Both the position numbers and the translations under genes were made by a program. The notes beneath the pieces were generated by a model that ran no database searches, was not told the DNA's origin, and worked only from the letters and a program-made list of their open reading frames with translations. Source: Candidatus Nealsoniibacteriota bacterium (GTDB taxonomy: Bacteria; Patescibacteriota; Minisyncoccia; Minisyncoccales; PWPS01). Taken from it: a stretch of DNA of 49,628 nucleotides. Location: NCBI GenBank assembly GCA_003555075.1, contig PWHW01000002.1, positions 160,210 through 209,837 of the forward strand, read 5' to 3'. Of the stretch, positions 1-49,628 are shown piece after piece. Position 1 is the first letter of the stretch. Each line of letters opens with the position of its first letter.

Positions 1-2
1 AG

Positions 3-128
3 GTACCGAAAGACCCATTTTATGAAGATAGAAATATTCAATATTCTAGAGAAGAAAGAGTGATTTATTCGCTTCAAAAAGAAGAGGTTAGAGAGGGGAG
101 GAAAGATGATTACATATTTGATTTTTAG
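3..128 (+). CDS. C-terminal end of an unknown protein (partial)
   Basis: Reading frame 3 is open from the left edge of the window to a TAG stop and gives about 41 residues of a highly charged C-terminal tail with clusters such as REER and REGRKDD, ending in YIFDF. The start lies outside the window. I do not recognise the family and see no motif. Its reality is supported by the coding-like composition, by the absence of another open frame here, and by the terminator that follows about 100 bases downstream. The 103 bases between the stop and that terminator hold only a 19-codon ATG frame, which I do not call. Confidence 0.5.
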   Translation, partial: VPKDPFYEDRNIQYSREERVIYSLQKEEVREGRKDDYIFDF

Positions 129-231
129 TTGATCAAATAAGATTCATTGAGGTGCAATAAAAAATCTTCATTAATGCCCAAAGAGGAAGCACAACAAAAT
201 TTTACGAAGAATTTTATAAAAAGAAAAAATG

Positions 232-257
232 ATCCGAGGAAGTTCCTCGGATTTTTT
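232..257 (+). terminator. Rho-independent terminator before polX
   Basis: A perfect 9-bp stem (ATCCGAGGA / TCCTCGGAT) with a 3-base loop is followed directly by a T run. It would end transcription of the partial gene at the left edge and separates it from polX. Confidence 0.9.
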
Positions 258-319
258 AATTTATTGTAGAATTAAGAAAAATGAAAATGCACAATTAAAT
301 AAAGCTAATTGTTTTTTAA

Positions 320-2059
320 ATGATCAAAAAAGAGTTGGCGAAAATTTTTTACGAGATTGCCGCCTTTTTGGAAATAAAGGAGGAAGACTTCAAACCTCGT
401 GCTTATAGAAGGGCTGCCAGTTCGCTCGAGTCTATGGAGGGAAGTTTGGAAGATATTTATAACGGAGGGGGAGTGGATGCTTTACAAAAAATTCCGGGTA
501 TAGGAAAGAGTATTGCTTTAAAAATTGAGGAATACATAAGAACGGGAAAGGTGAAAGAGCATGAGAAACTAAAAAAAGAGACTCCCGTGGAAATGAAAGA
601 AATGACAAAAATTGAGGGAGTGGGCCCGAAAACAGTAAAGACCTTATACAAGGAGCTCGGTGTGAAGAATATAAAAGAGTTGGAAAAGGCAGCGAAAGAG
701 AAAAAGATATCTCCTCTTTTTGGATTTGATGAAAAAACCGAGAAAAATATTTTGGAAGGTATTGATTTTCTGAAAAAAACCAAAAGCAGATTTCCCCTAG
801 GAGAGATATCTTTTCGTGCCAAAGAAGTGCAAAAGGAGCTTGAAAAACTTTCCGAGGTCAAAAAAATAAACGTAGCAGGTTCTTTAAGAAGAATGAAAGA
901 AACAGTAGGGGACGTGGATTTTTTGATAGTTTCTGACGATCCGGAAAAAGTTATGGAATATTTCGTTTCTTTACCCGGAGTTTTGAAAGTTTGGGGGAAG
1001 GGGAGTACTAAAGCCTCCGTGAGAACCGCGGAAGGATTTGATATAGACTTGCGCGTAATTCCCGAAGAAAGTTATGGAGCGGCTCTGCAATACTTTACAG
1101 GGTCAAAAGAACATAATATAGCTTTGCGAAAGATTGCAGTCGAAAAAGGCATGAAAGTTAACGAGTATGGAGTTTTCAAAAAAGAAAAGATGCTTGAAGG
1201 AGGGTCGGAAAAAGGAATCTATGAAATTCTGGGAATGAAATGGATACCCCCCGAATTAAGGGAGGATAAGGGAGAAATAGAGGCCTCTCTTGAAGGGAAA
1301 TTACCGGATATTCTTGATTACAAAGGCATAAGAGGAGATCTTCATTGCCATACTGATTGGTCGGGAGGAGAGAATGGAATTGAGGAGATCGCCCGGGCGG
1401 CGGAGCTTATGGGGTATGAATATATAGGAATTGCCGATCACACCAAGGCATTAAAAATAGAAAACGGATTAGATGAGAAAGAACTTTTAGAGCAAAGAAA
1501 AGAGATTGATAAGATAAGAACAAAAAGAAAATTGAAGGTTGAAATATTGCAGGGATGTGAAGCCAATATTTTAAAGGATGGCTCGATAGACATTGAAAAG
1601 GAGGTGCTAAGGGAGCTTGATTTTGTGATTGCCGGAGTTCATTCTCATTTCAAAATGGAGGAAAAGGAAATGACAAGAAGAATGATGAAGGCAATGGAAA
1701 ACCCTTATGTGGATATAATTTCTCATCCCACAGGGCGTCTTATAGGAATGCGTGACACTTATAATATTGATCTTGAAGAGATATTGAGGTCGGCCAGAGA
1801 AACGGGAACTGTTTTGGAAATAAACGCTTATCCTTTAAGACTTGATCTAAGCGATGTAAACATCAAAAAAGCGAAAGAGGCAGGAGTAAAAATGATCATA
1901 AACACTGATGCGCACCAAAAAGAACAGATGGAATTTATGGAGCTCGGGATTTCCCAGGCCAGAAGAGGATGGGCCGGAAAAGAAGATATTGTAAACACCG
2001 AAAAAAAGGATAACTTCTTAAAAGCTTTAAAGAGAAGAAAATTAAAACAAGATTCTTAA
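320..2059 (+). CDS. polX: DNA polymerase X family protein with PHP domain (PolX)
   Basis: This 579-aa protein has the full bacterial PolX layout. Two helix-hairpin-helix DNA-binding motifs lie near residues 57-76 (IPGIGKSIALKI) and 98-114 (IEGVGPKTV). The nucleotidyltransferase palm follows, with GSLRR at 187-191, metal-binding aspartates in GDVDFLI (D198, D200) and FDIDLRV. The C-terminal PHP phosphoesterase domain starts at GDLHCHTDWSGG (340-351) and keeps the further metal-ligand motifs IADHTK, GVHSHF, ISHPTG and NTDAH. The family fills short gaps, and the PHP domain provides 3'-5' exonuclease or phosphatase activity. It could complete the base-excision path formed by the uracil-DNA glycosylase and Nfo encoded at the other end of the window. 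There is no Shine-Dalgarno sequence; the ATG follows an AT-rich leader with a weak hairpin. Confidence 0.95.
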   Translation: MIKKELAKIFYEIAAFLEIKEEDFKPRAYRRAASSLESMEGSLEDIYNGGGVDALQKIPGIGKSIALKIEEYIRTGKVKEHEKLKKETPVEMKEMTKIEGVGPKTVKTLYKELGVKNIKELEKAAKEKKISPLFGFDEKTEKNILEGIDFLKKTKSRFPLGEISFRAKEVQKELEKLSEVKKINVAGSLRRMKETVGDVDFLIVSDDPEKVMEYFVSLPGVLKVWGKGSTKASVRTAEGFDIDLRVIPEESYGAALQYFTGSKEHNIALRKIAVEKGMKVNEYGVFKKEKMLEGGSEKGIYEILGMKWIPPELREDKGEIEASLEGKLPDILDYKGIRGDLHCHTDWSGGENGIEEIARAAELMGYEYIGIADHTKALKIENGLDEKELLEQRKEIDKIRTKRKLKVEILQGCEANILKDGSIDIEKEVLRELDFVIAGVHSHFKMEEKEMTRRMMKAMENPYVDIISHPTGRLIGMRDTYNIDLEEILRSARETGTVLEINAYPLRLDLSDVNIKKAKEAGVKMIINTDAHQKEQMEFMELGISQARRGWAGKEDIVNTEKKDNFLKALKRRKLKQDS

Positions 2060-2074
2060 AAATTACAAAAGAAC

Positions 2075-2698
2075 ATGAAACTTCTTATTGCCAGCCATAA
2101 TTCGGCTAAAGTAAGTGAATACAAGCAATATTTGTCCGACTTGTCTTTTGACGTGATATCGTTGTCGGACTTAGGTGTTACGGAGGAGTCTCCGGAAGGA
2201 GCAGAAACATTTGAAGAGAACGCAATAAACAAGGTAAAATTTTACCACAAATTAACCGGGTTTCCGGCCATTGGCGATGACGGAGGTTTAATGATTGATG
2301 CACTGGGTGGCGCGCCCGGTGTTAAAAGTCGTTACTGGCTCGGGTACAAAATGACCGATGAAGAGATGCTCGAAGCGGTCATGAAGAGAATGAAGGATGT
2401 ACCACCGGAAAAAAGAACGGGTCGCTTAGTAGGAGTGATTACTTTAATAACTCCAGATGGTAAGATTTATACCGAGTGGACCCAGATCGAGGGTGTGATA
2501 GCCGAAAAACCTTCCAGCAAGCGCCTGGCCGGTTATCCTTATAGATCCTTTTTTTATCTGCCGCAACTAAAAAAGTTTTATATCGAGTTAACCGACGAGG
2601 AACATAAAGAGATTAATCATCGAAAAGTGACTTTATCGAAATTAAGACCATATTTAAATAAAATTAATGAAAATGAAATAAGCCACCGACGTTTATAA
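2075..2698 (+). CDS. HAM1/RdgB-type nucleoside triphosphate pyrophosphatase, divergent (copy 1)
   Basis: This 207-aa protein belongs to the HAM1/RdgB family, which hydrolyses non-canonical purine NTPs (ITP, XTP) to monophosphates and pyrophosphate. The N-terminal ASHNSAK loop, EENAINK, and the central GDDGGLMIDALGGAPGVKSRYW match the family signature. The C-terminal base-recognition part is altered: the expected GYDP-like segment reads GYPYRS and the expected SHRG reads NHRK. Substrate preference may therefore differ from classical RdgB. It starts 15 bases after polX and probably shares its transcript, consistent with a genome-sanitation role. A second, differently degenerated family member lies at 20812. 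Confidence 0.85.
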   Translation: MKLLIASHNSAKVSEYKQYLSDLSFDVISLSDLGVTEESPEGAETFEENAINKVKFYHKLTGFPAIGDDGGLMIDALGGAPGVKSRYWLGYKMTDEEMLEAVMKRMKDVPPEKRTGRLVGVITLITPDGKIYTEWTQIEGVIAEKPSSKRLAGYPYRSFFYLPQLKKFYIELTDEEHKEINHRKVTLSKLRPYLNKINENEISHRRL

Positions 2699-2713
2699 AG
2701 TAATTTAAAAAAT

Positions 2714-3121
2714 ATGACAAAACAAAAACAGATATATAAGTGCAATATTTGTGGTAATGTAGTTGAGGTCTTGCATACCGGAGTGGGGGAACTTGTTTGT
2801 TGTAATGAGCCTATGGAGTTGATGGCCGCAAAAAATAGGGAAGAGGGAACAGAGAAACATCTTCCGGTCAAGGAAGAGCTTCCCGCGGAAAGTTGTGCGG
2901 TAAGAGACGGGTTTAAAATAAAGATCGGAGAAGAAGAGCACCCGATGGAAGAAGGACACTATATCGAGTGGATAGAAATAAATACCGTTGAAGGGAGGTC
3001 CGGTAAAAAGTTTCTTCAGCCCGGAGAGAAGCCGGAGGTAGACTTTCATACAAGAAAAGAAGTTGCTTCTGCCAGAGCTTACTGTAATGTTCACGGCTTA
3101 TGGGAGATGAAGTGGAGTTAA
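2714..3121 (+). CDS. dfx: Desulfoferrodoxin / superoxide reductase (two iron centres)
   Basis: This 135-aa cytoplasmic protein reduces superoxide to hydrogen peroxide without releasing oxygen. The N-terminal desulforedoxin domain has the rubredoxin-like iron site C10-x2-C13 and C29-C30. The superoxide reductase domain has all active-site ligands: the EKHLP motif (E47, K48, H49), H76 in HPME, H82 in GHYIEW, C124 and H127 in CNVHGLW. Length and motif order are typical of class I (two-centre) desulfoferrodoxins. It lies 15 bases after the HAM1 gene, so it may be in the polX transcript. Together with rubrerythrin at 12352 it forms an oxygen-defence pair of the kind common in anaerobes. Confidence 0.95.
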   Translation: MTKQKQIYKCNICGNVVEVLHTGVGELVCCNEPMELMAAKNREEGTEKHLPVKEELPAESCAVRDGFKIKIGEEEHPMEEGHYIEWIEINTVEGRSGKKFLQPGEKPEVDFHTRKEVASARAYCNVHGLWEMKWS

Positions 3122-3216
3122 TAGAAACTAAAATAAATCATTGGCATTCTTCTTAGCCTTTCGGGATACGTGTACTGCTGGCTGAAGAAATAAAGAAGAT
3201 TGGTTTTCTAAAATTT

Positions 3217-3693
3217 ATGGAAGAAGTGTATAAAAAACTTGAAGAACTTAATATTCCTTATAAAAAGTATGATCATCCTGCCGTATATACTACTAAGGAA
3301 GCGGAAAGATACACTAAGGACATTGAAGGGGTGGATACCAAAAATCTTTTCCTGAAGGGTAAAAAGGGAAGAAGATATCACCTTGTTATTCTCCCGGCGG
3401 AGGAAAAGGCGGACTTGGAGAAGTTGGCCGAAGAATTAAACGAGAAAAAACTCAGTTTTGCTTCTTCTGAGAAGCTAATGCGTTATCTGGGATTGGAGGC
3501 CGGCTCTGTTTCTCCTTTTGGCCTTGTAAACGATAAGCACTCGGAAGTGGGAGCTCTTGTTCATGAAGACCTTGTAAAAGCAGAAGAAGTAGGATTTCAT
3601 CCCAATAAAAACACGGCGACAGTTGTTATAAGTGGAGAAGACTTTGAAGCCTTCTTAAAGCATACGGGGAACAAGATCTCTTATTTTTCGTAG
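3217..3693 (+). CDS. YbaK/ProX-type aminoacyl-tRNA deacylase
   Basis: This 158-aa protein is a stand-alone YbaK/EbsC/ProX editing domain, the family that hydrolyses mischarged tRNA such as Ala-tRNA(Pro) or Cys-tRNA(Pro). Family hallmarks are visible: the N-terminal HPAVYTTKEAE segment, TKNLFLKGKKGRRYHLVIL with the conserved lysines, the central helix-strand region ASSEKLMRYLGLEAGSVSPFGL, and FHPNKNTATVVIS near the C-terminus. It covers the whole domain, so it acts as a free trans-editing factor. Which mischarged tRNA it prefers cannot be told from the sequence. The 95 bases before it contain no recognisable feature, and there is no Shine-Dalgarno sequence. Confidence 0.88.
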   Translation: MEEVYKKLEELNIPYKKYDHPAVYTTKEAERYTKDIEGVDTKNLFLKGKKGRRYHLVILPAEEKADLEKLAEELNEKKLSFASSEKLMRYLGLEAGSVSPFGLVNDKHSEVGALVHEDLVKAEEVGFHPNKNTATVVISGEDFEAFLKHTGNKISYFS

Positions 3694-3796
3694 TTGGAAA
3701 GTAGTAAGAACGATCAGATTTTTTTGTTGACAAAGGGAGGGTATTCGGTGAAACTTAAATACAGAGGTTGCAAACAAACAATTAATTATTTTAGTT

Positions 3797-4561
3797 ATGA
3801 AAACAGTATATATCATTTTATTCATTATTATTATCGCACTGGTCGGGGGTTGGTACTTTATGACGATGGAAGAAGATATGGATACAGAAAATGACTTTGC
3901 AGAGATGGATTTACGGGTAGAATTTATTCCCGAGGAGGGGATAGAGTCCCAAGAAATAAGAGTAGTAAGCAAGGAAGATGAGGTCATGTTTCAACTTACA
4001 ATTGATGAGTTAAATCAGTGGACTCAAGAGAACTGGGACATTTTTGAAGAGGAACCGGAAGTAGGTGGGAGAGAGGTTGACCCGGGAGGTTTTGGTTTCT
4101 TTGACAGAGCCGCATCCATCTCCCCCAATAACAGGAAGATGATTTTTTCCGTTTCCGATTATGCGGTTGCTACTACCGTTTCTTTTGTTATTGTTGCCGA
4201 CATCGAATCGGGAGAAATGGGTATGATCAATAAACCGGTTCCCGGAAGCATTGAGGACTTTTCTTGGACAGAGGACAGCGAGATGGTCGCCTACAGCTTG
4301 GGAACAGCCAGAGCGGCGGGAGACTTTCTCTCAGTGGATAATGTGGTTGATCTCGAAAGAGAATTTATGCTAAGCGAAGAGGAGCTCTTGGAAGTTTTAG
4401 ACCCTGAAGAGGAGATGGTGGAAGTCGGTCAGTTTATGCCCGTATTTCAAGACTTGGAGTGGTCAGAAGGAAGGTTCTACTTTACCACCGAACACCCTGA
4501 AGAAGACCGTACAGACTGGTCTGTCGACAAAGAGGGTGTGGATCTAAGACTGGAAGAGTAG
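3797..4561 (+). CDS. Membrane-anchored unknown protein with beta-propeller-like repeats
   Basis: This 254-aa protein has one N-terminal membrane helix (about residues 4-23) followed by a strongly acidic extracytoplasmic part. Segments such as SISPNNRKMIFSVSD, FSWTEDSEMVAYS and LEWSEGRFYFTT repeat a pattern (Ser/Trp, turn, hydrophobic strand) typical of TolB or WD40-like propeller blades, but only about three are visible. No catalytic motif is recognised. A TTGACA-like element lies upstream near 3727, without a convincing -10. It opens a block of small envelope proteins that extends to about 7.26 kb. Confidence 0.7.
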   Translation: MKTVYIILFIIIIALVGGWYFMTMEEDMDTENDFAEMDLRVEFIPEEGIESQEIRVVSKEDEVMFQLTIDELNQWTQENWDIFEEEPEVGGREVDPGGFGFFDRAASISPNNRKMIFSVSDYAVATTVSFVIVADIESGEMGMINKPVPGSIEDFSWTEDSEMVAYSLGTARAAGDFLSVDNVVDLEREFMLSEEELLEVLDPEEEMVEVGQFMPVFQDLEWSEGRFYFTTEHPEEDRTDWSVDKEGVDLRLEE

Positions 4562-4605
4562 GCGATTGGATTAAAAAAAGAGGCGAGGGTTTTCTACTCT
4601 AATTT

Positions 4606-5115
4606 ATGAAAAAAGTAAGGGTCGATGATTTGATGCAGTCGGGGTATGTTTATGAACTTTCCCATCCGGAAGGAAAAAATTTTCATTCCAATTTCAAGCC
4701 GGATCTTACTCCCAAGGAAATGCTGGAAATGGGAGTTTTTGGAGGTGTTTATATGCGTGATTGCAAAAATGAGTTTCCGAAAGATTGGTTCAAGAAAGCA
4801 AAATTGGCACCGGCGAATATAAAGGATCATTTGGCGGAACTAAATTACTTTAAAGTAAATGCCAGCCAACCCCTTTCCGTTTGGAGAGAGAAGGGTTGGA
4901 TACACAAGGATGATCCGAGAGGGTGGTTTCAGTGGTATTGCAGGTATTATATAGGCAGAAGACACGAGGATGACGAAAGGCAGATAAAAAGATGGAGACA
5001 GATCAAGCGGCATATCGGACAGATAAAAAAGAATTGCAAAAAAGGGGACGAAGATTGTAGAAGAAAGCAAAGGCAGGCCGTTTTGCACTGGGCCTATGAC
5101 AGTAGAAAAATATAA
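4606..5115 (+). CDS. Conserved-looking unknown protein rich in Trp, Tyr and Arg
   Basis: This 169-aa soluble protein has no signal or membrane segment. The N-terminal half holds FKPDLTPKEMLEMGVFGGVYMRD. The most striking part is the aromatic and basic stretch GWFQWYCRYYIGRR (about residues 106-119) followed by RQIKRWRQIKRHI. A C-terminal pair of cysteines in CKKGDEDC precedes a basic tail. The density of Trp, Arg and Tyr suggests a conserved fold, possibly binding nucleic acid, but I recognise no named family. It starts 44 bases after the propeller-like gene without a Shine-Dalgarno sequence. Confidence 0.75.
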   Translation: MKKVRVDDLMQSGYVYELSHPEGKNFHSNFKPDLTPKEMLEMGVFGGVYMRDCKNEFPKDWFKKAKLAPANIKDHLAELNYFKVNASQPLSVWREKGWIHKDDPRGWFQWYCRYYIGRRHEDDERQIKRWRQIKRHIGQIKKNCKKGDEDCRRKQRQAVLHWAYDSRKI

Positions 5116-5124
5116 AAATTTATT

Positions 5125-5373
5125 ATGGAGAATATTTACTTGAGCATATTTTTTTTCGGATTATTGATCTTACTTGCAGCTGTCCTGGTTAATTTTTTGG
5201 CCGGCACCCTGGGCGTTTCCACTTGGTATGATTTTTTGAAAAGCATTCAAGCAAATGGATTACTGGAAACAGTCAAAGACACAGGACTTTTTTCTTATAT
5301 TTTCTTGTTCTTGATCTATCCTTTTTTCTTGGGACTTATCGGTTATTTTGCTTTTTATTATTTAATTAAATAA
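5125..5373 (+). CDS. Small two-helix membrane protein
   Basis: This 82-aa protein contains two long hydrophobic stretches (about residues 5-28 and 55-80) separated by a short polar segment with WYDFLKS. It is a typical small integral membrane protein without charged catalytic residues. It starts only 9 bases after the Trp/Arg-rich gene, so the two are probably co-transcribed. Function is unknown. Confidence 0.7.
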   Translation: MENIYLSIFFFGLLILLAAVLVNFLAGTLGVSTWYDFLKSIQANGLLETVKDTGLFSYIFLFLIYPFFLGLIGYFAFYYLIK

Positions 5374-5546
5374 AAGGAAAAAGAATAAAGAAGCTTAGTT
5401 TTGATGTTCATTTACGGAAATGGCTTTTATTTTGATAGAAACGGTGCAATAATTAACAAATTGTTATATTTTTTTGTAATAAAGAAAGGATCAAGAAAAA
5501 TATCCAAAACTGATCAATGAATTTATAAGCAATAAACTTAATTTTT

Positions 5547-5939
5547 ATGAGGTTATTTTCAAGAAAAAGCATAAAGAACATATCAAAGCCCATAAAAGGA
5601 ATGATTATTGGCGTGGCATTGCTTCTTATTCTAATTATATGGTTTTTATTCAATCCGATAGTTACAGAAGAAAGGGTGGAAAGAGAAATAGAGGCGATCA
5701 AAGAAGAGATCAGTGCAGTAGAGGAGGAAGGGTGGAGAAAACTGGAAGAGGGCGAGGCCTATAATGGAGATTATTTCATTTATTATTCCGAGAGACTTAA
5801 TGAATTGGAAAAAGAAGCCAGAGAGATTTCTCAGGCAGTGGAAGAAGGAGATGCTTCTCTTGAAAGTGCATGGGAGGAAATCAAGCGAATCAATAGAGAG
5901 GTGAGTGAAATAAGAAGAGCGGTGGAAGTATGGAATTAA
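5547..5939 (+). CDS. Membrane-anchored coiled-coil protein, unknown
   Basis: This 130-aa protein has a basic N-terminus, one membrane helix (about residues 17-36) and then an almost entirely helical, Glu/Arg-rich region with heptad-like spacing (EREIEAIKEEISAVEEEG, LNELEKEAREISQAVEEG). The orientation predicted by the positive-inside rule puts the coiled coil outside the cytoplasm. It could be a spacer or assembly protein of the envelope; no family is recognised. The 173 bases upstream are AT-rich and hold no clear signal. Confidence 0.65.
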   Translation: MRLFSRKSIKNISKPIKGMIIGVALLLILIIWFLFNPIVTEERVEREIEAIKEEISAVEEEGWRKLEEGEAYNGDYFIYYSERLNELEKEAREISQAVEEGDASLESAWEEIKRINREVSEIRRAVEVWN

Positions 5940-5973
5940 ATGAACTCAATTTTTTAATGCAAACGAAAAATTA

Positions 5974-6645
5974 ATGGACATAAAGAAAAGAAAAATTGGG
6001 ATAATCATTTTCGGGGGAGTTGCTGTCGTATTTTTTGGCTTTTTTGCTCTTTCTATCAATGAAAATGTTCGTTCTTCTGCCCGTGAAGGGGAGCGTGAAA
6101 AAGAAGATATTGTGGTTGCGGCTTGCCCCACATTTCATTATATGCTTGAAAAATTAAAAGATGTTGAGAATGTAAGGGTGGTGAAGACTTCCAGTACCGG
6201 GGAAACATTAAAGATGATTGATGGGGAAGTCGCGGATATGGGCATTTCAGGTAGGCCATTAAAAGAAGGTGAGCCCTCTCTTTCTTATGAAGTTATCGGA
6301 GAAGGGTATGATTTCATCTTTTTGGAAGAGTTTGTGATCAGAGAGCAAAATATGAGCAAACTCCTTTTTTATACCGATATTGAAAAAGAAAAGATCTTGG
6401 AGGATTTTGACCATATTTCAAATGACAATCTGGTAAAAGCAGATGATGCCAAAGAATATATGAGGGATGGTGTGGTAATTACTTTTTTAGATGGAAGGAT
6501 GGAGGGGGAGAGTGTACATATTTTGAAGAACAACGGGGAGAGGGTTCGCCTCTCAAGAAGACCAAGAGTTTATTATTCACCGGAGAGTAGAATAAAAGAA
6601 AGAGAGTCAATCAAAAAGGTGATACTGGATTCCATAAGAGAATAA
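5974..6645 (+). CDS. Membrane-anchored protein resembling a periplasmic substrate-binding domain
   Basis: This 223-aa protein has an N-terminal membrane helix (about residues 7-27) and an extracytoplasmic domain. The first half reads like the start of a PstS-like substrate-binding protein: a strand (DIVVAACPTF), a helix, then SSTGETLKMIDGEVADMGISGRPLKEGE, where phosphate-binding proteins have a similar ligand loop and an 'is it among the residues' strand. The second lobe is short for that superfamily, so it may be a truncated or signalling version. No ABC transporter genes are nearby. Substrate-binding is an inference from fold-like pattern only. Confidence 0.6.
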   Translation: MDIKKRKIGIIIFGGVAVVFFGFFALSINENVRSSAREGEREKEDIVVAACPTFHYMLEKLKDVENVRVVKTSSTGETLKMIDGEVADMGISGRPLKEGEPSLSYEVIGEGYDFIFLEEFVIREQNMSKLLFYTDIEKEKILEDFDHISNDNLVKADDAKEYMRDGVVITFLDGRMEGESVHILKNNGERVRLSRRPRVYYSPESRIKERESIKKVILDSIRE

Positions 6646-6772
6646 ACAATAGCGATGCATTCCGGCAATAAAGCCACCGACTCCTTTTATAGATATAAAA
6701 AAAGGAAAACTGTTTGCTCTCAAAATGGAAATACTGCTTAAAGCCCAAAGTCGAAATTAAAATCTTTATTTT

Positions 6773-7258
6773 GTGATCATGCTATTTGAGAAGTATAAAA
6801 AGATCATCAATTACGGTGCGACATCGCTACTGGCCTTGGTGCTTCTCTTGTCAATTTTTATTCTTATAGAGAAAGAAGGTGAAACGGGTCAGCCGGGGGA
6901 AGTTACGGAGATGTTTGAGGTCAGGCTGCCTGTCGAGGTTATGTTTGCCGATGTGTTTATGGATGGAAGAACAAAGTTTGTTTTAGTAAAGGATGGAAAA
7001 GAGGATTTTTTTGAATTTTGCCTTGACGGAAGAAGAGAAGAAAGAGGGTATTTTTATATAAATGCGATCCATCCAAGTGATGAAAATGCTCAAAAGATAA
7101 CATATAAAGGAAAAGGAGAAAGAGAGCTATTGAAAATACTAAATAGCTGGGATTCTTCGGACTGGGAGCCAAGAAATGAATATGATGACACAAAGGAAAT
7201 TGCAAAAGGGTTGATAGAAAAGCTTGAAAAAAGAACGAGGTGGTGGGAATTATTCTAG
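6773..7258 (+). CDS. Single-span membrane protein, unknown
   Basis: This protein of about 160 residues has one N-terminal membrane helix (about residues 15-33) and a small mixed extracytoplasmic domain (FEVRLPVEVMFADVF, KFVLVKDGKEDFFEF, ILNSWDSSDW). The listed start is GTG at 6773; the in-frame ATG at 6779 (MLFEKYKK) is equally plausible and has no better ribosome site. No family recognised. It is the last of the envelope-protein block. The 127 bases before it hold nothing I can name. Confidence 0.6.
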   Translation: MIMLFEKYKKIINYGATSLLALVLLLSIFILIEKEGETGQPGEVTEMFEVRLPVEVMFADVFMDGRTKFVLVKDGKEDFFEFCLDGRREERGYFYINAIHPSDENAQKITYKGKGERELLKILNSWDSSDWEPRNEYDDTKEIAKGLIEKLEKRTRWWELF

Positions 7259-7271
7259 ACGATACATAATA

Positions 7272-7299
7272 TTGACAAGGTGTAACAATTTGATATCAT
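7272..7299 (+). promoter_or_regulatory. Strong extended -10 promoter for the candidate RNA
   Basis: A perfect -35 box TTGACA (7272-7277) is followed after 16 bases by TATCAT (7294-7299), preceded by the extended -10 TG at 7291-7292. The predicted transcription start is about 7306, where the helix of the candidate RNA begins. Confidence 0.8.
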
Positions 7300-7305
7300 G
7301 CAGTT

Positions 7306-7447
7306 GGTGAAGGTCCTCATAAGCACCATATTTTGAGGTAGAGACTTTCCAAAGTGATTCTTAAAGGGGGCCTTCGCCATCCAATATATTGTTCTTTTAA
7401 GGTAAGTTCTTTACCAAACGCCCGTCGGAATATCCGACGGATTTTTT
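7306..7447 (+). ncRNA. Candidate structured non-coding RNA, about 140 nt
   Basis: No convincing reading frame fills this interval, yet it has its own strong promoter and an intrinsic terminator. The first 13 bases (GGTGAAGGTCCTC, 7306-7318) can pair without interruption, allowing three G-U pairs, with GGGGGCCTTCGCC (7366-7378). Inside that helix a small ACTT/AAGT hairpin is possible at 7344-7355. Downstream a GGTAA/TTACC hairpin (7401-7415) precedes the terminator stem. The coincidence of predicted start and helix start is good support for a real RNA. It lacks the SRP RNA core (no GGAAGGNAGCA), is too short for tmRNA or RNase P RNA, and matches no riboswitch motif I know. A 6S-like RNA or a leader of the downstream HD gene remain possible. 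Confidence 0.6.
7422..7446 (+). terminator. Rho-independent terminator of the candidate RNA
   Basis: A perfect 8-bp stem (CCGTCGGA / TCCGACGG) with a 3-base loop is followed by A and six T. It ends the RNA that starts near 7306. Confidence 0.92.
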
Positions 7448-7480
7448 CTTAAAAATACTTTTAAAAAGCTTTCTTTGTAT

Positions 7481-7486
7481 TATAAT
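7481..7486 (+). promoter_or_regulatory. Consensus -10 box upstream of the HD-domain gene
   Basis: TATAAT occurs here within TTGTATTATAATAA, but no good -35 box is present 16-18 bases upstream. It could drive the HD-domain gene at 7652, giving a leader of about 160 bases that includes the small frame at 7522. Confidence 0.4.
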
Positions 7487-7521
7487 AACTGAAGCATCTA
7501 TAAAAATATCTGGTTTTGGCA

Positions 7522-7665
7522 ATGAAAAAACATTCCTCCAAAAGAGCCACAAAAGGAAAAATCGCCTATAGAACGCCATCGGTCTTTCTTCATAAAAAAA
7601 CGATGGAGAATGAGAAGAGAAAGATGAGAAAAAATCAACAAATAAAGAAACATGGAAAGAACTAA
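7522..7665 (+). CDS. Possible small, very basic protein (47 aa)
   Basis: An ATG frame of 47 codons lies about 30 bases after the TATAAT at 7481 and overlaps the start of the HD-domain gene by 14 bases. The product would be extremely basic (SSKRATKGK, EKRKMRKNQQIKKHGKN). No Shine-Dalgarno sequence is present, as for most genes here. It is not in the ORF track because of its length. A real small nucleic-acid-binding peptide is possible, but an untranslated leader is just as likely. Together with the RNA and terminator before it, this accounts for the 393 bases between 7258 and 7652. Confidence 0.25.
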   Translation: MKKHSSKRATKGKIAYRTPSVFLHKKTMENEKRKMRKNQQIKKHGKN

Positions 7666-8329
7666 GTGGGAAAAGGAGTTAAGGGAGGTCGTTAGCAAAG
7701 AGCTTTTTTGTTCTGCTCACAAGATGGATCATATAGAAAGAGTTTACGATCTTTGTCTTGTTTTGGCCGAAGGGGAGTCGGTTAATATTGATGTTCTCAA
7801 GGCGGCAGCATTATTGCATGATATTGCAAGAGTAAAAGAGGATAATGACCCCACTGGCGAAACAGATCATGCAAAAGAGGGTGCCAAGATGGCAAAGGAT
7901 ATCTTAAGGAAAAAAAGTTTTCCCGAAGAAAGCGTGAAACACGTTGAAGAATGTATTATCTCTCACAGGTACAGAAGTAATGAGGTTGCAGTTTCCAAGG
8001 AGGCCAAGATCCTTTTTGATGCCGACAAGCTGGACAATATCGGGGCCATTGGAGTTGCTCGTGCCTTTGTTTGGGTCGGAAAGAATAACGCTCTTATTTT
8101 TAACAAAGAAGACTCGGATGATTATACAAAGAGTAATCTGCACGGAGGGAAAAAAGGAAGGATAAAAGATGCTTCAAAGCATAGTCCTCAAATGGAATAT
8201 GAGACAAAGACCAAATTCTTGATCGACAAGATGTATACTAAAAAAGGAAGAGAAATGGCAAAAGAAAGGATGAGTTTTTATGAAGACTTCCTAAATAGAC
8301 TTGAAAAAGAAATAAGAGGGGAAATATAG
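7652..8329 (+). CDS. HD-domain metal-dependent phosphohydrolase
   Basis: This 225-aa protein is a YedJ-type HD hydrolase. The metal-binding residues are visible in order: H in HKMDHIERV (about 23-31), the HD dyad in AALLHDIAR (56-57), a conserved His in ECIISHRYR, and D in LFDADKLDNIGAIGVAR. Such proteins hydrolyse nucleotides or phosphoesters; the substrate cannot be assigned. Family length is about 200-230 aa, so the gene is complete. The ATG at 7652 follows an A-rich leader without a Shine-Dalgarno sequence. Confidence 0.9.
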   Translation: MERTKWEKELREVVSKELFCSAHKMDHIERVYDLCLVLAEGESVNIDVLKAAALLHDIARVKEDNDPTGETDHAKEGAKMAKDILRKKSFPEESVKHVEECIISHRYRSNEVAVSKEAKILFDADKLDNIGAIGVARAFVWVGKNNALIFNKEDSDDYTKSNLHGGKKGRIKDASKHSPQMEYETKTKFLIDKMYTKKGREMAKERMSFYEDFLNRLEKEIRGEI

Positions 8330-8345
8330 AGATCATTCGTAAAAA

Positions 8346-8483
8346 ATGATAATAAAATATTTCATATACAAAAGAATAAGAAAATATTTAGCGGAAAGAA
8401 AAAAAGGAAATAAAAAGAAAGAAATGTACCCGGCACAAAAAGATATCAGTATTTTTAAGAGAACAAGAGGCGGGATTCTATGA
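8346..8483 (+). CDS. Possible small basic protein coupled to the GNAT gene (45 aa)
   Basis: An ATG frame of 45 codons fills the gap between the HD and GNAT genes and ends in an exact ATGA overlap with the GNAT start codon, the arrangement typical of translational coupling. The product is basic (YKRIRKYLAERKKGNKKKE) with a possibly folded end, MYPAQKDISIFKRT. It is below the length limit of the ORF track. No family recognised. The overlap is the main evidence; composition alone would not be enough. Confidence 0.35.
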   Translation: MIIKYFIYKRIRKYLAERKKGNKKKEMYPAQKDISIFKRTRGGIL

Positions 8484-9022
8484 GGATCATACATCGTAAT
8501 GGGAGAAAGATAAGAATAAGAAGTATTTCAAGGAACGACCTCAATAAGGTGGATAAGTTCTTGGATTTTGTCAATTCATTGGTTGACGAAAATGCAATGA
8601 TCTTTATGAAGTACAAAAAGACTTTTGCCGAGGAAAAGAGTTGGCTTTGGGAGAAAATAAAAAGCGTTGAACGAAGTGAGGAGGTGGCGCTGATAGCGGA
8701 AGGCGAAAATGAAATCGTGGGAATCACAAGCATTTCTTCACACACGGAAACGGAGGATCATGTCGGCGAGCTTAGCATTGCAATAAAAGATGGATATAGA
8801 GGATTTGGATTAGGAGGGGAGTTAACAAAAGAAATCTTAAAAGAAGCAAAGGAAAGATTGAAGGTTACCCCGAAAGTTGTAAGGTTGAGTGTTTTTTCAA
8901 ATAACGACCCTGCTATAAAACTCTATGAGAAAATGGGATTCAAAGTGGTTGCCAAGATACCGAAGCAGATCCAGTATGAAGGGCGCCTATTGGATGAAGT
9001 GGTTATGATGAAGGAGTTGTGA
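8480..9022 (+). CDS. GNAT-family N-acetyltransferase
   Basis: This 180-aa protein has the GNAT fold. The acetyl-CoA-binding motif A is readable as ELSIAIKDGYRGFGLGGEL (about residues 95-115), matching the Q/R-x-x-G-x-G/A pattern. The following LSVFSNNDPAIKLYEKMGFKVV is the typical GNAT beta5-alpha4 region, close to RimJ/L or PhnO-type enzymes. The acceptor (protein, amine or antibiotic) cannot be inferred. Its ATG overlaps the stop of a possible small upstream gene. It ends 40 bases before the THEP1-like gene, which has its own extended -10 element. Confidence 0.88.
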   Translation: MRIIHRNGRKIRIRSISRNDLNKVDKFLDFVNSLVDENAMIFMKYKKTFAEEKSWLWEKIKSVERSEEVALIAEGENEIVGITSISSHTETEDHVGELSIAIKDGYRGFGLGGELTKEILKEAKERLKVTPKVVRLSVFSNNDPAIKLYEKMGFKVVAKIPKQIQYEGRLLDEVVMMKEL

Positions 9023-9062
9023 GCGTGAAAAATGACAAATTCTTTGATATTCTAAAGAAAGA

Positions 9063-9578
9063 ATGGTGAAAAATATTTTCATAACCGGCTCCCCGGGAGT
9101 TGGGAAGACCACCCTGATAAGAAGAATAATTGATAGTGGAAGCTTGAGGAAAGCAAAGGGTTTTTATACTCAAGAAATACGTGAAAATGGCGAACGTAAG
9201 GGATTTAAGGTAGTTGACCTAAAGGGGAGGGAGGGGGTGCTTGCGCACATAAATATTGGTGGCCATCACAAAGTGGGAAAGTATAAAGTTGACACCAAAG
9301 CCTTGGAAGAAGTTGGCATTAAGGCGATAAAGGAGGGGTTAAACGAGGGAGCAACAATCATAGTGGATGAGGTGGGTCCTATGGAGCTTTGCTCCGAGAG
9401 TTTCAGGAAAACGATTCTTGAGGTCTTGGATAGCGAAAATAAGGTTATTGGTACAATAAAACTTTCCAAGGATAGGTTTTTGGAAAGTATAAAAAACAGG
9501 GAGGATACCAAGATATTTCACCTTGAAAAAAACAACTTCGAAGATTTAAAATGGGAGATAATGATGGATTATTTGTGA
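9063..9578 (+). CDS. THEP1-type nucleoside triphosphatase
   Basis: This 171-aa P-loop protein belongs to the THEP1 family (archaeal/bacterial NTPase, human cancer-related NTPase). It has Walker A GSPGVGKTT (about residues 8-16), the THEP1-type segment GFYTQEIRENGERKGFKVVDL, and Walker B IIVDEVGPMEL. These enzymes slowly hydrolyse many NTPs and their cellular role is unclear. An extended -10-like element (TG-A-TATTCT, 9045-9053) sits only 9 bases before the ATG, which would give a 3-base leader. The tRNA-Gly gene begins 17 bases after the stop and may be on the same transcript. Confidence 0.92.
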   Translation: MVKNIFITGSPGVGKTTLIRRIIDSGSLRKAKGFYTQEIRENGERKGFKVVDLKGREGVLAHINIGGHHKVGKYKVDTKALEEVGIKAIKEGLNEGATIIVDEVGPMELCSESFRKTILEVLDSENKVIGTIKLSKDRFLESIKNREDTKIFHLEKNNFEDLKWEIMMDYL

Positions 9579-9595
9579 TTGCGAGCACAACGCTT

Positions 9596-9668
9596 GCGGC
9601 GGTAGCTCAGTTGGTAGAGCATCTGCTTCCCAAGCAGAAGATCGCGGGTTCGAGCCCCGTCCGCCGCT
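9596..9668 (+). tRNA. tRNA-Gly, anticodon CCC
   Basis: A full cloverleaf is present: acceptor GCGGCGG/CCGCCGC, D arm GCTC/GAGC with AGTTGGTA loop, anticodon arm TCTGC/GCAGA with loop TTCCCAA (anticodon CCC), and T arm with TTCGAGC. The discriminator base is T, usual for bacterial tRNA-Gly. The 3' CCA is not encoded (TCAA follows the acceptor stem), so it must be added by CCA transferase. Confidence 0.97.
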
Positions 9669-9711
9669 CAATGCTTTAATTTTATTCTCATCTTATTTAC
9701 TCTGATAAAAA

Positions 9712-9936
9712 ATGAAGATTTTTGTTACCGTTAAGTGCAACGCAAGGAAGGAGATCGTTGAAAGGATCGACGAAGATCATTTTAAAATTTCGGTAAAGGA
9801 GTCGCCTCTCAAAGGAAGAGCTAATGATGCAGTAAAAAAACTTTTAGCAAAACACATTGATATCTTGCCCGATCATCTAAAGATCGTTTCGGGGAAAAGT
9901 TCTTCCAAAAAAGTGATTAAAACAATCAGTAGGTAA
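9712..9936 (+). CDS. YggU/DUF167 family protein
   Basis: This 74-aa protein matches the YggU (DUF167) family: the N-terminal strand KIFVTVKCNARKE, then the signature VKESPLKGRANDAVKKLLAKHI and the end LKIVSGKSSSKKVIKTI. The family is widespread and its function is unknown. Length is typical. It follows the tRNA by 43 bases and converges with the minus-strand gene at 9964. Confidence 0.93.
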   Translation: MKIFVTVKCNARKEIVERIDEDHFKISVKESPLKGRANDAVKKLLAKHIDILPDHLKIVSGKSSSKKVIKTISR

Positions 9937-9942
9937 ATTATC

Positions 9943-9976
9943 AAAAAGAAAAAAGGAGGTTTACTAGCCCTCCTTT
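9943..9976 (-). terminator. Terminator between convergent genes (9712 and 9964)
   Basis: An 8-bp stem AAAGGAGG/CCTCCTTT with a 9-base loop overlaps the stop codon of the minus-strand gene. On the minus strand it is followed by a long T-rich run (complement of AAAAAGAAAAA), so it mainly terminates that gene; on the plus strand the T tail is weak. Confidence 0.75.
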
Positions 9977-10164
9977 ATATGTTGCTTTAACATTGATTTT
10001 AGATCTTCTAAATTCTCTTCTTTTCTTTTCTCGATCCTTTTCCACATTTCCGTACAATCTTGGCATTGATCGGCATCATTCTTGTATTTTCCCTTTATCC
10101 TCCACAAACTTTTGTGCTCTTCAATAAGTTGATTTGTTAAATTATACAGATGGTCGTCAAACAT
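9964..10164 (-). CDS. Small conserved protein of Parcubacteria type, unknown
   Basis: This 66-aa protein is helical and hydrophilic, with LTNQLIEEHKSLWRIKGKY near the N-terminus and a C-x2-C pair in DQCQDCTEMW. From memory, short proteins with the same EEHKSLWRIK core and Cys pair are common in Parcubacteria, where they are annotated as hypothetical; this is recollection, not a search result. The single Cys pair could bind metal on dimerisation. It is transcribed against its neighbours and has its own terminator. Confidence 0.8.
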   Translation of the reverse strand: MFDDHLYNLTNQLIEEHKSLWRIKGKYKNDADQCQDCTEMWKRIEKRKEENLEDLKSMLKQHIKEG

Positions 10165-10234
10165 TTTAATAAAAGCTTGATTTATAGACAGACCTTTTAA
10201 ATGATCCCAAAAGTTATATGATTTTTTTGCTTTC

Positions 10235-10243
10235 TGTTATAAT
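10235..10243 (+). promoter_or_regulatory. Extended -10 promoter of the PspC gene
   Basis: TG-T-TATAAT at 10235-10243 is a perfect extended -10 element without a clear -35 box. The predicted start leaves a leader of about 25 bases before the ATG at 10275, which also has a short AGAGGA Shine-Dalgarno-like sequence. Confidence 0.7.
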
Positions 10244-10274
10244 ATAATTGTTAGAAAAATAAATAAAGAGGAAA

Positions 10275-10685
10275 ATGAAAAAATTGAAAAAAAGCGAAAA
10301 AAACAAGGTTCTTGCTGGAATATTCGGGGGGATCGGGGAGTATTTCAACGTGGATCCCGTATTACTTAGATTACTGGGTCTTTTGCTGTGTCTTGTAACG
10401 GGAATCATTCCATTCTTGGTTGTTTATATTATTGCTGCCATGATCGTGCCAAAAGAAGAGGGTAAAGAAAAAGAGGCAACCTCTCTTTTAAGAAAATGGT
10501 GGTTCTGGGTCATTGTTGTGATCATTTTATTCTTGTTCGTGTTGCCAGTAATTGCTCTTCTCGGGCTTGGGCACAAAATGGTGGAAACAGGAGGTCCGAC
10601 GAAGATAGAAGAGCAGGTGGAATACTATCATGATGATGTAAAAGAATTGATCACAAAGGAAGAAGAATCTTTATTAGAAGAGTAA
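10275..10685 (+). CDS. PspC-domain membrane protein
   Basis: This 136-aa protein starts with a PspC domain (about residues 3-60): KKSEKNKVLAGIFGGIGEYF is the cytoplasmic signature, followed by the amphipathic DPVLLRLLGLLL segment and a hydrophobic hairpin ending in AAMIVPKEE. A second hydrophobic segment (about 73-100) is followed by an acidic tail. PspC proteins sense membrane stress in enterobacteria; here no PspA, PspB or PspF is visible. It could sense envelope state together with the downstream anchored DUF1460-like proteins, but that is only proximity. Confidence 0.88.
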   Translation: MKKLKKSEKNKVLAGIFGGIGEYFNVDPVLLRLLGLLLCLVTGIIPFLVVYIIAAMIVPKEEGKEKEATSLLRKWWFWVIVVIILFLFVLPVIALLGLGHKMVETGGPTKIEEQVEYYHDDVKELITKEEESLLEE

Positions 10686-10698
10686 TTTATATTGTTTT

Positions 10699-11526
10699 AT
10701 GAAGAAGGTGCCGTTGAATCCAAAAAAGAAAGAAGTAAAGGACAGTACTATGGTTGCTATCATAATAGGACTTCTTGTCGTAATGGTCGTTTTGGGCTTC
10801 TTCATTTTCAGGTTTCCCAAGGAAGAGGAAAGAAGGGCAGGTGAAGAGAGGGTGGCATCGGAGGATAAAGAGAATAATGATGAAGAAATATCTTTTGATG
10901 AAAGAAAAGAAAAGGTTTTAAGTGACTTTATCGGGAAGATGCACGAAAGCAACCCCCTTGATGAGGATAATCTTTATAACAAAGAAGGTTTCAACTCTAC
11001 TACTCTAATATTGTCAGTAGCAGCCAAGGCCAATTCCGAGGATGAGGATCCGCGAGAAGAAATGAAGCATGTAAATTATCACCCTCCCGGGGAAGTGAGT
11101 TATGAGAACAGGTTGCATTTTTCAAGCTACAGGAACGAGGTTTCCGACTATTTTGAAGATATAACAAAAGAGGTGGGAGGCGATCATGTGAGCAAAAAGA
11201 GTGTTGTACTGAATAAGGAGTATGAAGAAGGGGAACGACTTATTGATATTGATTGGGAAAAGGATATGGATCTTTACTATGTTCCCTCCGAGTACGTAAT
11301 TGATGTAATGAGAGATCTTCCCACGTTTGTTGGAGCAATGTTCATTAAAGAAGGAGATGATGTTATCGGGCTTGACGTAAGAAGTGAAGGAATTGTTGTA
11401 GAGCAAAGCGATATTGTTCATGCATCAAGCAAAGAAGGGAAGGTTGTAAGAGGAAGTTTTCTAGATCACATAGATGAGGCGGATTTCCATGGCGTTATCT
11501 TCTTTGAGTTCAATGAAGTGAAGTAA
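10699..11526 (+). CDS. Membrane-anchored DUF1460-like protein lacking catalytic residues
   Basis: This 275-aa protein has one N-terminal membrane helix (about 18-37), an acidic linker and a domain homologous to the next gene. The DUF1460 fold (NlpC/P60 superfamily, amidase-like cysteine peptidases acting on cell-wall peptides) is recognisable from ENRLHFSSYRNE, IDIDW, YVPSEYV, GLDVRSEG and IVHASS. The catalytic Cys found in FDCTSF of the neighbour is Ser100 here (FNSTT), and the His of DITHEGF is Ser229 (DVRSEG). Both core residues are therefore gone and it is probably a pseudoenzyme that binds or scaffolds. It starts 13 bases after the PspC gene. A segment of its DNA is identical to the neighbour. 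Confidence 0.82.
   Translation: MKKVPLNPKKKEVKDSTMVAIIIGLLVVMVVLGFFIFRFPKEEERRAGEERVASEDKENNDEEISFDERKEKVLSDFIGKMHESNPLDEDNLYNKEGFNSTTLILSVAAKANSEDEDPREEMKHVNYHPPGEVSYENRLHFSSYRNEVSDYFEDITKEVGGDHVSKKSVVLNKEYEEGERLIDIDWEKDMDLYYVPSEYVIDVMRDLPTFVGAMFIKEGDDVIGLDVRSEGIVVEQSDIVHASSKEGKVVRGSFLDHIDEADFHGVIFFEFNEVK
11087..11147 (+). repeat. 61-bp identical segment, copy 1 (within DUF1460-like pseudoenzyme gene)
   Basis: These 61 bases are identical to 11869-11929 in the adjacent paralogue; flanking bases upstream to about 11055 differ at only about five positions. The rest of the two genes is strongly diverged. The segment encodes the conserved GEVSYENRLHFSSYRNEVSD stretch. Confidence 0.95.
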
Positions 11527-11528
11527 AC

Positions 11529-12302
11529 ATGAAGAGATTTTCACTTATTATATCGGGATCTCTTGTTATTCTTGTTTTTCTTGTGATCCTAGCTCTGCTT
11601 ATTTCAAGAGAGGAAAAGACGATGCAAGAAGAGATCAGTTCTGCGGAAAAAGAGGAAGAGAAGATAGAGAGAGAAGAAAGTATAAAGAGCATCGCTTATG
11701 AATTAAAAGGTTCTCCTTATGAACTTGGTCCTATCGGGGAAGAGAAAGGAGAAAAATTGGTGAGAAAAGATGCTTTTGATTGTACTTCCTTTGTGCTTAC
11801 AGTAGCAGCATTATATGCAAACAAAGAAGAGGTGAAAGAAGAAATGAAGCATATAAATTACCATCCTTCCGGGGAAGTGAGTTATGAGAACAGGTTGCAT
11901 TTTTCAAGCTACAGGAACGAGGTTTCCGATCGTTTCGCGGACATAACAGAGAAGGTGGGGGGAAACTTTGTGGTCACGGAAGAGGTTCTGTTAAACAAAC
12001 ATGTTCCCGGTCAAGGGAGAGTTATTGATATTGATTGGGAGAAGAAGTTTGATCTGAGCTATATTCCCGAAGAACATGTCTTACAGATCCTTGATGATCT
12101 TCCGGAAGAAGTAGGTGTGGGTTTTGTCGGTGAGGAATCTTTCCAAAAGGGTCTTGATATAACTCATGAAGGTTTTGTTTTTGGAGGAGAAATTCTTGTT
12201 CATGCTTCGGCAAAAAGAGGCGAGGTGTCGGAGGAAATGTTCTTGGATTATTTATCGGATGAAAAGCACAAAGGGGTTATCTTTTATAAGGTTGAAAGCT
12301 AA
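11529..12302 (+). CDS. Membrane-anchored DUF1460-like cysteine peptidase/amidase
   Basis: This 257-aa protein has an N-terminal membrane helix (about 5-25), a charged helical linker and a DUF1460-like domain. The putative catalytic Cys85 lies in FDCTSFVL and the putative His213 in GLDITHEGFV; ENRLHFSSYRN, IDIDW, SYIPEEHV and LVHASAKRGEV match the other family blocks. Known relatives are NlpC/P60-superfamily amidases that cleave peptidoglycan-derived peptides. The anchor places it on the outer face of the membrane. It begins 2 bases after its catalytically dead paralogue ends, so the two are translated together and may form a heteromer. The third catalytic residue cannot be assigned with confidence. 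Confidence 0.82.
   Translation: MKRFSLIISGSLVILVFLVILALLISREEKTMQEEISSAEKEEEKIEREESIKSIAYELKGSPYELGPIGEEKGEKLVRKDAFDCTSFVLTVAALYANKEEVKEEMKHINYHPSGEVSYENRLHFSSYRNEVSDRFADITEKVGGNFVVTEEVLLNKHVPGQGRVIDIDWEKKFDLSYIPEEHVLQILDDLPEEVGVGFVGEESFQKGLDITHEGFVFGGEILVHASAKRGEVSEEMFLDYLSDEKHKGVIFYKVES
11869..11929 (+). repeat. 61-bp identical segment, copy 2 (within DUF1460-like peptidase gene)
   Basis: Identical over 61 bases to 11087-11147 in the preceding paralogue; see that entry. Confidence 0.95.
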
Positions 12303-12351
12303 GGAATATTGTATTATTATTAAGTTACTATCAATATAAAAAGATAAGATC

Positions 12352-12924
12352 ATGAAAAAAACGATCAACAACCTTACAAAAGCTTTTATTGGGGAAAGTC
12401 AGGCAAGGAATAGATATACTTTTTATGCAAGTGTTGCCAAAAAAGAAGGTTATGAGAAGATAGCGGAGATCTTCAATGTGACTGCGGAGCAGGAAAAACA
12501 ACACGCAAAGTGGCTTTTTAGGCACTTGCAAGAGATAAAAGGAAATATGGATGAGGTGGAAGTGGAAGCCGATGCCCCGCTTGTTTTTGGAGATACGAAG
12601 GAAAATCTGAGATCGGCAATAAAGGGGGAGAACTATGAACACACCGACATGTATCCCGAATTTGCAAAAGTGGCCAGAGAAGAGGGTTATGAGAAAATAG
12701 CAAATAGATTGGAGGCTATTGCAAAAGCGGAAGAGCACCACGAAGAAAGATATTCCAAGTTACTTGAGAACCTTGAAAATGAAACGCTCTTCAAAAAAGA
12801 AGAGAAGGTGTGGTGGGTTTGTCGCGAGTGTGGTTACTATTTGTTATCCACTGAGCCTCCGGAAAAATGTCCATCTTGTGATCATCCAAAGGGATTCTAT
12901 GAGGTAAAGTGCGAAGAATATTGA
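12352..12924 (+). CDS. rbr: Rubrerythrin
   Basis: This 190-aa cytoplasmic protein is a non-haem peroxidase of anaerobic oxygen defence. The ferritin-like four-helix part carries the di-iron motifs: Glu in [19 protein letters not shown] (ExxH) in the first half, and [10 protein letters not shown] and AEEHHEERY in the second. The C-terminal rubredoxin domain has two Cys pairs, VCRECGY and [12 protein letters not shown]. It would reduce hydrogen peroxide produced by the superoxide reductase at 2714. The electron donor is not encoded next to it. It stands alone between the DUF1460-like pair and a bidirectional terminator. Confidence 0.96.
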
Positions 12925-12947
12925 TCAAAGAGTGCTACTAAAACCAA

Positions 12948-12975
12948 AAAAGAAGGGTTTTAAATCCCTTCTTTT
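12948..12975. terminator. Bidirectional terminator between rubrerythrin and the DD-peptidase gene
   Basis: A 10-bp stem AAAAGAAGGG/CCCTTCTTTT with an 8-base loop lies between the convergent genes and overlaps the minus-strand stop codon. T-rich tails exist on both strands. Confidence 0.85.
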
Positions 12976-13850
12976 ATTTTATCTATTATAGAGAACATGT
13001 CTGCTTCTCTATTCTCTGAGTGAAGAATGACTATTCCGACAGGTTTTTCGTTTATGTTAAATATTGCGGTAGAGGTTTGCTTTGCTTGAGGAAGATAACC
13101 GTTCTTTCCTCCCATGTAATTGGATAAATGGTAGAAACGATTGGTGTTCATGAATTTGAGAAGTCTTCCTTCTTCATTAGGGAGCCAAAAGTCATTATCT
13201 CTACTTATTTCTAAAAGTTCGGGGTGTTCTTTGTGAACATAAGAAATGAGTTTTGCGAGATCTCCGGCAGTGGAACGATTATTTGGATTCAAACCATGAC
13301 TATCGACAAAATGGGTGTGATGCATGCCCAAATCTCTTGCTTTTTTGTTCATAAGATCAACGAATCGATCCTTTCCTTTAAAATACGACAAAGCATTCGC
13401 GGCATCGTTGGTCGATTGGATAAGAGAAGCTTTTAATAAATTTTCGGCGGTTACCTCAAGACCCTTAAATAAGGCCGGACTATGTCCGTGAGTATCCAAC
13501 ATTTTTTCCGAGAGCACAATCTTTTCGTTTTTTTCCATATTTTCCGCGACGATCACCCCGGTCATCATTTTGGTCACCGATGCTACGGGATAGGAGTGTT
13601 GGGGATTCTTTTCTATTATCACGGAACCTTCCTCCAAATCCATTGCCAAATAAGAGGAAGCGGTTATATCATCTCGGGAATTCATGTTTTCTATGAGTTG
13701 CTTCAAAACGGAGATCTCACGTTTTACTATCTCCAATTGCTGGATCAATCTATCCCGGTTCCAATTCGATATAGATGATCCTTCAGCAATAAAGGGAGTG
13801 AAAAGAAGAACTGCGGAGAGAATAGGGAATAAAAAGGAAAATTTTTTCAT
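12960..13850 (-). CDS. D-alanyl-D-alanine carboxypeptidase family protein (peptidase S11)
   Basis: This 296-aa protein has a signal peptide or anchor (about 1-24) and a coiled segment before the penicillin-binding S11 domain. Motif 1 is SVTK (Ser91, Lys94), motif 2 is STN (146-148, in QSTNDAANAL). Motif 3, normally KTG, reads KNG (249-251). Such enzymes trim the terminal D-Ala of peptidoglycan stem peptides. The enzyme lacks the C-terminal beta domain of E. coli PBP5 and ends soon after motif 3 plus about 45 residues. It follows the alanine racemase gene by 71 bases on the same strand, so the pair handles D-alanine supply and trimming. Confidence 0.9.
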   Translation of the reverse strand: MKKFSFLFPILSAVLLFTPFIAEGSSISNWNRDRLIQQLEIVKREISVLKQLIENMNSRDDITASSYLAMDLEEGSVIIEKNPQHSYPVASVTKMMTGVIVAENMEKNEKIVLSEKMLDTHGHSPALFKGLEVTAENLLKASLIQSTNDAANALSYFKGKDRFVDLMNKKARDLGMHHTHFVDSHGLNPNNRSTAGDLAKLISYVHKEHPELLEISRDNDFWLPNEEGRLLKFMNTNRFYHLSNYMGGKNGYLPQAKQTSTAIFNINEKPVGIVILHSENREADMFSIIDKIKEGI

Positions 13851-13921
13851 ATCACAAAAACTTAATGTTTATCTGTTAGTTATAATTATATTAAGTATCA
13901 AAAACAAAGCAAGTAAAGAGA

Positions 13922-15043
13922 TCACGTAAAAACTCTTTTAATGCGGGGATTAAGGCAAGTTATTATTTCGTAGGTCGATGTTCCCGCAAGAAAAGAAAGA
14001 TCGTCCGCGGCTATTTCTTCTTCTCCTTCTTTTCCTATGAGAGTGACTTCGTCTCCAATTTTTACATCTTTTATATCGGTAATATCTACAAGCGTCATGT
14101 CCATGCAAACCCTTCCGAGGACCTTTGCTTTTTCCCCTCTTATTATTACTTCTCCTATACTTGAAAGAGAGAGGGGGAATCCATGCCAATAACCAATAGG
14201 GAGTATGGCCACCCTAGAGGGCCGATCCAATCTCTCGGTCATGTCGTAACCGACAAAACTTCCCTCGGGAAGTTCTTTTACTTGACTTATTATTGTTTTC
14301 CAAGAAAGAACCGGTTTTAGTGATAATTTGTTTTTGAAGGCAGCTTTGGTCTCCTTTGACGGCCATAATCCATACACTCCTATTCCCACTCTAACCATGT
14401 CAAAATGAGATTCCGGAAATATGATGGTACCTGAGGTGGCTGCGGCATGCTTTGTAAGATTTTGAAAACCCTCTTTTTCCATTACATCGGTCGCTTTTTT
14501 AAAATCACCTATTTGTCCCATGGTCACAGCTCTGAAGGAAGGATTCTTTGCGGAAGCAAAATGGGTGTAAATTCCTTCCGTGACAATTTTGTCCTTTAAC
14601 CTTTTTAGTGTTCTAATAACTTCTGGTATCTCGGAGACAAAGAATCCTTGCCGATGCATCCCCGTGTCAATCTTCAAATGGATCTTTATTTTATTTTTCC
14701 CGGATTTGATGTTTTGAAGATTTTCCAAGGTGGGGAAGTCGGCTATTGTTAAAGAGATATTATTTGAAGCTGCATACTCTACATCATCTTTTAGAGTGTA
14801 CCCCAATACCAAGATGGGCTTTTTGACCCCCTTTTCTCTCAAGGTCTTCCCTTCTATGATAGAATCCACGGCCAAAAGATCGATATCCATACTCTCCGCT
14901 TCCAAGGAAAAATCTATCAAGTTGTGACCGTAAGCATTTGATTTTACTACTGCCGCAAGAAGGCGATCGGGACCGATCAAGCTCCTGAATACCTTGCAGT
15001 TGTGTTCAATATTTTCTTTTTTAACCTCTATCCATGTACGCAT
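13922..15043 (-). CDS. alr: Alanine racemase
   Basis: This 373-aa PLP enzyme interconverts L- and D-alanine for peptidoglycan. The PLP lysine is Lys34 in AVVKSNAYGHN. Further family blocks are HLKIDTGMHRQGF, the phosphate-binding loop region MVRVGIGVYGLWPS, SFVGYDMTERLDRPSRVAILPIGYWHGFP holding the catalytic Tyr, and VCMDMTLVDIT. Length is typical. It is the first gene of a probable minus-strand pair with the DD-carboxypeptidase; a terminator separates it from the DUF218 gene upstream. Confidence 0.96.
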   Translation of the reverse strand: MRTWIEVKKENIEHNCKVFRSLIGPDRLLAAVVKSNAYGHNLIDFSLEAESMDIDLLAVDSIIEGKTLREKGVKKPILVLGYTLKDDVEYAASNNISLTIADFPTLENLQNIKSGKNKIKIHLKIDTGMHRQGFFVSEIPEVIRTLKRLKDKIVTEGIYTHFASAKNPSFRAVTMGQIGDFKKATDVMEKEGFQNLTKHAAATSGTIIFPESHFDMVRVGIGVYGLWPSKETKAAFKNKLSLKPVLSWKTIISQVKELPEGSFVGYDMTERLDRPSRVAILPIGYWHGFPLSLSSIGEVIIRGEKAKVLGRVCMDMTLVDITDIKDVKIGDEVTLIGKEGEEEIAADDLSFLAGTSTYEIITCLNPRIKRVFT

Positions 15044-15075
15044 TTTAAAGGATTATATACCATAAATAAGCTTTT

Positions 15076-15113
15076 TGAAAGAAAAAGTCACTCTTTTTAG
15101 AGAGCGACTTTTT
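15076..15113 (-). terminator. Terminator downstream of the DUF218 gene
   Basis: The stem AAAAAGTC/GACTTTTT plus CTCT/AGAG, with one A-C mismatch and a 6-base loop, lies 9 bases past the minus-strand stop at 15122 and is followed on that strand by T-rich sequence. It insulates alr from the DUF218 gene. Confidence 0.8.
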
Positions 15114-15121
15114 ATTGTTTC

Positions 15122-15892
15122 TTACTCCCATGGCCAATTAATACCTTTCCAATGCAAATATCCCGGCGGGATCGATTCCAGCTTGGAGAGAAGGTCTTCA
15201 AATCCGTAGCTTTCCTTAACTTTATTTATATAATCATGTTCATTCAGTTTTCGGGGAGTTCTACTCAGTCTTGTCTTTTGGAGTTCATCGGACCTGTGAA
15301 GAGGATCCCAAAGGTGAAGCTCTCCATTGATGTTTTTCGTCATTCTTCTCATCGTGATCGCCTCTCCTTTTACTGCTCTTTCTCTTTGAGCAAAAGAAAG
15401 GTGGCGATCTCCTGAAGAAAGAAGAGAAAAAGAAGATATCTTAAGTCCCACGGCGATCGCGTTGAATCTTTGCCCTTTGAATCCGAAGCTGACAACGGTC
15501 ATTGTTTCGGGCCATTCCTTTTTCTTTTCATAAAAAGCAAGGCACGAGAATAAGACATTTTCAAAAGAATCTCTGGCAAAATTCTCACACACTATTTCCG
15601 GTAAAAAGAAAGAGTTTTCGTGGGAATTATTGCAGAAGATAGTATCAGAAAAGAGTCCGGGGTAACTTTCTTGAATGAAGTTTCTCATTCCTTGCGCTTC
15701 CGTTTTGGCGGTATTGAGGTGAGGTCTTGTTTGTCCTCCGCTAAGCACCAGAGTGGAATTGTTTTTCATTGTTGCCAACTTGATGCCCCAAAGAAGATGT
15801 TCCTCGTATGCACCTTCTTGTCCGGAATAACCGCCTTTCCACACGCCATCTTCCCATATCGCATGACCGGCAACCAAAATCAGATGAGCCAT
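15122..15892 (-). CDS. DUF218 / YdcF-like protein
   Basis: This 256-aa protein matches the DUF218 (YdcF/SanA/ElyC) fold: LILVAGHAIW at the N-terminus, STLVLSGGQTRPHLNTAKTEAQGM with the conserved SGG and TEA motifs, ENSFFLPEIVCENF, and TVVSFGFKGQRF. Bacterial members are often membrane-anchored envelope proteins; this one has no anchor and looks cytoplasmic, with a longer C-terminal half, so the role is unknown. Unusually for this window it has a strong Shine-Dalgarno sequence (AAGGAGGG, 5 bases before ATG) and a near-consensus promoter. Confidence 0.8.
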   Translation of the reverse strand: MAHLILVAGHAIWEDGVWKGGYSGQEGAYEEHLLWGIKLATMKNNSTLVLSGGQTRPHLNTAKTEAQGMRNFIQESYPGLFSDTIFCNNSHENSFFLPEIVCENFARDSFENVLFSCLAFYEKKKEWPETMTVVSFGFKGQRFNAIAVGLKISSFSLLSSGDRHLSFAQRERAVKGEAITMRRMTKNINGELHLWDPLHRSDELQKTRLSRTPRKLNEHDYINKVKESYGFEDLLSKLESIPPGYLHWKGINWPWE

Positions 15893-15936
15893 AATACCCT
15901 CCTTTTTCTTAGATGTTAATGAGCTTACGTACCATT

Positions 15937-15965
15937 TTTATAGTACTTTTTTGATTTTTTGTCAA
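15937..15965 (-). promoter_or_regulatory. Promoter of the DUF218 gene
   Basis: On the minus strand TTGACA (15965-15960) and TATAAA (15942-15937) are separated by 17 bases, an almost perfect sigma-70-type promoter, 45 bases before the ATG. It is back to back with the plus-strand promoter at 15971. Confidence 0.85.
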
Positions 15966-15970
15966 AGAAC

Positions 15971-15998
15971 TTGAAAATTTTGCAAAAATAGTTATAAT
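15971..15998 (+). promoter_or_regulatory. Promoter of the small membrane protein gene at 16030
   Basis: TTGAAA (15971-15976), a 16-base spacer and TATAAT (15993-15998) precede the gene. The -35 boxes of this and the divergent minus-strand promoter are only 5 bases apart. Confidence 0.8.
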
Positions 15999-16013
15999 AA
16001 AAAATACTTGAAA

Positions 16014-16024
16014 AAAGGGGGTGA
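16014..16024 (+). promoter_or_regulatory. Strong Shine-Dalgarno sequence setting a TTG start
   Basis: AAAGGGGGTGA is a near-perfect complement of the 16S rRNA 3' end and lies 5 bases before TTG at 16030. This argues for TTG rather than the GTG at 16021 as start, because that GTG is part of the Shine-Dalgarno sequence itself. Confidence 0.75.
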
Positions 16025-16029
16025 AAGAA

Positions 16030-16347
16030 TTGAGTGTACCTGGACCTTTTACAACCAGAAGGAGAAAAGGATCCCTTTACCACGAACCTCATCTTCCCAG
16101 GCAAAGAGATGATTTTACATTACGATATATAGCTTCATTCTGGAGTTCTTATATTAGCTTACCCATGACCGGAATAATGCTCATTGTGATGGGTCTTCTT
16201 CTTGCGGCATTTGAGGGAGCTCTCATCGAAATGATGAGGGCAGCTACCTTTGAGGTGGGAAGCGCATCATTTATTCCTCAAAAAATAATGTCATACACAG
16301 GAGCGGTCTTCGTAGCTAAAGGGTTCTATAATTTCTTAAACAGGTAA
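16030..16347 (+). CDS. Small membrane protein, unknown
   Basis: With the TTG start the protein has 105 residues: a basic and Pro/His-rich N-terminus (TTRRRKGSLYHEPHLPRQRDD), one clear membrane helix (SLPMTGIMLIVMGLLLAAF) and a second weaker hydrophobic stretch near the C-terminus. No family recognised. It is monocistronic, with its own promoter and terminator, and has one of the strongest ribosome sites in the window, so it may be well expressed. Confidence 0.65.
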   Translation: MSVPGPFTTRRRKGSLYHEPHLPRQRDDFTLRYIASFWSSYISLPMTGIMLIVMGLLLAAFEGALIEMMRAATFEVGSASFIPQKIMSYTGAVFVAKGFYNFLNR

Positions 16348-16360
16348 AAAGGGAATATTA

Positions 16361-16385
16361 AAGCCGCAATAATGCGGCTTTTTTT
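16361..16385 (+). terminator. Rho-independent terminator after the 16030 gene
   Basis: A perfect 8-bp stem AAGCCGCA/TGCGGCTT with an ATAA loop and a run of T. Confidence 0.95.
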
Positions 16386-16398
16386 ATTTTTCTTTTTT

Positions 16399-16407
16399 TG
16401 GTAAAAT
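16399..16407 (+). promoter_or_regulatory. Extended -10 promoter implying a leaderless mRNA
   Basis: TG-G-TAAAAT ends 6 bases before the ATG at 16414. With normal geometry the transcript would start on the A of the ATG, so the mRNA would have no leader. Confidence 0.65.
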
Positions 16408-16413
16408 GAAAAA

Positions 16414-16743
16414 ATGCAGGATAACATAGAATTTGAAGATTTTAAGAAGATCGATATTCATATAGCGGAAGTGGTACAAGCGGAGAGAGTAGAAGGTTCT
16501 GAGAAACTACTTAAGGTGGAAGTGAAATTGAAGGACGAAAAAAGAGTTATTGTTGCGGGAATTGCTGATACTCATAGACCGGAAGATCTTGAGGGAGAGC
16601 AAGTAGTGGTGGTAAGCAATCTGAAGCCCAAAAAGATATTCGGCATAGAAAGCCAGGGCATGTTGCTCGCGGCCGAAGAAAACAAGGAAGCGATATTATT
16701 AAAACCCGAGAAAAAGGTTTCTTCGGGATCTAAGATACATTAA
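16414..16743 (+). CDS. Free-standing tRNA-binding (OB-fold) domain protein, MetRS-beta/CsaA type
   Basis: This 109-aa protein is a single tRNA-binding OB domain like the C-terminal part of methionyl-tRNA synthetase or EMAPII: FEDFKKIDIHIAEVVQAERVEGSEKLLKVEVKL, then RVIVAGIADTHRPEDLEGEQVVVVSNLKPKKIFGIESQGMLLAA. In many bacteria the domain is fused to MetRS and dimerises it; stand-alone copies either act as a MetRS beta subunit or as CsaA-like proteins. MetRS itself is not in the window. The N-terminal IEFEDFKKIDIHIAEV wording fits the MetRS-beta type slightly better. Translation is probably leaderless. Confidence 0.92.
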   Translation: MQDNIEFEDFKKIDIHIAEVVQAERVEGSEKLLKVEVKLKDEKRVIVAGIADTHRPEDLEGEQVVVVSNLKPKKIFGIESQGMLLAAEENKEAILLKPEKKVSSGSKIH

Positions 16744-16747
16744 GGGT

Positions 16748-17218
16748 ATGAGAAAAATAATAATTATTGTCCTGATCTCTTTTTTGGTAATCGGGGGATC
16801 GTTGTATTATTTTGCTTGGGAGAGACAACTTCCGGAACCTTTTCACGGATGGTTCTCCGATGAAGAGGTAGAAGTTCCGGAAGAAGAGGAAGAGATGACG
16901 GGGGAGCAAAAAAGGAATAAAGAAAGGGAAGAGCATTTGGAAGCAATAGCGGGGGCTATACTGTCTTATGCCGAAGACAACGAAGGAAGATACCCGGCTT
17001 GTATCACCGAAGGAGATGTTCCTCTCCCTCCGGAAGAAGAGGCGGGGGATCGTTTGAGAGTTTGCGGTGAATTGAGGGATTACTTGGGAGAATTGCCCGA
17101 TGATCCTTTGAGTAATGAGCATTATAGAATAGGTTGGTACAAGGATAATCCAAATAGGGTTATTATATGGTCCACGGCCGAAGAAGCTATTGAGGGTCAT
17201 ATTTGGGCCATTCGGTGA
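16748..17218 (+). CDS. Membrane-anchored pseudopilin-like protein
   Basis: This 156-aa protein has an N-terminal membrane helix (about 4-23), an acidic linker and a small domain resembling the globular part of type II secretion or type IV pilins: REEHLEAIAGAILSYAEDNEGRYPA, two cysteines (in PACIT and RVCGEL), then YLGELPDDPLSNEHYRIGW, which recalls the GspG calcium-site region. The classical prepilin cleavage motif (G/FTLxE) is absent, so it is probably not processed by a prepilin peptidase. It starts 4 bases after the tRNA-binding protein gene. Role unknown. Confidence 0.65.
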   Translation: MRKIIIIVLISFLVIGGSLYYFAWERQLPEPFHGWFSDEEVEVPEEEEEMTGEQKRNKEREEHLEAIAGAILSYAEDNEGRYPACITEGDVPLPPEEEAGDRLRVCGELRDYLGELPDDPLSNEHYRIGWYKDNPNRVIIWSTAEEAIEGHIWAIR

Positions 17219-17238
17219 TAAATTAAAAGCAAGTAACC

Positions 17239-17697
17239 ATGAATAAAAATATATTAGCCATATTAATTGGAGCTGTTATTATTTTGGCAGCGTTCTATTT
17301 TGCCGCTCTTCCGGAGGAAAGAATAGATACAACAAACAATAATGTGACAGAAGAAGAGGATGGTGAAGAAAGGGAGGAAGATGAGGTGGTAGAGAACGAA
17401 GAGAGTATCAGTGAAGATGATGTAGACATAACAGAAGATTTCATTAGTTGCTTAGAGGAGAAAGGAGTGGTCATTTATGGCAGTAAGTTCTGCCCCGCTT
17501 GCACAATGATGGTAGAATCTCTCGGAGGTCATGAAATGGCAGAACCGGTATATGTGGAATGTACGGAAGAAGAAGCGAGGTGTGACGAGGAAATGGAAGG
17601 AGGAGCGGTTCCTGAGATACAGATAGAAGGAGAGGTCTTTAAAGTGGGTGCGATTGCTCCCGAAGTTCTTGCCAAAGAAACAAATTGCGAATTATAA
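17239..17697 (+). CDS. Membrane-anchored thioredoxin-like protein (CPAC)
   Basis: This 152-aa protein has an N-terminal membrane helix (about 4-23), an acidic linker to residue 65 and a thioredoxin/glutaredoxin-like domain with the redox motif CPAC (85-88) in VVIYGSKFCPACTMM and the cis-proline in GGAVPEIQI (Pro125). Four additional cysteines (71, 108, 115, 150) are present. The domain would face outwards and receive electrons through the CcdA-like protein encoded 18 bases downstream. It resembles the lumenal thioredoxin domain of VKOR fusions, but no VKOR part is present. Confidence 0.85.
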   Translation: MNKNILAILIGAVIILAAFYFAALPEERIDTTNNNVTEEEDGEEREEDEVVENEESISEDDVDITEDFISCLEEKGVVIYGSKFCPACTMMVESLGGHEMAEPVYVECTEEEARCDEEMEGGAVPEIQIEGEVFKVGAIAPEVLAKETNCEL

Positions 17698-17715
17698 GAT
17701 TAAGCGGTTGCCGTT

Positions 17716-18885
17716 ATGAAAAAGAAGGGAATTCTTTTGATCCTTTTTTTTCTCTTTATGGCACTCCCTTTTTTCGTCATCGGAGAAGGGGATAGCGATA
17801 AAGATTCTAAAGGATCACTTCTTATAGATGAAGAAAGATTGGAGGAAGAGGTCGTTATTCATTTCTTTGATGATAGGCTTTGCCCTGTTTGCCAGAAGGC
17901 GAAGGATTATGCAAAGGAATTGGATGAGAGATATACTCAAGTAAGCTTGGAGCTTTACTCCATCACTGAAACGGAAAAATTGCATCAATTGGCCGATGAA
18001 AGGGGAGTTGAGGACTATGACATCATGGCTCCCACCATTTTCATCGGGGATAGTTTTCTTCAGTTTGCAAGTTTTTCCGAGAGGCATGAAAAAATGATGG
18101 TTGATGCCATTAAAGGAGAGGCAGTAGAAGAAGATTGTTGTATAATCGAGGTTCCTTTTTTGAATATAGAGGTAGATACAAGTGAGTGGTCTCTGGGTCT
18201 TGCCGCGGTAGTTCTTGGAACAGTGGACGGGTTCAATGTGTGCTCCATAGGAGCTCTCATGTTGATACTTTCCATGGTTCTTATGTTTGACTCCAAGAAG
18301 AAGATACTCTTTTTCGGAGGACTTTTTATTGTTACGGCTGTCATAGTATATGGAATACTGGTTTTTGCTTGGGGGTGGCTTCTCAACGTTCTGGTGAAGG
18401 AGATGGAACTTCTGCGAGCGATCATAGGTGTTGCGGCACTGGGAGGAGGTGCTTATTTCTTTAGAGAGTTTCTGCGATTCTATAGGCATGGACCGACTTG
18501 TAAGTCTTCGGAGTCAGCTTTGGCCCAGAAGGCTACCGAAAAATTGAAGAAATCTTTTCAGGATCCCAAAAAGGGGATGTGGTATTTGGCTCTTTCGGTC
18601 ATGTCGTTCGCAGCAATAATTACTTTAGTAGAACTTCCTTGCTCCATAGGGATACCTCTTACCTTTTCGGGAATATTGGCAGCTTCTGAAATATCTCTTG
18701 TTTCGTATATTCTTTATATAGCCATCTTCCTTTTCTTTTACATGCTCATTGAGCTCGTTATTTTTCTTGGAGCGGTATTTACCAAAGACATTTGGTTTGT
18801 AGGATCCAGAGTTATTACCTGGATAACGTTTGTTGGAGCAATGGTATTGTTCTATTTGGCGTTCTATTATTTACCGTTCTTTTAA
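17716..18885 (+). CDS. Thioredoxin-like domain fused to a CcdA/DsbD-type transmembrane electron carrier
   Basis: This 389-aa protein has a signal peptide (about 1-22), an extracytoplasmic thioredoxin-fold domain with CPVC (56-59) and cis-Pro in MAPTIFI, an acidic CC pair (141-142), and a polytopic membrane domain from about 160. The membrane part has the two single cysteines expected of the CcdA/DsbD core: Cys176 in GFNVCSIGA and Cys309 in ELPCSIGIP. It should move electrons from a cytoplasmic thioredoxin across the membrane to the outer thioredoxin domain. The next gene encodes a thioredoxin reductase, which fits. The fusion has the order reversed relative to E. coli DsbD, where the thioredoxin domain is C-terminal. 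Confidence 0.85.
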   Translation: MKKKGILLILFFLFMALPFFVIGEGDSDKDSKGSLLIDEERLEEEVVIHFFDDRLCPVCQKAKDYAKELDERYTQVSLELYSITETEKLHQLADERGVEDYDIMAPTIFIGDSFLQFASFSERHEKMMVDAIKGEAVEEDCCIIEVPFLNIEVDTSEWSLGLAAVVLGTVDGFNVCSIGALMLILSMVLMFDSKKKILFFGGLFIVTAVIVYGILVFAWGWLLNVLVKEMELLRAIIGVAALGGGAYFFREFLRFYRHGPTCKSSESALAQKATEKLKKSFQDPKKGMWYLALSVMSFAAIITLVELPCSIGIPLTFSGILAASEISLVSYILYIAIFLFFYMLIELVIFLGAVFTKDIWFVGSRVITWITFVGAMVLFYLAFYYLPFF

Positions 18886-18896
18886 TTAAAAAAATC

Positions 18897-19805
18897 ATGT
18901 ACGAATTAGTAATAATAGGAGGCGGCCCTGCAGGGATTACTGCCGGAATATATGCCGCAAGAAAAAAAATAAAGACCTTACTGATAACAAAGGATTTTTT
19001 GGGGCAAGCCGGTCTTACGGGAATTATTGAAAATTGGCCGGGGGAAAAAAAGATCAGCGGACCGGATCTCATGAGAAAATTTGAGGATCATCTCAAAGAG
19101 CATGATATTGATATAAAGGAAGGGGAGCAAGTATTTTCATTAAAAAAGAAAAAAAGATTCGTTGTATCTACGGAATGGGAGAGTATTGACGCAAAAGCGG
19201 TCATTGTTGCTACCGGAAGAAGACAAAAAAGGCTGGGGGTCAGAGGGGAAAAAGAGCTTACGGGTAAAGGAGTGGTTTATTGCACCACTTGTGATGCTCC
19301 TTTATTCAAGAACAAGAGTGTAGTTGTAGCAGGAGGGGGAAATGCCGGATTTGAAGCTGCCATTGAACTCACTGATCACGCGAAGAAAGTATTCCTTTTT
19401 GAGGGTGCCAACGATTTTAGCGCTGATGAGTTTTTGCAAGAACAAGCCAAGGAAAGAGGGGTAGAGTTATATACCGGAAGAACAATAGAAGAGATAAAAG
19501 GAGATAATTTTGTAGAAGAAGTTATTTACAATGATGCAGGCAACAAAGACAGAGACTCTATGAAAACCGAAGGCGTTTTTGTACAAATAGGATCTGTCGC
19601 TATAAATGATTTTTTAGATGACGAATTAGTGGATTTTGATAAGAATGGGGATATAATGATAGATCAAGGAAATTGCTTTACAAAGACCGAGGGGCTTCTT
19701 GCCGCCGGAGATGTTACTAACACAAGGGATAAGCAAATAATAGTTTCTTCGGGAGAGGGGGCCAAAGCAACTCTTTCTTTGTATGAATATCTAAAAAGAA
19801 AGTAA
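18897..19805 (+). CDS. trxB: Thioredoxin reductase (NADPH-type fold)
   Basis: The natural start is the ATG at 18897 (MYELVIIGGGPAG), not the longer track frame that runs back into the upstream gene; this gives 302 aa. The FAD motif GGGPAGITAGIYAAR is at the N-terminus, the redox motif is CTTC in GVVYCTTCDAPLF (canonical CATC or CAVC), the second dinucleotide-binding motif is AGGGNAGFEAA, and the C-terminal GLLAAGDVTNTRDKQIIVSSGEGAKA closes the FAD domain. It reduces thioredoxin or a related carrier, probably feeding the preceding CcdA-like protein. A cytoplasmic thioredoxin is not encoded here. A terminator follows. Confidence 0.94.
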   Translation: MYELVIIGGGPAGITAGIYAARKKIKTLLITKDFLGQAGLTGIIENWPGEKKISGPDLMRKFEDHLKEHDIDIKEGEQVFSLKKKKRFVVSTEWESIDAKAVIVATGRRQKRLGVRGEKELTGKGVVYCTTCDAPLFKNKSVVVAGGGNAGFEAAIELTDHAKKVFLFEGANDFSADEFLQEQAKERGVELYTGRTIEEIKGDNFVEEVIYNDAGNKDRDSMKTEGVFVQIGSVAINDFLDDELVDFDKNGDIMIDQGNCFTKTEGLLAAGDVTNTRDKQIIVSSGEGAKATLSLYEYLKRK

Positions 19806-19830
19806 TGATGGTATCAAGGATATAAAGAAA

Positions 19831-19859
19831 AATGACAGGAACAAGACCTGTCATTTTTT
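19831..19859. terminator. Terminator between trxB and the SpoIIID-like gene
   Basis: A perfect 9-bp stem AATGACAGG/CCTGTCATT with a 7-base loop and a T run on the plus strand; it overlaps the stop codon of the minus-strand gene and may serve both. Confidence 0.9.
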
Positions 19860-20096
19860 GTATTTTTTCTTTAAAGCCATCCCTCCTCTCTTAGACCTCA
19901 CTTCTTTATGATAATTTAGTAATTCCCTAACCTCTTTATAAAGATACGGATCGACATTTTTCAGTCTTTTGCTTACGTCAATATGGATCGTGGTTTTACT
20001 TACTTTCAAGATTTCCGCGGCTTTTCGGACAGTAAGGCGCTTCTCCACCATCAGATGTCCCGCCCGCTTGACTCTCTCATAGCAATCTTCTTTCAC
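19851..20096 (-). CDS. spoIIID: SpoIIID-like helix-turn-helix transcription factor
   Basis: This 81-aa protein aligns along its length with Bacillus SpoIIID as I remember it: an N-terminal helix, the HTH LTVRKAAEILKVSKTTIHIDVSKRL, the stretch VDPYLYKEVRELLNYHKEVRSKRGG and the basic end LKKKYKK. In B. subtilis the regulator acts in the mother cell with sigma-E and uses both the HTH and the C-terminal basic tail to bind DNA. No other sporulation regulator is visible, so a sporulation role is not implied. The start is GTG with a strong Shine-Dalgarno sequence (AAGGAGGGGG). It is the second gene of a minus-strand pair, 19 bases after an unknown gene. Confidence 0.87.
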   Translation of the reverse strand: MKEDCYERVKRAGHLMVEKRLTVRKAAEILKVSKTTIHIDVSKRLKNVDPYLYKEVRELLNYHKEVRSKRGGMALKKKYKK

Positions 20097-20115
20097 AGAA
20101 CCCCCTCCTTTTTCG

Positions 20116-20655
20116 CTAAACCTCCAGAGCCTTTCTGGTAATCAGGCTCATTGTGTCGTATTTGGCACTCATTAGATATCCTATTTCTTTGCCACTTATT
20201 CCGTAGAATGTGTGGTAAAAATTTCTTCCCAAAAGAGAATAATCTTTGAGAGTCATTGTTCTTCTATGGGCCCTTCCTATGAATACGGTGCAAATAAGAA
20301 AGCATACATCCCCAGCTCTTTGCCAGCTCAAATAATCGTTCATGTCCTCTACTTGTGAGAGATAGTCTATAGCGTAAAAACTGGGTAAAGGGTCTTTTAC
20401 GGTACTGGAGATCGTTTTTGCAATATACTTTCCGCAGAGAAAGAAGTCGGATTCCAGATGATTCTCCGTGATCAAGACCCCGGAGATCCTCTTTTCTATC
20501 ATTTTTTCCAGCTCATCGAAGTCTGCAAGCAATAGCTTCTCGCCGACAACTCTCTCTTTTTCTTTTTGCATTCTTTGCGCTTCCTTCATTAATTCTGAAA
20601 GTGTCCTTCTAAAGGATGCCTTTTTGAGATTTTTAAAGTGCAGAATATCTCCCAA
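20116..20655 (-). CDS. Unknown protein in operon with the SpoIIID-like regulator
   Basis: The best start is TTG at 20655, 6 bases after a 10-base Shine-Dalgarno match; the track start at 20700 would place that site inside the gene. The 179-aa product has an N-terminal basic, helical part (FRRTLSELMKEAQRMQKEKERVV) and a C-terminal part with a hydrophobic core (AGDVCFLICTVFIGRAHRR) and SGKEIGYLMSAKYDTM. No signal peptide and no family I recognise. Its pairing with a SpoIIID-like regulator and the shared, well-defined promoter suggest a regulatory function, for example a partner or sensor. Confidence 0.75.
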   Translation of the reverse strand: MGDILHFKNLKKASFRRTLSELMKEAQRMQKEKERVVGEKLLLADFDELEKMIEKRISGVLITENHLESDFFLCGKYIAKTISSTVKDPLPSFYAIDYLSQVEDMNDYLSWQRAGDVCFLICTVFIGRAHRRTMTLKDYSLLGRNFYHTFYGISGKEIGYLMSAKYDTMSLITRKALEV

Positions 20656-20661
20656 CTTAAA

Positions 20662-20671
20662 CACCTCCTTT
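20662..20671 (-). promoter_or_regulatory. Strong Shine-Dalgarno sequence setting a TTG start
   Basis: On the minus strand AAAGGAGGTG lies 6 bases before TTG at 20655. This fixes the start of the unknown gene downstream of the ORF-track start. Confidence 0.8.
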
Positions 20672-20687
20672 TTGTGTAATGCTTGCA

Positions 20688-20716
20688 TATTTAACACCAC
20701 TTGTTATTTTTGTCAA
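20688..20716 (-). promoter_or_regulatory. Promoter of the unknown gene-spoIIID operon
   Basis: On the minus strand a perfect TTGACA (20716-20711) is followed after 17 bases by TAAATA (20693-20688), which is preceded by an extended -10 TGT. The predicted leader is about 26 bases long. Confidence 0.82.
20699..20708 (-). promoter_or_regulatory. Possible SpoIIID-type binding site inside its own promoter
   Basis: Between the -35 and -10 boxes the minus strand reads AATAACAAGT, which fits 9 of 10 positions of the Bacillus SpoIIID consensus WWRRACARNY. Such a short site occurs often by chance; position is the only support, and it would mean autorepression. Confidence 0.25.
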
Positions 20717-20811
20717 CACTATTAAGATAGTTAACAAGAGCAAAAGAGGTATTGGTATGGGTATTGAACGTGAACAAGGGTCCAATAAAAAAGATAACTA
20801 CATTAAGGAGT

Positions 20812-21411
20812 ATGAGTAAAATATTTCTTGCCACGCGAAATAAATACAAAGAAAAACAATTCTCTTATTTATTAAAGGATACGGGAATTGATATTGTGAC
20901 GATCACGGAATACGGTTTCAAGGAATCTCCGGATGAGGACGGGCTCACGGCAAGAGAAAACGCTCTTCTAAAGGCTCGTTTTTGGGTCAGAAGGTCGGGC
21001 CTTCCGACTCTGGCAGATGATGCGGGGCTGGAAGTGGATGCTTTAAACGGAGAACCGGGGGTAAAAGCAAGAAGATGGGGAGGGAGATTTCCCGATGATG
21101 TAAGCGACGAAGAGTGGCTCGATTATCTTTTAGAAAGAATGAAAGGGATTCCTTTTAGCAGGAGAACAGCACTATACAGGGCTGCTTGGGCACTGGTTCT
21201 ACCCAATAAGAAAGAGTATGTGAGAGATATAAAATTGAAATTTATCATACTCAAAGAACCGAAAAGAGGATATTCTCTGGGCTCTCCGATGAGCGCAGTA
21301 AGGTATTTTCCCGAGTATGGCAAAGTTGAGAACGAATTAACAGAAAAAGAGCAATGGGAGGAGCTTTATAGGGAAATGAAAGGTTTTGATATTCCAAGCA
21401 AGATCCGATGA
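20812..21411 (+). CDS. HAM1/RdgB-type nucleoside triphosphate pyrophosphatase, divergent (copy 2)
   Basis: The start is set at ATG 20812 (MSKIFLATRNKYK), which has a TAAGGAG Shine-Dalgarno sequence; the longer track frame adds an unlikely 20-residue extension. The 199-aa protein has the HAM1 core: ATRNKYKEKQF, ESPDEDGLTARENALLKA, and LADDAGLEVDALNGEPGVKARRWGG, which is closer to the classical sequence than in copy 1. Downstream it departs: the FGYDP region reads RGYSLGSPMSAVRYFP and the SHRxxA motif is absent. Activity on another modified nucleotide is possible. Its stop overlaps the start of the HDAC-family gene (ATGA). Confidence 0.85.
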   Translation: MSKIFLATRNKYKEKQFSYLLKDTGIDIVTITEYGFKESPDEDGLTARENALLKARFWVRRSGLPTLADDAGLEVDALNGEPGVKARRWGGRFPDDVSDEEWLDYLLERMKGIPFSRRTALYRAAWALVLPNKKEYVRDIKLKFIILKEPKRGYSLGSPMSAVRYFPEYGKVENELTEKEQWEELYREMKGFDIPSKIR

Positions 21412-22253
21412 AAAAAATATTTTTTTCTAAAGAGTGTTTAAATTATGGAGCGTTCCATATTGAGGGCCCTGAAAGAATAGAAGGAGCTGTAAAAGGGCTT
21501 AAAGAGAAGGGGTATCTTTTTTGCAAACCGGAAATTGCCACTGAAAAAGAACTTCTTCTGGTTCATAGTAAAAAATATATAGAAGAACTTAAAAGAGGGG
21601 AATTGATGAGGTGCCCCGATACTCCCGTTTATGATGGTATCTATGATCATGCAAGGTTTTCTGCGGGAAGTGCGATATCGGCAGCAAAGTCGGAAGGCTT
21701 TTCGATGATGAGACCTCCGGGACATCATGTGGGAAGTGAGGGGTTTGCTCTTGGAGTCAAAAGCAGGGGTTTCTGTTATTTGAATAATATTGCAATAGCT
21801 GTGAAGTGTCTTGGAAAGAGAACTCTCATCATTGATATTGACGGGCATCATGGGAACGGAACAGAAGAGATCTTCAAAGGTAATAAGGATGTGAGCTTCC
21901 TATCCCTTCATTGCAGATCGATCTATCCGGGAACCGGCTTGAGTTCTCAGGGAAATTGCTTCAATTTTCCCTTAAGGGAAAATTGTGGCGGAGATATTTA
22001 CCTAAGAACACTTAAAAGAGGCTTAAGGATGATCGATATGGAAAAAGTAGAGCTTATAGCTGTTTCTGCGGGATTTGACGGTTTTAAAGGAGATCTGGCG
22101 TCTTTGGGACTTGCGGGAGATGATTTTTTTGAGATAGGGAAACTTCTTGGTAAAGAGAAGAGGCCAACTTTTTTTGTTCTTGAAGGAGGTTATGTTTCCG
22201 CCAATATAGAGGAGGGGATAGATAAGATCCTAAAAGGCTTTGAACGCAAATAG
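21408..22253 (+). CDS. Histone deacetylase superfamily protein (class II-like)
   Basis: This 281-aa protein carries the zinc-dependent deacetylase signature: RPPGHHVGS (His106-His107), IDIDGHHGNGTEE with zinc ligands Asp145 and His147, SAGFDGFKGD with zinc ligand Asp224, and the LEGGY loop with Tyr262. Bacterial members remove acetyl groups from acetoin pathway proteins, polyamines or lysines; the substrate here is unknown. It is slightly short for the family but complete. Its ATG overlaps the stop of the HAM1-type gene, which indicates translational coupling. Confidence 0.93.
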   Translation: MKKIFFSKECLNYGAFHIEGPERIEGAVKGLKEKGYLFCKPEIATEKELLLVHSKKYIEELKRGELMRCPDTPVYDGIYDHARFSAGSAISAAKSEGFSMMRPPGHHVGSEGFALGVKSRGFCYLNNIAIAVKCLGKRTLIIDIDGHHGNGTEEIFKGNKDVSFLSLHCRSIYPGTGLSSQGNCFNFPLRENCGGDIYLRTLKRGLRMIDMEKVELIAVSAGFDGFKGDLASLGLAGDDFFEIGKLLGKEKRPTFFVLEGGYVSANIEEGIDKILKGFERK

Positions 22254-22261
22254 ATAATCCA

Positions 22262-22289
22262 TTTACAAAATATTTTTTTATTGTATTAT
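22262..22289 (+). promoter_or_regulatory. Promoter of the small gene at 22322
   Basis: TTTACA (22262-22267), 16 bases, then TATTAT (22284-22289). A strong Shine-Dalgarno sequence AAGGAGGG follows before the ATG. Confidence 0.65.
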
Positions 22290-22321
22290 ATAGCAAAGAA
22301 ATTCAAGAAGGAGGGTTTAAT

Positions 22322-22534
22322 ATGCAGATCTATTCCGCGCCAAAGAGTGTACTTGAGGACGAAAAGAAGAAAAAAACTCTGAAAATAATGGAATCCGTAG
22401 GAGTAAGAATAGAAGAAAAAGAAGATAGGGTCGATGTACATTTCTTAAACGGAGTGGATGTAAGAGCACTGATGGAAAAATTTCCGGAAGTGGAAGAATT
22501 GAATTTAAAAAAGCTCTTTGAGAGGGTCAAATAA
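22322..22534 (+). CDS. Small protein with strong ribosome site, unknown
   Basis: This 70-aa soluble protein alternates predicted helices and strands (KKTLKIMESVGVRIEEKEDRVDVHFLNGVDVRALMEKFPEVEELNLKKLFE) and ends basic. I recognise no family. It is monocistronic with its own promoter, a strong Shine-Dalgarno sequence and a terminator immediately after, which resembles the other well-expressed single genes in the window rather than the operon genes. Confidence 0.7.
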   Translation: MQIYSAPKSVLEDEKKKKTLKIMESVGVRIEEKEDRVDVHFLNGVDVRALMEKFPEVEELNLKKLFERVK

Positions 22535-22544
22535 TGACCATAAA

Positions 22545-22571
22545 AACCGAGAATATTTTCTCGGTTTTTTT
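22545..22571 (+). terminator. Rho-independent terminator after the 22322 gene
   Basis: A perfect 9-bp stem AACCGAGAA/TTCTCGGTT with a TATT loop and a T run. Confidence 0.94.
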
Positions 22572-22675
22572 ATATATTGCTGCCAATAAGCAAGTTCTGT
22601 TGTAAGATGGAAAAGTATTTATCTTTAAGTGGAAAAGATGTATATTGAATAAGAAATTATATTTTGATATTCTCA

Positions 22676-23287
22676 ATGAAGGTGAAAACATATTGCTTTG
22701 ATTTTGATGGCACGATAGCTGACACCGTCCCCATTATCACGGGAACAATGAGAGGGTTTCTTAAAGAGAGAAAAGAAAGAGAGGATGGTGAAAAGTTTTT
22801 GCAGATGATAAGGGATGGGGGAGTCGAGGAAGCGCTTGAAGATACGAATATTCCCCGATATAAACTATTTTTTTTATACAGGGAAGTAAGAAAAAGGATG
22901 GAGAAGGAGATTTCGGAAGCTGTTGTTAAAGAAGGGATGAAAGATGTTATCTGTAATCTAAAGAAAGATGGTAATAGGCTGGGAATATTGACTTCCAATT
23001 CGCAAAGCAATGTGATAGGCTTCCTTAAGAAGAATGACCTGCTGGTCTTTGATTTCATAAAAGAGTCGGGGTTATTCGGAAAAGGGAGGGAACTTAAAAA
23101 ATTAAAAAGAAAAGGAGGGATTTTTATTTATATTGGCGACGAGGTAAGAGATATAAAGGCCGGGAAAAAGGCTGGCGCAATAACAATTGCCGTTCCATGG
23201 GGTCTTGGCTTAAAAAAATCTTTATCCCGCTCCGGTCCGAATGTATTAATAGAGAAGCCCGTCGATCTATTGAAACTCTCTTTTTAA
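22676..23287 (+). CDS. HAD-family phosphatase (phosphoglycolate phosphatase-like)
   Basis: The ATG at 22676 (MKVKTYCFDFDGTIADT) is preferred over the TTG of the track because it puts the catalytic motif at the usual distance from the start. The 203-aa protein has HAD motif I DFDGT (nucleophile and acid-base Asp), a helical cap, motif II LTSNSQ, a motif III lysine region GRELKKLKRKGG, and motif IV YIGDEVRDIKAGKKAG. The family dephosphorylates small metabolites; a role near glycogen metabolism is only suggested by the following cluster. Confidence 0.88.
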   Translation: MKVKTYCFDFDGTIADTVPIITGTMRGFLKERKEREDGEKFLQMIRDGGVEEALEDTNIPRYKLFFLYREVRKRMEKEISEAVVKEGMKDVICNLKKDGNRLGILTSNSQSNVIGFLKKNDLLVFDFIKESGLFGKGRELKKLKRKGGIFIYIGDEVRDIKAGKKAGAITIAVPWGLGLKKSLSRSGPNVLIEKPVDLLKLSF

Positions 23288-23292
23288 AGTTT

Positions 23293-23301
23293 TGATAAAA
23301 T
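23293..23301 (+). promoter_or_regulatory. Extended -10 promoter of the glycogen cluster
   Basis: TG-A-TAAAAT lies 15 bases before the ATG of the GT4 gene; the predicted leader is about 9 bases, too short for a normal ribosome site. Confidence 0.55.
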
Positions 23302-23316
23302 TTTTGTCATATTATT

Positions 23317-24522
23317 ATGGGAAAGAAGGTGCTTATGTTCGGTTGGGAGCTTCCGCCCCAAAATAGCGGGGGACTGGGGGTGGCTTGCTTGGGGCTTGCA
23401 AAGGGTCTGTCAAGAAAGAGCACAGAGATTACGTTTGTTCTTCCCAGAAAAAGTGAAGAAAACCCTTTTTTCCGTATCATTCCTGCCGGAACTTATTATA
23501 AAAAGAAAATAGAAGTGAACTCAATTTTATCTCCCTATCTTAACGAGAAAAGTTATAAAAGTGCTTTATCAAAAGAGGAGAATGATCTATACGGGAGAGA
23601 TCTTTTTGATGAGGTTGCAAGGTACAGAAAGCAAGGAGGGATAATTGCCAAAGGAGAAGTGTTTGATATTATTCATGCTCATGATTGGCTATCCTTTGGA
23701 GCGGGGATAGAGGCTAAAAGAGTATCCGGAAAACCTCTTGTGGCCCATGTGCATGCTACTGAGTTTGACAGAGGAGGAGATAGTATAAATCAAGAGGTAT
23801 ACTTAAGAGAGAAGGAGGGAATGGAGGTGGCGGACAAGGTAATAGCGGTGAGTAATTACACAAAAGGAATCATAACCAATCATTACGGAATAGATCCGAA
23901 AAAGGTTGAAGTGGTGCACAACGGAGCGGGTTTCCTGGAAAAAGGGGACGAAAACTCAAGCGAGATACATAGATTAAAACGAGAGGGTAAGAGAGTGGTG
24001 CTTTTTGTGGGCAGGTTAACGCTCCAGAAAGGTCCTGATTATTTCATTCGTGCTGCAAAAAGAGTTTGTGATATCTCGGATGATGTTTATTTTGTTATTT
24101 CGGGTTCGGGGGATATGGAGACGCAGTTAATGAGAGAAGTTGCCGGAATGGGTATTTCGGATAAAGTATTTTTTACAGGATTTTTGCGTGGAGAAAAGCT
24201 TAGGAGAATCTATAGAGAAGCCGATCTTTTTGTTATGCCCTCTGTTTCGGAACCTTTTGGGCTTACGCCGCTTGAATCGATAATAAATGGCACACCTGTG
24301 CTTTTGTCCAGACAATCCGGAGTATCGGAAGTACTTTCTCATGCTTTGAAAGTTGATTTTTGGGATATAGATGAAATGGCAAGTAAGATCTTATCTGTTT
24401 TAGAGTACAAACCCCTTTCACCTTGTCTTGTAGAAAATGGTAAAAAAGAGGTAGAAGGTATCACATGGGATGATGCTGCGGATAAGTGCGTAGCGGTGTA
24501 CAATGACCTTTTGAGCCGGTAA
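23317..24522 (+). CDS. GT4-family glycosyltransferase (glycogen/starch synthase-like)
   Basis: This 401-aa enzyme has the GT-B fold. The N-terminal domain starts with MFGWELPPQNSGGLGVACLGLAKGL, the acceptor-binding glycine loop also found in starch-synthase-like enzymes, and contains HAHDWLSFG. The C-terminal domain has VVLFVGRLTLQKGPDYFIRAA and the donor-binding FVMPSVSEPFGLTPLESIINGTPVLLS with the E-x7-E pattern. Its place before GH57, GT3 and GH133 genes suggests it elongates or primes alpha-glucan, possibly making or using maltodextrin. The sugar donor is not determinable. Confidence 0.88.
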   Translation: MGKKVLMFGWELPPQNSGGLGVACLGLAKGLSRKSTEITFVLPRKSEENPFFRIIPAGTYYKKKIEVNSILSPYLNEKSYKSALSKEENDLYGRDLFDEVARYRKQGGIIAKGEVFDIIHAHDWLSFGAGIEAKRVSGKPLVAHVHATEFDRGGDSINQEVYLREKEGMEVADKVIAVSNYTKGIITNHYGIDPKKVEVVHNGAGFLEKGDENSSEIHRLKREGKRVVLFVGRLTLQKGPDYFIRAAKRVCDISDDVYFVISGSGDMETQLMREVAGMGISDKVFFTGFLRGEKLRRIYREADLFVMPSVSEPFGLTPLESIINGTPVLLSRQSGVSEVLSHALKVDFWDIDEMASKILSVLEYKPLSPCLVENGKKEVEGITWDDAADKCVAVYNDLLSR

Positions 24523-24584
24523 ACATTACAAATATATATAACCCATATTGCAAAAAGAAGTTTATATTTGCAAATTTCAAGATC

Positions 24585-25829
24585 ATGCCTTCTGTTTGTT
24601 TTTACTTTCAAGTTCATCAACCTTTCAGAATAAGAAGATACAGTTTCTTCGATATAGGAACCAATGCTTCTTACTTCAGTGAAGAAGGGGGTGATGATCT
24701 TAATAACAAGAGGGTAATGAAAAAGGTGGCGGAAAAATGTTATTTACCTACAAACAAGATACTTTTACAACTTCTTAAAGAGTATCCTGAATTTCGTATA
24801 AGTTTTTCTTTTTCAGGGGTTTCCATAGAGCAGATGGAAAAGTATGCCCCAGAGGTGCTAAAAAGTTTTCGTGATCTTGTAGATACGGGAAAGGTAGAGG
24901 TGCTCTCTGAAACCTATTATCATTCGCTTGCTTTTCTTCATTCCAAAGAAGAGTTTCGAGAGCAAACGGAAATGAATAAGAGGAAGATCGAAGAAGTGTT
25001 CTCCGTTAAACCAAGAATGTTCCGTTGTACAGAACTTGCCTACAGTAACGATATCGCAAAAGAAGCAAAGGAAATGGGTTTTGAAGGAATATTGGGAGAG
25101 GGTGTCGATCAGATTCTCGGATGGAGGAACCCCAATTTTCTTTATAAGCCGAAAGATGTTGATATGAGTTTATTCCTTAAGAATTACAGGCTTTCGGATG
25201 ATATAGCTTTTCGCTTCTCGGAAAGAACGTGGAAGGAGTATCCTCTTACGGCAGATAAATTTGCTCGCTGGATATCAAAGGTCAACGGTAACGGGGAGAT
25301 TGTCAACCTTTTCATGGATTATGAAACTTTTGGGGAGCACCAGTGGGAGGATACGGGAATCTTTGAATTCTTAAAGAACCTCCCGAAAGAAGTGTTAAAG
25401 AATAAAGATAATGATTTTGCGACCCTAACAGAGTGTGTAGAAAGATATTCCATAAAAGATGAGGTGGATGTTCCCTACATAACCTCTTGGGCTGATCTGG
25501 AAAGGGACCTTTCTGCTTGGGTTGGTAATGAAATGCAAAGAGATGCTCTTTCTAAGCTTTATAAAATGGAAAAAGATGTGATTTCCACGGGAGACGAGGA
25601 AATAATCGATACTTGGAGAAAATTTCAAACCTCTGATCAATTCTATTACATGAGTACCAAAGGAATGGGTTGCGGGGAGGTTCATAACTATTTTAATCCT
25701 TACAAATCTCCTTATGATGCCTTTATATCTTTTATGAATGCTTTGAATGATTTTAAGTTGAAAGTGGAAGATAAAAAGAAGAAAAAAAGATCTCCCAAGG
25801 GGCGTAGTAAGAGCAAATTAAAAAAATAA
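24585..25829 (+). CDS. Glycoside hydrolase family 57 alpha-glucan enzyme
   Basis: This 414-aa protein matches GH57, which holds alpha-amylases, 4-alpha-glucanotransferases and branching enzymes. The conserved regions are visible: FYFQVHQPF (region 1, His11), FSFSG (region 2), RCTELAYSND with the putative nucleophile Glu150 (region 3), and LFMDYETFGEHQW with the acid-base Asp245 (region 4). The C-terminus is a basic, Lys-rich tail. The length is like the short amylase-type group. It could process glycogen in this cluster, either degrading it or acting as branching enzyme. Confidence 0.92.
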   Translation: MPSVCFYFQVHQPFRIRRYSFFDIGTNASYFSEEGGDDLNNKRVMKKVAEKCYLPTNKILLQLLKEYPEFRISFSFSGVSIEQMEKYAPEVLKSFRDLVDTGKVEVLSETYYHSLAFLHSKEEFREQTEMNKRKIEEVFSVKPRMFRCTELAYSNDIAKEAKEMGFEGILGEGVDQILGWRNPNFLYKPKDVDMSLFLKNYRLSDDIAFRFSERTWKEYPLTADKFARWISKVNGNGEIVNLFMDYETFGEHQWEDTGIFEFLKNLPKEVLKNKDNDFATLTECVERYSIKDEVDVPYITSWADLERDLSAWVGNEMQRDALSKLYKMEKDVISTGDEEIIDTWRKFQTSDQFYYMSTKGMGCGEVHNYFNPYKSPYDAFISFMNALNDFKLKVEDKKKKKRSPKGRSKSKLKK

Positions 25830-25840
25830 TCAAGGAAAAT

Positions 25841-27646
25841 ATGTATTATAACAACAATCTCGAAAAAGTTGCCCCCAAGTCCGATAAATTGTTCGAGGTA
25901 TCTTTTGAGGTTTGTAATAGAGTAGGAGGAATATATCGTGTATTAGAATCGAAGGCGAGCAGAATGATAGATAGTTATGGAGATAAGTATTTCCTTATAG
26001 GTCCTTATTACGAGGAAAAGGCAAAAGGAGAATTCAGGGAAGAGGAGCCTCCGGAGAGAATGGGAAGGGTTTTCGATAAGATGAAAAGAGAGGGGGTGGA
26101 TTGTTATTATGGAAGGTGGCTTGTAAAGGGGAAGCCGGTAGCAATACTGGTCGACTTCAAAAACTATTTCCCCAAGGTGAATGAAATAAAAAAGGAGATG
26201 TGGGATCATTTTGGTATAGACTCTCTTGATGCGGGACATGATTTTGATGAGCCGACATGCTTCTCATATGCCGTGGGAAAGTTCTTGCAGGAAATTTCTT
26301 TGGAGTATGAGGGCGAAAAGTTGGTCAGTCATTTTCATGAATGGCTCACGGGAATGGCGCTACTCTTCCTTGGCATGAAGAATGTGAAAATGAAGAGGGT
26401 TTTCACCACTCATGCTACAAGTTTAGGCCGAACACTGGCGTTCAATAGTATTAATTTTTATACCTCAATAGATGACATAGAGCCTGAAAAAGAGGCAAAA
26501 AACTACGGAGTAACAGCAAAGCATTTAACGGAGAAAGCTGCTGCCAAGGAAGCGGAGGTGTTCACTACGGTGAGTGAGATCACCGGCATGGAAGCAAAGA
26601 ACTTCCTAGGAAGGGAGCCGGATTTGATCTTGCCCAACGGACTCGATATTGAAAAGTTCTTGAGCTTTGAAGACATAGCGGTCAAACACCGTTTGCAAAG
26701 AAGAAGGCTTAGAAATTTTGTTGCCTCTTATTTCTTTCCTTATTATACTTTTGACCTGGAAGAAACTTTATTCTACTTCATTATAGGGAGAAAAGAGATA
26801 CGTGCAAAAGGAATAGATGTTTTTATAGATTCTCTCGGAAAGCTAAACAAGAGAATGAAAGAAGAGGGAAGTGATCGCACCATAATATCCTTCTTTTTCA
26901 TTCCCACGGAGACCGCCGGAGTAGACCCTTCTCTTATAGAGAATGTGGAGTACTTCCGGGACTTGCAAGATTCGGTAGAAGCCTCTTTTCCGGAAATAGA
27001 AGAAAGAATTCTTCACAATATTTTATGTGAAAATGAGCTTACCAAGGAAAACCTGATCAGCGAGGATCATTTGTTTGATATAGAGAAAAAACTTCATAGA
27101 ATGAAAAGAGGGCAAGGAAGTCCCTCACTTTGCACTCATCTTCTTGCCGCTGCAAGTGATGAAATAATGGAGCATTTAAAGAGCGCCGAATTACTGAACA
27201 GAGAAGAGGATAGAGTAAAGGTTATTTATTATCCTGTTTACTTGACGGGTCACGACGGTCTTTCCAATTTGAATTATGAAGAGGCACTGGAGGCTTGCCA
27301 TATGGGAGTTTTTCCGAGTTTTTATGAGCCGTGGGGATACACACCTTTAGAAGCGGCTGCTTTGGGAGTATCTTCTGTAACTACGGATCTTGCGGGATTT
27401 GGAAGGTTCAGGGCGGGACTCGAGACCAGAGAGGATCGTCCCGGAATCTATATTCTCAAAAGAGAAAAGAAAAAAGATGAGGAGATAGTAGAAGACTTGC
27501 ACCAGTTCTTATACAGTTTCATGAAGACCACGAGACGTGAAAGAGTGGAAAATAAAATAGAGGCAAGAAAGATAGCGTCCAAAGCGGACTGGAGAAATTT
27601 TGTTTCATTTTATATAGAAGCGCATAATAAATCCTTAGAAACTTGA
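25841..27646 (+). CDS. Eukaryotic-type glycogen synthase (GT3)
   Basis: This 601-aa enzyme resembles animal and yeast glycogen synthase rather than bacterial GlgA (GT5). Hallmarks are FEVSFEVCNRVGGIYRVLESKA at the N-terminus, YFLIGPY, HFHEWLTGMALL, TTHATSLGR, the long insertion in the middle, and the donor-site segment VFPSFYEPWGYTPLEAAALGVSSVTTDLAGFG. It transfers glucose from UDP-glucose (typical of GT3) to the glycogen chain. The regulatory N- and C-terminal phosphorylation tails of animal enzymes are absent. It starts 11 bases after GH57 and ends at the start of the debranching enzyme gene. Confidence 0.93.
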   Translation: MYYNNNLEKVAPKSDKLFEVSFEVCNRVGGIYRVLESKASRMIDSYGDKYFLIGPYYEEKAKGEFREEEPPERMGRVFDKMKREGVDCYYGRWLVKGKPVAILVDFKNYFPKVNEIKKEMWDHFGIDSLDAGHDFDEPTCFSYAVGKFLQEISLEYEGEKLVSHFHEWLTGMALLFLGMKNVKMKRVFTTHATSLGRTLAFNSINFYTSIDDIEPEKEAKNYGVTAKHLTEKAAAKEAEVFTTVSEITGMEAKNFLGREPDLILPNGLDIEKFLSFEDIAVKHRLQRRRLRNFVASYFFPYYTFDLEETLFYFIIGRKEIRAKGIDVFIDSLGKLNKRMKEEGSDRTIISFFFIPTETAGVDPSLIENVEYFRDLQDSVEASFPEIEERILHNILCENELTKENLISEDHLFDIEKKLHRMKRGQGSPSLCTHLLAAASDEIMEHLKSAELLNREEDRVKVIYYPVYLTGHDGLSNLNYEEALEACHMGVFPSFYEPWGYTPLEAAALGVSSVTTDLAGFGRFRAGLETREDRPGIYILKREKKKDEEIVEDLHQFLYSFMKTTRRERVENKIEARKIASKADWRNFVSFYIEAHNKSLET

Positions 27647-27648
27647 TC

Positions 27649-29343
27649 ATGAGAATAGTCCATTCTTTAAAGCAAAAAACTGTAGAGCAAAAAGAAGTAA
27701 AGAATGAAATTCCCAGCCTTCTTGCTTTAAGCAATAAAGGGGATTATCTTTGGATGAAGGGTATTCCGGAAAGTCGCTACGAAGGGTGGTTTTGTAAACT
27801 AAAAGGCGACCTCTATAAAATAATAGAGGGGATTAATGTGGAAGGATCGGAGCCGGTATCCGAAATAAGAAATAATTTTGGTTACTTGACTCGAAAAAGG
27901 GGAGATCTTGAAGAGTTCTTCACTTTATCGAAATTGTCTCATGCTTTGGCATACGAATTGAATGAAAAAAGGAGAGTAGAAATCTTCTTTGACCAAAGAA
28001 GATCTTATGATCCCGGAGAAGGGTGTGATTACGATTTTTATATAGAAGAGGGAGCTTATATAGTGGAGTTTCATAACGGTATCTTTCTTGCAATTGATTG
28101 CGAAGAAGCTACGGACATAAGAGAAGCAATGGAGCGTTACTATCCCTACGACGAGAAGCGCATCTCTCCACCATTCTCAAAAAAGGTGCAAAAAGGAGTT
28201 TCTCTGTATGGCAAAAGATTCATTTTTGTGGCAGGTGAGAGCAAAAAGGAAGTACTTGGTCATATAAGGAAAGTTTTTATAAGAGAGGGTGCCGAAGAAT
28301 CAAAAAGAATTGATATTCATTGTGCTCAACAATCTTTGGCAGGGCTTCTGGTTTCAGAGGAAACGGGACTATATGCGGGAATACCATGGTTTTTTCAATT
28401 TTGGCCGCGAGATGAGGCTGTTTCTCTAAAATCCTTGTTTACTGTTAGCCCCAAGAAAGCCAGGGAGATATATTTTCGAATAATTGAGGATACTATGCAA
28501 AAAGGCCCGGCAGGAACAATGAATGCCGATGCAGGAGGATGGGCCTTCAAAAGAACGGAAGATTTTCTTCCTTTTTTTAGTCTTTCCGAAAAGGAAAAAG
28601 TAAGAAGGATGCTCAAAAAGTGTATTGAGGAGTGCTTATGGTCCTTTACAGAAGACGGGCTTGCTATCAGTCGCCCCCATGAAACATGGATGGATAGCTT
28701 AAGAAGGGATGGTGCAAGGATAGAGATCCAAGCAATGCGTCTTAATATGTATAAGTTGGCAGCTTCTTTGGCAAAAAGAAGGAGTGAAAAAAATCTCTAC
28801 ATGAAAATGGAGAAAGAGATGAAAGAAAAGGTGCGCAAAAGATTCTTTGACGGGAAAATGCTTTATGACGGATATTGCCCGCGCAAGAAAGAAATTGACA
28901 AGAGTATCCGCCCCAATATTTTCATCGCTGCATATATTTATCCCGATCTTCTTTCAAAGGAAGAATGGAAAAAATGTTTTGATGATGCTTTAAAAGCCCT
29001 GTGGTTACCATGGGGAGGCTTATCCACTCTAAGTAAGGACGATGATGATTTTCACGAGATTCACACAGGAGAGGACGCGCGCAGTTATCATCAAGGAGAT
29101 AGTTGGTTTTATTTAAACAACTTGGTTGCTTTGGTGTTACACCGTTTTGACAGTGAAAGATATGCCTTTCATATAGATAAAATAATGCAGGCAAGTAAGG
29201 AAGAGCTTATGTGGAAAGGAGCAATAGGCTGTCATGGGGAAGTTAGTTCGTCCAAGGAACTAAAAAGCGAAGGTTGTGCCAATCAGGCTTGGAGTAATGC
29301 TATGTACTTGGAGGCAGTAGAAGAAATAGAGGACTTAAGTTAG
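27649..29343 (+). CDS. Amylo-alpha-1,6-glucosidase / glycogen debranching enzyme (GH133)
   Basis: The ATG at 27649 is preferred over the TTG of the track; both overlap or abut the GT3 stop. The 564-aa protein matches the GH133 glucosidase half of glycogen debranching enzyme: an N-terminal beta-sandwich region (about 25-230), then the (alpha/alpha)6 domain with IPWFFQFWPRDEAVSLKSLF, GTMNADAGGWAF, SRPHETWMDSLR, IRPNIFIAAY, RSYHQGDSWFYLNN and GCANQAWSNAMYLEAVEEI. It removes the alpha-1,6 branch glucose. With GT4, GH57 and GT3 it completes a glycogen turnover set, although no phosphorylase or ADP-glucose pyrophosphorylase is seen. Confidence 0.92.
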   Translation: MRIVHSLKQKTVEQKEVKNEIPSLLALSNKGDYLWMKGIPESRYEGWFCKLKGDLYKIIEGINVEGSEPVSEIRNNFGYLTRKRGDLEEFFTLSKLSHALAYELNEKRRVEIFFDQRRSYDPGEGCDYDFYIEEGAYIVEFHNGIFLAIDCEEATDIREAMERYYPYDEKRISPPFSKKVQKGVSLYGKRFIFVAGESKKEVLGHIRKVFIREGAEESKRIDIHCAQQSLAGLLVSEETGLYAGIPWFFQFWPRDEAVSLKSLFTVSPKKAREIYFRIIEDTMQKGPAGTMNADAGGWAFKRTEDFLPFFSLSEKEKVRRMLKKCIEECLWSFTEDGLAISRPHETWMDSLRRDGARIEIQAMRLNMYKLAASLAKRRSEKNLYMKMEKEMKEKVRKRFFDGKMLYDGYCPRKKEIDKSIRPNIFIAAYIYPDLLSKEEWKKCFDDALKALWLPWGGLSTLSKDDDDFHEIHTGEDARSYHQGDSWFYLNNLVALVLHRFDSERYAFHIDKIMQASKEELMWKGAIGCHGEVSSSKELKSEGCANQAWSNAMYLEAVEEIEDLS

Positions 29344-30605
29344 ATCCTTTCTATTATTTCTTTTATTATTCTCATGTTTTCTTCGTCAAGATCTTCTTTT
29401 GTGATCTTTTGAGATACGAACAAAGCCGCAAGAGGTTTTGTTTCTTTTTTCTTGTATTCTTTATATCTTTTGGGATAGGTTCCCTCAAGGTCCTTTTTCA
29501 AAATGAAAATATCGTTCTCTTTTAAAATTTTCAGTTTTTCCTTGAAAGAGACACTTTTTTTAAGACGGGGAAACTTTTTGACTCTTGAAAGAGAGGTTGA
29601 ATTGATAGCATCTCTATCAAGCATTATAGCATAGGGGATATGGTACGCTTCACAGAGATCGGCATAAAGATCCACAGAACCCTTGCCGCTGGTATATACT
29701 ACTTTTATATCTTTGTCTTTCTCATAGAACTTATTTATCATTTCCCGCATGAAAATATGATCTGAAACTCCCTCTACCAAAAGTACTTTGTCCGAAAAAA
29801 GCATAGATGAGTTGTCGTCGTTTATCTCTTGAATGAAGCGTTGTATATCTATATTTTGCTCGGGAAATCCATACACAGAAGTGTTGTTTCTTTCGTTTCG
29901 CGCGACACGCCATGTTCTGGGGAGATGTTTTGCTTGAATAAAAGAGGGGTGATGAGTGGTAAGAAATACTTGATTGCCATGATTCTCCGTATCGAGGATA
30001 TGAAGGAATTTTTTTATAATGGAAGGATGCAGATGGCTCTCCGGTTCATCAATAAGTATGATCTTGTATTGCGGATGGAAGATGTAAAAAAGTATCACAA
30101 AAAGGCGTTTAAAACCTTCTCCCATTCTTTTGATGGACCTTTTTTTGTGGTCGGCAAAAACATTGAGAAAGAAAAGTTCTTCGCTTATTTCCACTTCCTT
30201 AAAGTAATTTTGCAAAGTAGCAGTGAACTTTTCATATGACATTGGGTGCTCTTTTTTGAATTTTTTGACCATTCTTGCTACATTCTCGTGATTCACATTA
30301 CCATCGATTCTTATAAAGTACTTCTCTTGATCAACTTCTTGTAGTCCGTGGAATTTTCTTCCCTTGCAGCCGAGCTTATATTCTTTATTGTTTTCATCTA
30401 CAAGTGTCAGATCTATATCGGCATCTTCATCTGTGAATCTTTCTTCTTCCAAGTGGGGGTCAAAAAAAAGATGAAGAGCATCCAATATGTTGGTTTTGCC
30501 GGCATTGTTGGGCCCTACCAGAACTTGAAAACGGGAAAAGTCCCTAAGGTGCATCGGATCCTTAATGCTTTTATAGTGATTGATCGATATCTCTTTTAAA
30601 TGCAT
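29340..30605 (-). CDS. OLD-family AAA ATPase with TOPRIM nuclease domain
   Basis: This 421-aa protein has an SMC/RecF-like ATPase part with Walker A VGPNNAGKTN (about 32-41), a shortened coiled region, a signature-like segment RMGEGFKRL, Walker B IILIDEPESHLHP and the switch His in LTTHHPSF. The TOPRIM part follows: VLLVEGVSDHIF (Glu) and AIMLDRDA (DxD). This is the OLD (overcoming lysogenisation defect) type. OLD proteins act in phage defence, alone or with a partner such as a UvrD-like helicase (Gabija). Here it stands alone and its stop overlaps the stop of the convergent debranching gene by a few bases. Confidence 0.88.
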   Translation of the reverse strand: MHLKEISINHYKSIKDPMHLRDFSRFQVLVGPNNAGKTNILDALHLFFDPHLEEERFTDEDADIDLTLVDENNKEYKLGCKGRKFHGLQEVDQEKYFIRIDGNVNHENVARMVKKFKKEHPMSYEKFTATLQNYFKEVEISEELFFLNVFADHKKRSIKRMGEGFKRLFVILFYIFHPQYKIILIDEPESHLHPSIIKKFLHILDTENHGNQVFLTTHHPSFIQAKHLPRTWRVARNERNNTSVYGFPEQNIDIQRFIQEINDDNSSMLFSDKVLLVEGVSDHIFMREMINKFYEKDKDIKVVYTSGKGSVDLYADLCEAYHIPYAIMLDRDAINSTSLSRVKKFPRLKKSVSFKEKLKILKENDIFILKKDLEGTYPKRYKEYKKKETKPLAALFVSQKITKEDLDEENMRIIKEIIERI

Positions 30606-30692
30606 TCGCTTATTATAAATCCTTGAAATAAAAAATCAAAATTTTTTCTTGACATTTCCGGAGAGCAAGTTATCCTTATAAACAAGGGAAGC

Positions 30693-30720
30693 TTGCAAAG
30701 TTTTGACAATAATATATAAT
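30693..30720 (+). promoter_or_regulatory. Promoter of the acidic membrane-anchored protein gene
   Basis: TTGCAA (30693-30698), 16 bases, then TATAAT (30715-30720). The leader is about 42 bases. Confidence 0.72.
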
Positions 30721-30767
30721 GATACAAGATTATTAAAGGTCGGTTTTTAACATAAAACAATTCAGGT

Positions 30768-31001
30768 ATGGACAATAAAAAGATACTCACTATAGTTGGA
30801 ATAGTTTTGGTAGTGATCGTAGTTGTTGGTGCTGTAGCCCTCATGGGAGAGCCCATAGAAGAACCTGTTGAGAATGATGAGCCCATCGAGCTTAATGATG
30901 AAGTTGAAGAAGAAGATGAAGATGTAGAAGAAGAGGAAGAAGACGAAGAAGAGGAAGAAGAGGAAGATGAAGACGAAGAAGAGGAGGAAGAGGAGGAATA
31001 A
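30768..31001 (+). CDS. Membrane-anchored protein with a poly-Glu/Asp tail
   Basis: This 77-aa protein has one membrane helix (about 6-26) and then almost only acidic residues; after residue 46 nearly every residue is Glu or Asp. The DNA of that part is a purine-rich mix of GAA, GAG, GAT and GAC, which is prone to slippage. No fold is expected. It could bind divalent cations or basic proteins at the outer membrane face. It is monocistronic, with its own promoter and a strong terminator, so it is likely a real gene and not a chance frame. Confidence 0.7.
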   Translation: MDNKKILTIVGIVLVVIVVVGAVALMGEPIEEPVENDEPIELNDEVEEEDEDVEEEEEDEEEEEEEDEDEEEEEEEE

Positions 31002-31032
31002 TTAGAGCCTAAAAACTCAACGTGAAATCAGG

Positions 31033-31063
31033 ATCCCCTCCCTTTTATAGGGAGGGGATTTTT
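31033..31063 (+). terminator. Rho-independent terminator after the acidic protein gene
   Basis: A perfect 10-bp stem ATCCCCTCCC/GGGAGGGGAT with a 7-base loop and a T run. Confidence 0.95.
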
Positions 31064-31064
31064 A

Positions 31065-31093
31065 TTGCAAAAAGATACCCAGTGTGGTACTAT
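31065..31093 (+). promoter_or_regulatory. Promoter of the GerMN genes
   Basis: TTGCAA (31065-31070), 17 bases, then TACTAT (31088-31093) with an extended -10 TG at 31085-31086. The predicted leader is about 16 bases without a Shine-Dalgarno sequence. Confidence 0.68.
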
Positions 31094-31115
31094 TTTTTAA
31101 GGATTTTTTAAAGAA

Positions 31116-32141
31116 ATGCGTGCAGGATATAAGCAAATAACGATAACGGGCATTGTCTTAACAGTTGCGGCCATTACTGTATTTTTTATTATAATGGGAA
31201 ACTCTCATTTTCCCGTAAGACAGTCGCCCACCAAGGAGGAGAAAATAATTCTTGCCGAAAATTGGATAAAGAACCTTTCTTCAAGATATCCCGCTTATGG
31301 TAGAGATCTTTCCTTGGAGGAAGAAAGAAGATTGGGAGAAGACCTTTATAGTTTCAAATTCTCTTTTGTCGCTGATCACCCCGGTTATGGAACACATCAG
31401 CATGAGATAGTTGCAAAGGTGGAGGGATCGGAAGTGATAAGCGTCATAAGGGATGATATTTTCGATGAAAAAGAGAGGTCTTACTTAGAGAAAGAAAAAG
31501 ATATTGATATTTATTTTGTCTTTAAAGAGAATGAAACAAAGAGAGTTGACCCTGTAAGAAGGGAAATATCCTATCTCCCGGAGCATGACATAAAAAGTGT
31601 TGTTTTTACCGATCTTTTAAAAGGGCCTACCGATAAAGAGAACGAGATGGGTTATGATAATTACATTGATGATGAGGTAGTGGATGTTTTGTCCTTTTAT
31701 CTTGACGAGGAGGGGAGTTTGGAGATCGTAATGTCAGGAATTGAAGAAGAAAAATTGGAATTGGCAGAAAAGCAGGTTGAAATGACCATGATGCAGATCA
31801 AGGAAGTAAAGAATGTAAATGTGAAAATATTGGAAATTAACGGAGAGATATCAATAGAGGGAATTCCAGAAGATTTTGAATTTTCAAGGAATATGAGTCC
31901 GGGTGTTCGAGGAGAAGATGTGAGATATCTGCAAATATTGCTCAACGATGATCCTGAGACTATGCTTACGGATTCGGGGCCGGGATCTTCCGGGAATGAA
32001 ACCGAGTATTTCGGAGAAATCTGCAAGAATGCGGTGGAAAGATTTCAGAAGAAGCATTTTACCGAGATAGAGGATCCTAGGGGTCATGTTGGTGACAATA
32101 CAATGGAGAAATTGAATAATATCTTGAGAGGTAATCCTTAA
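31116..32141 (+). CDS. Membrane-anchored GerMN protein with a C-terminal peptidoglycan-binding domain
   Basis: This 341-aa protein has an N-terminal membrane helix (about 9-27), an N-terminal domain shared with the next gene (AENWIKNLSSRYPAYG, PGYGTHQHEIVAKVEGSEVI), a GerMN domain (about 125-245: REISYLPEHD, TDLLKGPTDKENEMGYDNYI, VDVLSFYLDEEGSLEIVMS) and a peptidoglycan-binding domain (about 258-338: RGEDVRYLQILLNDDPET, GNETEYFGEICKNAVERFQKKH). The last is of the kind I associate with Parcubacteria. It should bind the cell wall from the membrane. GerMN domains are named after spore-germination proteins but are not restricted to spore formers. Confidence 0.88.
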   Translation: MRAGYKQITITGIVLTVAAITVFFIIMGNSHFPVRQSPTKEEKIILAENWIKNLSSRYPAYGRDLSLEEERRLGEDLYSFKFSFVADHPGYGTHQHEIVAKVEGSEVISVIRDDIFDEKERSYLEKEKDIDIYFVFKENETKRVDPVRREISYLPEHDIKSVVFTDLLKGPTDKENEMGYDNYIDDEVVDVLSFYLDEEGSLEIVMSGIEEEKLELAEKQVEMTMMQIKEVKNVNVKILEINGEISIEGIPEDFEFSRNMSPGVRGEDVRYLQILLNDDPETMLTDSGPGSSGNETEYFGEICKNAVERFQKKHFTEIEDPRGHVGDNTMEKLNNILRGNP

Positions 32142-32177
32142 AAAGGAAAAGGTCGAATAATAATTAAAGAGAAAAAT

Positions 32178-32945
32178 ATGATCAATAAAATTTTAATAGG
32201 AGTTGTTATAGTTTTCGTTGTTGCATTGATAGGGTTCTTCATTGCCACTTTTGAATCTCCCGAGCCTGTAGAAGATGATCCGATAGAAATAGCGGAAGAG
32301 TGGGTACTGGAAAATGCTTCCACTTTTACCGAAAGGGGAGGATTTGATCTCCAATATGAGGATATTGAGGAAACGGAAGAAGGGGTATACGAAGTGACCT
32401 TCCATTTTGATTCCGAGTTTGCCGGATATGGTCCTGTAGAGGAAGAGGAAGCATATGCTCAAGTTATTACCCCTCACAGCATTGTGATCACCGTAAAAGA
32501 CGGGGAAGTGGTCAAAGCAATTACTGATGAGGTGTATGACGAGATCAATAAAGAGATGTTAGAAGAAAAGGAGGACAAGGTAGAGTTCGATCTTTACTTC
32601 TATATCATAGAGGATGGAGAAGAGAAATTGAGTTCTGTAAGTAGAGAAATTCCGGTTCCACAAGATAAGAAAGAGGCGGCTCTCTATGAGCTATTGAAAG
32701 GGCCTACGGAAGAAGAAAAAGAAGAAGGTTATTCTACGGCAATAGATGAGGGGACAAAGCTTTTATCCTTCCATATCGAGGAAGGAACCGGTTATGCCGA
32801 TTTCAGCGAAGAATTGGATGCTTCCGGATCCGCTACAGTAATCATGATTCGAGAACAGATAGAAAAAACACTTCTTCAGTTTGACATGGTGGATGATGTT
32901 GTTATATCGATCGAAGGAGAGACGGAAGATATCTTGCAACCGTAA
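32178..32945 (+). CDS. Membrane-anchored GerMN-domain protein, paralogue of the preceding gene
   Basis: This 255-aa protein has a membrane helix (about 5-23) and the same two-domain layout as the upstream gene: AEEWVLENASTFTERGGFDL with FAGYGPVEEEEAYAQV, then the GerMN part SREIPVPQDKKEAALYELLKGPTEEEKEEGYSTAI, LLSFHIEEGTGYADFS. It lacks the peptidoglycan-binding domain. The order and similarity indicate a tandem duplication in which one copy gained or lost the wall-binding module. A terminator follows. Confidence 0.87.
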   Translation: MINKILIGVVIVFVVALIGFFIATFESPEPVEDDPIEIAEEWVLENASTFTERGGFDLQYEDIEETEEGVYEVTFHFDSEFAGYGPVEEEEAYAQVITPHSIVITVKDGEVVKAITDEVYDEINKEMLEEKEDKVEFDLYFYIIEDGEEKLSSVSREIPVPQDKKEAALYELLKGPTEEEKEEGYSTAIDEGTKLLSFHIEEGTGYADFSEELDASGSATVIMIREQIEKTLLQFDMVDDVVISIEGETEDILQP

Positions 32946-32967
32946 TTTGTGCCTTAAAATAAAAAAA

Positions 32968-32994
32968 GGCGGCGATTTTTCGCCGTCTTTTTTT
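32968..32994 (+). terminator. Rho-independent terminator after the GerMN genes
   Basis: An 8-bp stem GGCGGCGA/TCGCCGTC (one G-T pair) with a TTTT loop and a run of seven T. Confidence 0.95.
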
Positions 32995-33029
32995 GTGATA
33001 GTCTTTAGGAAACTAAAGGGAACAAGAAG

Positions 33030-33887
33030 ATGAAAAAAAAGCCAAAGATCGGAGCACATATATCTGTTGCCGGAGGGATAAAGAGGGGTCTTGAAAGAGC
33101 AAGAAAAATGGAGGTTGAGTGCATGCAAATCTTTTCCGGCACTCCCAGGAGATATGCGATATTATTTCCAAAAAATGAGGAGTTGACGCTCTACAAAGAA
33201 AGCATTGGGGAGATGGAGGATTTTCCAGTATATGTTCATGCCAATTATCTTCTCAATTTGGTCCCTGAAGAAAAGAGTATTAGAAACAATTCCATAAAAA
33301 GCTTAAAGGAAACGTTTGAATTTGCTTCTCTTATAAATGCTCGAGGAGTGGTCTATCACCCGGGTTCTCCAAAAGGGGGTGATAAAGAAGCAGCAATAAA
33401 GAGGGAAATAGAAGGCGTAAAAAAGGTTTTACAAGAAGCTCCTTCCGATATACTCCTTCTAATAGAGAATACCGCCGGAAAGAGAAAAATAGGGGTTACT
33501 CCCGCGGAAGTGGGCCATATTATTAAAGGAGTGGGGGGCGGCAATGTCGGTGCTTGTATTGACACCGCTCATTCGTTTGCATCGGGTAATATCATTAATT
33601 TCAAGAAAGAAAATATTGAAAAGTGGATGAATTCTTGGAAGAAAGAAGTAGGTCTCTCAAATATCAAACTTCTTCATGCCAATGATTCTCGTAGTGATCA
33701 CAATTCTCAAAGCGATCGCCACGAGAACACGGGAGAAGGCCATATCGGAAAAGAAGGGTTTTTGAATTTGATGTTACATGAAGTGTTGAAAAGCGTTCCT
33801 TGGATAACGGAAGCCCCCGGCTTTGATAAAAAAGGTCCCGATAAAAAGAATGTAGATATTTTGAAGGGGATAAGAGAAGGAATATAG
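33030..33887 (+). CDS. nfo: Endonuclease IV (AP endonuclease)
   Basis: This 285-aa TIM-barrel enzyme cuts DNA 5' to abasic sites. Metal-site motifs in order are IGAHISVAGG, YVHANYLLNL, VVYHPGSPKG, LLIENTAGK, ACIDTAHSFASG, LLHANDSRSDHNSQSDRHENTGEGHIG and ITEAPG. All expected His, Asp and Glu zinc ligands appear to be present. Length is typical. It works downstream of the uracil-DNA glycosylase at 47944 and upstream of PolX at 320, although these are far apart. It is followed by a 63-base gap and the PPAT gene. Confidence 0.96.
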   Translation: MKKKPKIGAHISVAGGIKRGLERARKMEVECMQIFSGTPRRYAILFPKNEELTLYKESIGEMEDFPVYVHANYLLNLVPEEKSIRNNSIKSLKETFEFASLINARGVVYHPGSPKGGDKEAAIKREIEGVKKVLQEAPSDILLLIENTAGKRKIGVTPAEVGHIIKGVGGGNVGACIDTAHSFASGNIINFKKENIEKWMNSWKKEVGLSNIKLLHANDSRSDHNSQSDRHENTGEGHIGKEGFLNLMLHEVLKSVPWITEAPGFDKKGPDKKNVDILKGIREGI

Positions 33888-33950
33888 TTTGCTTTTTTAA
33901 GGTATCAAATATAAAATTAAAGAGTTGTTATTAATTTAATTTTTGTTTTT

Positions 33951-34388
33951 ATGAGAAAAGTAGTTGTAGGAGGAACATTCGATCTTCTTCATAAGGGGCA
34001 CAGACATCTTTTAATGGAAGCTGATGCTGTGGGAGAGGTTAAGGTGGGGCTTACTTCCGATGATATGGCAGAAAAAACCAAAGGAGTCAAGGTAGAGGAA
34101 TATGAAAAAAGAAAAGAAGGAGTCTTAAGTGTTATTCCCGAAGCTCAGGTGGAAAAGATAGATGATCCTTCCGGCTTCGCACTAGAAGAAGATTTTGATT
34201 GTATCATCGTGTCTCCTGAAACAAGGGCAAGAGCGGAAGAGATAAATCAAAAAAGAAAAGATATGGGAAAGGAGGAGATGGAAATCAAAGAAATAGACCT
34301 TATTCTTGCAGAAGATGGTGAAACCATATCTTCTACCAGGATAAGGAATGGAGAAATAGACAGAGACGGAAATTTAATAAATAATTAG
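33951..34388 (+). CDS. Archaeal/eukaryal-type phosphopantetheine adenylyltransferase-like protein
   Basis: This 145-aa nucleotidyltransferase has VVVGGTFDLLHKGHRHLL with the HxGH-like HKGH motif, VGLTSDDMAEKTKGVKVEEYEKRK, DCIIVSPETRARAEEIN and the ISSTRIRNGEID end. This pattern is that of the archaeal/eukaryal PPAT (COG1019), not bacterial CoaD, whose sequence motifs differ. It would make dephospho-CoA from 4'-phosphopantetheine in coenzyme A synthesis. Whether the genome also has CoaD is not visible. No Shine-Dalgarno sequence. Confidence 0.88.
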   Translation: MRKVVVGGTFDLLHKGHRHLLMEADAVGEVKVGLTSDDMAEKTKGVKVEEYEKRKEGVLSVIPEAQVEKIDDPSGFALEEDFDCIIVSPETRARAEEINQKRKDMGKEEMEIKEIDLILAEDGETISSTRIRNGEIDRDGNLINN

Positions 34389-34409
34389 TCTTCGGCACTC
34401 ACTCATCCC

Positions 34410-34700
34410 ATGAACGGCCCTTCAAGTTTCAAGAAAGTCTCTGAAGCCATTGAAAAAGCTTATTTAGGGGACGGCAGTATTGAAATATATTACTCGCGAA
34501 CGGAAAAAAGCTCTGAAGGATGGAGAGAGGTCAATATTCATAGCATTACCACTGATATCCCTCCTCTTGGAGAGGAGCTTGTTATAGGAGAGGATAGACT
34601 TAGTCCGGGTCATATCATGAATGCATATGATGTGAACGCAAAAGATGGCGAGCTGCGATCCTTTATTATTGGAAAGATCAAGGATATTCGGCAAATATGA
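34410..34700 (+). CDS. Minimal WYL-like domain protein
   Basis: This 96-aa protein has the beta-rich wording of a WYL ligand-binding domain: GSIEIYYSRTEKSSEGWREVNIHSITTD, then SPGHIMNAYDVNAKDGELRSFIIGKIKDI, which recalls the usual 'LRSFRLDRI' end. It lacks the HTH and the WCX extension of typical WYL regulators, so it cannot bind DNA by itself in the usual way. Its stop overlaps the start of the sensor kinase, which suggests that the two work together, for example as a ligand sensor. Assignment is by pattern only. Confidence 0.6.
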   Translation: MNGPSSFKKVSEAIEKAYLGDGSIEIYYSRTEKSSEGWREVNIHSITTDIPPLGEELVIGEDRLSPGHIMNAYDVNAKDGELRSFIIGKIKDIRQI

Positions 34701-36130
34701 ACGAAGAAAAAGGTTCAATTTTACATAATCTTGGAGATGCGGTAATAAGAACGGAAGAAAGTATCATAAAATACGCCAACAAAGCAGCCGGGAAGTTGCT
34801 TGAGTGCGATGAGAATGAGCTTTTGGGAAAAGATCTTCTTGATGTTGTAAAAGAGAGTTATAAAGACATCGTCAAAAGGAATTACGAGAGACTGGAGGAA
34901 GAAAACGAAATACATCCTTATGAGGTAGAGTTAATAAGAGAAGGCGGTAGTGTGACGGGAGAAATAGGAATGCGCCGCATGAAACACGAGGGGAGGTCAT
35001 TTGAGATATTGGTGATAAGGGATATTGATGCTCGTAAAAGAAGGGAAGAAGTGTTTTGGGAACAAGAAGAAAGGTTTCAAGCAGTAGCCGATAATACTCC
35101 CGATATAATTGCTCGCTTTGATGAAGAAGGGCGCTATGTTTATGTAAATAAAACAGCGGAAGAGGTTTATGGCATTCCCAAGAAAGATTTTTTTTGGAAG
35201 ACGGATGAGGATTTAGGGATCAACAAAGAAAGAAAAGAGGTATTTCGGGAGACCATAACTCTTGTGTTTAAAACGCAAGAAAAAAAGACCTTTTATAGCG
35301 AAACAGTAATAGGGGGAGAAAGAAAGTATTTTTACACCATACTGGTTCCTGAATTTCTGAAGGATGGTGTGATGAATTCCGTACTTAGCATTACAAGGGA
35401 CATAACCGAAATAAGAGAAATAGACAAGGTGAAATCGGAATTCATTTCAATTACTTCTCATCAATTACGTTCTCCTTTGGCGACAATAAATTGGTGCATC
35501 TTGTCACTTCTACAGGAGGAGGCGAACGGGATCACGTCTCAACAAGAGGAATACTTGGAACAGATCCACGGGGCTACGAGGAATTTGATAAAAATAACCG
35601 ATGTTTTCTTGAATACCACAATGCTTGATCTTGAGATGTTCGTTCTTAACCCGGAAAGGTTCGATCTTTTGGATTTTACAAAGGAAGTGAAAAAAGAATT
35701 TGAAAAGAGAATAAAGGAAAAGGAGCTAAATTTTTCAGAAACACATGATGATTCGATTTCCTATATAAGAATGGATAAAAAGGTTCTAAAGATCATCTTG
35801 AGAGGATTGATATCCAATGCGATAGAGTATACTCCGAAAAAAGGGAAGATTCATTTTGCGACAAAAAAAGGAGATGGAAGAATAGTATTGGAGTTGGGTG
35901 ATAGTGGTTGCGGAATACCCCCGGAAGAGAAAAAGAGGATTTTCACAAAATTTTACCGCACCGAGGAAGCGCGCAAAATGAAAGCTTATGGAACGGGGCT
36001 TGATCTCTATCTTATAAAGTCCCTCCTTGATAAGATCGGGGGGAATATCAGGGCGGAGTCTCCAAATCCTGAATTCGGAAAAGGAACCGTTTTTTATGTG
36101 GAGTTTCCCGTGGCATGGGAAAATACCTAA
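34697..36130 (+). CDS. Soluble sensor histidine kinase with two PAS domains
   Basis: This 477-aa protein has no membrane helix. Two PAS domains (about 8-112 and 125-238) are followed by a short linker, a HisKA domain with the phosphorylatable His255 in SITSHQLRSPLA, and an HATPase_c domain with the N box (LISNAIEYTPKKG), G1 (LGDSGCGIPP), F box (FTKFYRTEEA) and G2 (YGTGLDLYLIKSLL). PAS domains could sense redox, oxygen or a small ligand in the cytoplasm. No response regulator gene is in the window, so it is an orphan kinase. It overlaps the WYL-like gene by 4 bases. Confidence 0.93.
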   Translation: MNEEKGSILHNLGDAVIRTEESIIKYANKAAGKLLECDENELLGKDLLDVVKESYKDIVKRNYERLEEENEIHPYEVELIREGGSVTGEIGMRRMKHEGRSFEILVIRDIDARKRREEVFWEQEERFQAVADNTPDIIARFDEEGRYVYVNKTAEEVYGIPKKDFFWKTDEDLGINKERKEVFRETITLVFKTQEKKTFYSETVIGGERKYFYTILVPEFLKDGVMNSVLSITRDITEIREIDKVKSEFISITSHQLRSPLATINWCILSLLQEEANGITSQQEEYLEQIHGATRNLIKITDVFLNTTMLDLEMFVLNPERFDLLDFTKEVKKEFEKRIKEKELNFSETHDDSISYIRMDKKVLKIILRGLISNAIEYTPKKGKIHFATKKGDGRIVLELGDSGCGIPPEEKKRIFTKFYRTEEARKMKAYGTGLDLYLIKSLLDKIGGNIRAESPNPEFGKGTVFYVEFPVAWENT

Positions 36131-36145
36131 TGTATTCCATATCCG

Positions 36146-39100
36146 ATGAGTTTTAGTGAGAGATATAGAAATCTTAATAGAGAACAGCGCCTCGCTGTTG
36201 ATCAAATAGATGGTCCCTTGCTTGTAGTGGCGGGCCCGGGAACGGGAAAAACCGAGCTTCTGGGAGTAAGAATTGCCAATATATTAAAGAAAACCGATAC
36301 CCCGCCGGGAAGCATTCTTTGCCTTACTTACACCGAGAGTGCCTCTGTTAATATGAGAGAACGGCTTATAGAGCTCATAGGAGAGGATGCTTACAGAGTT
36401 TCTGTACATACTTTTCATGCATTCTGCCAGAGGATAATAGAAGAGTACCCGGAAGAGTTTCATGATACCGGGAATTTTTTTCTTGCGGACGAAGCAATAC
36501 AGACCAAGATACTGGAGGAAATATTGGATGAACTTGATCACGGTGATCCTCTTTCCGCATTTCATCCCAGCAAGGGGTTCGTATATTTGAGGGATATAAG
36601 TAAAGCATTTTTAGAATTAAAGGATAGCGGCTTATCACCCAATGATCTCAAGAATTTAATAGATCATAATGAAAAAGTGCTAAGGAGTACAAAAGAATCC
36701 TTTGACAGTGTATTCAACAAAAGGGTGGGAAAGAATTCTCATTCCGAAGTAAAGGAACTCGTAAAAGAGCTTTATGAAATGAAAACGGAGTCTCTCATAC
36801 CCCATGTAAAGCCGCTTAACGAGGCATTGGCCATATCTCTCTCTGTTGCTTCCGGGGATGACAATCTTTCGGAATGGAAAAAAAAGAGAACAGTAAAAAA
36901 AGCAGGAAAAAGAGTTTTGAAGGAATTTCAAGATCTCGAGAAAATGAGGAGCCTGGAGGGCATTTACAAGGAATACAGAAAAAGAATGCACGAGAGAGGG
37001 TATTATGATTTCTCGGACATGATCTTGGACGTTATTGAAAGAATGGAATACAACGAGGATCTCAGGGATGAGGTAAGGGAAAGATTTTTTTACGTGATGG
37101 TGGATGAGTTTCAAGATACAAGCGGTGTTCAAATGCGTTTCCTTGATCTTTTAATGAGAAGTGACGAGGATGAAAGTCCCAACATATGTGTAGTGGGAGA
37201 TGATGATCAAGCCATTTATAAATTTCAAGGGGCGGAAGTTTCCAATATATTGGAATTTAAAGATAGTTACCAGCGGGCAAACGCTGTTACTCTAAAAAGA
37301 AACTACAGATCTTTGAGTAGATTAATTGACGTTGCTTTGAATGTAATAAAAAAAGGAGAAAGAAGGCTTGAGAATATATATGATGATATAAAAAAGGAGT
37401 TGATCCCGAACAATAAAGGCAAAGGAGAAATCTCATATAAGCGCTTCAAATCCGAAGAAGAAGAGTTTTCATTCGTAGCAAAGGAGGTTAAAAAATTGAT
37501 GAAGAATACTTCTCCCGAAGAAATAGCAATAATAGGAAGAAAACACGAATCTCTTGTTAGAATTCTTCCATTCTTGAATGGGGAGGGTATTCCCGTTTCG
37601 TATGAAAGAAAGGAAGAAGTGTTAAGAAAAAAGCATATTCTGCAAATAATAGGAATAATGAGGTTTTGTAATGCGTTCTTAAAAGGGGATTCGAAAGAAT
37701 ACGAGGAATTTCTTCCCGAGATATTGAGTTATCCTTTCTGGAATGTGAAGAAAGAAAAGATATGGAAGATATCCTTGGAGGCCTTCTACGAAAGACTTTC
37801 TTGGATCGATTGCATGAAAAGAGATCCCGAGCTGAAAGATATAGCCGACTTTCTTATTGATACGGCCGTAAAAAGTAAGAGCGAACCGGCAGAGGAGGTG
37901 ATAGATATCATAATCGGAAACAAGAAGGGTGCTATAAAAAGTCCTTATAAGGATCATTATTTTTCGAATGAGTTGTTCAAGGAGAAGAAAGAAGAATACT
38001 TGAGCCTATTATCCTCTTTGCGATGCTTCGTGGGAGCAGTGAGAAAACACAAGCCCTTGGAAAATATCAAGGTCAGTGATCTCTTGGAATACTTTGATAT
38101 AATGGAAAAAAATGAAATACCTCTTATTGATAACGATCCTCTTGTCGGTGAAGACAATGCCGTTGCACTTTTGACCGCTCATAGCGCAAAAGGGAAGGAG
38201 TTTGAGTCAGTATTCGTCCTGAATTGCGATCAAGATAATTGGGCCGGGGGCAGAGCAGGAGGTAGAATCGATCTTCCCATGAATACTCCTTATAAGAGAG
38301 CGGGAGAAGAGAGGGATGACAAATTGCGCCTTTTCTATGTTGCTCTTACAAGGGCAAAAAAATACCTTTCCTTAACTTGCTACGGGCAAAAAAGAAACGG
38401 AAGAGAGTGCATCCCTTTGGAATTTCTAAACGACCTCTCTCCGGAAAAAACAAGAAAGAGTGTTAATTTAAAAGGGCTTGATTCGATCTCGAAAGAATCT
38501 CATCAACTCTCTTTAGTAAAAGAGGAAAAGGACCTCCTTCTTCCACTTGTAAAAGAGCATAAATTGAGTGCTACGGGTTTTACCAAGTTTCTCAATGTTG
38601 CTGAAGAAGGGCCGATTAGTTTTTTTGAAGAGAATATATTAAGATTTCCAAAAAAGAAAGAGCTTCCTCTTTCTTATGGTACTGCCATTCACGGAACCTT
38701 GGCCGAAGTGCATATGGAATTGAAGGAAGGGGATGGGTTACCGTCCGAAAAAAGATTACTGGAAGTGTTTGAAAAACATCTTTTAAGAGAAAGGTTATCG
38801 GAAAGGAATTATCAGAAATTATTCAAAAGAGGTAAAGATTCTCTTTTATTGTTCTATAAACAAAGAAAAGATTTCTTTGATCGTGATTCCGAAATAGAGA
38901 AGAATTTCAAGGATCAGGGCTGTTTCGTGGATGATGTTGGAATAACGGGGAAAATAGATAAGATGATAAAAAAAGGGAAAGAAATCGAGGTTACCGATTT
39001 TAAAACGGGAAAGCCGCTGCAAAGCTGGAATAATGAATTAAAGTCCTGGAAATACAAATATCAACTTATTTTTTACAAGATCCTGATAGAGTCATCTAGA

Positions 39101-39343
39101 GATTTTAATCAGTACAGGGTAAGAAACGGTCTTTTGGAGTTTGTTGAACCGGACAAAGAAGGTAATATTATTTTACTACCCCTTGAGATAGATGAAGAGG
39201 AGGCTCGTGAAGTGAGAGAATTGATCCGTATTGTGGGAAAGAAGATAAAAAACTTAGATTTCCCTTCCACAGAGGAATACAAGAGTGGTTCCCTGAAAGA
39301 TGTCAGAAATTTCACTGAAAGCATTTTAAAAGAAGAAACATAA
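36146..39343 (+). CDS. UvrD/Rep-type helicase fused to a RecB-like PD-(D/E)XK nuclease
   Basis: This 1065-aa protein is a superfamily 1A helicase with a C-terminal nuclease. The helicase has Q motif FSERYRNLNREQRLAV, Walker A AGPGTGKTE, ILCLTYTESASVNMRERL (Ia), VHTFHAFC, MVDEFQDTS (II), VVGDDDQAIYKFQGAE (III), NYRS (IV), LLTAHSAKGKEFESVFVL (V) and LFYVALTRAKKYL (VI). The nuclease (about 835-1060) has SYGTAIHGTLAE, GITGKIDKMIKKGKEIEVTDFKTGK. The order is that of AddA/RecB or the AdnB-type. It may process DNA ends; no AddB or RecC partner is adjacent, although a separate nuclease-HTH fusion lies at 46904. Confidence 0.92.
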   Translation: MSFSERYRNLNREQRLAVDQIDGPLLVVAGPGTGKTELLGVRIANILKKTDTPPGSILCLTYTESASVNMRERLIELIGEDAYRVSVHTFHAFCQRIIEEYPEEFHDTGNFFLADEAIQTKILEEILDELDHGDPLSAFHPSKGFVYLRDISKAFLELKDSGLSPNDLKNLIDHNEKVLRSTKESFDSVFNKRVGKNSHSEVKELVKELYEMKTESLIPHVKPLNEALAISLSVASGDDNLSEWKKKRTVKKAGKRVLKEFQDLEKMRSLEGIYKEYRKRMHERGYYDFSDMILDVIERMEYNEDLRDEVRERFFYVMVDEFQDTSGVQMRFLDLLMRSDEDESPNICVVGDDDQAIYKFQGAEVSNILEFKDSYQRANAVTLKRNYRSLSRLIDVALNVIKKGERRLENIYDDIKKELIPNNKGKGEISYKRFKSEEEEFSFVAKEVKKLMKNTSPEEIAIIGRKHESLVRILPFLNGEGIPVSYERKEEVLRKKHILQIIGIMRFCNAFLKGDSKEYEEFLPEILSYPFWNVKKEKIWKISLEAFYERLSWIDCMKRDPELKDIADFLIDTAVKSKSEPAEEVIDIIIGNKKGAIKSPYKDHYFSNELFKEKKEEYLSLLSSLRCFVGAVRKHKPLENIKVSDLLEYFDIMEKNEIPLIDNDPLVGEDNAVALLTAHSAKGKEFESVFVLNCDQDNWAGGRAGGRIDLPMNTPYKRAGEERDDKLRLFYVALTRAKKYLSLTCYGQKRNGRECIPLEFLNDLSPEKTRKSVNLKGLDSISKESHQLSLVKEEKDLLLPLVKEHKLSATGFTKFLNVAEEGPISFFEENILRFPKKKELPLSYGTAIHGTLAEVHMELKEGDGLPSEKRLLEVFEKHLLRERLSERNYQKLFKRGKDSLLLFYKQRKDFFDRDSEIEKNFKDQGCFVDDVGITGKIDKMIKKGKEIEVTDFKTGKPLQSWNNELKSWKYKYQLIFYKILIESSRDFNQYRVRNGLLEFVEPDKEGNIILLPLEIDEEEAREVRELIRIVGKKIKNLDFPSTEEYKSGSLKDVRNFTESILKEET

Positions 39344-39392
39344 AGCACCCAGAGATCTTAAAAATTAATAAAATATAAATAAATCTTAATTC

Positions 39393-39869
39393 ATGCTTAA
39401 AAAAATAAAACCGAATTTTATACTTATTCCTTTTATAGTATTGATAGTAGCCGCTGTCGGAGGTTACTTTACATCACAGGGTCTTAATGGATGGTATGAA
39501 GAGCTTACAAAGCCGGAATGGACCCCTTCGGGAAGTTTTATAAGTGCGATGTGGACATTCATTTATGTTCTTGTGGCTTCCATAGTTTTAGTATATTTCA
39601 ATAAATTCAAAAATAGCAAGAATTTCAGTCTTGTTATCGTTCTTTTCGTATTAAATGCTATTTTGAATGCAACTTGGTCTCTTTCCTTTTTCACTCTCAA
39701 TTTATTGCTTTTCTCTTTTGTGCATATAATGATACTCAATCTTACAATAATCGCTCTCATAATCCTTTTGTGGAAGGATAATAAATTTCTTTCTCTGGGT
39801 CTTCTTCCTTATACTGCATGGGTTACCATTGCCAGCGTATTGAATTATTCCATCTTTTTGATGAACTGA
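39393..39869 (+). CDS. tspO: TspO/MBR family membrane protein
   Basis: This 158-aa protein has five membrane helices and TspO signatures: GGYFTSQGLNGWYEELTKPEWTPSGSFISAMWTFIYVLVA, LNATWSLSFF and YTAWVTIASVLNYSIF. TspO proteins bind porphyrins and sterol-like ligands and regulate stress responses in bacteria. The WxPxxxF-type loop is present as WTPSGSF. The stop codon TGA shares its last base with the ATG of dinB, so translation is coupled. Confidence 0.95.
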   Translation: MLKKIKPNFILIPFIVLIVAAVGGYFTSQGLNGWYEELTKPEWTPSGSFISAMWTFIYVLVASIVLVYFNKFKNSKNFSLVIVLFVLNAILNATWSLSFFTLNLLLFSFVHIMILNLTIIALIILLWKDNKFLSLGLLPYTAWVTIASVLNYSIFLMN

Positions 39870-40915
39870 TGCGCACCATACTCCATATGGACATGGATTG
39901 TTTCTTTGCTCAGATTGAAGAGCGGGAGAGCCCTCATTTCAAAGGAAAGCCTATTGTTGTAGGAGCCGATCCCAGAGAAGGAAGAGGAAGGGGAGTGGTC
40001 TCTACTTGTAATTACGAAGCCCGAAAATACGGAGTGAGATCCGGGATGCCGATCTCAAAAAGTTACCAATTAATTCCTGGTGGCGTATTTCTGCCTGTAA
40101 ATATGGAGTTGTACAAGAAAGTATCGCATTCCATTTTCAAGATAGCGGAAAAATATTCCAAGAAGATTGAGAAAGTATCCCTTGATGAAGCTTATATAGA
40201 TCTCACAGGAAAAGTAGATAGTTTCAAGGAAGCGGAAAAGAAAGGGGGGATTATCAGAGAAGAAGTTTTTGAAAAAGAAAACCTAACATGTACAGTGGGA
40301 ATCGGTGAGAATAAAATGATGGCAAAAATTGCTTGTGAACTTGCAAAGCCGAATGGTCTGATGAGCATTTCTCTTTTTGATTCAAGCGTTGTCTTGTCGG
40401 AGATGGATGTGGAAGTTATTCCAGGAATAGGGCCAAAGACAAAGAAAAAAATAAGTGCATACCTTGACAAAAAAGAGGTAAGGGTAAGGGATGCAAAAAA
40501 GATCACAAAAAGAGAATTTTTGAAATTGCTCGGTAAAAGGGGTGGTGAGTTTTATTATAAATTGCGTGGAAAAGATGATTCTCCGGTGGAAAGCAAGAAA
40601 AAAACGAGATCGATCGGAAAAGAGCACACCTTCAAAAGAGATACAAAGGAGCTTAAAAAGATCATCGAAGTTTTCAAAAGAATGGTGTTTTCAGTGGCCA
40701 AGCGTTCCAATGAAAGAAATATTGCAATAAAAGGCGTTGTTGTTACATGTCGCTATGAGGATTTTAAAACGCACAGCAGACAAACATCGTTTCCTGCCGA
40801 CTTTTACAAGGGGGAGTTTCTTTACAAGAAAAGCCTTCCGTCCTTGTTCGGATTTTTGACGGGAAACAGTAAAAGAATAAGGCTTGTGGGGTTTAGGGCG
40901 AAAATAAAAGAGTGA
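39869..40915 (+). CDS. dinB: DNA polymerase IV (Y family)
   Basis: The ATG at 39869 (MRTILHMDMDCFFAQ) is the natural start, overlapping the tspO stop by one base; the longer track frame is inside tspO. The 348-aa translesion polymerase has MDMDCFF with the catalytic Asp, VVGADPREGRGRGVVSTCNYEARKYGVRSGMPISKSYQL, VSLDEAYIDLT with Asp-Glu, SKI-like VGIGENKMMAKIACELAKPNG, the HhH PGIGPKTKKKI, and the little-finger domain. No beta-clamp motif is obvious at the C-terminus (FRAKIKE). Complete length. Confidence 0.95.
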   Translation: MRTILHMDMDCFFAQIEERESPHFKGKPIVVGADPREGRGRGVVSTCNYEARKYGVRSGMPISKSYQLIPGGVFLPVNMELYKKVSHSIFKIAEKYSKKIEKVSLDEAYIDLTGKVDSFKEAEKKGGIIREEVFEKENLTCTVGIGENKMMAKIACELAKPNGLMSISLFDSSVVLSEMDVEVIPGIGPKTKKKISAYLDKKEVRVRDAKKITKREFLKLLGKRGGEFYYKLRGKDDSPVESKKKTRSIGKEHTFKRDTKELKKIIEVFKRMVFSVAKRSNERNIAIKGVVVTCRYEDFKTHSRQTSFPADFYKGEFLYKKSLPSLFGFLTGNSKRIRLVGFRAKIKE

Positions 40916-40979
40916 AGAAAGAAATTTTACCTATCTTTTGATCTATTATATACTCCGAAAGGCTAACCAATCATACTCT

Positions 40980-42203
40980 ATGGAAAAAATATTAAAAGAT
41001 GTAAAGAAACAAATAAAAAAAGCGGGAAAGGACAGTAAAATTGAAAGGGCAACCATAAAGAGATTGCTTTACCCGGAGCGCATATTGGAGTTCTTCATTC
41101 CAGTCGGAAAGGAAAATTATCTTGCTGCATATCGCGCACAGCATAGCAGTATATTAGGTCCTTATAAGGGCGGCATTAGGTTTCATGAGGACGTAAGCAA
41201 GGATGAGGTGGAGGCACTATCCGTTTTAATGACTCTCAAATGCTCTTTAATAGAGGTTCCTTTCGGAGGTGGAAAAGGGGGTATAAAAATGGATCCCAAG
41301 GAATTCTCAGAAAATGAAATAGAGGAGATATCCAGAAAGTATGTAAGGGGAGCATATCCCATTCTCGGACCGGATACGGATATTCCCGCTCCTGATATGA
41401 ATGCCGGAGAAAAGATCATTTCCATAATGACAGATGAATTTTCCAGGATTTTCGGAGAACCATCTCCGGGATGTTTTACGGGGAAATCACCGGAAGATGG
41501 AGGAGTAGAGGGAAGAGTGGAATCTACCGGATATGGAGGTTTTGCAATATTAAAAGAGCTTTGTAATCTATATAACCTTCATTATCCTCGAATAAATATT
41601 CAGGGGCTTGGCAATGTCGGATCGAACTTTGCTCGTTTTGCCCAAAAGGAAGGTTTTAAAATAACAGCGATCTGTGAACGTGACGGAGGGATGGAGAATC
41701 AAGAAGGAATGGACATGGAGGAAGTATTGGAACAAAAAAAGAAAGGAAAATACCTTCCTTTAAAAGAAGGGGATAAAGAGTTTAATAACAAGGAGTTTCT
41801 TAAAAAAGAGAGTGATATTCTTGTTCTGGCTGCTACCGGAGGCGTGATAACAGAAGAAAATGCGAAAGATGTCAAGGCCAAGTATATCATAAACTTGGCC
41901 AATGGTCCGGTTACAAGAAAGGCGGAAAAGATATTAAGCAAAAGGGGAGTGGTGGTGGTTCCGGATATTCTTGCCAATGCGGGGGGAGTTGCTGCTTCCT
42001 ACTGCGAATGGAAGCAATGCAAAGAAAAAAGAAAATATTCCAGAGAAGAAGTTTATTCTTTTATAGAAAAAACTCTCACCAAAGCCTTTAAAAAGGTGGT
42101 CAATTTACAGCAAGAGAGAGGTGTGAAAAATTTCACACTTTCAAGAGCTGCATTTTCCGTTTCTCTTTTAAACCTTGAAGAAAAAATGAAAAATGACCAA
42201 TAA
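40980..42203 (+). CDS. Glutamate/leucine dehydrogenase family protein
   Basis: The ATG at 40980 (MEKILKDVKKQIKKA) is chosen; the listed ATT-like upstream extension is AT-rich leader. The 407-aa protein has the ELFV dehydrogenase pattern: YRAQHSSILGPYKGGIRFHEDVSKDEVEALSVLMTLKCSLIEVPFGGGKGGI with the catalytic Lys, DIPAPDMNAGEK, the Rossmann motif IQGLGNVGSNFARFA and PDILANAGGVAASYCEW. It most likely deaminates glutamate to 2-oxoglutarate or the reverse; Leu/Phe dehydrogenase is less likely because of the GKGGIKMDP segment. It overlaps xseA by 11 bases. Confidence 0.92.
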   Translation: MEKILKDVKKQIKKAGKDSKIERATIKRLLYPERILEFFIPVGKENYLAAYRAQHSSILGPYKGGIRFHEDVSKDEVEALSVLMTLKCSLIEVPFGGGKGGIKMDPKEFSENEIEEISRKYVRGAYPILGPDTDIPAPDMNAGEKIISIMTDEFSRIFGEPSPGCFTGKSPEDGGVEGRVESTGYGGFAILKELCNLYNLHYPRINIQGLGNVGSNFARFAQKEGFKITAICERDGGMENQEGMDMEEVLEQKKKGKYLPLKEGDKEFNNKEFLKKESDILVLAATGGVITEENAKDVKAKYIINLANGPVTRKAEKILSKRGVVVVPDILANAGGVAASYCEWKQCKEKRKYSREEVYSFIEKTLTKAFKKVVNLQQERGVKNFTLSRAAFSVSLLNLEEKMKNDQ

Positions 42204-43554
42204 TTCCCAGAATCAAAAGAATGTCTTCTCGGAAGAACCTATTTCGGTGTCGGAATACATATCTGTCTTAAATGAGGTTTTATCGCGTTTTGAGGTCAAA
42301 TTAATGGGAGAGGTTTCCGAAGTGAAGAAGGCAAGCAGCGGTCATGTTTATTTCTCACTAAAAGATGAAGAGAGCGGAGATGTGATCAATTGCGTAATAT
42401 GGAGGTCGATATATCGAATGTGTGGAGTCGATCTTGAGGAAGGTATGAAAGTGATCGTTTCCGGGCATGCTGACATATACAGAGTTAGAGGGACGCTTAC
42501 GTTCAAAACAAGGACGGTGGAACCGGCTGGCGAAGGAGCACTAAAGAAAGCTTATGATAAATTAAAGGAGAAATTGAAAAAAGAAGGATTTTTCAGCAAG
42601 GAAAGAAAAAGAAAGCTTCCCGAATATCCTCAAAGAGTGGGCTTGATCACTTCCAAGGAAGGAGCTGCCATTCATGATTTCATGAATAATCTTGGAAAGT
42701 TCGGATTTCATGTTCTTCTCTGCGATTCAAGAGTGGAGGGACAGGAGGCAGTAGAGGATCTTTTGCGGTCGATAAAAGCAATGAAGAAGAAAAATTTGGA
42801 CGTGCTGGTCATCATAAGAGGAGGAGGGTCGTTGCAGTCCCTTATTGCTTTTGACAATGAAAACCTTATTCGTGAGTTGTCCGAGTTTCCCGTACCGGTG
42901 ATTACCGGAATAGGTCACCATGAAGATGTTCCCTTGGTGGCCCTTGCCGCGGATGCGGCCGAGTCCACCCCTACAGGCGTGGCCAATCGACTCTCGGAAG
43001 GATTTGTCAAGGCAAGAGAAGCGGTATATTTCCATGAAAGAAATATAAACAATACTTTCAAAAGCATCTTGCATGAAAAGAATAAGCAGCTTTCCGGTTC
43101 TCTTACAGAGATCACACGTTTTTTCAGAGAATTACTTAAAAAATATAAAGAAAATGAAAGCAGAATAAAGAGAGTTGTTTCCTTGGGCTATCATCTTGCG
43201 GAAAGAAAAAGAGAAGAAATGAATTCTTCGGCAAAGAGGATAGAGAGAGAGTTCTTTCTGGCAATAAGAAAAAAGAAAGAAGAGCGGAGTGAATCAACAA
43301 AGAACATACTATCCTCATTTTTACTCCTATTTAAGAATACGAAAAATAAAATGGAAGAGCATAGCAAAGTGATCATGGCAAATGATCCGAAAAAGCAGCT
43401 GAAATTGGGATATGCTATAATGAAAGGGCAAAGGGGTAAAGTAATAAAAAGCGTTCGCGATGTAAAAAAGGGAGAAGAGACAAAGACCGTTGTCTCCGAC
43501 GGAGAAATAGACTCTCATATTACAAACATTAATAAAAAAAACGACCATGCCTGA
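42193..43554 (+). CDS. xseA: Exodeoxyribonuclease VII large subunit
   Basis: This 453-aa protein has the N-terminal OB fold (SVSEYISVLNEVLSRFEVKLMGEVSEVKKASSGHVYFSLKDE), the nuclease domain with VGLITSKEGAAIHDFMNNL, VIIRGGGSLQSLIAFDNENLIRELSEFPVPVITGIGHHEDVPLVALAADAAESTPTGVA, and a long C-terminal coiled coil followed by the small-subunit-binding end LKLGYAIMKG. With XseB it degrades single-stranded DNA. It overlaps the gdh-like gene by 11 bases and xseB by 8 bases, so the three are translated from one mRNA. Confidence 0.97.
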   Translation: MTNNSQNQKNVFSEEPISVSEYISVLNEVLSRFEVKLMGEVSEVKKASSGHVYFSLKDEESGDVINCVIWRSIYRMCGVDLEEGMKVIVSGHADIYRVRGTLTFKTRTVEPAGEGALKKAYDKLKEKLKKEGFFSKERKRKLPEYPQRVGLITSKEGAAIHDFMNNLGKFGFHVLLCDSRVEGQEAVEDLLRSIKAMKKKNLDVLVIIRGGGSLQSLIAFDNENLIRELSEFPVPVITGIGHHEDVPLVALAADAAESTPTGVANRLSEGFVKAREAVYFHERNINNTFKSILHEKNKQLSGSLTEITRFFRELLKKYKENESRIKRVVSLGYHLAERKREEMNSSAKRIEREFFLAIRKKKEERSESTKNILSSFLLLFKNTKNKMEEHSKVIMANDPKKQLKLGYAIMKGQRGKVIKSVRDVKKGEETKTVVSDGEIDSHITNINKKNDHA

Positions 43555-43780
43555 AGAGAATAACTTGAGTAAGAATCTTGAAAAACTTTCAAAAATAGCG
43601 GATTGGTTTGAGCAAAGAGAAGATATTGATGTCGAGGAGGGATTGAAAAAAGTAAAAGAGGCGGCAAAGATAATAAAAGAAAGTAAGAAGAGATTACAAG
43701 AAATAGAGAACGAATTCGAAGAGGTAAGAAAGGAGTTGAGCGATGAAGAAGGGGAAGATGATAGAAGTGGGCGAGAATAA
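43547..43780 (+). CDS. xseB: Exodeoxyribonuclease VII small subunit
   Basis: This 77-aa helical protein starts inside the end of xseA and matches the small subunit: LEKLSKIADWFEQREDIDVEEGLKKVKEAAKIIKESKKRLQEIENEFEEV, with the typical 'L.LE..L...EeG...i....kLl..c..kl' helix pair partly altered. Multiple copies bind the coiled coil of XseA. The C-terminal tail is acidic. Gene order xseA-xseB is the usual one. Confidence 0.93.
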   Translation: MPEENNLSKNLEKLSKIADWFEQREDIDVEEGLKKVKEAAKIIKESKKRLQEIENEFEEVRKELSDEEGEDDRSGRE

Positions 43781-43830
43781 TCTTGTTTTATAGCCTTAAA
43801 GCAATAAAGCTTTGTTTTTTTACAAGGAAA

Positions 43831-45747
43831 ATGATCGATTTTAACAAGGAATTGAATAAAGAACAATCCAAGGTGGTATACGAGGGTGACGGCCCTTGTC
43901 TTGTTTTAAGTGGTCCGGGAAGCGGAAAGACTCGTACTTTGGTGTATAGGGCCGCATATCTTTTGGAAAAAGGGGTTCCTTCCGATAGAATACTACTTCT
44001 AACTTTTACGAAAAAAGCGGCAGAGGAAATGCTTTCTCGAATAAAAGACATCTCTCCCGATGATCAAAGCGAAATATGCGGAGGCACATTTCATCACGCG
44101 GGCAATCTTTTTTTGAGAGAGTTTGCTTCAAAACTAGGATACTCACCTCACTTTATCATTATTGACAAAGAGGATTCCAAAAGCATTTTATCGGATATCA
44201 TTAAAAAGAGAAAAGAAGAAGGGGTTCCCAAGGCACCGGTAGTGCAAAGTATAATTTCTTTGGCAGTGAATTCAAAGAAAAGAATAGAAGAAGTGCTAGA
44301 AGAGCAATTCTCTTATTTGGATCACGGTATTATGGATGCACTTCTTGATATTCATAAAGAATATGAAGAAAGAAAAAAGGATCAAAATCTCATGGATTAT
44401 GATGATCTTCTTTTAAAATGGAGAGAGCTATTGGAAATACCCGATGTTTTAAAAGTTTTATCAGAAAGATTTCTTTATATTCTAATTGACGAATATCAAG
44501 ATACGAACCTTCTTCAGGACGAAATAGTGCATAAAATGAGTAGTGCTCATGGAAATATTCTTGTTGTGGGGGATGACTCGCAGAGTATATATTCCTTCCG
44601 TGCCGCCAATATAGATAATATCTTGAAATTCTCCGAAAAACATTCTGGCGCAAAGATATTCAAGCTGGAAACCAATTATCGTAGTACTTTTGAGATACTT
44701 GATATGGCCAATAACGCTATTATGAATAATCGCAAGGGGTTCCCCAAGGAACTAAAGAGCGTTAAGGGCGAGGGGAACTTTCCTTGCATAATCCCTTTTT
44801 CAGGAGAAATGGATCAAGCAAGATATATCTCCAACTATCTTATGGAAAATGACAAAGAGGCTCATGATACGGCCATACTTTTTAGAGCTCATTTTCATTC
44901 CGTAGAATTGGAACTCGAACTTGCAAGGAAAAATGTGCCTTATACAATGCGAGGAGGAATGAAGTTTGTTGAGCAGTTTCATGTAAAGGATCTAATGGCT
45001 TTTTTACGTATTTTCTTGAATTTTAGAGACGAATCATCTTTGAAGCGTCTTTTTTTAAGACAAGAGGGAGTTGGGGAGGTTGGGTCTCGCCAAGTTATTG
45101 ATGAGTTTTTGAAGTATAATGGACTACAAGAAGTGCTCAGTAAAAAGAAGACGATACTGGACAATGTATCTTCTTCTCGAAATCGCAAAACACTGGAGAG
45201 ATTGTTCTTTTTAATGGAAGAAGCGGCGGAAAAAGATATAAAAGAAAAGATAAGCGTTTTCAGAAATAATTTTTATGACCAATTTCTCGATCTTTCTTTT
45301 GATAATGCAGGGGAAAGAAAGAATGACCTTAAGAGGATCGAGGAAATGTCTCTCAAGTATGATAGCTTGGAAAGAATGGTCGCTGATTTTTCCTTGAGTG
45401 AAAATTTCAAAAAGGAACGAGAAAACAAGGGAGTTACATTGAGTACGATTCATCAAGCAAAGGGATTGGAATGGAAAAATGTCTTTGTCATTTCCTTGAA
45501 AGAGGGGGATTTTCCTCATTCCAAAGCGATACAAGAAAATCTGATCGAAGAGGAGAGAAGACTTTTCTATGTAGCCATAACAAGATGCAAAGAAAATCTT
45601 TTTCTCACTTATCCCACTTACAGCTTACGAGAAAGAAGAGCATCCTCTCCTTCAAGGTTCTTGCGAGAAATTGATCCCAATCAAGAGGATGAAGATGTGA
45701 TCGATGATGAGATAATTGAAGAGGAAGGAGAGTGGGAGGCTTTTTAA
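43831..45747 (+). CDS. UvrD/PcrA-type DNA helicase
   Basis: The ATG at 43831 (MIDFNKELNKEQ) has a short AAGGA ribosome site and puts the Q motif at the normal place; the track frame starts 48 bases earlier. The 638-aa helicase has Walker A SGPGSGKTR, LLLTFTKKAAEEML, GTFHHAGNLFLR, LIDEYQDTN (II), VVGDDSQSIYSFRAANI (III), NYRS, LSTIHQAKGLEWKNVFVI (V) and LFYVAITRCKENLFLT (VI). It is short for UvrD (about 720 aa), with a reduced 1B/2B region, and has a poly-acidic C-terminal tail. It acts in repair or replication restart. A second UvrD-type protein is at 36146. Confidence 0.94.
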   Translation: MIDFNKELNKEQSKVVYEGDGPCLVLSGPGSGKTRTLVYRAAYLLEKGVPSDRILLLTFTKKAAEEMLSRIKDISPDDQSEICGGTFHHAGNLFLREFASKLGYSPHFIIIDKEDSKSILSDIIKKRKEEGVPKAPVVQSIISLAVNSKKRIEEVLEEQFSYLDHGIMDALLDIHKEYEERKKDQNLMDYDDLLLKWRELLEIPDVLKVLSERFLYILIDEYQDTNLLQDEIVHKMSSAHGNILVVGDDSQSIYSFRAANIDNILKFSEKHSGAKIFKLETNYRSTFEILDMANNAIMNNRKGFPKELKSVKGEGNFPCIIPFSGEMDQARYISNYLMENDKEAHDTAILFRAHFHSVELELELARKNVPYTMRGGMKFVEQFHVKDLMAFLRIFLNFRDESSLKRLFLRQEGVGEVGSRQVIDEFLKYNGLQEVLSKKKTILDNVSSSRNRKTLERLFFLMEEAAEKDIKEKISVFRNNFYDQFLDLSFDNAGERKNDLKRIEEMSLKYDSLERMVADFSLSENFKKERENKGVTLSTIHQAKGLEWKNVFVISLKEGDFPHSKAIQENLIEEERRLFYVAITRCKENLFLTYPTYSLRERRASSPSRFLREIDPNQEDEDVIDDEIIEEEGEWEAF

Positions 45748-45774
45748 CTTCCCTGTTTCAATTTTTCAATTTTT

Positions 45775-45783
45775 TGTTAAAAT
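45775..45783 (+). promoter_or_regulatory. Extended -10 promoter of the small membrane protein gene at 45812
   Basis: TG-T-TAAAAT lies 28 bases before the ATG at 45812. The same 9-mer precedes truB at 49080. Confidence 0.6.
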
Positions 45784-45811
45784 GATTTCATATTAATTAA
45801 CTACTACAAGT

Positions 45812-46054
45812 ATGCAAAACAAAGTATTTCTGACCATTGTGGGCCTCTACTTCTTTCTTTCAGCCATCCTTCACTTTTCGAGAATGGCTTTGGACTTGAA
45901 TATTGATATCGGAGGGTATGAAGTGCCCAGCATAGTGAGCGGTATTTATTTCATTTTTGCCGTTTTCATTGTTTATTGGATCATCAGAGAGATGAAAGAA
46001 AAAAGCAAAGAAGTAAAAGAAGAGACGGAATTAAAGAGGGAAGTAGAGCAATAA
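45812..46054 (+). CDS. Small two-helix membrane protein
   Basis: This 80-aa protein has two membrane helices (about 5-25 and 38-59) with a short loop LNIDIGGYEVPS and a cytoplasmic, highly charged C-terminal helix (REMKEKSKEVKEETELKREVEQ). Family unknown. It has its own extended -10 promoter and precedes the SurA-like gene by 47 bases. Confidence 0.7.
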   Translation: MQNKVFLTIVGLYFFLSAILHFSRMALDLNIDIGGYEVPSIVSGIYFIFAVFIVYWIIREMKEKSKEVKEETELKREVEQ

Positions 46055-46101
46055 GTTCTCAACCTCAAACGTCAATTACAAGTCATTAATTTTTTATTAT
46101 T

Positions 46102-46830
46102 ATGGAGTTTTACAAACAAGTCTGGTTTTGGATAATACTGGCGGCGCTTCTAATAGCAGGAGGAATAATCATTTTTAGGGACGAGATAAGCATAGAGCCG
46201 TCGGTAAAAGAAGAAAATGTTGCGATAAGGGTTGATGGAGAGGTGATCACCAGAGATGAGTTTTCTCATTATGTCGACCATATTGCAGAAGAAAGACAAA
46301 TGACGGGAAGGGAGCTAGACAAGGAGGAAATTTTAGATGAAGCAGTGGATAACGCTATTAAAGAAGTTCTTTTTTCCAGATATATCGAAGAAAAGGGTTA
46401 TGAATTGGAAGAGAAAGAAATAGAGGAGATATATGAGATGGAAAAAATGCAAATGGAGGCTTTCATGCCTGAAGGAGAGGATTTTCCGGAGTTTGAAGAG
46501 GCTAAGGAGCAAATAAAAGAAATGATGAGAGCGGAAAAATTGATAGATGAATATGCGGAAGGTATAGAAATAACAGAAGAAGAACTCAGAGATATGTACG
46601 AGGAGGAAATTGCTTATATGGAGATGCAAGATATGGGCGAAGAGGACATCCCTCCTTTCGAGGAAATAAAAGAGGATATAAAGGAGAATCTTATGATGCA
46701 AAGGGCTGTCATGCTCATTGAGGAGAAGTTGGAGGAACTAAAAGAAGAGGCAGAAATAGAGGTTCTGGTCAGTGTGGATGATATTGACCTTCCCGAAACC
46801 GAAGGGGCACCTGAAGGATTTGAAATGTAA
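46102..46830 (+). CDS. Membrane-anchored SurA/PrsA N-domain-like chaperone without PPIase domain
   Basis: This 242-aa protein has an N-terminal membrane helix (about 8-25) and then the SurA/PrsA-type N domain: VAIRVDGEVITRDEFSHYVDHIAEE, followed by LDEAVDNAIKEVLFSRYIEEKGYELEEKEIEEIYE and a second helical module AKEQIKEMMRAEKLIDEYAEGIEITEEELRDMYEEE, IKEDIKENLMMQRAVMLIEEKLEELKEEAEIEV. No parvulin PPIase domain is present. It probably helps fold secreted proteins at the outer membrane face. Strongly acidic and Met-rich. Confidence 0.78.
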   Translation: MEFYKQVWFWIILAALLIAGGIIIFRDEISIEPSVKEENVAIRVDGEVITRDEFSHYVDHIAEERQMTGRELDKEEILDEAVDNAIKEVLFSRYIEEKGYELEEKEIEEIYEMEKMQMEAFMPEGEDFPEFEEAKEQIKEMMRAEKLIDEYAEGIEITEEELRDMYEEEIAYMEMQDMGEEDIPPFEEIKEDIKENLMMQRAVMLIEEKLEELKEEAEIEVLVSVDDIDLPETEGAPEGFEM

Positions 46831-46903
46831 TTTAAAAAGTAGTAGTTTATGAACATTTCGAATGCAAATAGAAGAGCTTTACTAGATGATTTTTTAGAGT
46901 GTC

Positions 46904-47944
46904 ATGAGTCTTAAAAGAACTTTGTGGATCTCACATTCCGCTCTTTCCGCTTTTGATCGTTGCCCCTACTTATATTATCTTGAGTATATATACAGAAACC
47001 CTCGAACCGGAAGACGAATACAGATCGTCAATCCTTATCTCTCTTTGGGTTCCGCGGTTCATGAGACCATAGAAGGGCTTTCAGAATATTCTCCCAAAGA
47101 AAGAAGTAGAATTTCTTTAAAGGAAAGGTTTGAAAAGATATTTGAGAGTTACAAGGGGGTACAAGGAGGGTTTATTTCAGAAAGGAAAGAAGGGGAGTTT
47201 AAAAAAAGGGGCTTGGAAATGGTGGAAAGAGTTGAGAAAAGTTCCTTTCTTGAGCGTCCATCTGTTGCAACGAAAAGCAATCTTTTGTCAGTTGATCTCA
47301 TGGGAGAAAATGTCAAGCTGGTGGGGAGTATAGATTGGATAGAGGAGCTTCCGGAAGGGGAGGCGCATATAATTGACTTTAAGACCGGTAACAATAAAGA
47401 GAGGAACGGATCATTGCAGCTTCCCATTTATTCTGTTTTGGCAAAAAATAATATACCTCAAAAAATAAAAAAAGTAAGCTATTGGTATCTTCAACATGAT
47501 GATCATCCTGTTTCGCAGGATATAGAGGAAGCGGATAATTATTTGGAATCTTTAAAAGAAAAAGCTTCTGTGATCGAAAAAGCTGTGATTAACGATCATT
47601 TTCCCTGTAGTTATCCCGGGAGATGCTTTGCTTGTAATGATTATGAAAAGATCTTTCAGGGAGAAGCCGAACTTATTTCCTCCAATCAGAATCACAGCAA
47701 GGATGCTTTTTGCGTATTCAAGGAGAATGAGGTCATAGAAAAGATACTTGAAGAAGACTTTTTAGACGAGCGCGAAAAGAAGATGTTCGAAATAAGAGTG
47801 AAGAGAGGTATGGAAACTGCAAGCAAGGAACTTAGGTTGTCAAGAGAAAAAAGTGGTCAAATAGCGGAAAGCATCAAGGAGAAACTAAAGAACAATCTTC
47901 GCCCCAAAGAACTCAAGGTTATTGTTAAGACGTTGAAGGAATAA
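46904..47944 (+). CDS. PD-(D/E)XK nuclease with possible Fe-S site, fused to a sigma-4-like HTH
   Basis: This 346-aa protein has a RecB/Cas4-type nuclease: SHSALSAFDRCPYLYYLEYI, LSLGSAVHETI (His53), GSIDWIEELPEGEAHIIDFKTG (Asp144, Asp158, Lys160) and LQLPIYSVLA. Cys20 plus C235-x5-C241-x2-C244 could bind a [4Fe-4S] cluster as in Cas4 and AddB, though the C-terminal spacing is inverted. Residues about 283-333 (FLDEREKKMFEIRVKRGMETASKELRLSREKSGQIAESIKEKL) read like sigma-70 region 4, a helix-turn-helix. I know no standard name for this domain combination. Its TAA overlaps the ATG of the uracil-DNA glycosylase. Confidence 0.85.
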   Translation: MSLKRTLWISHSALSAFDRCPYLYYLEYIYRNPRTGRRIQIVNPYLSLGSAVHETIEGLSEYSPKERSRISLKERFEKIFESYKGVQGGFISERKEGEFKKRGLEMVERVEKSSFLERPSVATKSNLLSVDLMGENVKLVGSIDWIEELPEGEAHIIDFKTGNNKERNGSLQLPIYSVLAKNNIPQKIKKVSYWYLQHDDHPVSQDIEEADNYLESLKEKASVIEKAVINDHFPCSYPGRCFACNDYEKIFQGEAELISSNQNHSKDAFCVFKENEVIEKILEEDFLDEREKKMFEIRVKRGMETASKELRLSREKSGQIAESIKEKLKNNLRPKELKVIVKTLKE

Positions 47945-48543
47945 TGAAAAAAACAGACCTGCTTTATGAGATAAAAAAAGAGATCGTAGATCTCAAAGAA
48001 TCTCCGTTGTATCAAGAAAGAATAAGAAATAAGGTTTTCCCGGTAATAGGGGAGGGTTGTCATGATGCAGATATTATGTTCGTAGGAGAGGCACCGGGAG
48101 CACGAGAAGCGGCAACAGGAAGACCTTTTTGTGGAAGTGCGGGAATGGTGCTCACTGAAATACTCGAAGCAATCGGAATAGAAAGAAAGAATGTTTATAT
48201 AACCAATATATTAAAGGACAGACCTCCGGGGAATAGAGATCCTTTTTTAGAGGAAATAGAGGTCTATACGCCTTTTTTGGACCGACAAATAAAGATAATA
48301 GAACCAAATATAATTGTTCCCTTGGGAAGATTTGCCGCAAGACATATCTTGGGGAAGTATGAAATAAGGGTGGAACCCTTTTCAATATCAAATATTCATG
48401 GTATAATATACAATGCATCCTCTTCTTATGGGAGCATCAAGATTGTGCCGCTAAAGCATCCGGCGACAGCGGTGTATAATCCCAACAGGAAAAAGGAGCT
48501 TCTTGAGGGGTTTGAATCTCTCAAGAAAATAAAAGGAGGATAA
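47944..48543 (+). CDS. Family 4-type uracil-DNA glycosylase without Fe-S cysteines
   Basis: This 199-aa protein has the family 4 active-site motifs: GEAPGAREAATGRPFCGSAG (48-67), VYITNILKDRPPGNRDP, and the HP motif KHPATAV (His172). Classical family 4 enzymes bind a [4Fe-4S] cluster through four cysteines. Compared from memory with Thermus UDG, the N-terminal CxxC region reads SPLYQER, the KCRPP cysteine is Asp92, and the cysteine of the following helix is Tyr108. Only Cys39 and Cys63 remain, at other positions. The enzyme would remove uracil from DNA. It is coupled to the nuclease-HTH gene by a one-base overlap. Confidence 0.88.
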   Translation: MKKTDLLYEIKKEIVDLKESPLYQERIRNKVFPVIGEGCHDADIMFVGEAPGAREAATGRPFCGSAGMVLTEILEAIGIERKNVYITNILKDRPPGNRDPFLEEIEVYTPFLDRQIKIIEPNIIVPLGRFAARHILGKYEIRVEPFSISNIHGIIYNASSSYGSIKIVPLKHPATAVYNPNRKKELLEGFESLKKIKGG

Positions 48544-48564
48544 AAAGTTCTTTTAAAAACAAAC

Positions 48565-48575
48565 AAAGGAGGTGA
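48565..48575 (+). promoter_or_regulatory. Perfect Shine-Dalgarno sequence setting a TTG start
   Basis: AAAGGAGGTGA complements the 16S rRNA 3' end over almost its full length and lies 6 bases before TTG at 48582. Confidence 0.85.
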
Positions 48576-48581
48576 AAGAAG

Positions 48582-49049
48582 TTGACAGTAGGAAGGAAAT
48601 GGAAAAGATCCGTGTCAAAACGGAAAGGAAAGCAACATGATCAAAAAATAGAAGAATTTTTTGAGCACCCGGAAAAGATGGGGATAGAAGAGTTAAAAAA
48701 AGGAAAAGTGGTGTATAGAGAAGCCTTTCCGAGAGATAAGTACAATAATGAAGTAGGGGACTTAATAATCGTTTCCGAACATCAAAAGAAATTCAAGATT
48801 TTCATTATTGAGCTTACTTTGGGAAAGAGAGGAAGCAAGATCATGACCGATCGAAAAAAACTCAGAAAAAGCGAAGAATATTTTCGAAATCCTGTCAATG
48901 CTAAAAATTTCTTTAGCAAAAGGTTCAAACAGATGGGTGAGAAAATAGAATATGTTGCAAAAGGAGTTATAGTACTTTATGTGGAAGCAAAACTCCTTAA
49001 TGAGAAGCCGTACATTGAAGAGGTTTTCAAGATAAAGAGCGCCTGCTAA
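48582..49049 (+). CDS. Unknown protein, possibly PD-(D/E)XK-like fold
   Basis: This 155-aa protein starts with TTG (supported by the ribosome site) and a basic N-terminus (GRKWKRSVSKRKGKQ). The middle reads VVYREAFPRDKYNNEVGDLIIVSEHQKKFKIFIIELTLGKRGSKIMTDRKKLRKSEEYF: the spacing of GDLII and IIELTLGK resembles the D...ExK core of PD-(D/E)XK nucleases, with ELT in place of ExK. An inactive or diverged nuclease fold is possible. It follows the uracil-DNA glycosylase by 38 bases and ends in a terminator. No family recognised. Confidence 0.65.
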   Translation: MTVGRKWKRSVSKRKGKQHDQKIEEFFEHPEKMGIEELKKGKVVYREAFPRDKYNNEVGDLIIVSEHQKKFKIFIIELTLGKRGSKIMTDRKKLRKSEEYFRNPVNAKNFFSKRFKQMGEKIEYVAKGVIVLYVEAKLLNEKPYIEEVFKIKSAC

Positions 49050-49070
49050 CATTTAGGCGCTTTTCTTTTT
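49035..49070 (+). terminator. Terminator before truB
   Basis: The stem AGCGCCT/AGGCGCT, extendable by A-T and G-T pairs, with a 10-base loop, overlaps the stop of the preceding gene and is followed by TTTTCTTTTT. Confidence 0.85.
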
Positions 49071-49079
49071 GGAAAGGGG

Positions 49080-49088
49080 TGTTAAAAT
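49080..49088 (+). promoter_or_regulatory. Extended -10 promoter of truB implying a leaderless mRNA
   Basis: TG-T-TAAAAT ends exactly 6 bases before the ATG at 49095, so the predicted first transcribed base is the A of the start codon. Confidence 0.7.
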
Positions 49089-49094
49089 TAAAAA

Positions 49095-49628
49095 ATGATA
49101 GTGCCTGTATACAAGAAAAAAGGGCCAACATCCAGAGAGGTTCTAAATGATATAAAAAAAGTGGTAAAAGAGAAGAAAGTGGGTCATGCAGGAACCCTCG
49201 ATCCTCTTGCGGAAGGTGTGTTGGTAGTCGGAATAGGAAGGAAGAGTACCAAAGAACTTCACAAAAAAAACCTCAACGAAAAGGAGTATATTGCTTTAAT
49301 AAGACTCGGGGAGTCCAGCACTACCGATGATGCCGAGGGGGAAAAACTTAAGGGTAGAATAAGGCATAATCCTGCAATGGAAGAGATAGAGAGTGTCATT
49401 TCTTCTTTTTGTGGTATCATAAAGCAGATCCCTCCCAAATTCTCTGCAATAAAACTGGAAGGTCGAGAAGCTTACAAATGGGCAAGAGAGGGAGAGAGTT
49501 TTGATCTAAAAGAAAGAGAGGCGGAAGTAAAGGAGCTTGAAGTAATGAGTTACAGATACCCCTTGTTGAAAATAAGAGTTATTACAGGGAGAGGAGCTTA
49601 TGTGCGTTCACTTGCGAGAGATATCGGA
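49095..49628 (+). CDS. truB: tRNA pseudouridine synthase B (truncated by the window edge)
   Basis: This frame was not in the ORF track because it runs off the right edge; 178 codons are visible. The product has VYKKKGPTSREVLNDIKKVV, the catalytic motif GHAGTLDPLAEGVLVVGIGRKSTK (catalytic Asp in GTLDPLA), IALIRLGESSTTDDAEG, IKQIPPKFSAIKLEGREAYKWAREG and ITGRGAYVRSLARDIG, all TruB blocks. It makes pseudouridine 55 in the tRNA T loop. The Shine-Dalgarno sequence is missing and the promoter suggests a leaderless transcript. Confidence 0.96.
   Translation, partial: MIVPVYKKKGPTSREVLNDIKKVVKEKKVGHAGTLDPLAEGVLVVGIGRKSTKELHKKNLNEKEYIALIRLGESSTTDDAEGEKLKGRIRHNPAMEEIESVISSFCGIIKQIPPKFSAIKLEGREAYKWAREGESFDLKEREAEVKELEVMSYRYPLLKIRVITGRGAYVRSLARDIG

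Follow-up and report, generated by a model that had tools for sequence, protein, structure and literature searches.

SpoIIID is counted in the core sporulation set (PMC3533761), and phages of gut spore-formers have been reported to carry spoIIID homologues (PHROG 11726; PMC10294663), an instance of the family travelling beyond the sporulation clusters of the chromosome. Our search of open-licence papers found none in which SpoIIID appears alongside Patescibacteria, Parcubacteria or the candidate phyla radiation (CPR). The gene analysed here lies in a 49,628-nt stretch of a Candidatus Nealsoniibacteriota genome (the window), downstream of an uncharacterised gene on the same strand (Table 1). 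Taken together, our results describe real homology in an unusual host, of an otherwise ordinary kind: a rare HTH regulator that was probably transferred.

Table 1. Features of the two-gene locus and its convergent neighbour, in window coordinates
Feature	Position	Strand	Basis or remarks
trxB-like gene, convergent flanking neighbour	18897..19805	-> (+)	pair absent beside the trxB-like gene in relatives examined
Bidirectional stem-loop terminator, common to the pair and the convergent trxB-like gene	19827..19859	(.)	closes the two-gene unit
SpoIIID-family HTH DNA-binding protein, 81 aa, GTG start	19851..20096	(-)	PF12116, TIGR02844 and 2L0K matches; HTH and RGG/basic C-terminus
Ribosome-binding site of SpoIIID-like gene, AAGGAGG, inside the 19-nt gap	20104..20113	(-)	sequence inspection
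Uncharacterised all-helical protein, 179 aa, TTG start	20116..20655	(-)	no Pfam, NCBIfam, PHROG or PADLOC assignment; orphan family with distant Legionella relative
Ribosome-binding site of 179-aa gene, AGGAGGT region	20661..20668	(-)	sequence inspection
Putative promoter TTGACA - 17 nt - TAAATA, TGn extension, weak -10	20687..20716	(-)	sequence inspection

The 81-aa protein resembles B. subtilis SpoIIID in length, in its HTH and in its RGG motif and basic C-terminal region, and is 47% identical to it, being alignable across residues 6-81. A Pfam profile search matched it to PF12116 at 79.7 bits (E=1.8e-22), passing the gathering cut-off of 27 across the domain (positions 5-80 of 82), and the closest solved structure is the NMR structure of B. 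subtilis SpoIIID (2L0K, E=8e-16). Judged by these alignments, the homology is far outside chance, which bears out the first-pass annotation in its reading of the product as a SpoIIID match that includes the HTH and the C-terminal region. On the other hand, with TIGR02844, the model by which NCBI names true SpoIIID, the protein scores 69.6 bits (E=2.1e-19), 42 bits short of the equivalog cut-off of 111.5; this line is a soft one, because a genuine Ruminococcus SpoIIID scores 110.6 and also falls just below it.

The residues tell a similar story. An alignment of about 80 Bacillota SpoIIIDs has 34 columns with conservation of 90% or more; of these near-invariant residues the protein keeps 26, including T22, R24, S33, K34, H38, D40, R44, R67, R70-G71-G72, K78 and Y79, while the positions changed include G31 (G31K), K39 (K39I), H68 (H68S) and T75. 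By our reading, the HTH turn carries G31K, the recognition helix carries K39I, and H68S immediately precedes the RGG. Given its profile matches and these losses, the protein, full-length and with an intact frame, is a genuine but divergent member of the SpoIIID family, and its DNA specificity may have shifted.

The host differs from B. subtilis as well. Its genome is a draft in 12 contigs, 0.61 Mb in size and rated 100% complete, and those of its relatives are mostly 0.3-1.0 Mb, sizes that suggest a CPR affiliation. We judged the sporulation setting that belongs to the SpoIIID equivalog by a Spo0A_C search of the protein's own genome, which gave no match; a control search detects Spo0A_C in B. 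subtilis. The claim that a SpoIIID-family regulator sits in a small, CPR-like genome where no sporulation is expected thus holds. Intact SpoIIID copies in reduced, non-sporulating genomes show that its DNA-binding part is able to move to other settings and be retained there, and they make the presence of SpoIIID alone an unsafe indicator of sporulation.

Such genes are rare among the relatives of the host. A full-length match above the Pfam cut-off was found in 2/243 genomes of the order, the own genome and that of a member of the same family (G011), and the two proteins are 37% identical. In a sample of 380 genomes of the phylum, three had a PF12116 match above the cut-off: the own genome, G341, which holds the sole additional near-full-length match, and G400, where the match is a partial HTH inside a 436-aa frame. 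The G341 SpoIIID (114 bits with PF12116) is on a contig (C40) full of short phage-like ORFs, and that contig may well be Bacillota phage contamination. When one genome from each of 85,462 species was searched, with a pattern step that requires a conserved HTH stretch and with very near records perhaps left out, the best 80 matches to the window protein were all from Bacillota except for one MAG; they were led by Ruminococcus and other Oscillospiraceae at 52% identity, the highest value seen. In a tree of 84 SpoIIID sequences the window copy stayed unplaced, on a branch of maximum length outside every starred clade, and the G011 copy was also unplaced and not joined to it. Because the tree leaves the window protein without a position, we can only infer the donor and the direction of transfer.

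The two copies occupy different sites. The G011 gene stands alone: encoded on the opposite strand, it has a DUF1858-like gene to one side and thiI to the other (region L131, 2600-4300). In seven further family genomes, including the window's own, these two genes are adjacent with no SpoIIID-like gene between them. The thiI of G011 shares 62-64% identity with the thiI of G011 congeners, so this contig is native. At the site of the window copy, next to the trxB-like gene, no relative examined has a SpoIIID-like gene or the pair. Since the G011 copy parts two usual neighbours and the window copy sits elsewhere, the two are probably separate gains, that is, two acquisitions; a single gain followed by relocation is the possible alternative.

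The Bacillota origin of nearly all the best 80 matches, the rarity within the order and the placing of the G011 gene between usual neighbours together favour horizontal acquisition. We consider it likely that an HTH protein was acquired from Bacillota or their phages, settled behind a resident orphan gene and became a local regulator unlinked to sporulation. A phage route is plausible, because gut phages have been reported to carry spoIIID and fecal phage contigs hold SpoIIID copies. At the same time, these copies share no more than 38-43% identity with the window protein, we identified no phage genes next to the window copy, and a viral-contig scan with the 81-aa protein gave no match. The G+C content of the gene (39.4%) equals that of the window (38.9%), so composition gives no sign of a recent foreign origin.

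In the favoured account, Bacillota or one of their phages would have passed a SpoIIID-family gene horizontally to this bacterium with its reduced genome, where the gene lodged behind the resident 179-aa gene. By analogy with the family, its product most likely binds DNA, and would do so at short sites through the HTH and the basic C-terminal region, with SpoIIID-like biochemistry; it would regulate nearby transcription, perhaps that of its own operon, in a role unconnected with sporulation. A search for an operator found none. The SpoIIID consensus, WWRRACARNY, shows no enrichment across the window (31 occurrences, 38 expected). AACAAG is found three times in the region upstream of the operon (local Poisson P=6e-4); we dropped it as an operator, since comparably rare repeated hexamers are common (177/635 windows hold one).

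The operon itself was largely as the first-pass annotation had described it. An unknown 179-aa gene and the 81-aa gene are both present and adjacent, with a 19-nt gap from the first to the second, and the ribosome sites are as strong as claimed, AGGAGGT lying 7 nt ahead of the TTG at 20655 and AAGGAGG 7 nt ahead of the GTG at 20096. The promoter had been called near-consensus, which suits the perfect -35 (TTGACA) but overstates the -10: TAAATA, at 17 bp spacing and after a TGn, agrees with TATAAT at only three of six positions, and a consensus promoter scan did not list this promoter. We infer that the two genes are co-transcribed. The trxB-like gene is part of a possible redox cluster (17239-19805), in which two membrane or secreted CPxC-motif proteins are followed by this thioredoxin reductase-like gene. 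On the other side lies a Ham1-like (XTP pyrophosphatase) gene (20812-21411); G013 holds its sole close relative within the family (67%), and another Ham1-like paralogue, 33% identical, is found in the own genome (G000:C5:162287-162835).

This layout, in which the gap is tight, both ribosome sites are strong and a single terminator and a single likely promoter serve the two genes, would fit a dedicated two-gene module in which a helical effector or sensor and a SpoIIID-like regulator are reused outside sporulation, as had been proposed. Both checks named in the first-pass annotation went against it, the TIGR02844 score with its soft cut-off and the neighbourhoods of relatives. We fetched 15 regions around homologues of the 179-aa gene, and none contained a SpoIIID-like ORF, with some of the regions ending at contig ends; three congeners and eleven further genomes of the same order or class have the unknown gene without a SpoIIID gene beside it, no other genome examined pairs the two, and the second SpoIIID-like copy, in G011, stands alone. 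Each of the two families thus occurs without the other, which leaves the module reading unsupported, and we regard it as unlikely. It is doubtful, too, that the SpoIIID-like protein was rewired in this non-sporulating host so that a sporulation part became a new regulator-effector circuit, controlling the helical partner or a switch of growth state. Under horizontal acquisition, the sharing of a transcript with the 179-aa gene would be a local accident of one species and not a conserved module.

Ancient vertical inheritance, with a SpoIIID-like regulator present in the CPR ancestor and then lost almost everywhere, would fit the long branches and a G+C content the same as that of the host. We hold it to be very unlikely, given that only two genomes of the order have the gene, at different loci and with such divergent proteins, and that in G011 it separates two genes adjacent in seven relatives. 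An assembly or binning artefact joining a Bacillota fragment to a CPR contig is highly improbable even in a draft genome, and even if the phage-like SpoIIID contig of G341 may be such a case in the same phylum, as the gene lies well within a 210-kb contig, its operon mate has its closest homologues in congeners and no Bacillota protein found exceeds 52% identity to it.

The 179-aa protein belongs to an independently distributed, all-helical orphan family, with homologues in 3/7 congeneric genomes (43-48% identity) and sporadically across the order and class. Matches to K-box, MazG, OspC and others were weak and are treated as noise; there was no tblastn match in plasmids or phages, and a viral-contig scan with the alignment of the family found none either. 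An earlier structure model, built on 4 sequences, could not be used (pLDDT 39), while a 16-sequence alignment gave a confident model that was all-helical (AF2 pLDDT 82, pTM 0.75) and matched no PDB or viral structure significantly. We expect a soluble helical protein with its own role, independent of the regulator. Through its G650 member the family is linked to an uncharacterised Legionella adelaidensis protein, EL206_RS08165, a distant homologue (hhalign probability 97%, E=6e-11 over 101 columns); the match is limited to the C-terminal 101 columns, and the Legionella gene differs in setting, standing alone between typA and hslO. In G801 (region L124), two near-alike copies of the partner family (7836-8402 and 9640-10206) lie on either side of a gene whose start is RhuM-like and which contains a Fic-type motif.
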